Source: a virus. Taken from it: a stretch of 23,594 nucleotides of DNA. This document shows, in pieces, positions 1-23,594 of the stretch (position 1 is its first letter; every line of letters starts with the position of its first letter). The DNA is taken from the IMG/VR virus record IMGVR_UViG_3300017730_002640, positions 1-23,594 of that record, one strand, 5' to 3'. The position numbers and the translations under genes are program-made. The notes beneath the pieces were generated by a model that saw only the letters and a list, made by a program, of their open reading frames with translations, searched no databases and was not told the origin of the DNA.

Positions 1-20
1 GGGGATGCCGTCGCACCCCC
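1..20 (-). terminator. Possible terminator hairpin downstream of the beta-barrel gene
   Basis: On the minus strand this is GGGGGTGC, loop GACG, GCATCCCC: an 8-bp stem with one G-U pair. It lies about 40 bases after the stop codon of the outer-membrane-like gene. Any following U-tract would fall outside the window, so terminator function is inferred from position and stem strength only. Confidence 0.4.
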
Positions 21-25
21 AGTAT

Positions 26-39
26 AACATCTAGATGTT
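26..39. repeat. 14-bp perfect palindrome
   Basis: AACATCTAGATGTT reads the same on both strands. It sits between the stop of the beta-barrel gene and the GC-rich hairpin at 1-20. It could fold as part of the 3' end of that mRNA or be a protein-binding site. No function can be assigned. Confidence 0.4.
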
Positions 40-58
40 TATGTGTCTATATGGAATA

Positions 59-424
59 TCAGAAGCTGTACTTGACGCCCAACTTACCACCAAGACCGAA
101 GTCATCTTCGTCTTCTGCGGTCAGGAACGACATCTCACCATAGACGCCAAGTGCGTCGGAAACGGGGACGCCAATTCCTGCCTTACCAGAGAACTGGGTG
201 TCAGTTTCTTGTCCGTCAACGGCGACGATTGCAGGGCCTGCTTGGACGTAATATCCAGCAGCACCTACTTCGCCTTCAAAGCCAACGTGAAGGTCTGTCG
301 TGGCCGCAGTGTAGTCGTCTCCGACCCAACCGGCATTGGTTTCTACGTTAACGTAGGGACCTGCAAGGGCAGCGCCAGCAGAAGCGAACAGAGCAGCGGA
401 AGCTGCGAATACAGATTTAAACAT
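59..424 (-). CDS. Small outer-membrane beta-barrel/porin-like protein with signal peptide
   Basis: The 121-residue protein starts MFKSVFAASAALF: one Lys, a hydrophobic Ala-rich stretch and an ALA signal-peptidase-I-type site at residues 19-21, giving a mature protein that starts GPYVNVET. The rest alternates polar and aromatic/aliphatic residues with Gly-rich turns and ends in Phe (VKYSF), the usual C-terminal signal of Gram-negative beta-barrel proteins. ATG at 424 was chosen because upstream in-frame codons run through structured leader sequence and the only earlier start is TTG. AAAGG lies about 8 bases upstream as a ribosome site. The gene is near 50 percent GC against roughly 30-40 percent in the sugar operon. 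I infer either an outer-membrane protein placed in the host late in infection or a virion protein; the family function is unknown to me. Confidence 0.8.
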   Translation of the reverse strand: MFKSVFAASAALFASAGAALAGPYVNVETNAGWVGDDYTAATTDLHVGFEGEVGAAGYYVQAGPAIVAVDGQETDTQFSGKAGIGVPVSDALGVYGEMSFLTAEDEDDFGLGGKLGVKYSF

Positions 425-447
425 TTGTTTTACCTTTAAGTATATCT

Positions 448-533
448 CGTGGAGTGTCCCACGGATGGAAAGACCCTCGACATGGGTCTGTTTGTAAACT
501 GTCACACTATAGTAAGTATTTCTACGGTGTGAC
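448..533 (-). promoter_or_regulatory. Structured 5' leader with three hairpins before the beta-barrel gene
   Basis: Three perfect inverted repeats follow each other between the promoter motif and the ATG at 424: GTCACAC/GTGTGAC (501-507 with 527-533, 19-base loop), AGACCC/GGGTCT (471-476 with 484-489, 7-base loop) and CGTGG/CCACG (448-452 with 459-463, 6-base loop). If transcription starts near 534, as the late motif predicts, the first stem forms the very 5' end of the mRNA. Stabilisation of the transcript or translational control is inference. Confidence 0.55.
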
Positions 534-539
534 AATTGT

Positions 540-547
540 TATTTATC
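540..547 (-). promoter_or_regulatory. T4-late-like promoter motif
   Basis: The minus strand reads GATAAATA, matching the NATAAATA form of the late promoter described for T4-like cyanophages (T4 itself: TATAAATA). It lies about 115 bases before the ATG of the outer-membrane-like gene, just after the end of the sugar operon, and would make that gene late-expressed. The motif is short and could occur by chance; the position is favourable. Confidence 0.5.
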
Positions 548-573
548 TTAAAACACTTTTAAGATTTTGTCAA
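545..573 (-). promoter_or_regulatory. Hairpin at operon end overlapping a possible sigma-70 promoter
   Basis: Minus-strand ATCTTAAAA, loop GTG, TTTTAAGAT (545-565) is a 9-bp perfect stem directly after the last gene of the sugar operon. A full U-tract is lacking, so it is a weak terminator at best. TTGACA at 573-568 overlaps the operon's last stop codon and is followed after 17 bases by TAAGAT (550-545, four of six matches to TATAAT), a possible host-type promoter for the beta-barrel gene. Confidence 0.4.
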
Positions 574-1400
574 GAAGATTCGGTCTCCTCAACCTTTTCC
601 TCTTCTTGTGGAGGAGGGACAGAGTTTGGTGTTGCTCTGCCCAAGTATGGATCATAGTTCATCCACTCTCTAATGTCAACCGTTGCTCCAGACTGACTCC
701 AGAAGTTCCAAAGTGCATTGTATGGACCCTGATGAAACACGTTGATGTGCTCAGGGTGAATGGTTGATTGGAAGTCAAGATTATAAAGGAAGATGGGAAT
801 AGAATATGTCTTCCCACTCTCAAGGATTGTATCCTCAGATACTGCTCTTGGCTTTACATTGTTATCCAACTTCCATTTATCACCACGCATATGATTACGG
901 AGAACCTTTCCTGCATGGTGACGTGTGATTAAGTAAGCAGCAGCAGAGAAGTCATTAACAAACTTCAAGTGCAACTTAACATAGATGTCTCCAGTTGTAA
1001 TTGTAGTCAACTGAATACAATCCCAATCATATGGAACATATGAGAAGAATTCTTTCCAAGTAAAGTTCCAGAACCTAGCAACCTCAAGCACTGCATCATC
1101 TTCCATGATCAGACAATAATCATCATCAGTCTCCTCATAGAAATGCTTGATTGCTTTGAGATGTGACATACAACAACCAACTTCTTGCTGGTTCATCATG
1201 TCAGGAAATTTTCCCTTCATATGAGAAGTGACATCATCCTCTCTCCCATCATATCCAGAGATGCGAGTATGATTTTCAATCTCCCAATAATCAAACTGGT
1301 TTTCCATATACTCACGTCTTTTGACATCAGCATCGAGATTTAACCAGTAGATATGAGGGAGTCCTTGTAGTTTAAATGCTGACTTATTTTTGTCACGCAT
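570..1400 (-). CDS. GT25-family glycosyltransferase (LPS biosynthesis type)
   Basis: Counting from the longer start at 1418, residues 22-45 (HIYWLNLDADVKRREYM and following) match the GT25 opening, in which the enzyme lists Asn-Leu-Asp followed by a basic stretch. GCCMSHLKAIKHF (81-93) and IMEDDAV (104-110, acidic metal-binding EDD at 106-108) are the other family signatures. The product probably adds a hexose, often beta-galactose, to a lipopolysaccharide-like acceptor. The last 15 residues (PPPQEEEKVEETESS) are a disordered acidic tail. I prefer the ATG at 1400, which overlaps the previous gene by 8 bases; the ATG at 1418 adds six residues and is also possible. It is the last gene of the operon. 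Confidence 0.85.
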   Translation of the reverse strand: MRDKNKSAFKLQGLPHIYWLNLDADVKRREYMENQFDYWEIENHTRISGYDGREDDVTSHMKGKFPDMMNQQEVGCCMSHLKAIKHFYEETDDDYCLIMEDDAVLEVARFWNFTWKEFFSYVPYDWDCIQLTTITTGDIYVKLHLKFVNDFSAAAYLITRHHAGKVLRNHMRGDKWKLDNNVKPRAVSEDTILESGKTYSIPIFLYNLDFQSTIHPEHINVFHQGPYNALWNFWSQSGATVDIREWMNYDPYLGRATPNSVPPPQEEEKVEETESS

Positions 1401-2202
1401 CAATTCTTGTCCAGCCATCGGGAATTAAATCAGAAGTATCGTGGTCTTTAGTATATCCAGTTCCAAACCACTGGACAGGTGCAATAACTTTCTTGTTCTT
1501 GTTTGTAGAGAGCCATGCTCCCCACCAAGAATAAGTTGAATTTGCAATGATAAAATCAGAACAAAGACTCATCAAACAAAGATCAACTCTATTGTCATCA
1601 TTCTCAGAAACCATAAAACGATCATTAGAGAATAGTTCTTGTTCTTTACACCATGCAGGATCATCTGAGAATACAATCACTTGCCTATCATCAAAGTGCT
1701 TCAGTGCCTTCTCATAATAACTAAGTGGGCATGGAGGATGATTAGCACTGTTAGAGATGTAGTCTGTGCGACGAACATGAAGTGCAAGAGGATTATCTAA
1801 CTGAGATACTAATTCTTTACATGGTGTAAGAATTTCTTCCTTAAATGTAAAGTCATCACGAATTTCACTTTTAATATTACGAAAATACTTTTCAGTTTGA
1901 AAGTATCCTTGTAGACTTACATTATCAGGACATCTATAGAACAGTTCCTCATCATAATGAAAGTGCCTTTCATGAAGAGTAGTTGCTTGTCCGCTATCTA
2001 GTAGACCAACATTCACATTAAGGTCAAAGGAATCAAATAATTCTGTCCTGAGCATATTTCCAATGCCATCATTTACAGCATCAGGATAATATGGGATAGT
2101 AATATCTGCTCCAATATTTCTTGCTATCCCTTTTAGGGCAGCATACTGGAACATCTGATTACCGAGACGACCCATTCGTCCCAGTGCATTAAATCCAATC
2201 AT
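1393..2202 (-). CDS. GT11-family alpha-1,2-fucosyltransferase-like glycosyltransferase
   Basis: The 269-residue protein has the GT11 hallmarks in order: an N-terminal GRLGNQMFQYAALKGIA block (11-27), the nucleotide-sugar binding motif HVRRTDY (142-148, HxRRxD) and ANSTYSWWGAW (220-230). GT11 enzymes transfer L-fucose, or a related sugar such as L-galactose, from a GDP-sugar. The GDP-mannose 3,5-epimerase homologue in the same operon could supply such a donor (inference). Start ATG overlaps the upstream stop as ATGA. It is a paralogue of the gene at 3020-3877. Confidence 0.9.
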   Translation of the reverse strand: MIGFNALGRMGRLGNQMFQYAALKGIARNIGADITIPYYPDAVNDGIGNMLRTELFDSFDLNVNVGLLDSGQATTLHERHFHYDEELFYRCPDNVSLQGYFQTEKYFRNIKSEIRDDFTFKEEILTPCKELVSQLDNPLALHVRRTDYISNSANHPPCPLSYYEKALKHFDDRQVIVFSDDPAWCKEQELFSNDRFMVSENDDNRVDLCLMSLCSDFIIANSTYSWWGAWLSTNKNKKVIAPVQWFGTGYTKDHDTSDLIPDGWTRIDA

Positions 2203-3020
2203 TTCAGTTGTGCTTTACGTATTTTCAGATAGTCCTGTTGATCATAATACTCTTTAAGTTGTTCTTTGTCAAACTCCATTAGAGTATCATGAAGGTTTTT
2301 ATTATTTTGAATGAAAGGATTTGAGAACCAAGAGTTATCAGTTCTTGCATGCTCCATATGGTATACATGTGCATCCAATCTACACACATTATATCCTAAC
2401 TTATGAAACCTAAAAAATCTTTCATCATCTTCATATCCATATGCAACGAATCCTTCGTTTTCTAATCCACCCTCAATATATTTTTGAGTAGAAAAGAACT
2501 GGCAAAATCCATACTTTGCATCATAGACTCTAGATTTTTGTCTAAGAATAGAAAGATCATAGTCTTGATTGATAAACTCAGATACTAATTCATCCGTGGC
2601 TAAAATTTGAAACTGCCAGTTCCCATCACCATATGGATAGACAACATCACATTCACCAGAAAGAATTTTTTCTTCAGACGTGATGTATGACTCTAGCGGT
2701 AAAATAATATCACAATCATAATTTACCACTACATCTGTGGTAGTCATCATAACCATATCATTTAACAGTCTTGTACGATGAAAATAATTTTCATCACTCT
2801 GCTCAAAAATATGTGTCAGTCTATCTGCTTTCTCACCCACACATTCGTGGATTTGTGGTAAAGCCTTCTCAATAAAAACGGAAGTCTTATCAGATTCTTT
2901 GATAACGATTTTACAATCAGTGTTATCAAGAAGATAGATTGAACTTACGATCACATTCCTAAGTCTATCATCACTCTCAATCCTAAGAGGAACTATGAAG
3001 GTTGTATTAGATAACTTCAT
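2199..3020 (-). CDS. GT-A glycosyltransferase, galactosyltransferase (GT7 C-domain)-like
   Basis: The 273-residue product has a Rossmann-like N-terminus with the metal-binding YDCD (DxD at residues 102-104). Further on GYEDDERFFR (195-204) resembles the GW-GEDDD-R element of the beta-1,4-galactosyltransferase C-terminal domain, followed by the His-rich VYHMEH (219-224). The start ATG at 3020 shares one base with the upstream TAA (TAATG) and has GGAAG 10 bases before it; the earlier in-frame start is only a TTG. It lies between the two GT11 genes, so all three probably build one oligosaccharide. Acceptor and sugar are unknown. Confidence 0.75.
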   Translation of the reverse strand: MKLSNTTFIVPLRIESDDRLRNVIVSSIYLLDNTDCKIVIKESDKTSVFIEKALPQIHECVGEKADRLTHIFEQSDENYFHRTRLLNDMVMMTTTDVVVNYDCDIILPLESYITSEEKILSGECDVVYPYGDGNWQFQILATDELVSEFINQDYDLSILRQKSRVYDAKYGFCQFFSTQKYIEGGLENEGFVAYGYEDDERFFRFHKLGYNVCRLDAHVYHMEHARTDNSWFSNPFIQNNKNLHDTLMEFDKEQLKEYYDQQDYLKIRKAQLK

Positions 3021-3877
3021 TACACAATCTTCCAACCCTCAGGAATCAAATCATCCATATGATAGTGATCATATGATGGACCAAACCATTGCTTAGGTGC
3101 GATCACAGTCTTGTCAGGATTGTCAATCAACCATGCACCCCACCAAGAGAATGAGGAGTTAGCAATGATAGCATCAGTACAGAGAGACATCAGACACAGG
3201 TCTGTCCAGGGCAATCTCTGTCCATCAGAGAACTCTTCAGTGCTCTCTGACATAATGAATCTATCAGATGCAAAGAACTCTTGCTCCTTACACCACTCAA
3301 TATGGTCTGAGAAAACTACCACAGGGATATCATCAGGGAACTCTGCAAGAGCCCTCTCATAATAATCAAATGTACAGACAGGATGTGCTGCTTCTAAATT
3401 CACATATGCCCATGGCAATTTAGGATCACCACGGCGAATATGTAGAAAAATCTTACGGTCACTCTCAATACTATCAATCATCTCTTTACAAGGATTGTAA
3501 ATGGAATCATGAAATTGAAAGTCCTCACGAAGTTCTTTCTCTACGTTTTTAAAATATCTCTCTGTCTGAAAGTATCCTTCAAGATTAACATCATCAGGAC
3601 ACTCATCAAATAATTCCTGGTTAAAATGAAACTCTTTCCAGATAGCCCACTGTCTATCACCAGGAATGCCATGATGCTCTTCTGTAGCACCGGTCATCTT
3701 AAAGGTCTCAAACATACAGTAGTTGTTTTCACAACCGTACTCATCAACCCCTGATGTACCTGGAGGGGGAATAACCCAATCAAACCCACGATTAGCAGCA
3801 ATACCTCTTAGAGAGGCATATTGAAACATCTGATTACCAAGACGACCAGACTTACCAAGTTTATTAAAAGATAACAT
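3020..3877 (-). CDS. GT11-family alpha-1,2-fucosyltransferase-like glycosyltransferase (second copy)
   Basis: The 285-residue protein carries the same signatures as its neighbour at 1393: GRLGNQMFQYASLRGIA (11-27), HIRRGD (146-151) and a C-terminal ANSSFSWWGAW. It differs by extra loops, including one around residues 40-60 and one after the HIRRGD motif. The duplication predicts two separate transfers of a GDP-L-fucose-like sugar, to different acceptors or positions. The first base of the ATG is shared with the preceding TGA (TGATG), so translation is coupled. Confidence 0.9.
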   Translation of the reverse strand: MLSFNKLGKSGRLGNQMFQYASLRGIAANRGFDWVIPPPGTSGVDEYGCENNYCMFETFKMTGATEEHHGIPGDRQWAIWKEFHFNQELFDECPDDVNLEGYFQTERYFKNVEKELREDFQFHDSIYNPCKEMIDSIESDRKIFLHIRRGDPKLPWAYVNLEAAHPVCTFDYYERALAEFPDDIPVVVFSDHIEWCKEQEFFASDRFIMSESTEEFSDGQRLPWTDLCLMSLCTDAIIANSSFSWWGAWLIDNPDKTVIAPKQWFGPSYDHYHMDDLIPEGWKIV

Positions 3878-4728
3878 CAGTATCCATACTCCTTTTTCAT
3901 TTCATCAAAGACTGCTTTGATACCGTCTTGCATATTAGTTTCGGGTAACCACCAGTCCATAATATAACTGTTTGCTTCATTTCTCTTATCCATCTGCACA
4001 CTATCCTTAGCAAGACCAGGATTAATTTTAATTGGTTTGTCAATTAGATTAAACTGTCCCATGATAATTGCAGCAACTTCCTTGATAGATGTTGCATGGA
4101 AAGACGTAATGTGTAGAGGGTCTTCTGGTTTGAAGTCAGTGTAGTTCTCCATGATAGTCTCAAGTGCTTCACAGCAGTCCTCAGCATAGAGGAACTGACG
4201 TTCTTCAGTGCCATCAGTCATCATCTCAAAATCACCTTCTTCAAATCCTTTTTTAATAAAGTCAGTGATCACATGAGCCTTATCCATATCCTTCTCAATA
4301 CCATAGACATTCCAGAACTTAACAATAAGTCCTTTCAATGACGTGGTATACATCTCACCCACTCTCTTCATAACACCATAAGGAGAATAAGACATGTTAC
4401 TCATCTGTGAAGATGCGAAGACAAATCTTTTATTATACTTCTCTAATAGACCAAAGACATTTGCCATCAGTCTAGTATTGTTATTAATAAAGTCAAAGGT
4501 GTGCTGATACTTTTTTAGATATCTAGAACCACCAACATCAAACGCAAGGAAGAAAACAAAGTCAGCATCTTTGATGCAAGATTCTAACCAGGTGCTAGGT
4601 ATAGCAGTAAGGTTGTATTGTGCTCCAAGGTTCTTATCATACTCAATAACTTCATGACCTTTTTTACGAAGGTACTCCGTTAAGTATGCACCGATCTGGC
4701 CACTAGACCCAAGATTTAAAACTTTCAT
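3877..4728 (-). CDS. NAD(P)-dependent SDR epimerase/dehydratase (nucleotide-sugar type)
   Basis: An extended short-chain dehydrogenase of 283 residues. GSSGQIG at 7-13 is the dinucleotide-binding GxxGxxG loop. Ser106/107 with Tyr117 and Lys121 (YGVMK) form the catalytic Ser-Tyr-xxx-Lys set, and the order is typical of UDP/GDP/dTDP-hexose epimerases and 4-ketoreductases. The substrate cannot be read from the sequence. It probably finishes a nucleotide sugar used by the nearby glycosyltransferases. An 8-base gap separates it from the gene before it. Confidence 0.8.
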   Translation of the reverse strand: MKVLNLGSSGQIGAYLTEYLRKKGHEVIEYDKNLGAQYNLTAIPSTWLESCIKDADFVFFLAFDVGGSRYLKKYQHTFDFINNNTRLMANVFGLLEKYNKRFVFASSQMSNMSYSPYGVMKRVGEMYTTSLKGLIVKFWNVYGIEKDMDKAHVITDFIKKGFEEGDFEMMTDGTEERQFLYAEDCCEALETIMENYTDFKPEDPLHITSFHATSIKEVAAIIMGQFNLIDKPIKINPGLAKDSVQMDKRNEANSYIMDWWLPETNMQDGIKAVFDEMKKEYGY

Positions 4729-4736
4729 GTGTCAAT

Positions 4737-5483
4737 TCAAATACCGTAAATGTGGTTTTGGCAAAAAACCTTAAAAATCCAATCGTGTTTTTGATACTCT
4801 AGATTATTAATAACCTTAGCATTATAACCTAAAGAGGTATCGGGTGAAAACATTGGACACCCTTCTTCTGTGATCCTCTGTAGATTAGAATAGATTGTAC
4901 CATATTTATCCATAACCTCAGACCCGCCCCAGGCAATGATATCAAGAATAGCAAAATCATCTACCCCTGTTTGAATCCAATCAGGTCCAGGGTTAACATT
5001 GAATGTATGCAATTTATTTGGATCATACTCTTCAAATGGACCAGGGTGCTGCATCCAGAGAAGATCAGATCTCATACGAATAACATAGTCATACTTAAAG
5101 TTATTCTCTTCTTCATATTGCTTCTTCAGATTCATCACCTGCTCAATACCATAAAACATTGAGATTTGGTTATCTTTTGGATGAGTTGCTCTCCATTTAG
5201 TTTGCCAGGTATCAGCAAACATGTCTGCAAAGTATCTGGGTTTTTCATAAGTTATCTTCTTAGGTTTCCAGTTCTCATCAATCCAGTCTTTGACGCTAAC
5301 ATCTGGCCAAGTTCCCTGACCAACATCAGTTCTAAACTGAGATCCAACAAGATCATCATCAAACCACATATGAGCAAAAACATCTACATCAGGGAGACCT
5401 AGACGAAAGTATTGTTTATGATTTTCATAACATTCTTGATAACTTCTGGGTCTTCCAGAATAGCAAAGTGCAATCTTAGTCAT
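4737..5483 (-). CDS. Putative glycosyltransferase-like protein of unknown family
   Basis: The 248-residue protein opens with MTKIALCYSGRPRSY, a short beta strand and a SGRPR loop as in several nucleotide-sugar-using proteins of polysaccharide loci. It later contains YDYVIRMRSDLLW (131-143), which resembles the region of GT-A-like enzymes where a conserved RxRxD precedes the donor site. There is no signal peptide or membrane span. I cannot name a family; its place among glycosyltransferases supports a transferase role. The start overlaps the upstream GDPD-like gene by 8 bases. Confidence 0.55.
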   Translation of the reverse strand: MTKIALCYSGRPRSYQECYENHKQYFRLGLPDVDVFAHMWFDDDLVGSQFRTDVGQGTWPDVSVKDWIDENWKPKKITYEKPRYFADMFADTWQTKWRATHPKDNQISMFYGIEQVMNLKKQYEEENNFKYDYVIRMRSDLLWMQHPGPFEEYDPNKLHTFNVNPGPDWIQTGVDDFAILDIIAWGGSEVMDKYGTIYSNLQRITEEGCPMFSPDTSLGYNAKVINNLEYQKHDWIFKVFCQNHIYGI

Positions 5484-5928
5484 TTAGCATATATGGATAA
5501 TCTGTACAGATGCCGTATGGCACTTCATTTTTAATATGAGTTTTAAAACTATCTACCATCTCCCAATCAAGCAAAGGAATGATAGTCTTGTCATCATAAG
5601 TTTGTTCTATATCATGTAACCAAATTTTTTTATTTGATGTGTATGAATATGGATCACCAGTGTGACAAAAGGATTGAAATATTTCACAAGTCTTTGCTGC
5701 CTCTACATTTTTACAATGCAACCAGAGATTATCCTGTCTCTTAAAGAACCAGTTCCAAGTCACTTTATATTGTGGTTCGTCATGACCCAGCCAAAACTCA
5801 CCATCAATTGACCAAACATCAATCTCTACATCATAACCATTACCAAGAGCACAGTCAATGTAACTAGGAGCATTCTCTCTACCAGGAACTCGTCCCCGAA
5901 CATTACCTCTGTGAGATATAATTCTCAT
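5476..5928 (-). CDS. Short glycerophosphodiester phosphodiesterase (GDPD)-like protein
   Basis: The N-terminal half matches the GDPD TIM-barrel: ISHRGN (4-9), the ENAPSYIDCAL helix start with Glu18, YDVEIDVW (32-39) and LGHDEP (47-52). These supply the His, Glu, Asp and His residues that bind metal and substrate. LHCKN (74-78) may correspond to the later barrel strand. At 150 residues it is much shorter than usual GDPDs (about 240-300), so several barrel strands are reduced or missing. It could hydrolyse or transfer a glycerophosphate substituent on the glycan, but activity is uncertain. It overlaps the upstream HAD gene by ATGA. Confidence 0.7.
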   Translation of the reverse strand: MRIISHRGNVRGRVPGRENAPSYIDCALGNGYDVEIDVWSIDGEFWLGHDEPQYKVTWNWFFKRQDNLWLHCKNVEAAKTCEIFQSFCHTGDPYSYTSNKKIWLHDIEQTYDDKTIIPLLDWEMVDSFKTHIKNEVPYGICTDYPYMLND

Positions 5929-6236
5929 ACTTCCTCAATGCGTAATGATTTGTCCTCAATAAAGAGATCGTAAAATGGTTTATCAACACGGAGTTCATGA
6001 TACTTACATCCCCAATCCGACAGTTGTTGCTGTGTTAGATTAGTCCAATCAATCTGCTTTCTACTTCCTCTTGCTGTCCAATATACAATTGTATTTCCTT
6101 GGTCATACAATTGGTTAATCTTATCAATGTTATTTTGAATTGGTTTTGCTTTGGTGTAATCGTGAGTTGTTCCAAAATCTGTAGATGATTCCCGATTACA
6201 AATCGTTTCATCAATGTCAACATAAATTACTTTCAT
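5925..6236 (-). CDS. HAD-superfamily sugar phosphatase, capsule-biosynthesis phosphatase type
   Basis: The 103-residue protein has HAD motif I VDIDET (6-11; nucleophile Asp7, general acid Asp9), motif II YWTARGS (52-58) and the C-terminal KPFYDLFIEDK (86-96) supplying the motif III Lys and motif IV acids. It is a minimal cap-less HAD of the kind found in capsule loci. WGCKYHEL (75-82) is shared with the second HAD gene at 9887-10240. It probably removes phosphate from a sugar phosphate before or after nucleotide activation. The start overlaps the aldolase stop (ATGA). Confidence 0.75.
   Translation of the reverse strand: MKVIYVDIDETICNRESSTDFGTTHDYTKAKPIQNNIDKINQLYDQGNTIVYWTARGSRKQIDWTNLTQQQLSDWGCKYHELRVDKPFYDLFIEDKSLRIEEV
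5994..6014. repeat. Copy 1 of a 21-bp direct repeat in the two HAD genes
   Basis: This stretch in the first HAD gene, encoding the WGCKYHE segment, is identical in all 21 bases to 9971-9991 in the second HAD gene. It probably reflects a gene duplication and could serve for recombination between the copies. Confidence 0.7.
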
Positions 6237-6907
6237 TGATACATTTTTCTCCTGCGTGCTTCACTGGGACACTTATCAATTTCACTGACCTGTTCTTCTG
6301 TAAGGAAGTTTGTTTGTCCAAGAATTTTGGCACCAACAAAAATCTCAGCAGATTTTTCGCACATCATAGTTGATGCAACACATTCTTTAGCAGATGCAGA
6401 TGCTACAATTATACCATGATTTTGTAGTAATATCAATTTAGGAAAGTATCCTTCCTCTTCTATAAATGCAAGGACACTTTTCTTCATTTCTTCAAGCAAA
6501 GGTTTACCTGGCATTGCATAAGGAACAACACAAGACTTTGCGCCATTTCTTACCACTTGATCGGGAAATAATCTATGCTCAGCAAATGACCAGATTTGTT
6601 CAGAGCATGCCACTTGCATAGTTTTAAGTGGGTGAGTATGTGCTATAAATTTGATATCATCAAATTCCCTTAAGATCCATGCATGAAATCCAGTTTCAAT
6701 ACTTGGTTTTGGTCCAAGTGAAGCAAAAGGAACCCCACTCAGTTTGCAAGCAACGAGTTGATCTTTATCTAAGGTGTCTAAGGAAGTTCCACTTGCCTTG
6801 ATATAGAAAAGGGTTTGATATTCATCTTCTGCTTTAGCTGACACATTTCCCTCACCGCAAATTGCGTAAGGCCCAAGTGCATGTGCTAGTTCTAAGAGAT
6901 TAACCAT
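6233..6907 (-). CDS. Class II aldolase/adducin-family protein (fuculose-phosphate aldolase-like)
   Basis: The class II aldolase fold is clear. Counting from the longer ATG at 6949 there are GNVS (34-37) at the phosphate-binding loop, KASGTS (51-56), Glu85 in PSIETGFHAW, HTHP (104-107) and QNHG (176-179). Glu85 would be the catalytic acid; His104, His106 and His178 would bind the divalent metal. Such enzymes cleave or form ketose 1-phosphates, or epimerise pentulose phosphates. Here it may make or break an unusual sugar for the glycan. I prefer the ATG at 6907 (16-base overlap with the previous gene); 6949 adds 14 residues. Substrate unknown. Confidence 0.8.
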   Translation of the reverse strand: MVNLLELAHALGPYAICGEGNVSAKAEDEYQTLFYIKASGTSLDTLDKDQLVACKLSGVPFASLGPKPSIETGFHAWILREFDDIKFIAHTHPLKTMQVACSEQIWSFAEHRLFPDQVVRNGAKSCVVPYAMPGKPLLEEMKKSVLAFIEEEGYFPKLILLQNHGIIVASASAKECVASTMMCEKSAEIFVGAKILGQTNFLTEEQVSEIDKCPSEARRRKMYQ

Positions 6908-8001
6908 TCCGTTAATTTTTTGGATAGTGTATTTAGATCTACTTCCCATGGCGAATTCATACCACCAGAGATTGATAATGATCCTACGTCATCAACTGTC
7001 GCTTCTTTCTCATCAGTAAAACTGGTGTGATCAAAGTGAGTTAGTTGAGTGTGTTCCATAGCATGTTTTAATCTATCATTAACATCAAAAAATAATGGAC
7101 TGTTAATTGATAGAACTTTAGTCTCTGGAGGACAGAATAAGACGTTAGCCATTCCACCACCAATCGGACCAGCAACATACTTTGCTGAACTAAAGATACC
7201 AATTTTTTCTCTCATTGTCAAGTTTTCACAAAATATTTCTTCAAATCCATGTAAACTAAATGTCTGCATCATCTGATCTTCATTCATACATCTACGTCGT
7301 TCAGTGTAGTTTGTACCAATGTTATCAAGATTATTATGTGTCCATGTTCTACGTGAAATGTAGACCCTCTCAGGTCCCACATATTCGCCAGTAAGTCTGT
7401 TAATTATATCAAACGTAAATCTATGAGGTGGTTTCTCTGACAGACCTCCATGAGTCAAGGAAGACCCAACCAGGACGTAGTTATAGATGACATCCTGTCT
7501 TAGAAAAATGACATCATCTCTAGTTATACCAAGCAGTTCTAATGTTTCCCAAACAAAAGGATACAAATCATCTTTACCTTCAGCAGGACTTACAAGTAAT
7601 TTTAAATCTGGATGGATTTTTTTACCATCAAAATATGTATAGAGATATGGAAGAGTATCATAAATGAAGTGAAAGTAATTTGCCATATTGTAGGCAAAGT
7701 AAAAGACTGGAATATCACAGCATGACCACGATGAGCACAACTCCATGTCATACTTCATTGTCTCTTCATATACAGTTCCTCTACCTAAAGACATAAACTT
7801 CTCAATTGTTGGTAGACGAAGTTTCTTATCGTTATAAGAATACATCAAAGGCATTGGATAATGTATTGAGTATCCAGTAAATTGGACTGAAGAAAAATAA
7901 GCACACTCAAGAACTCGGCCGTTCTCATCCTCAGGGCAGAGTGTTTTAGTTTTTCCTTCGTTCCAATACTTAATGGGTAAGGTAATCTTTTCTGTAGTCA
8001 T
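6892..8001 (-). CDS. GT61-family (DUF563) glycosyltransferase
   Basis: The 369-residue sequence shows the DUF563 arrangement: NYFHFIYDTLP (108-118), corresponding to the N-x-x-H-W-x-x-D block, ERVYISRR (211-218) before a variable loop with a downstream Asn-Glu-Asp (240-242), and VAGPIGGGMANVLF (276-289), the conserved G-x-H/I-G-A-G-x-x-N nucleotide-sugar site. Family members are xylosyl- or N-acetylglucosaminyltransferases and capsule glycosyltransferases. It overlaps the upstream double nucleotidyltransferase by 32 bases, so the two are probably made together. The sugar is not predictable. Confidence 0.85.
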   Translation of the reverse strand: MTTEKITLPIKYWNEGKTKTLCPEDENGRVLECAYFSSVQFTGYSIHYPMPLMYSYNDKKLRLPTIEKFMSLGRGTVYEETMKYDMELCSSWSCCDIPVFYFAYNMANYFHFIYDTLPYLYTYFDGKKIHPDLKLLVSPAEGKDDLYPFVWETLELLGITRDDVIFLRQDVIYNYVLVGSSLTHGGLSEKPPHRFTFDIINRLTGEYVGPERVYISRRTWTHNNLDNIGTNYTERRRCMNEDQMMQTFSLHGFEEIFCENLTMREKIGIFSSAKYVAGPIGGGMANVLFCPPETKVLSINSPLFFDVNDRLKHAMEHTQLTHFDHTSFTDEKEATVDDVGSLSISGGMNSPWEVDLNTLSKKLTEWLIS

Positions 8002-9535
8002 AAGGATGCCAATTTACTGTATTGAAGAAATTTTGCCAGTAGCGATACGTTTTTAAATCGTCAGGTGTCCCCCAACAGATATAATGATCAACCTCAAAGT
8101 TCTTAACAGTATATCCAAGAGAGATTGCTTCATTTAAAATACTGTCAACATAAAACTCACCGTTAGTTCTAATGTCTTTCTCGTAAGTTTGTTTTAAGGA
8201 GTTTAGATATACATTCTTATTGCGGAAGAACATAGTACCAACAACAGCATACTCATCTACAGGACTATCTCCATTAAATTTTTTAACCGAAACACCCTTG
8301 ACATCATCACCATCTACATCTAACCAAGAATACATATCAGGATTACGATGTGAAGTATAATTATTTCTATAACTCCAAACGACAATATCGGTTTGAGGGT
8401 CCTCAATTAAATCTGCAAACTTATCAGAGTCATACAATACTCCATTGTCACATGCCGACAGAAGAACTGATGTGTCATCATCAATCTCATTCATAATCTT
8501 TTCAGTCGTGCAAGCTTGTCCGTTAAGAACATCATCAATCCATACGACATGAGCATATTCTTCCAAAGGAAGCATACTCATATGAGAGTTTAAACAAGCA
8601 TAGACTGTCTTATCCGTCTTTGGTAAACAATATTCTGCCTGATCAATCATGTAGTTGTCATTAACTACAAGAAATGGTTTAGGGATAGCAAATCCTTCTG
8701 TTTTAAATCTACTACCTGCACCTGCCATAGGAAGAGCAGTCACACAGTTTTTAATCTTGAGTGGTTTATTACCTTCAAGCACTGCCTTATAGTAATTTGA
8801 CCACTGCAGGTACATATTCATATCTAATGGTGTTCCCCACTGAAGCATCACAGGGATTTCATATACCAAGTTTGGCATATCATCATTAATCAAAAGATTA
8901 TGGACTAGGCTTACGTAATATTCTCCGTTAATATTGATGTCTTCATCAATTAACTGTTGAAAATATTTTTTAATATAACTTCCTTTCCTAAAATAATAAG
9001 TTCCAGTAGAAGCAAACTCTGACATCTTATCAGCAGTAAATGGTTGCTTCTCTCTAATCTCTACTATTTGATTATCATCTCCAGTTTTACAGAAAGCATA
9101 GTTATCACTACCAAGCATATGAGGATGAAATCCAGTGTAACAAACTACACATCCATCACAATTAGTTTGTGTGACAAACTCCTCAAAATCATTATAATCC
9201 CAATGCATTGAGAAGTCGCAGTAATTAACTACTACAGGTTCATCATCATCAATATACTTGGTTGCTTGCAGTACACTATGAACTGGACCTTTCTTATGGG
9301 ACTCAATTGTTAAGATGATAGAATCTTTTACAAGACTGTGTAGAACTTCAACTACATCAGTTTCTTTTGCATGCTTATAGTTAATAATAAAAACAAACTC
9401 ACTGTCTTTAGGATAAAGATCAATGATATGTTCAATAACTTTCTTTCCATCAATCTCAATGAGATGCTTTGGTGTTTCATATCCGGCAGAAGTAAATCTA
9501 CTACTCTGACCTGACATTGGGATAATAACTTTCAT
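7970..9535 (-). CDS. Tandem double sugar-nucleotidyltransferase (two NTP_transferase domains)
   Basis: The 521-residue protein contains two full nucleotidyltransferase domains. Domain 1 (about 1-258) has PMSGQSSRF (6-14), ETPKHL (20-25), a metal Asp in NYCDF (104-108), NGEYYV (203-208) and WGTPLDM (233-239). Domain 2 (about 262-521) repeats the pattern: PMAGAGSRF (269-277), IPKPF (284-288), NGQACT (338-343), ACDN (361-364), NGEFYVD (458-464) and WGTPDDL (488-494). Both keep the glycine-rich NTP loop, the Lys and the acidic metal site, so both may be active. They would attach CTP-, GTP- or dTTP-derived nucleotides to sugar phosphates. Fusion of two such domains is unusual; a duplication followed by divergence is likely. 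Confidence 0.85.
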   Translation of the reverse strand: MKVIIPMSGQSSRFTSAGYETPKHLIEIDGKKVIEHIIDLYPKDSEFVFIINYKHAKETDVVEVLHSLVKDSIILTIESHKKGPVHSVLQATKYIDDDEPVVVNYCDFSMHWDYNDFEEFVTQTNCDGCVVCYTGFHPHMLGSDNYAFCKTGDDNQIVEIREKQPFTADKMSEFASTGTYYFRKGSYIKKYFQQLIDEDININGEYYVSLVHNLLINDDMPNLVYEIPVMLQWGTPLDMNMYLQWSNYYKAVLEGNKPLKIKNCVTALPMAGAGSRFKTEGFAIPKPFLVVNDNYMIDQAEYCLPKTDKTVYACLNSHMSMLPLEEYAHVVWIDDVLNGQACTTEKIMNEIDDDTSVLLSACDNGVLYDSDKFADLIEDPQTDIVVWSYRNNYTSHRNPDMYSWLDVDGDDVKGVSVKKFNGDSPVDEYAVVGTMFFRNKNVYLNSLKQTYEKDIRTNGEFYVDSILNEAISLGYTVKNFEVDHYICWGTPDDLKTYRYWQNFFNTVNWHPYDYRKDYLTH

Positions 9536-9536
9536 A

Positions 9537-9890
9537 TCAGTCTCCTTTCATTATTCTGTAACTGTCTTCATCAAAATGTTGCGTAGAAAATTCAAATAAT
9601 TCGGATGGTTCAATAGCAATCATTTGATGTTTGAGTTCACGATGAATGTGAAACTTATCACCAGGTTCAAGTATAACATCCCTTGCCGCCGCCAGGTCGT
9701 CACTATCACCATAATATAAAAGTATTCTACCAGATTGTAAGTAGAATGTTTCGTCTTTTACTTTATGATAATGCCATGAGCATCTTTTCCCTTCATTAAA
9801 AAATAAGAGTTTACCGCAATACTCTTCAGTATTAACAATCCATTTTTCATATCCCCAACCTTTAGGAACATGTTTTATTTCTGGTGTCAT
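9537..9890 (-). CDS. Cupin-domain protein, phosphomannose isomerase type II-like
   Basis: A single 117-residue double-stranded beta-helix cupin. Motif 1 is SWHYHKVKDETFYL (38-51), with metal-binding His40, His42 and Glu47; motif 2 is EPGDKFHIHRELKHQMIA (75-92), with His81, His83 and His88. The WGYEKW opening resembles the cupin domain of mannose-6-phosphate isomerase/guanylyltransferases. It may be a stand-alone sugar-phosphate isomerase or epimerase working with the neighbouring nucleotidyltransferase (1-base gap). A regulatory sugar-binding role is also possible. Confidence 0.75.
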   Translation of the reverse strand: MTPEIKHVPKGWGYEKWIVNTEEYCGKLLFFNEGKRCSWHYHKVKDETFYLQSGRILLYYGDSDDLAAARDVILEPGDKFHIHRELKHQMIAIEPSELFEFSTQHFDEDSYRIMKGD

Positions 9891-10240
9891 TTCTTATCGC
9901 TAAAGAATACATGATCTGGCCATGCTTTATCATCAATAAACATATCTGCGTGTGGTTTACCCATAATTAATTCATGATACTTACATCCCCACATACTCAA
10001 TTGTTCTTTAGTGAGTGGGTATAGTAATTTATGCGCGATCTCCCGTGCCTCTTCGTAAGGTTTGTCGCTAGATCTTCCCATTGCTCTAGCAGTAAAGTAG
10101 ATGATGTAATTACCTTCATCATACAGATCATTAATTGTAGCAATCCTATCTTTCTTTGGAGTAGCATTTTCATACTGCAGATTCCCAGATCCTTTACCAG
10201 GAGTACAGATAGTTCCGTCAATATCAATCACATATCTCAT
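9887..10240 (-). CDS. HAD-superfamily sugar phosphatase (second copy)
   Basis: Numbered from the ATG at 10240, the 117-residue protein has motif I VIDIDGT (4-10; Asp6 and Asp8), motif II YFTARAMGR (48-56) and WGCKYHELIMGKPHADMFID (84-103). The last stretch holds the conserved Lys and acidic residues. It is paralogous to the HAD gene at 5925-6236. The ATG at 10240 (AAGAG about 10 bases upstream) gives the natural motif spacing; the longer frame depends on a TTG. Next to the kinase and nucleotidyltransferase it could fill the GmhB-like dephosphorylation step of heptose activation (inference). Confidence 0.75.
   Translation of the reverse strand: MRYVIDIDGTICTPGKGSGNLQYENATPKKDRIATINDLYDEGNYIIYFTARAMGRSSDKPYEEAREIAHKLLYPLTKEQLSMWGCKYHELIMGKPHADMFIDDKAWPDHVFFSDKK
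9971..9991. repeat. Copy 2 of the 21-bp direct repeat in the two HAD genes
   Basis: Identical to 5994-6014 and in the same orientation. Recombination between the two would delete about 4 kb holding the aldolase, GT61, double nucleotidyltransferase and cupin genes. Confidence 0.7.
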
Positions 10241-11003
10241 AAATGTCACTCTTTTGTAGTACGTAAGTTCCAAAATGCGTTACGGCAATAGCAGCTGCTT
10301 TATTAGCATATGGTATAGCAGTCTCTATCTTACCATATCTCAGGTAAAAGTAAACTAGTGCAGATAGAAATGTGTCGCCAGCACCACAAACATCAAAGAC
10401 ACTTACTCCAACTGCTGGATAATTCTTACCTTGATAGTCAACTCCTTGCGATCCTTTGGTAACGATAAGGTTAGGTGAGTCTTTTAGATTCTCATCTAGT
10501 TTGGAATACTCATCATCATTAATTTTGATATACGCATGATTAACTGGTAGATTTGTCTTCTTACTGTCAATAAAGACAGGTCCATCAAACCACTCAACCA
10601 ATTCAAACAATCGTTCAGACGTGATAAATCCCTTATCATAATCAGATATGACAAGAGCATCGAATTTTTCTTGTGATAGATCATAACCCACAGGAAGAGA
10701 AGTTGCACCAAAAGGTTTAAGTTCTCCTTCAGTATCAACTCTCAGTATCTGCTGACTATATCGCTCATCAATGTATCGTGTCTTGAAGATACTCTCTTCC
10801 TGAGTGATTGTAGTAACGTCCAGATCAAAGGCTTGCAGGTTATTTCTGACATTGTATGCCATTCCATCAACACGTTTCTCCCTCGTATACTTGAGGATAG
10901 GAACAGGTGCCTCTGGATTGATTTTATCACAGGTTCCATAGACGTATTGGTCTATGCAACTATCACCGATTAATAATATCTTGAATTGTTTTTGTTGTTG
11001 CAT
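10224..11003 (-). CDS. PfkB-family sugar kinase, HldE N-domain-like (heptose-7-phosphate kinase type)
   Basis: Residues 8-35 (ILLIGDSCIDQYVYG, then KINPEAPVPIL) closely follow the RfaE/HldE kinase opening with its ISPEAPVP element. FKTRYIDERYSQQILRVD (73-90) matches the KTR-x-QQLLRVD segment of the same family. VISDYDKGF (118-126) and the ATP/catalytic DVCGAGDTF (204-212; Asp210) complete the PfkB fold. At 259 residues it is somewhat shorter than the HldE kinase half (about 310). The start overlaps the preceding nucleotidyltransferase by 41 bases. I infer phosphorylation of the anomeric carbon of a heptose 7-phosphate or related sugar. Confidence 0.85.
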   Translation of the reverse strand: MQQQKQFKILLIGDSCIDQYVYGTCDKINPEAPVPILKYTREKRVDGMAYNVRNNLQAFDLDVTTITQEESIFKTRYIDERYSQQILRVDTEGELKPFGATSLPVGYDLSQEKFDALVISDYDKGFITSERLFELVEWFDGPVFIDSKKTNLPVNHAYIKINDDEYSKLDENLKDSPNLIVTKGSQGVDYQGKNYPAVGVSVFDVCGAGDTFLSALVYFYLRYGKIETAIPYANKAAAIAVTHFGTYVLQKSDIYEICD

Positions 11004-11364
11004 ACTCTTCTATTCTATCAAAGAACCTCAGCTCAGCAGCGTACATTGAACCAATGACTGACTTATCTTTCCAGTCAGATCCTACAACCATTATATCAGG
11101 TTTTACTGTTTTTATACAGCGTTCTAACTCTTTATCACTATCAAAGATTACAATGTAATCAACTGCTTTTAGATTCTGGAGCATGTATGCTCTATCACCT
11201 ACACTATTTACTGGTCTAGTTGGACCTTTCTTTTCCTGAACTCTACGATCACTGTCTATACCAACAGTAAGAGTATCACCCAAAGACTTAGCATAATTAA
11301 GAAGTTGAATGTGTCCTGGATGTAGGATATCAAACGTTCCGTTAACGAAGATTTGTATAGACAT
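10963..11364 (-). CDS. HldE C-domain-like nucleotidyltransferase (cytidylyltransferase fold)
   Basis: FVNGTFDILHPGHIQLLNYA (6-25) carries the HxGH (15-18) nucleotide-binding motif. RPVN (50-53) and VGSDW (94-98) match the heptose-1-phosphate adenylyltransferase domain of HldE, as does the C-terminal TTKTIQ in place of the usual STT-x-I-I. Its length (133 residues) is that of an isolated domain. In most bacteria this domain is fused after the kinase; here it is a separate gene transcribed before it. Glycerol-3-phosphate cytidylyltransferase is the main alternative, but the kinase partner favours the heptose reading. Confidence 0.85.
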   Translation of the reverse strand: MSIQIFVNGTFDILHPGHIQLLNYAKSLGDTLTVGIDSDRRVQEKKGPTRPVNSVGDRAYMLQNLKAVDYIVIFDSDKELERCIKTVKPDIMVVGSDWKDKSVIGSMYAAELRFFDRIEEYATTKTIQDIINR

Positions 11365-12160
11365 ATTCTAATGATTTTTGTAATCCGTCAAGTTTTAGAT
11401 TAAGTTTAGATAGTTCTGCTCCACTAGCACAATATGAGGTATTGTATCCTTCCTCTAAAATACTAATTGGAACTTTATAATCAGATAGATTATTAATCAT
11501 TATAGCAACATCTAAGAGAGATGTGGTTGGTTCATATACAAGGTTAAGTTCTTTTGGAAGATTTAAACGATCACTACCACTCTTAAGATAAAGATCAATA
11601 ACTTTATACACATCAAGAATACCAAAGAGATCCATAAATCTATCTTTAAATATTACAATCTGCTTATTGTCAATATAGTTTTTAATATTTGCAGTAGTGA
11701 ACATAGTGTCTGGAGCATGAACACCAAACATATTAAAAAATCTTAAATTATATACATGATTATACTGACGACAACGATGAGTAATCATATATTTTGAGAG
11801 TCCATAATAGTCAGTAGGAACTCTATCTCCAAAAGATTTCTCTTCTACTTTAAAAATATCTCCCTCACGACCATACGCAGCACCACTACAAATGTTGATC
11901 ATTGGAATCTTCTGTGCTGCCAAATTCTCAAACATTAAAATGTTGTTATGAAGATCCTCTGGAATGTCTGTGCGAGTACGACGACCACCACGAATAGCAG
12001 CATGAATTATAAAGTCAGGATTTCGGTTCCGAAAAAAAGATTCTACATCATCAGGATTTGAATAATCAATATTGGAATAGTGTACAGTATGATCTTTCTC
12101 TAGAAGAGGAATTATTTCCTTCCCTAGATTGCCACGCTGGCCAGTAAATACAATGTTCAT
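11342..12160 (-). CDS. SDR nucleotide-sugar reductase/epimerase
   Basis: 272 residues with the dinucleotide loop GQRGNLG (7-13), IHAAIRGG (52-59) at the NAD-binding strand 4, Ser92 in NICSGAAYG and the catalytic Tyr119/Lys123 pair (YGLSK). The layout resembles GDP-fucose synthase and dTDP-4-ketorhamnose reductase, including the NLRFFNMFG segment (138-146). Alternatively it could be the HldD-like epimerase closing the heptose route, though no HldD-specific motif is seen. It overlaps the following nucleotidyltransferase gene by 23 bases, so the two are probably co-translated. Confidence 0.8.
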   Translation of the reverse strand: MNIVFTGQRGNLGKEIIPLLEKDHTVHYSNIDYSNPDDVESFFRNRNPDFIIHAAIRGGRRTRTDIPEDLHNNILMFENLAAQKIPMINICSGAAYGREGDIFKVEEKSFGDRVPTDYYGLSKYMITHRCRQYNHVYNLRFFNMFGVHAPDTMFTTANIKNYIDNKQIVIFKDRFMDLFGILDVYKVIDLYLKSGSDRLNLPKELNLVYEPTTSLLDVAIMINNLSDYKVPISILEEGYNTSYCASGAELSKLNLKLDGLQKSLEYVYTNLR

Positions 12161-12627
12161 CTACGAAGATTAATGTAGGATGGTTTTCCTGAATACAGGA
12201 ATTTTTCAATATCAACATCTTCCTTAGTCTCAGGCCAGAATGACTCAATACCAGGAAGTGCATCTAAAACCTTAGTGTCCTCACAGGCATAGTGAGAGAA
12301 TCCACAAGGTCCGTAATCATCATCACGACCACTACCAACGAGTTTAACAGGGATCTGTTCGTGATGCAAGTAATTCCTAATGAACTCAAAAGGACGATAC
12401 AAAACAAAAGGAGTAATTGAATAACATACCGGAATCTTACCTTCCATAGCAAGACCGGCACCCATACCAATCATAAGTTGTTCAGCAGCACCAGGATTAA
12501 TCACACGGTCTGGATAGTCTTCTCTTAGATGATCAAATACCCTATACCCAACATCACCAACCAGAAGAAAGATGTTCTCATTCTTTCTCATCTCCTCAGT
12601 CAGGAGTTCTTGAAATCTACGTCTCAT
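12157..12627 (-). CDS. Transketolase-like pyrimidine-binding subunit (split transketolase, C half)
   Basis: Residues 1-156 cover just the transketolase central (Pyr) domain: VGDVGYR (23-29), NPGAAEQLMIGMGAGLA (44-60) with Glu49 as the ThDP-activating glutamate, TPFVLYRPFEFIR (72-84), KLVGSGRDDDYGPCGFSHYA (95-114) and ALPGIESFWP (123-132). The usual third transketolase domain (about 120 residues) is absent. It follows the N half with an ATGA overlap, so a two-protein heteromer transferring a two-carbon ketol unit is expected. Possible products are sedoheptulose 7-phosphate or a branched sugar. Confidence 0.85.
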   Translation of the reverse strand: MRRRFQELLTEEMRKNENIFLLVGDVGYRVFDHLREDYPDRVINPGAAEQLMIGMGAGLAMEGKIPVCYSITPFVLYRPFEFIRNYLHHEQIPVKLVGSGRDDDYGPCGFSHYACEDTKVLDALPGIESFWPETKEDVDIEKFLYSGKPSYINLRR

Positions 12628-13241
12628 AGCGATGCAATAGCCTCTTTATATTGTTCTTCGGTAAAGTTGGTATAGTGTGCATGTAGTCCTTTAAGACCAA
12701 AATGCTCTACGGTAGTCTTGTGGAACTTTGCACTAGGACAGAATGCTTTCACACGGTTCTCTAGCGTAGTCAAATCTACGGGGTCATATGCTGCCCATCC
12801 ATTAGCATTTACATGAACCGTGATATTCTGCATACCACTATCACTAATATATCTCAGTGCTTCCCATACAGAACCTTCATTACTCTCACCATCAGAGATC
12901 ATCACATGAACGTGACGGTTTGGATTACCGACAGCACGTCCTACTGCAACACAGATACCCATACCCAGACTACCAGTAGAGCAATGAATATGATCCAATT
13001 CGTTACGCTTTGGGTGCTCACCATACTTGTCAAGTAGTTCCTGAGCGTCCAGTCCATAGTATTCCTCAAGAATTACATAGAGTGCTACGACAGCGTGACC
13101 ATTGGACAGGATGAAGATATCATCTTCTTTCTTATTTTTATAGATGTCATCAATGATATGCAGACACGAAAAATAACTCCCAAGATGGTGGAGTTTATTT
13201 TCATAACAAATATCAAGGAGTCTACGATAAAGTTTGGTCAT
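12624..13241 (-). CDS. Transketolase-like thiamine-diphosphate-binding subunit (split transketolase, N half)
   Basis: From the ATG at 13241 the 205-residue protein has HHLGSYFSCLHII (18-30), ILSNGHAVVALY (44-55), CSTGSLGMGICVAVGRAVG (87-105) and the ThDP/Mg motif SDGESNEGSVWEA followed by VNANG (116-148). In place of the usual GDGE the motif reads SDGE, retaining Asp117 and Asn145/147. This is the PP domain in compact form (transketolases usually have about 270-330 residues here). The start was chosen because it makes the TGATG junction with the upstream gene; the longer frame begins with TTG. It should pair with the downstream Pyr subunit. Confidence 0.85.
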   Translation of the reverse strand: MTKLYRRLLDICYENKLHHLGSYFSCLHIIDDIYKNKKEDDIFILSNGHAVVALYVILEEYYGLDAQELLDKYGEHPKRNELDHIHCSTGSLGMGICVAVGRAVGNPNRHVHVMISDGESNEGSVWEALRYISDSGMQNITVHVNANGWAAYDPVDLTTLENRVKAFCPSAKFHKTTVEHFGLKGLHAHYTNFTEEQYKEAIASL

Positions 13242-13948
13242 CAATAAACGAGCATACAATCTGCTTGGAGTTTATCAACACTCTTTCCAAAACTTTTCAG
13301 TTTATCAGAAATCTTGTTGAAGTTCTCTGCCATCATACCACGTTCTTCAAAATCATGCACCTCTACATATAGTCCATCAATCTTAGTCAGTGCCTCTTCA
13401 AAAGAATCCTCAAAGATAATCTCATTTTCAAATCCCTCAATATCCATCTTAACAAATCCAACACGATCAATATCCAATGAATCAATAATACTATTAAGAG
13501 TTTTTGTTTTTACCTTAACAGTCTTACCACTATGAGGATCAGTTCTATGAGAGACGAAAGAATTCATCGTAGAATTACGTTCATGAATATTGAACTCTGC
13601 CTCACCATCCTCAGTACCAACAGCAAGATTAAGAGCCTCAATATTTTTAATTCCTGCAATACCAACCAGTTCGTTCAGAAGAGCAAAGTGTGAAGGAGTT
13701 GGTTCTACTGAGAATACCTTTTCACATATGGGAGCAACAAACATAGAAAATAATCCAATGTTTGCGCCCAAGTCAATCATATTGAGATCTTCATTTTCTT
13801 TTAGAAACCAATAGAAGTCAGTATTAAACTGTTTTAGAATATGAACCACGCAAGAGTGTTCTGCGAATGCATGATTTTTATAATTCTCTGATGACGAAAG
13901 ATCGATTTTATTGCCTGCGATATCAGAAAACGAAAGAAGGTCTGTCAT
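13241..13948 (-). CDS. FkbM-family SAM-dependent methyltransferase
   Basis: 235 residues with MIDLGANIGLFSMF (57-70), the glycine-rich SAM motif I, VFSVEP (78-83) with the acidic ribose-binding Glu, and GFVKMDIEGFENEIIF (164-179), the FkbM signature D-x-E-G. Family members O-methylate sugars or polyketides. In this operon it probably methylates a hydroxyl on the glycan. It overlaps the preceding glycosyltransferase by ATGA. A second FkbM-like gene lies at 17356. Confidence 0.9.
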   Translation of the reverse strand: MTDLLSFSDIAGNKIDLSSSENYKNHAFAEHSCVVHILKQFNTDFYWFLKENEDLNMIDLGANIGLFSMFVAPICEKVFSVEPTPSHFALLNELVGIAGIKNIEALNLAVGTEDGEAEFNIHERNSTMNSFVSHRTDPHSGKTVKVKTKTLNSIIDSLDIDRVGFVKMDIEGFENEIIFEDSFEEALTKIDGLYVEVHDFEERGMMAENFNKISDKLKSFGKSVDKLQADCMLVY

Positions 13949-14796
13949 GATGTTACTTTGTTGATGTATTGTAAGGGTTCTTCAGCGATCACGGTCTTCA
14001 TCCACTCACGAAGACCACCGTGTTCTTTATTTAGTTTTGCTGCTGCAGATCCTCCTGCCTGGTGCATAACTTTGATGCACATTGGATCTCCAGTCTTAGG
14101 ATCATCAAGATAGAGTGCATTATCTTTCACATAGATGTCAGACCAACTCTCCCAGTGATTATTATTCTCTCCCCAAGTATTACAAAGTCCATAGGAAACT
14201 CCTGTTCCCATGGCATCAATAATCTTTGTTGAGTATTTTCCACAATGGAAGATTTGATTCAAGGTATCCTGCTCATCACCAATCCCATGAGCATATGGAT
14301 TTACCTCATCCTTGATTCTCTTTGCTTCTCTATTCAATTCATGCCAATCATACCAGAACTGTTTGTTATTTGAAGCAATCAAACCAGCATTAATAAACTT
14401 CTGTACTGGAATTTTTTCTCCATTACCAAAGGGTGGCAGGTGATGAATGGTAATGCCAGGATGAGAACTTGCCTTGTCCAATGAGTTGTTATTACGGACT
14501 CCGATAATATCCTCATCACTCTCAAAGAGTTCAGTCATAGGACCAGTTACAACACAGTCACCATCAATATGAACAACCATATCATAATCATCAATGTAAG
14601 GCATACAACTAGGTGGCATCATCCATACGTTGTTCAACCAAGAGTCTTTTACCTTTGCCACATCAGTCATCTTTGAATCAAATACAAAGAAATCTACATC
14701 TGGATGAAAATACTTGAATGAATTTCTAAGTTCATCTAATCCAATATAATCAATATAGTCATCTGTACACCAAGTTGTTACAGCAATTTTTTTCAT
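13945..14796 (-). CDS. GT-A glycosyltransferase with DxD motif
   Basis: The 283-residue protein has a Rossmann-like N-terminus (KKIAVTTWCTDDYIDYIGLD), then YDMVVHIDGDCVVTGPM (71-87) with a DxD metal/nucleotide site at Asp78-Asp80. This is the layout of GT8/GT34-like retaining transferases. FINAGLIASNN and GDEQDTLNQIF are typical of the acceptor-side and second catalytic regions of that clan. I cannot assign a donor sugar. The neighbouring methyltransferases suggest the transferred residue is modified afterwards. Confidence 0.75.
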   Translation of the reverse strand: MKKIAVTTWCTDDYIDYIGLDELRNSFKYFHPDVDFFVFDSKMTDVAKVKDSWLNNVWMMPPSCMPYIDDYDMVVHIDGDCVVTGPMTELFESDEDIIGVRNNNSLDKASSHPGITIHHLPPFGNGEKIPVQKFINAGLIASNNKQFWYDWHELNREAKRIKDEVNPYAHGIGDEQDTLNQIFHCGKYSTKIIDAMGTGVSYGLCNTWGENNNHWESWSDIYVKDNALYLDDPKTGDPMCIKVMHQAGGSAAAKLNKEHGGLREWMKTVIAEEPLQYINKVTS

Positions 14797-15281
14797 TTGT
14801 CTCCCATGGCCATAAATGAGTTGTTTAAATCAATACCAGATACAAAAATATTTTCATATCCACGTTCAAACATGTAAGCCTCAATAATTTTAGGAGTAAG
14901 TACATGCTTATGCTTTCTATTGTTCCAAGGTCTCCAATAGACCTGACTAAAGTCGGGTAGATATAAAAACAAGGTTCCTTCCTTCTTGAGATTATCATAC
15001 CAATAATCCATAGTCGCAACCCAATCAGATACGTGCTCTAAGCAATGACTAGAGAAAATGTAATCTACTTGAACTGGTGGTAGATTATCAGCATCCCATG
15101 GATCATCAAAGTCAAGATCAATAGGTGTAGCACCAGGAAATGCCCACTCTGGTTTCATACAACCAATATCATATCCAACTCCACTACAAACATGTTTTGC
15201 AAAAGGAATTGCAAATTGTGATGCATTCCCTTCTGTTTGAAACTTTGGATACCAGTTTTTCTTATACTCTACTACTTGCAT
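14793..15281 (-). CDS. Small class I SAM-dependent methyltransferase
   Basis: At 162 residues it is a compact Methyltransf_11-type fold. VGYDIGCMKPEWAFPGATPI (35-54) replaces the usual D-x-G-x-G-x-G with DIGCMKPE. DYIFSSHCLEHV (73-84) is the strand 4/motif II with the His-x-x-Glu-His typical of Methyltransf_11, and LFLYLP follows as strand 5. The unusual motif I leaves the exact substrate and efficiency unclear. Its translation is coupled to the following glycosyltransferase through an ATGA overlap. Confidence 0.75.
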   Translation of the reverse strand: MQVVEYKKNWYPKFQTEGNASQFAIPFAKHVCSGVGYDIGCMKPEWAFPGATPIDLDFDDPWDADNLPPVQVDYIFSSHCLEHVSDWVATMDYWYDNLKKEGTLFLYLPDFSQVYWRPWNNRKHKHVLTPKIIEAYMFERGYENIFVSGIDLNNSFMAMGDK

Positions 15282-15976
15282 ATCAATTTATGTGGGGTAC
15301 TGAATAAGTAATCAATCTCGGTCATATTCTTTTCGTTATGTGCAACAACCACATAATTTTCATAAGAGGTGTCTAAGACATCAATAATATAGTTGAGTGA
15401 TGTATTGATTGTATAAACACTCTTTGCCTTCTCAAAAACTTTACACCAATCAAACAAAGTATATCCGTCAATGTATTGTAGTTCTACAGAGGGTAAGTTG
15501 TAATTTTCTGGACGCATCAGTTCACAATTTCTTCCTTCATTATAAAGGTTGTTGATAAACACGAACTCGGAGTCGTCCTTGAGACCAAGTACATTATAAT
15601 ACAGATCGTCTTCTTTAGCAAAGTCACGATCAAATTTAAACCAATCCTTCCAATCAGAGTAATCAAGTCCCAACATAGAATATTTTGAACTCATAATCTT
15701 ACCATCATTATGAGTCATATCAGCAGTTGCCATACTGATAAATGCTGCATTTTCCTCTACAACAGCACCTGCACCATGTTCATAGATATCTTTCATTGGA
15801 AAGTCATCTGTTGTCATGGGAAACCAGATATCTTTAATATAGTTTTGAATCCATTGAATATCGGGTTTCAGGGGCCAGACAACATCATACCCCTTCATCA
15901 TCATTACCCTAGCAATCTTTTGACAAAAGAAAACATCACCAATTCCTGCAGGTTGTTTAATTAAACAGGGTCTCAT
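15272..15976 (-). CDS. GT9-like (ADP-heptose:LPS heptosyltransferase-type) glycosyltransferase
   Basis: 234 residues opening IKQPAGIGDVFFCQKIARVM (6-25), the G-x-G-D loop of GT-B heptosyltransferase-like proteins. SVYTINTSLNYIIDVL near the C-terminus occupies the place of the donor-site element that in GT9 enzymes reads like D-T/S-G-x-x-H-L-A. It is shorter than WaaC/WaaF (about 320-350), so the match is partial and the donor is unproven. A link to the HldE-like kinase and nucleotidyltransferase in the same operon is suggestive only. Confidence 0.6.
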   Translation of the reverse strand: MRPCLIKQPAGIGDVFFCQKIARVMMMKGYDVVWPLKPDIQWIQNYIKDIWFPMTTDDFPMKDIYEHGAGAVVEENAAFISMATADMTHNDGKIMSSKYSMLGLDYSDWKDWFKFDRDFAKEDDLYYNVLGLKDDSEFVFINNLYNEGRNCELMRPENYNLPSVELQYIDGYTLFDWCKVFEKAKSVYTINTSLNYIIDVLDTSYENYVVVAHNEKNMTEIDYLFSTPHKLICK

Positions 15977-16512
15977 ACGTATGCTACAAGGATATAATCA
16001 TCAACAGGATTGATAGACTTATAATAGGTGAACTGATAGTCAGGGTTGATACCACGAATCTTATCCATCAGTTGATCTTCTCTGCCAGAGAAATAGATGG
16101 GAATGTCGTCAATAACAATTGTATGATCCTTGATAGGGTGATCCTTAATCATATCAAGTTCTTCCATAGTTGGTACACCACCACCTTCAGCGTGTGCATC
16201 CAACCAGAAGATAGCCTTCTGATCAACTTTCTTTAGGATTTCTTTTACACAATCTCTAGAGTCACCCAACCAAAGATTAACATTATCATCATCCTTAAAT
16301 TTCTCCAGACAAATATTATATCTTTCCTCAGACAATTCACAACTGAAGATCTCTTCAAAACCAAGATCAACTGCATATTTAACAGCATCTCCCATATAGG
16401 TTCCAGTTTCAACAAAGTGCTTACAATCTTTGCCGATACCAAAGTCCTTAAAGATATAATAGAAAGAATGGATTCCTTCTTTAAGTGCCTTCTCAAATAC
16501 TTCTCTAGTCAT
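15973..16512 (-). CDS. TylF/macrocin-type or class I SAM-dependent methyltransferase
   Basis: 179 residues with FVETGTYMGDAVKYA (33-47), in which E-T-G-T-Y-x-G-D is the SAM motif I of this group, and SCELSEERYNIC (57-68) with Glu59 binding the ribose. IFWLDAHAEGGG (101-112) contains Asp105 and His107, and TIVIDDIPIY (131-140) provides the acidic pair for metal-dependent O-methylation as in TylF. It probably methylates a sugar hydroxyl. It overlaps the upstream GT10 gene by 8 bases. Confidence 0.75.
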   Translation of the reverse strand: MTREVFEKALKEGIHSFYYIFKDFGIGKDCKHFVETGTYMGDAVKYAVDLGFEEIFSCELSEERYNICLEKFKDDDNVNLWLGDSRDCVKEILKKVDQKAIFWLDAHAEGGGVPTMEELDMIKDHPIKDHTIVIDDIPIYFSGREDQLMDKIRGINPDYQFTYYKSINPVDDYILVAYV

Positions 16513-17359
16513 TTTGTTCTCCGTTAAAATAATTTTCCCAAATGAAGTCTTCCAATACTTCCATTTTCAATGCTCGTTCAAAGTTGTCTTTGATTGCATC
16601 CATTTTATCATTATAAAGTTCTTCAGTCAAAGACTCAATATCAAATCCATCCTCTAGGATAATCATACCATCAGTGTTGAACCATTTTCCAACAGAAGAG
16701 GTGCCATGATAAATTGGAACTGTTCCTGTTAAAAAACAATCCAAAAGTTTTTCACTGAAATACTCATTGTTGTTTTCAATAGCAACCGAGAACATATAGT
16801 CTGCGAGTGCTTCTTCTTTGTATTCAATCTCATTAAATCCACGACCAAACAAAGGAGCATACTCTTTTAACTGGTCAAGCATATGTAGTCTCTGTTGATG
16901 ACCAGGAAGATGAGACTTGTTTGATGCCAGAATAGAAATCAATTTATTCTTTGGATAAATCTGAGGTTCACGAATCCAAGATCCGTTTCCAGGAACCCAA
17001 CAAATTCTTTCATGAAGATCACATAGTTCTTCACTCCAAGTAAAAATTTTATCATATTCATCCATATAGGTATCAAGATTATTCTTGATCTCCTGAATGA
17101 GAGGTTCAACTATCCAACAACATTCTAGAATGATACCATATTTTTTCTTACTAGAGGAATCCTGCAGGCCTGCAGGAATAAATCTATCAATATAAAAAGT
17201 CTCATCATCTGTTGTGAGACCATTAAATGTTTGTTGTTGTCTACCCTCACCTTCATGAACCCATTTAATATACTTTGATTCTTTTCCGTGAGTCGTATAC
17301 CCCTTATTTCCATTCGTGAGATGAATAAAGGTATCATTCAACAATTTAAAATTTTTCAT
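16505..17359 (-). CDS. GT10-family fucosyltransferase-like glycosyltransferase
   Basis: The diagnostic GT10 C-terminal motif is present: NNNEYFSEKLLDCFLTGTVP (196-215), continuing into IYHGTSSVGKWFN. This is the donor-binding F-x-S-E-K-x-x-x-x-F-x-x-G-x-x-P block of alpha-1,3/4-fucosyltransferases. SILASNKSHLPGHQQR (142-157) and FGRGFN (171-176) correspond to the upstream S-N-x-R and G-R elements. The donor is expected to be GDP-L-fucose or a mimic such as GDP-L-galactose. An 18-bp palindrome lies in its N-terminal coding part (17160-17177). Confidence 0.85.
   Translation of the reverse strand: MKNFKLLNDTFIHLTNGNKGYTTHGKESKYIKWVHEGEGRQQQTFNGLTTDDETFYIDRFIPAGLQDSSSKKKYGIILECCWIVEPLIQEIKNNLDTYMDEYDKIFTWSEELCDLHERICWVPGNGSWIREPQIYPKNKLISILASNKSHLPGHQQRLHMLDQLKEYAPLFGRGFNEIEYKEEALADYMFSVAIENNNEYFSEKLLDCFLTGTVPIYHGTSSVGKWFNTDGMIILEDGFDIESLTEELYNDKMDAIKDNFERALKMEVLEDFIWENYFNGEQND
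17160..17177. repeat. 18-bp GC-rich perfect palindrome inside the GT10 gene
   Basis: TCCTGCAGGCCTGCAGGA is identical to its reverse complement and lies in AT-rich coding sequence, where the minus strand encodes IPAGLQD. It contains two overlapping CCTGCAGG octamers joined by AGGCCT. It could be chance, a regulatory site or a remnant of an insertion. Confidence 0.6.
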
Positions 17360-18093
17360 TTCAGCAAATACTTTTCTTTGTTAAATGGGTTCAGTTCTCT
17401 ATCATTTCTCAAGAAAATAGAGTCACCCCATCCTTCTTGTTGATAAGAATCTGACATTTCAGCAAGTTTAAATCCCCTTTCAGTCAACCATTGTGAGATA
17501 AATTCATGAGGAGCACCTGTATTGTTTCTATCATTCAAAGAAGTTTCAATAAAGATCATATTGATATATTTTAGATGATCTTCAAAACCCTTTAGAATTT
17601 CAAGTTCTGCTCCCTCTGCATCAATATTCAAGAAATCATACTGATCCATATCAATATTATTTTCTTCAATCAAAGTAGATAGTTTCTTAGTTACAACAGT
17701 AGCATAACTACCACCCGCAAGTTTTCTTGACAGATGATCAGAGTATGCTACTGGGTTTAGAGTTGAACAATCATTAGCAAGAAAGAATTGTTTTTCTAGA
17801 CCATCCTCACTATACACACATTCATTAAAAGAAAGGTATCCACATCTATCAGCAACTGGTTTTGACATAGTATCAAAGACAAATTTATTTGCCTCAACGC
17901 CGATAACTTTATTTCCAACTAATTTGCTATAGCAGTAATGCTCCACAAAGTCCCAAAGACCAACGTGAATGATACCTTTGACATCAACGTTTAGTCTTTC
18001 AAAACTACCAACATAATTTATATTATCATGAAGAGGATGTGGATGAAATCCAGTCTCCTTATCATAAGAAGCGTAAGGTCCTAATTTACTCAT
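17356..18093 (-). CDS. FkbM-like methyltransferase with degenerate SAM motif I
   Basis: From the ATG at 18093 (ATGA overlap with the epimerase stop; the longer frame starts with TTG) the protein has 245 residues. VIGVEANKFVFDTM (63-76) and DFLNIDAEGAELEILKGFED (153-172) are strong FkbM matches. Motif I, however, reads GIIHVGLWDFVEHYCY (40-55) where related FkbM proteins have a Gly-Ala-x-x-Gly-x-Glu pattern. Loss of the second glycine could weaken SAM binding or indicate a subfamily. Likely role: O-methylation of a glycan sugar. Confidence 0.8.
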   Translation of the reverse strand: MSKLGPYASYDKETGFHPHPLHDNINYVGSFERLNVDVKGIIHVGLWDFVEHYCYSKLVGNKVIGVEANKFVFDTMSKPVADRCGYLSFNECVYSEDGLEKQFFLANDCSTLNPVAYSDHLSRKLAGGSYATVVTKKLSTLIEENNIDMDQYDFLNIDAEGAELEILKGFEDHLKYINMIFIETSLNDRNNTGAPHEFISQWLTERGFKLAEMSDSYQQEGWGDSIFLRNDRELNPFNKEKYLLK

Positions 18094-19205
18094 ACTGAAT
18101 GATGAAATGGAGCATATGGTTCTGAACTTTGAATTTGAGATTGAATCCAATAATAGGTGTAACGAAAACCTTCCTTATGAGTCATTTGAAAATCCCAATT
18201 TAACTTTTCACGAATCAAATCATTGTTAGAGTTACGACCACGAACACCTAGAGGTCCATCAATATGAATTTTAGAAACTTCTTTTTCTGCAACTTCAGCC
18301 GCAATATCTACAAGTTGATTAATAGTAACCATCTCTTCAGAACCAATATTCACAGGACCCATAAAGTCACTGTCCATCATTCTTCTAGTTGCTTCAATGC
18401 ATTCATCAACGAACAAGAAGGAACGAGTTTGTAACCCATCTCCCCACACCTCGATTGCTCCACCTGACTCCGGGAGGTAAGCGACCTTACGGCAGATTGC
18501 AGCTGGTGCCTTCTCTCTTCCACCGTCCCAGGTTCCTTCGGGACCAAAGATGTTGTGATACCTAGCAACCCGAACAGGGATGCCATGGTTACGATTGTAA
18601 GCAAAGTAGAGACGCTCACTGAAAAGTTTCTCCCATCCATACTCGGAGTCTGGTTCTGCTGGGTACGCATCATTTTCCCTCAGTCCAGGATTGTTTGTTT
18701 CTTCTTGAGCATACTCAGGATACATGCATGCTGATCCAGAGTAGAAAATCTTAGTAGGTTGATCTAGTGAAGGACGAACACATGCAGTTCCATTCTCTTC
18801 ACCATCAAAAGTTTCATTCAGTTGACGAACTTCTTCAAGGACATTCAAGTTGATAGACACTGAGTTGTGCATGATGTCTGCATCATTCTCACCAGTAAAT
18901 ACAAATCCTGCTCCACCCATATCAGCAGCAAACTGATAGATCTCATCAAAAGGACGGATACAGCGATAAGGAACAGAGTTATAAAAATTACCTTGTTCAC
19001 CTTTGAACTGGATGACACGACGCACAAAAGTTACATCACGCAAGTCACCTTGTACAAACTCATTTGCATGGGTATTTGAAAATTCTGGGTACTTAAGATC
19101 AACACCACGTACCCAGTAACCTTCAGAGCGGAGACGTTTGACCATATGACTTCCAATGAAACCACCAGCACCAAGCACCAGTGCTGTCTTCTTATATTCA
19201 GACAT
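18090..19205 (-). CDS. GDP-mannose 3,5-epimerase homologue
   Basis: The 371-residue SDR enzyme matches plant GDP-mannose 3,5-epimerase along most of its length: NAD loop LGAGGFIGSH (11-20), AADMGGAGF (93-101), SGSACMYPE (156-164), YGWEK (189-193), GPEGTWDGGREKAPAAICRK (221-240), WGDGLQTRSFLFVDECIE (254-271), GPLGVRGRNSNNDLIREKL (317-335). The catalytic set is intact: Cys160 and Lys232 for C3/C5 proton exchange, and Ser158, Tyr189 and Lys193. The plant enzyme makes GDP-L-galactose and GDP-L-gulose from GDP-mannose. Two insertions, near 67-88 and 131-150, distinguish the phage protein. The product could feed the GT10/GT11 transferases (inference). Confidence 0.92.
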   Translation of the reverse strand: MSEYKKTALVLGAGGFIGSHMVKRLRSEGYWVRGVDLKYPEFSNTHANEFVQGDLRDVTFVRRVIQFKGEQGNFYNSVPYRCIRPFDEIYQFAADMGGAGFVFTGENDADIMHNSVSINLNVLEEVRQLNETFDGEENGTACVRPSLDQPTKIFYSGSACMYPEYAQEETNNPGLRENDAYPAEPDSEYGWEKLFSERLYFAYNRNHGIPVRVARYHNIFGPEGTWDGGREKAPAAICRKVAYLPESGGAIEVWGDGLQTRSFLFVDECIEATRRMMDSDFMGPVNIGSEEMVTINQLVDIAAEVAEKEVSKIHIDGPLGVRGRNSNNDLIREKLNWDFQMTHKEGFRYTYYWIQSQIQSSEPYAPFHHSV

Positions 19206-19229
19206 TATGTAAAAAGTTTCTTCTTATAT

Positions 19230-19258
19230 ATGATACGATTATTTTGACAGTTTGTCAA
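19230..19258 (-). promoter_or_regulatory. Internal sigma-70 promoter before the GDP-mannose epimerase gene
   Basis: TTGACA (19258-19253), a 17-base spacer and TATCAT (19235-19230) on the minus strand. The predicted start near 19223 gives an 18-base leader to the ATG at 19205. The -35 lies in the last codons of rmlB and is half of a perfect inverted repeat (TTGACA, AAC, TGTCAA; 19244-19258). The 33-base gap here is the largest between genes in the sugar operon. Confidence 0.65.
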
Positions 19259-20180
19259 TATACCACTGAACAGTATCTCCCAGTCCATCACTAAAATTAA
19301 TAGATGGAGTCCAACCTGTTGCAGATGTTAGTTTTGAAAAGTCTGTTCCATATCTTTTATCCTGGCCAGGTCTGTCATATGAAACACCAATCAACTCATG
19401 AGATTTATCAAGTAGGTCAAGAATCATTTTAGTTACTTCAATGTTTTGCAACTCACATCCTGCTCCTACATTAAATTTATCATTCAATACTTTCTTTTCC
19501 TCAATGGACCAGATTGCACTACAGTGATCCATTACATGAATCCAATCTCGAATTTGTTCCCCACCATCATACATGTAAGTTACTTTATCTTCCATGGCGT
19601 TCTTAATTACTTTAGGAATAAGTTTCTCAAAGTGCTGACCCCTACCATAATTATTAGAGGATCCTGTAATTACATATGGAAGTCCATAGGTATTGTGCCA
19701 ACTAGTTACAAAATGTTCTGCTGATGCTTTAGTTGCAGAGTAAGGATTTCTAGGATTATATGGTGTGTCCTCTCTGAAAAGGGAGTCATCATATTCAAGA
19801 GAACCATAGACTTCATCAGTAGAAATATGGTGAAACTTTTCTACTTGTACCTTGAGGCTGGCATTAAGAAGGTTGATTGTTCCATTAATATTTGTAGAAA
19901 TGAAAGGGTTGGAATTAGATATTGATTTATCAACATGACTTTCAGCAGCAAAGTGAAAGACTTTCTTTGGTTTATGTTTATCAAAAATATAATTTACATG
20001 CTTTTCATTAACAATATCACACCAGACAAATTCAATCTGAGGACACTGAGGAATATTCTCTTCATTTGATGCATAAGTTAAACTATCAAGAACAATAATT
20101 TTATCATCTGTAACATCACGCAAAAACTCAAGGAAGTTACTTCCAATAAATCCTGCACCACCAGTAACGATAATAGACAT
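19239..20180 (-). CDS. rfbB: dTDP-glucose 4,6-dehydratase
   Basis: The 313-residue protein has the full RmlB signature: VTGGAGFIGSN (5-15), FHFAAESHVDKS (75-86), ISTDEVYG (119-126; Thr121, Asp122, Glu123), the Tyr147/Lys151 pair (YSATK), TGSSNNYG (172-179), QIRDWIHVMDH (209-219) and RPGQDKRYGTD (270-280). It converts dTDP-glucose to dTDP-4-keto-6-deoxyglucose, the branch point to rhamnose and other 6-deoxysugars. RmlC and RmlD are not clearly present; the double nucleotidyltransferase might replace RmlA and one of the SDRs RmlD. It is the first gene of the sugar operon. Confidence 0.93.
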   Translation of the reverse strand: MSIIVTGGAGFIGSNFLEFLRDVTDDKIIVLDSLTYASNEENIPQCPQIEFVWCDIVNEKHVNYIFDKHKPKKVFHFAAESHVDKSISNSNPFISTNINGTINLLNASLKVQVEKFHHISTDEVYGSLEYDDSLFREDTPYNPRNPYSATKASAEHFVTSWHNTYGLPYVITGSSNNYGRGQHFEKLIPKVIKNAMEDKVTYMYDGGEQIRDWIHVMDHCSAIWSIEEKKVLNDKFNVGAGCELQNIEVTKMILDLLDKSHELIGVSYDRPGQDKRYGTDFSKLTSATGWTPSINFSDGLGDTVQWYIDKLSK

Positions 20181-20193
20181 ATACTTTTTTTAA

Positions 20194-20222
20194 ATGATAC
20201 TAAAAAAGACCCTTAATGTCAA
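20194..20222 (-). promoter_or_regulatory. Sigma-70 promoter of the sugar operon, overlapping a terminator
   Basis: TTGACA (20222-20217), exactly 17 bases, then TATCAT (20199-20194) on the minus strand. The -35 is in the loop and stem of the preceding terminator hairpin and the spacer includes its U-tract. The predicted start near 20187 lies only about 7 bases from the ATG of rmlB at 20180, so the transcript would be nearly leaderless, and no Shine-Dalgarno sequence is seen. Confidence 0.7.
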
Positions 20223-20230
20223 GGGTCTTT
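20202..20230 (-). terminator. Rho-independent terminator
   Basis: On the minus strand AAAGACCCTT, loop GACATT, AAGGGTCTTT forms a perfect 10-bp stem followed by an unbroken T-run (six in all, 20207-20202). It ends transcription from the coiled-coil gene 45 bases upstream and insulates the sugar operon from the early small genes. Confidence 0.85.
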
Positions 20231-20274
20231 GGGTCGCCATGCACGCCACTTGCTTTTAGGAAGCAAGAAACCAA

Positions 20275-20466
20275 TTAGCTCCAGAGTTGGTTGATTCTAG
20301 TCTCCATCTCTATAAACCTTGCATCAACTTCTTGTTGTGCTTTATCGCTTGCTTCAAGCGCAGCAACTTTTGCTTCTAGTGCTTGAAGTCTTGCCTCAAC
20401 CTCAACATCATATTTTGACATTGATGCACCAGATGCAGATTTACCTGCTTTTCCTTGAGTTGACAT
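20275..20466 (-). CDS. Short coiled-coil protein of unknown function
   Basis: 63 residues. After a Gly/Ser/Lys-rich start (STQGKAGKSASGAS), residues 20-60 form a heptad pattern with Leu, Val and Ile at core positions (LQALEAKVAALEASDKAQQE and onward), so the protein probably oligomerises. No membrane span or known domain. It is followed by a strong terminator and preceded by a late-like motif, so it appears to be its own transcript. A small virion or scaffold component is possible but unproven. Confidence 0.65.
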   Translation of the reverse strand: MSTQGKAGKSASGASMSKYDVEVEARLQALEAKVAALEASDKAQQEVDARFIEMETRINQLWS

Positions 20467-20490
20467 AATAGTAAAAATTAACTCTTTGAT

Positions 20491-20498
20491 TATTTAGT
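20491..20498 (-). promoter_or_regulatory. Possible late-like promoter motif for the coiled-coil gene
   Basis: Minus strand ACTAAATA differs at one fixed position from the NATAAATA late motif of T4-like cyanophages. It sits 25 bases before the ATG at 20466, close to where a -10 element should be. Weak support from sequence alone. Confidence 0.35.
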
Positions 20499-20524
20499 TT
20501 TAAGAGGGTCTAATGACTCCACCA

Positions 20525-20543
20525 CTTAGTTTTACGAACTAAG
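20525..20543 (-). other. 7-bp hairpin over the stop codon of the 93-residue gene
   Basis: CTTAGTT, loop CGTAA, AACTAAG on the minus strand is a perfect stem that contains the TAG stop of the upstream gene. No U-tract follows, so it is more likely an mRNA 3' structure than a terminator. Confidence 0.4.
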
Positions 20544-20820
20544 AAACGCGAGATACCGAGTCTGTAACATAACAAGGAACACCATCTGGATCTAACCATT
20601 TAGGATATTCTGGGTCTTCAATAGCAAGAAGCATTTGATCGCCATTGTCAAACAAATAAACATCTGAGTATTTTTTAGTATACTCATTTGCTTTTTGCAT
20701 ACGAAAGTCTGGTTTACCATTCAGTTGAATGTAACCTCTTTGAACGAACCGATAGGGAAATCGTTCGTGGATTACAATAGTCTTAGTAGACTCAACTGAC
20801 TTAGGATCTAAATCATTCAT
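20539..20820 (-). CDS. Hypothetical protein, 93 residues
   Basis: I do not recognise a family. The protein is mixed alpha/beta and soluble, with HERFPYRFVQRGYIQLNGKP in the N-terminal half and YLFDNGDQMLLAIEDPEYPK in the second half; the aromatic and charged content suggests a small globular fold. It begins with an ATGA overlap with the upstream 70-residue gene, so both are translated from the same transcript, driven by the promoter at 21052. Position among early-type small genes suggests a host-takeover or accessory protein. Confidence 0.65.
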   Translation of the reverse strand: MNDLDPKSVESTKTIVIHERFPYRFVQRGYIQLNGKPDFRMQKANEYTKKYSDVYLFDNGDQMLLAIEDPEYPKWLDPDGVPCYVTDSVSRVS

Positions 20821-21029
20821 GCTTCTACCGTTTCAAGATCAATTGCGACTTGCTCGATCAAGATGTCATAATCATCAAGTGGATCACCAGAAAATACTAC
20901 ACCATTGTTCTCGTAATAACGACGAACCTTTTTGAGAAGTTTCGGATTCTTCACATCCAGGAAGAAATCTCCATTTACAGCACCGCGAAGGGTTTGAATG
21001 TCTTTCTTGAACTTTGTAGTCAGTGTCAT
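20817..21029 (-). CDS. Hypothetical protein, 70 residues
   Basis: A small soluble protein with a basic N-terminal half (KFKKDIQTLRG, KNPKLLKKVRRYYENNG) and an acidic C-terminal half (DPLDDYDILIEQVAIDLETV). This charge split is suited to nucleic-acid or protein contact. No known domain. It is the first gene after a consensus sigma-70 promoter with a leader of about 16 bases. Its stop overlaps the next ATG (ATGA). Confidence 0.7.
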   Translation of the reverse strand: MTLTTKFKKDIQTLRGAVNGDFFLDVKNPKLLKKVRRYYENNGVVFSGDPLDDYDILIEQVAIDLETVEA

Positions 21030-21051
21030 TGTCTTGATTGTTGACCTTGTT

Positions 21052-21081
21052 ATTATACACGACAGGTAGAGAACCTGTCAA
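21052..21081 (-). promoter_or_regulatory. Consensus sigma-70 (early-type) promoter
   Basis: TTGACA (21081-21076), 18-base spacer, TATAAT (21057-21052) on the minus strand: both hexamers are perfect. It lies directly after the 3' end of tRNA-Met and 22 bases before the ATG at 21029. The -35 is partly inside the inverted repeat GACAGGT, TCTCT, ACCTGTC (21061-21079), so the spacer can form a 7-bp hairpin. Confidence 0.8.
21061..21079 (-). repeat. 7-bp inverted repeat after tRNA-Met, within the promoter
   Basis: GACAGGT and ACCTGTC flank a 5-base loop. The stem lies three bases past the tRNA 3' end and could serve as a tRNA trailer structure, a weak terminator (no U-tract) or an operator for the promoter it overlaps. 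Confidence 0.5.
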
Positions 21082-21154
21082 TGGGGGTCGCGAGGATTGA
21101 ACTCGCCTTAGCCGAATTATGAGTTCGGTGCATTCACCAGATTGCTAGACCCCC
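21082..21154 (-). tRNA. tRNA-Met (CAT), elongator type
   Basis: 73 bases. Acceptor GGGGGTC/GACCCCC, D-stem GCA/TGC, anticodon stem CCGAA/TTCGG around CTCATAA (anticodon CAT), T-stem GCGAG/CTCGC with TTCAATC, discriminator A, no encoded CCA. The anticodon stem lacks the three G-C pairs of initiator tRNA. The C4-G69, C5-G68 and U12-A23 pairs used by TilS to convert CAT tRNAs to Ile are absent, which favours elongator Met over Ile2. It lies 3 bases after tRNA-Ile. Confidence 0.88.
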
Positions 21155-21157
21155 TAA

Positions 21158-21229
21158 TAGGACTGCTGGGAATTGAACCCAGTTTACCCCGTTATAAGCA
21201 GAGAGCATTAACCAATATGCGACAGTCCC
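21158..21229 (-). tRNA. tRNA-Ile (TAT)
   Basis: 72 bases. Acceptor GGGACTG/CAGTCCT (one G-U), D-stem GCAT/ATGC, anticodon stem CTCTG/CGGGG around CTTATAA (anticodon TAT, reading AUA), T-stem CTGGG/CCCAG with TTCAATT, discriminator A, no CCA. The TAT anticodon is rare in bacteria, which normally read AUA with a lysidine-modified CAT tRNA. Its 5' end directly follows the stop codon of the antitoxin-like gene. Confidence 0.88.
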
Positions 21230-21403
21230 TCAGGGTCCTTCGTTGTTCTGTTCAGTGTATATGCGTATGAGTTCATCATCCGCTGGCATCATCACTGCTC
21301 TCTCGCCGTTTTTATTTTCCACTCCTATTGATTCACCATTCTCTACTTTATTCATCAACTCTTCCCAATTCTCTTGCCAGTATTCCACCGAATAAAATTC
21401 CAT
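21230..21403 (-). CDS. Phd/YefM-like antitoxin, 57 residues
   Basis: The short protein starts MEFYSVEYWQENWEELMNKV and contains VENGESIGV (20-28), then NGERAVMMPADDEL (32-45). This follows the Phd/YefM N-terminal DNA-binding pattern: a strand, a helix with N-L/W-x-E-L-x-x-x-V-E-N-G-E, a hairpin and A-V-x-x-P. It lacks the C-terminal toxin-binding tail of full antitoxins (about 80-90 residues). No toxin gene is next to it; purC precedes it and tRNAs follow. It may repress transcription or neutralise a host toxin. All three isoleucines use AUA. Its TGA ends exactly where tRNA-Ile begins. Confidence 0.75.
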   Translation of the reverse strand: MEFYSVEYWQENWEELMNKVENGESIGVENKNGERAVMMPADDELIRIYTEQNNEGP

Positions 21404-21423
21404 AGTTGTCTTATGTATAAACT

Positions 21424-22113
21424 TTATAAAAACGATTGCAACTTATTTAAGATAATCTGGTATGCCGGTACTATATCACCTTCATCCATTCTAAACAAGT
21501 CCTTGTCGTATCTTTCCATATCATTCTTACCCCATAACCTCATTGAATCGGGCGAAATCTCATCTGCAAGATATAGATCGCCATGAGCATCAATGCCAAA
21601 CTCAATCTTAAAATCAATCAAATCAAATCCAATGAGGTTAAAGATATTGATTAGATAATCATTAATCATTAATGTTTGTTCCTTGAGAGGAGTAGGGTCA
21701 TATCCCATTAGCCTCACCCTATCCCAGGTAAGCAATGGATCATGTTTTGAATCATCCTTTAGAAAAAACTCAACAATAGCAGGAATAATTGGTTGACCCT
21801 CTTTAATTGTAGTGGTCCTTACAATAGAACCTGCTGCTCTGTTCCTACAGATGACCTCTAAAGGAATAATGTCAACTTTCCTACAAAGCATCTTATTGGG
21901 ACCAATCTGCCTATGGTAATGAGTTTTGACACCAAGAAATTCTAGTTTGTCAAAAAGAATGGAAGATATTTGACAGCATAATGATCCCTTACCTGCTGGG
22001 TAGTCTTCTTTCTCACCATTACCAGCAGTTACTTTATCATGATACTCAATCAAAACTTCCTCGGGATTTTCAGTACCAAATACAGTTTTGACTTTTCCCT
22101 CCACAATCTTCAT
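21424..22113 (-). CDS. purC: Phosphoribosylaminoimidazole-succinocarboxamide synthase (SAICAR synthase)
   Basis: 229 residues matching PurC throughout: GKVKTVFGTEN (6-16) in the ATP loop, DKVTAGNGEK (26-35), VICRNRAAGSIVR (87-99), LIDFKIEFG (165-173), LADEISPDSMRLW (182-194) and the MERYDKDLFR segment (199-208). It makes SAICAR from CAIR, aspartate and ATP in purine synthesis. It is a known auxiliary metabolic gene of marine T4-like cyanophages, thought to raise nucleotide supply during infection. Its own promoter lies at 22138-22166 with an 18-base leader. Confidence 0.96.
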   Translation of the reverse strand: MKIVEGKVKTVFGTENPEEVLIEYHDKVTAGNGEKEDYPAGKGSLCCQISSILFDKLEFLGVKTHYHRQIGPNKMLCRKVDIIPLEVICRNRAAGSIVRTTTIKEGQPIIPAIVEFFLKDDSKHDPLLTWDRVRLMGYDPTPLKEQTLMINDYLINIFNLIGFDLIDFKIEFGIDAHGDLYLADEISPDSMRLWGKNDMERYDKDLFRMDEGDIVPAYQIILNKLQSFL

Positions 22114-22137
22114 AATGAATATTATACAGTATTTTTA

Positions 22138-22166
22138 ATTATAGCACTATGGGTTTCTAGGGTCAA
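22138..22166 (-). promoter_or_regulatory. Sigma-70 promoter of purC, extended -10
   Basis: TTGACC (22166-22161), 17-base spacer and TATAAT (22143-22138) preceded by TGC, an extended -10. The -35 is inside the coding end of the preceding small gene. Predicted start near 22131, 18 bases before the purC ATG. It likely also drives the antitoxin-like gene and the two tRNAs downstream. Confidence 0.75.
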
Positions 22167-22311
22167 GTCCCATATCATTAAGATATTCTGTCCACCAGTC
22201 TGGATCTCGTTTACACTTCCAATCAGGAACGGGTAAATTATGAAGCGAATACCACTCATTAATCGCTTCATCGATAATCTGTGCGATCTGTAAATTCTTC
22301 TTCCTCTTCAT
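22147..22311 (-). CDS. Hypothetical protein, about 54 residues
   Basis: The distinctive part is IIDEAINEWYSLHNLPVPDW and a Trp- and Asp-rich tail (DPDWWTEYLNDMGLDPRNP). The frame extends upstream, but the stretch before MKRKKNLQ overlaps the membrane-protein gene in another frame. I therefore favour the ATG at 22311 (22323 and 22374 are alternatives; the longest frame opens with TTG). It overlaps the previous gene by 44 bases. No family recognised. Confidence 0.55.
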   Translation of the reverse strand: MKRKKNLQIAQIIDEAINEWYSLHNLPVPDWKCKRDPDWWTEYLNDMGLDPRNP

Positions 22312-22477
22312 CAACGTCTTCATATGGGTTTGCCACATAAGGTCCGTGAGGTTTTCTGGATTCTGATTTAACATACTTTTGTTCGTTATTGACTGCTGCA
22401 ATCCACAAACTAAGTTTCATTATAATCCATATTATTCCTATTGGTAAAAAACATGCAAATAGGATTAGTGGTTTCAT
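22268..22477 (-). CDS. Small single-span membrane protein with acidic tail
   Basis: 69 residues. Residues 3-27 (PLILFACFLPIGIIWIIMKL and onward) form one transmembrane helix at the N-terminus. The rest is polar and ends in a Glu/Asp-rich stretch (PYEDVDEEEEEFTDRTDYR). Start ATG overlaps the upstream TGA as ATGA. Unknown function; an inner-membrane accessory protein is likely. Confidence 0.6.
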   Translation of the reverse strand: MKPLILFACFLPIGIIWIIMKLSLWIAAVNNEQKYVKSESRKPHGPYVANPYEDVDEEEEEFTDRTDYR

Positions 22478-22728
22478 GATAGTAATACTTGGAAGATTTC
22501 CCCCTTCACTCTATCTATAACTTCTTGAATGATGTTTACATCAATCCCCATAAAGGGAGGGATCATTCCAATAACGCGAAAAAATCCATCCACAAAAAGT
22601 GCCAAAAACATAATACCTAAAAATGTACTAATGATTGACGCATTACGATTGTGTTGACGAATCGCATTATCAATCATTTTCTGACACTCTTCTTTTGTTA
22701 CATGGTGTACAGGTTTTATTTCACTCAT
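22474..22728 (-). CDS. Small membrane protein, one transmembrane helix
   Basis: From the ATG at 22728 it has 84 residues: a soluble N-terminus (SEIKPVHHVTKEECQKMIDN), a hydrophobic segment (about 31-58, SIISTFLGIMFLALFVDGFF) and an amphipathic C-terminus (IIQEVIDRVKGEIFQVLLS). The upstream ATG at 22740 adds four residues and cannot be excluded. It lies in a run of small genes with overlapping ends. No family recognised. Confidence 0.6.
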   Translation of the reverse strand: MSEIKPVHHVTKEECQKMIDNAIRQHNRNASIISTFLGIMFLALFVDGFFRVIGMIPPFMGIDVNIIQEVIDRVKGEIFQVLLS

Positions 22729-22876
22729 CCTGTGAGGCATTTGGAATATTATTCATGGGGTCTGGTTCTCCCCGAACTATAGCACAAGCTCGCTTATAGT
22801 AATAGTTATCGGTGGTATTGTTTGTTTCAAAGGTTTCTTTAATTGTTAACCAGTTCTGATAATCGTCGGGATGCAT
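22721..22876 (-). CDS. Hypothetical protein, 51-64 residues
   Basis: The core reads MHPDDYQNWLTIKETFETNN, then YYYKRACAIVRGEPDPMNNI. It is soluble, with a helix-rich start and Asp/Pro-rich end. I place the start at the ATG at 22876; a TTG at 22915 would add 13 residues and overlap the zinc-ribbon gene by 14 bases, which suits the tight packing here. Function unknown. Confidence 0.55.
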   Translation of the reverse strand: MHPDDYQNWLTIKETFETNNTTDNYYYKRACAIVRGEPDPMNNIPNASQDE

Positions 22877-22901
22877 GATGGTAGAGAGATTGCCTACATT
22901 A

Positions 22902-23150
22902 CTATTTAACTTCAAAGTCTAGTCTACGAACTTTACGTCTACGTCTTTCTTCTTGGTAGATAAGTTCTTGACTAGAGAAGTGACTATCAATCTTTCTCTC
23001 CACATTATTAGTTACCATTACAATTTTATTCAAGTCTTTGGCACCAATTTTATCATCCACAATACTCATTTGATTGGGACAACCACAGAACTGAACTTTG
23101 CTAGTGCTCGTCAATTCTTTTCTACACTCTTTGCATCTGATAGTAATCAT
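22902..23150 (-). CDS. Small Cys-rich zinc-ribbon-like protein
   Basis: 82 residues. CKEC (6-9) and CGC (22-24) give a C-x2-C-x12-C-x-C pattern able to bind one zinc ion, followed by a helical region and a very basic stretch (EERRRRKVRR, 67-76). The combination suggests nucleic-acid or polymerase binding, but no known family is identified. ATG at 23150 lies 22 bases after tRNA-Val. Confidence 0.65.
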   Translation of the reverse strand: MITIRCKECRKELTSTSKVQFCGCPNQMSIVDDKIGAKDLNKIVMVTNNVERKIDSHFSSQELIYQEERRRRKVRRLDFEVK

Positions 23151-23172
23151 TAGGCATACATTGAATTCGACA

Positions 23173-23244
23173 TGCTCGAAGAGGGGATCGAACCCCCGAC
23201 AATCTCCGTGTAAAGGAGGTGCTCTACCGCTGAGCTATTCGAGC
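23173..23244 (-). tRNA. tRNA-Val (TAC)
   Basis: 72 bases. Acceptor GCTCGAA/TTCGAGC, D-stem GCTC/GAGC, anticodon loop TTTACAC (anticodon TAC), T-loop TTCGATC, discriminator A, no CCA. The anticodon stem CCTCC/GGAGA has a C-A mismatch at its outer pair (27-43), and the T-stem has one G-U pair. Confidence 0.92.
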
Positions 23245-23247
23245 GTA

Positions 23248-23320
23248 CTCCTCCACCTGGACTCGAACCAGGGACAACAGAATTAACAGTTCCGCGCTCT
23301 ACCAACTGAGCTATAGAGGA
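23248..23320 (-). tRNA. tRNA-Asn (GTT)
   Basis: 73 bases. Acceptor TCCTCTA/TGGAGGA, D-stem GCTC/GAGC, anticodon stem CGGAA/TTCTG around CTGTTAA (anticodon GTT), T-stem CCTGG/CCAGG with TTCGAGT, discriminator G as usual for Asn, no CCA. Its first 10 bases overlap the end of the preceding protein gene (stop at 23313-23311). tRNA-Val follows after 3 bases. Confidence 0.93.
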
Positions 23321-23505
23321 TTGTCATACTCTTTCTTCGTTTTAAAGTAGAGTTTATAATATCTCTTCTTCATTTCATTGAGAGTATCCATATCATCTTG
23401 AAACCCCATGTATTTACACATTTGGGATGATCCTTCCAACTCACTAATCAATCTTAGTATACTGACAGGATGTCTTTCAAGTCCTCCAAAATCATACTGA
23501 GACAT
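23311..23505 (-). CDS. Hypothetical protein, 64 residues, overlapping tRNA-Asn
   Basis: The product (MSQYDFGGLERHPVSILRLI and onward, ending KTKKEYDNPL) is soluble and helix-rich with a basic C-terminal region (MKKRYYKLYFKTKK). No family is recognised. The last codons and the TAG lie inside the 5' part of tRNA-Asn: the tRNA begins at the third base of the last Asn codon. It begins 17 bases after tRNA-Gly, so it is probably read from a common tRNA-containing transcript. Confidence 0.6.
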   Translation of the reverse strand: MSQYDFGGLERHPVSILRLISELEGSSQMCKYMGFQDDMDTLNEMKKRYYKLYFKTKKEYDNPL

Positions 23506-23522
23506 AATAATAGTTTGGAGAA

Positions 23523-23593
23523 AGCGGAATACCAGAATCGAACTGGTGACGAAAGGTTGGAAACCTTTAGTTTTGCCTCTAAACTAATTCCGC
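23523..23593 (-). tRNA. tRNA-Gly (TCC)
   Basis: 71 bases, complete one base from the window edge. Acceptor GCGGAAT/ATTCCGC, D-stem GTTT/AAAC, anticodon stem AAAGG/CCTTT around TTTCCAA (anticodon TCC), T-stem ACCAG/CTGGT with TTCGATT, discriminator T as usual for Gly, no CCA. Confidence 0.93.
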
Positions 23594-23594
23594 A

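Follow-up and report, generated by a model that had tools for sequence, protein, structure and literature searches.

Can the end of one transcription unit and the start of the next be written on the same bases of a phage genome? This question is raised by positions 20194-20230 of a complete IMG/VR fragment of 23,594 bases, of the T4-like cyanophage type (hereafter the window, to which all positions refer). An earlier note on this DNA had described there a promoter nested in a terminator ahead of an rmlB-like gene, and had seen in it a device that insulates and initiates at once. The observation of the sequence was confirmed and its interpretation as a whole is partly supported. As read from the sequences, the arrangement is not private to the rmlB operon; it belongs to a junction that recurs in cyanophages together with the wcaG RNA, and represents the downstream half of this junction.

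Terminator and promoter on common bases

The features of the locus are collected in Table 1. The terminator including its U tract spans 20230-20202 and the nested promoter 20222-20194. Folded alone, the hairpin AAAGACCCTTG-ACAT-TAAGGGTCTTT (20230-20205, minus strand) gave -13.6 kcal/mol and a z of -4.2; five hairpins were folded, of which that of locus L686 was given shortened coordinates and folded poorly. With a G+C-containing stem, a U tract and compensatory stem changes, 20230-20202 has the make-up of an intrinsic terminator, and hexamers at 16-18 bases that are conserved jointly while their neighbours change have that of a sigma70-type promoter. TTGACA-17-TATCAT agrees with the consensus at 11 of 12 positions, TATCAT alone at five of six. 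The loop had been equated with the -35 element, which is right for ACA, whereas TTG tops the 5' arm; the U tract does lie within the 17-base spacer as proposed. Both signals fit because a 3' arm of about 9 bases, six to eight Us and one to three further bases add up to the sigma70 spacer of 17.

Table 1. Features of the window around the overlap of terminator and promoter, in the direction of transcription
Feature	Position	Strand	Remarks
CTAAATA late-type promoter motif	20497-20491	-	ATG of the 63-aa ORF follows after 24 bases
63-aa ORF, phrog_35121, no assigned function	20466-20275	-	unit ended by the terminator
wcaG RNA (Rfam RF01761), collapsed remnant	20312-20235	-	reduced to a single hairpin module; shares bases with the end of the 63-aa ORF
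Terminator hairpin	20230-20205	-	11 pairs including one G-U, 4-base loop; covariation in relatives
-35 TTGACA	20222-20217	-	5' arm (TTG) and loop (ACA)
U tract (U6)	20207-20202	-	inside the promoter spacer
-10 TATCAT	20199-20194	-	17 bases from the -35
Predicted leader AAAGTAT, 7 bases	20187-20181	-	+1 = A20187, from the -10 spacing
rmlB-like NAD-dependent sugar dehydratase, 313 aa	20180-19239	-	PF16363, PF01370; apparent inserted cassette
Second promoter TTGACA-17-TATCAT	19258-19230	-	for the next gene; conserved
Epimerase-family gene MSEYKKTALVLGAGG	19205-18090	-	heads the junction in phages in which rmlB is not inserted

Within the window, TTGACA-17-TATNAT with at most one mismatch was found nine times against 1.9 expected. 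Terminator-like sites in 13000-23594 (four against 5.0 by chance) are not in excess, so that the scan of a single window is no proof of a terminator; this proof comes from the comparative evidence. A further sigma70-like promoter, with 12 of 12 matches, is present at 21081-21052 (minus strand), just below tRNA-Met and ahead of a 70-aa ORF (21029-20817); an inverted repeat, GACAGGT/ACCTGTC, spans its -35 and part of its spacer and is not followed by a U tract.

Six relatives of rmlB were found in IMG/VR (L005-L010). The element is kept in L005-L007, L009 and L010, and in L008 as far as the contig reaches. In L009 and L010, GACGG/CCGTC replaces GACCC/GGGTC in the stem, and no difference is seen in TTGACA, the U tract, the spacing or TATCAT. 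Paired substitutions in a stem whose -35 stays constant are expected under joint selection on the RNA hairpin and on the promoter, and the claim that both signals use common bases thus gained support from the relatives.

The distribution of the design was followed by scanning viral contigs with the pattern TTGACA-N9-TTTTT-N3-TATNAT, which gave at least 120 stretches, with 115 distinct sites among the matches listed. A terminator-like hairpin overlaps the -35 in 39 of these 115 listed sites, against 2 of 93 with a scrambled -35 and 6 of 96 with a scrambled -10; by reading, four of the latter six hairpins carry a real TATTAT displaced by one or two bases, so that this control is if anything too high. 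With the same pattern, bacterial and archaeal contigs have the hairpin at 5 of 119 sites. Contigs were called cyanophage-like if at least half of their tested ORFs match 11 cyanophage genomes, and such contigs hold 28 of the 39 hairpin sites among the matches listed in comparison to 17 of the 76 sites without hairpin. In the 11 cyanophage genomes themselves, 15 of 455 strict terminators contain a nested promoter at a level of at least 10/12, where 200 permuted hexamer pairs gave a mean of 1.33 and a largest value of 9; the 9/12 level is weaker (20 of 464; permutations with a mean of 4.45, largest 14). None of 38 strict terminators of T4 contains a nested promoter, and for unselected terminators the frequency is 3 of 356 in other viral contigs and 1 of 450 in bacterial stretches. 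On these unselected rates and on the cyanophage share of the hairpin sites a phage-wide claim was dropped. The putative nested design is a cyanophage speciality with scattered other cases, not a general phage property. Examples from isolates are found ahead of hli03 in S-SM2 and S-PM2, and in P-HM1 the nested element directly follows gp23, the major head gene.

The wcaG RNA and the recurrent junction

Weinberg et al. (2010, PMC2864571) listed the wcaG motif among riboswitch candidates, with exopolysaccharide or high-light genes as its typical apparent targets, and the accessible parts of later cyanophage papers repeat a cis-regulatory role. Published descriptions of wcaG name no ligand in the portions available, nor do these portions of Weinberg et al. 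and of later cyanophage papers on wcaG mention an adjoining terminator or promoter, both words being absent from the main text of the two later papers. The order of elements at the junction is small gene, wcaG RNA, terminator, nested promoter and usually a sugar gene. Compared with the motif, the copy in the window has lost one of two similar hairpin modules and for this reason stays under the gathering score of 42, at 30.5 bits (E 0.0074); it is a remnant, not a member. L007, whose rmlB is 96% identical, has a wcaG of the full-length type that is cut at its 5' side by the contig end (69.5 bits), and of 10 loci tested seven besides L007 carry wcaG at 90-101 bits. Altogether 18 records were searched, with a match in 13 and a score above the cut-off in 11. 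The RNA seems to have collapsed from two modules to one in the window, L005, L006, L009 and L010, not in L007; terminator and promoter remain intact in the collapsed relatives.

Viral contigs were scanned once with a pattern for the wcaG 3' end that is independent of what follows, giving 120 matches. After removal of 46 without the 5' half of the last wcaG hairpin (partly chance matches, partly wcaG forms missed by the text filter), of two with fewer than 90 nt downstream and of five duplicates, 67 distinct, true-looking ends were left. A terminator follows within 6-19 bases in 62 of them; as background, such a terminator was met at 3 of 632 points chosen at random and after 30 of 980 long frames. 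At 47 of the 67 ends the promoter is nested, the hairpin containing a -35 of the TTG type and the spacer measuring 17 (46 ends) or 18 (one end), and at three more the terminator is directly followed by the late-type motif. The 20 ends without a nested promoter by this rule are explained in some cases by its greediness and are true absences in others. A few sites were misfiled by rule and the counts left unchanged: L022 and L062, with a nested TATCAT at 17, were entered as '-10 only', L636 and L651 were not recognised as having a terminator despite TTG-17-TATAAT, and L663 was counted as early despite CTAAATA after its terminator. The succession of wcaG, terminator and immediate CTAAATA or ATAAATA, with no sigma70 promoter, was seen at L663, L704, L665, L723, L692 and S-SCSM1 107286.

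Nine isolates with wcaG were inspected by eye. The promoter is nested in S-SM2, Bellamy and SynMITS9220M01, where wcaG ends at 143532, 157933 and 147730, respectively; S-SCSM1 has a terminator and CTAAATA after wcaG, S-B05 and S-RIM2 have a terminator alone, and in S-IOM18 the terminator is followed by a tRNA. No terminator directly follows wcaG in the other two, Syn9 and S-PM2, and Syn9 has a plain promoter below its wcaG, which occupies 163184-163278. A mapped transcriptome of Syn9 has reportedly been published.

Sufficient sequence on the upstream side was present at 63 loci, and at 62 of these an ORF has its stop at -113 to +65 relative to the 5' end of wcaG. A sigma70-like site of at least 10/12 is present in the 150 nt upstream of wcaG in only one of 63 loci, against 6 of 56 control stretches. 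The late motif was found in this 150-nt stretch in none of 65 loci; it occurs 150-300 nt upstream in 18 of 63, i.e. around the start of the small gene. In the 11 cyanophage genomes an ORF starts shortly downstream of 155 of 286 forward copies of CTAAATA, compared to 10 of 286 reversed copies, and from T4 biology we infer that CTAAATA is a late promoter. A riboswitch in a 5' UTR would be located below the promoter of the gene that it regulates. Here the predicted nested promoter lies downstream of the wcaG RNA in most cyanophage cases examined, and a candidate site above it was seen at the single locus just mentioned; in these phages wcaG has the appearance of an element at the 3' end of the unit before it, not of a 5'-UTR riboswitch.

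The promoters at wcaG junctions come in two grades. The commonest -35 is TTGCAT (27 sites), followed by TTGACA (11), and these two match only at the first three positions. TATAAT is the -10 in 32 of 32 TTGC-type sites but in one of 13 TTGAC-type sites, the other 12 having a weaker -10; this linkage (Fisher 4.5e-10, a nominal value since the rows are related) gives independent support to the hexamers acting as one promoter. Both grades precede the MSDYKK/MSEYKK family (L661, L669, L671 and L687 versus L680, L713, L734 and L035), and the stems covary in both classes. Alignment A3 (14 rows) comprises 11 of the 13 TTGAC members (L651 and L732 omitted) together with the window, L009 and L129, L007 being omitted; 98.1% of its cells are paired, and 18 cells are changed on both sides in comparison to 6.6 (sd 1.6) after shuffling, a value reached in 0 of 500 shuffles. 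TTGACA is present in 14 of 14 rows, which had been picked as members of the TTGACA class. For alignment A1 (27 rows, drawn from the 32 TTGC-class members with near-duplicates removed by eye) the values are 95.2% paired cells and 36 double changes against 9.0 (sd 2.4), again with 0 of 500 shuffles.

The apparent rmlB cassette and its predicted leader

At the junction of L680, which lacks rmlB, the sequence runs GTATCAT-ATATAAGAAGAAACTTTTT...ATGTCTGAATATAA. In the window a leader and gene start of the L680 type follow a second GTATCAT (19236-19230), and rmlB is situated between the two GTATCAT copies. The gene appears to have entered an older junction, splitting its -10 from its leader, and with this insertion would have come the short A-rich leader of 7-8 bases. 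The TTGACA of the second promoter is part of the rmlB codons Y-I-D, and its -10 and leader correspond to those of the junction without insertion. This TTGACA is kept in all six relatives, which could be explained by constraint on the protein, but conservation extends to the -10 and the leader, which are non-coding. Transcription of a 27-gene operon had been ascribed to the nested promoter. By reading of the ORF list, 27 ORFs do run in one direction between 20180 and 570; given the second conserved promoter, however, the other 26 need not depend on the nested one.

The predicted +1, A20187, falls within an A-tract (20185-20191) and is in agreement with a start about 7 bases from the rmlB ATG as expected beforehand; it was placed from the -10 spacing. 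The position of manA RNA (RF01745) fits the predicted +1 of nested promoters: in three of four records with manA it begins 5-8 bases below the nested -10. These manA starts near the predicted +1 are located in P-HM1 (112709-112740), P-SSM2 (142801-142837) and AG-345-F15 (about 59120-59155).

'Leaderless-type' is too strong a term for rmlB. Leaderless mRNAs have a 5' UTR of about 0 to 5 bases; the predicted leader has 7 bases here and 7-8 in the relatives, which would make the gene short-leadered. A distant rmlB in L738 (157 of 313 positions identical) starts 8 bases below its predicted +1. At 88 nested promoters with a downstream ORF the predicted leaders mostly measure 12-26 bases; 9 of the 88 have at most 10, including rmlB (7-8) and a few of 0-3 in other phages. 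The lack of a ribosome-binding site is ordinary here, because by a loose rule an SD-like motif is present at 21 of the 88 promoters and absent from 67. In two non-cyanophage contigs, L063 and L098, exactly six bases separate the nested -10 from the ATG, as would be expected of mRNAs that are truly leaderless.

Proposed transcription at the boundary and comparison with known systems

Both parts of the element exist, covary and recur downstream of wcaG, as shown at the level of sequence. That the terminator stops, that the promoter fires and in which phase each does so is what we infer from there. Most probably, the 37 bases are a boundary element at which a late-type unit is terminated and a host-sigma70, early-type promoter starts the sugar-gene region. 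The late-type unit would consist of the CTAAATA promoter, the 63-aa gene and, at its 3' end, the wcaG-derived RNA, and would be halted by the intrinsic terminator. Host polymerase would then start the sugar-gene region from the nested promoter, with its -35 in the top of the hairpin, a 17-base spacer provided by 3' arm and U tract, and the -10 directly behind. The rmlB cassette would have been inserted later just behind this -10, which created the short leader and rebuilt a second promoter for the next gene.

The assumption that transcription is stopped exactly where it begins anew does not hold: the RNA is likely released at about 20202-20199, and the predicted +1 at about 20187 lies some 15-20 bases beyond. 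A polymerase stopped at the terminator therefore covers the promoter. For such a polymerase hand-over, occlusion and neutral insulation are all possible, and of the proposed coupling of insulation and initiation the overlap is real and the insulation may also mean occlusion or hand-over.

Hand-over could take the form of a host RNA polymerase that, once halted in the U tract, is retained on the DNA and initiates again from the promoter it covers, so that late transcription feeds the sugar genes. We regard this as unlikely. Retention on DNA after intrinsic termination and re-initiation nearby have been reported in vitro (PMC6978380, PMC6978322, as far as these papers were accessible), the efficiency is expected to depend on the distance between terminator and promoter, which is here about the minimum possible, and the class with a weak -35 and a perfect -10 would suit a polymerase already at hand; if so, the relaxed -35 of the TTGCAT class may reflect that the enzyme need not come from solution. 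On the other hand, such a relay is not known for this geometry, sense re-initiation was rare in one of these studies (PMC6978322, in the part available), the same geometry could yield occlusion, and the terminated polymerase would need sigma70 while the phage late sigma is active. An extended version, in which the wcaG RNA tunes RNA release and, at rmlB, slippage in A7-A8 adds non-templated As, seems improbable to us; slippage could there produce a variable poly(A) leader that replaces the ribosome-binding site.

Equally improbable is that wcaG acts as a riboswitch with the terminator as its expression platform, the sugar genes being expressed mainly by regulated read-through and the nested promoter being minor or basal. 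The motif was published as a candidate of this kind (PMC2864571, in the text available), and an aptamer followed by a terminator within 6-19 bases resembles a transcription-attenuation design. However, a search for antiterminator pairing between wcaG and the terminator gave no signal above swapped controls (-9.63 for the arm of the same locus versus -9.12 for swapped arms, sd 2.59, n=49). The stems differ freely in sequence although the neighbouring wcaG is strongly conserved, the predicted fold of the window forms wcaG remnant and terminator simultaneously, and the window retains terminator and promoter despite its collapsed wcaG. A shape-dependent, non-exclusive wcaG switch is possible. Finally, a plain terminator whose -35-like loop is due to chance or favoured at the RNA level, with the sugar genes transcribed otherwise, is very improbable and already largely refuted: TTGACA-like loops with no good -10 do exist (S-SM2 46771, S-RIM2), but hairpins are enriched over both scrambled controls among the matches listed, nested promoters exceed all permutations in the 11 cyanophages, the spacing is fixed at 17 and -35 and -10 are linked.

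For the boundary element favoured here, several consequences would follow. The search for a function of wcaG, a riboswitch candidate in 5' UTRs since 2010, would shift to transcript 3' ends and termination. The element would represent a natural, evolved minimum of the terminator-promoter distance, for which either the strongest re-initiation or the most severe occlusion is expected. In a compact genome the end of one unit and the start of the next could be accommodated in so few bases, since a short 3' arm and a U tract together are as long as a sigma70 spacer, and a gene cassette could enter just behind the -10 with both neighbours keeping a promoter.

The nested promoter resembles the early promoters of T4-type phages, which are of the TTGACA-17-TATNAT type and expected to be read by host sigma70 polymerase; it differs by its location inside a terminator hairpin, a situation met at none of the strict T4 terminators. 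Promoters near terminators may be fed by terminated polymerase according to the studies on polymerase recycling (Kang 2020, Harden 2020), whose accessible parts cover in vitro work and surveys of E. coli and B. subtilis and describe no dedicated nested element. For these two bacteria a survey of terminator-promoter distances exists (PMC11347151, available in part). In the accessible open-access literature on promoters overlapping terminators we found no description of a promoter nested in a terminator in this way.

The wcaG motif (RF01761) as published shares with the present junctions the marine cyanophage setting and the exopolysaccharide or high-light genes downstream, and in most relatives the nested element is directly preceded by this conserved RNA of two hairpins. 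The accessible description places it in potential 5' UTRs, whereas here the promoter of the downstream gene lies below it with the terminator between. Two structured cyanophage RNAs from the same survey, manA and PhotoRC-II, also differ from wcaG: in three genomes the start of manA lies near a nested promoter's +1, and PhotoRC-II mostly follows a promoter-like site. By its predicted position manA is in a genuine leader, and wcaG is on the other side of the promoter. PhotoRC-II (RF01717) was present in 12 of 14 records searched, upstream of a gene described as psbA. A few dozen bases above it, several genomes have a promoter-like site fused to a TAAATA late-type motif (e.g. TATACTAAATA), as if early and late promoters overlapped.

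Adjacent or overlapping pairs of terminator and promoter in bacteria and phages likewise combine the end of a unit and the next start in a short stretch. At frd/ampC of E. coli the terminator lies below the promoter, and Kayvirus p98 is described, in the part of the source available, only as immediately after t97. The nested element is distinguished from these by a -35 within the hairpin, by a U tract that serves as the spacer and by its repetition across many stems.
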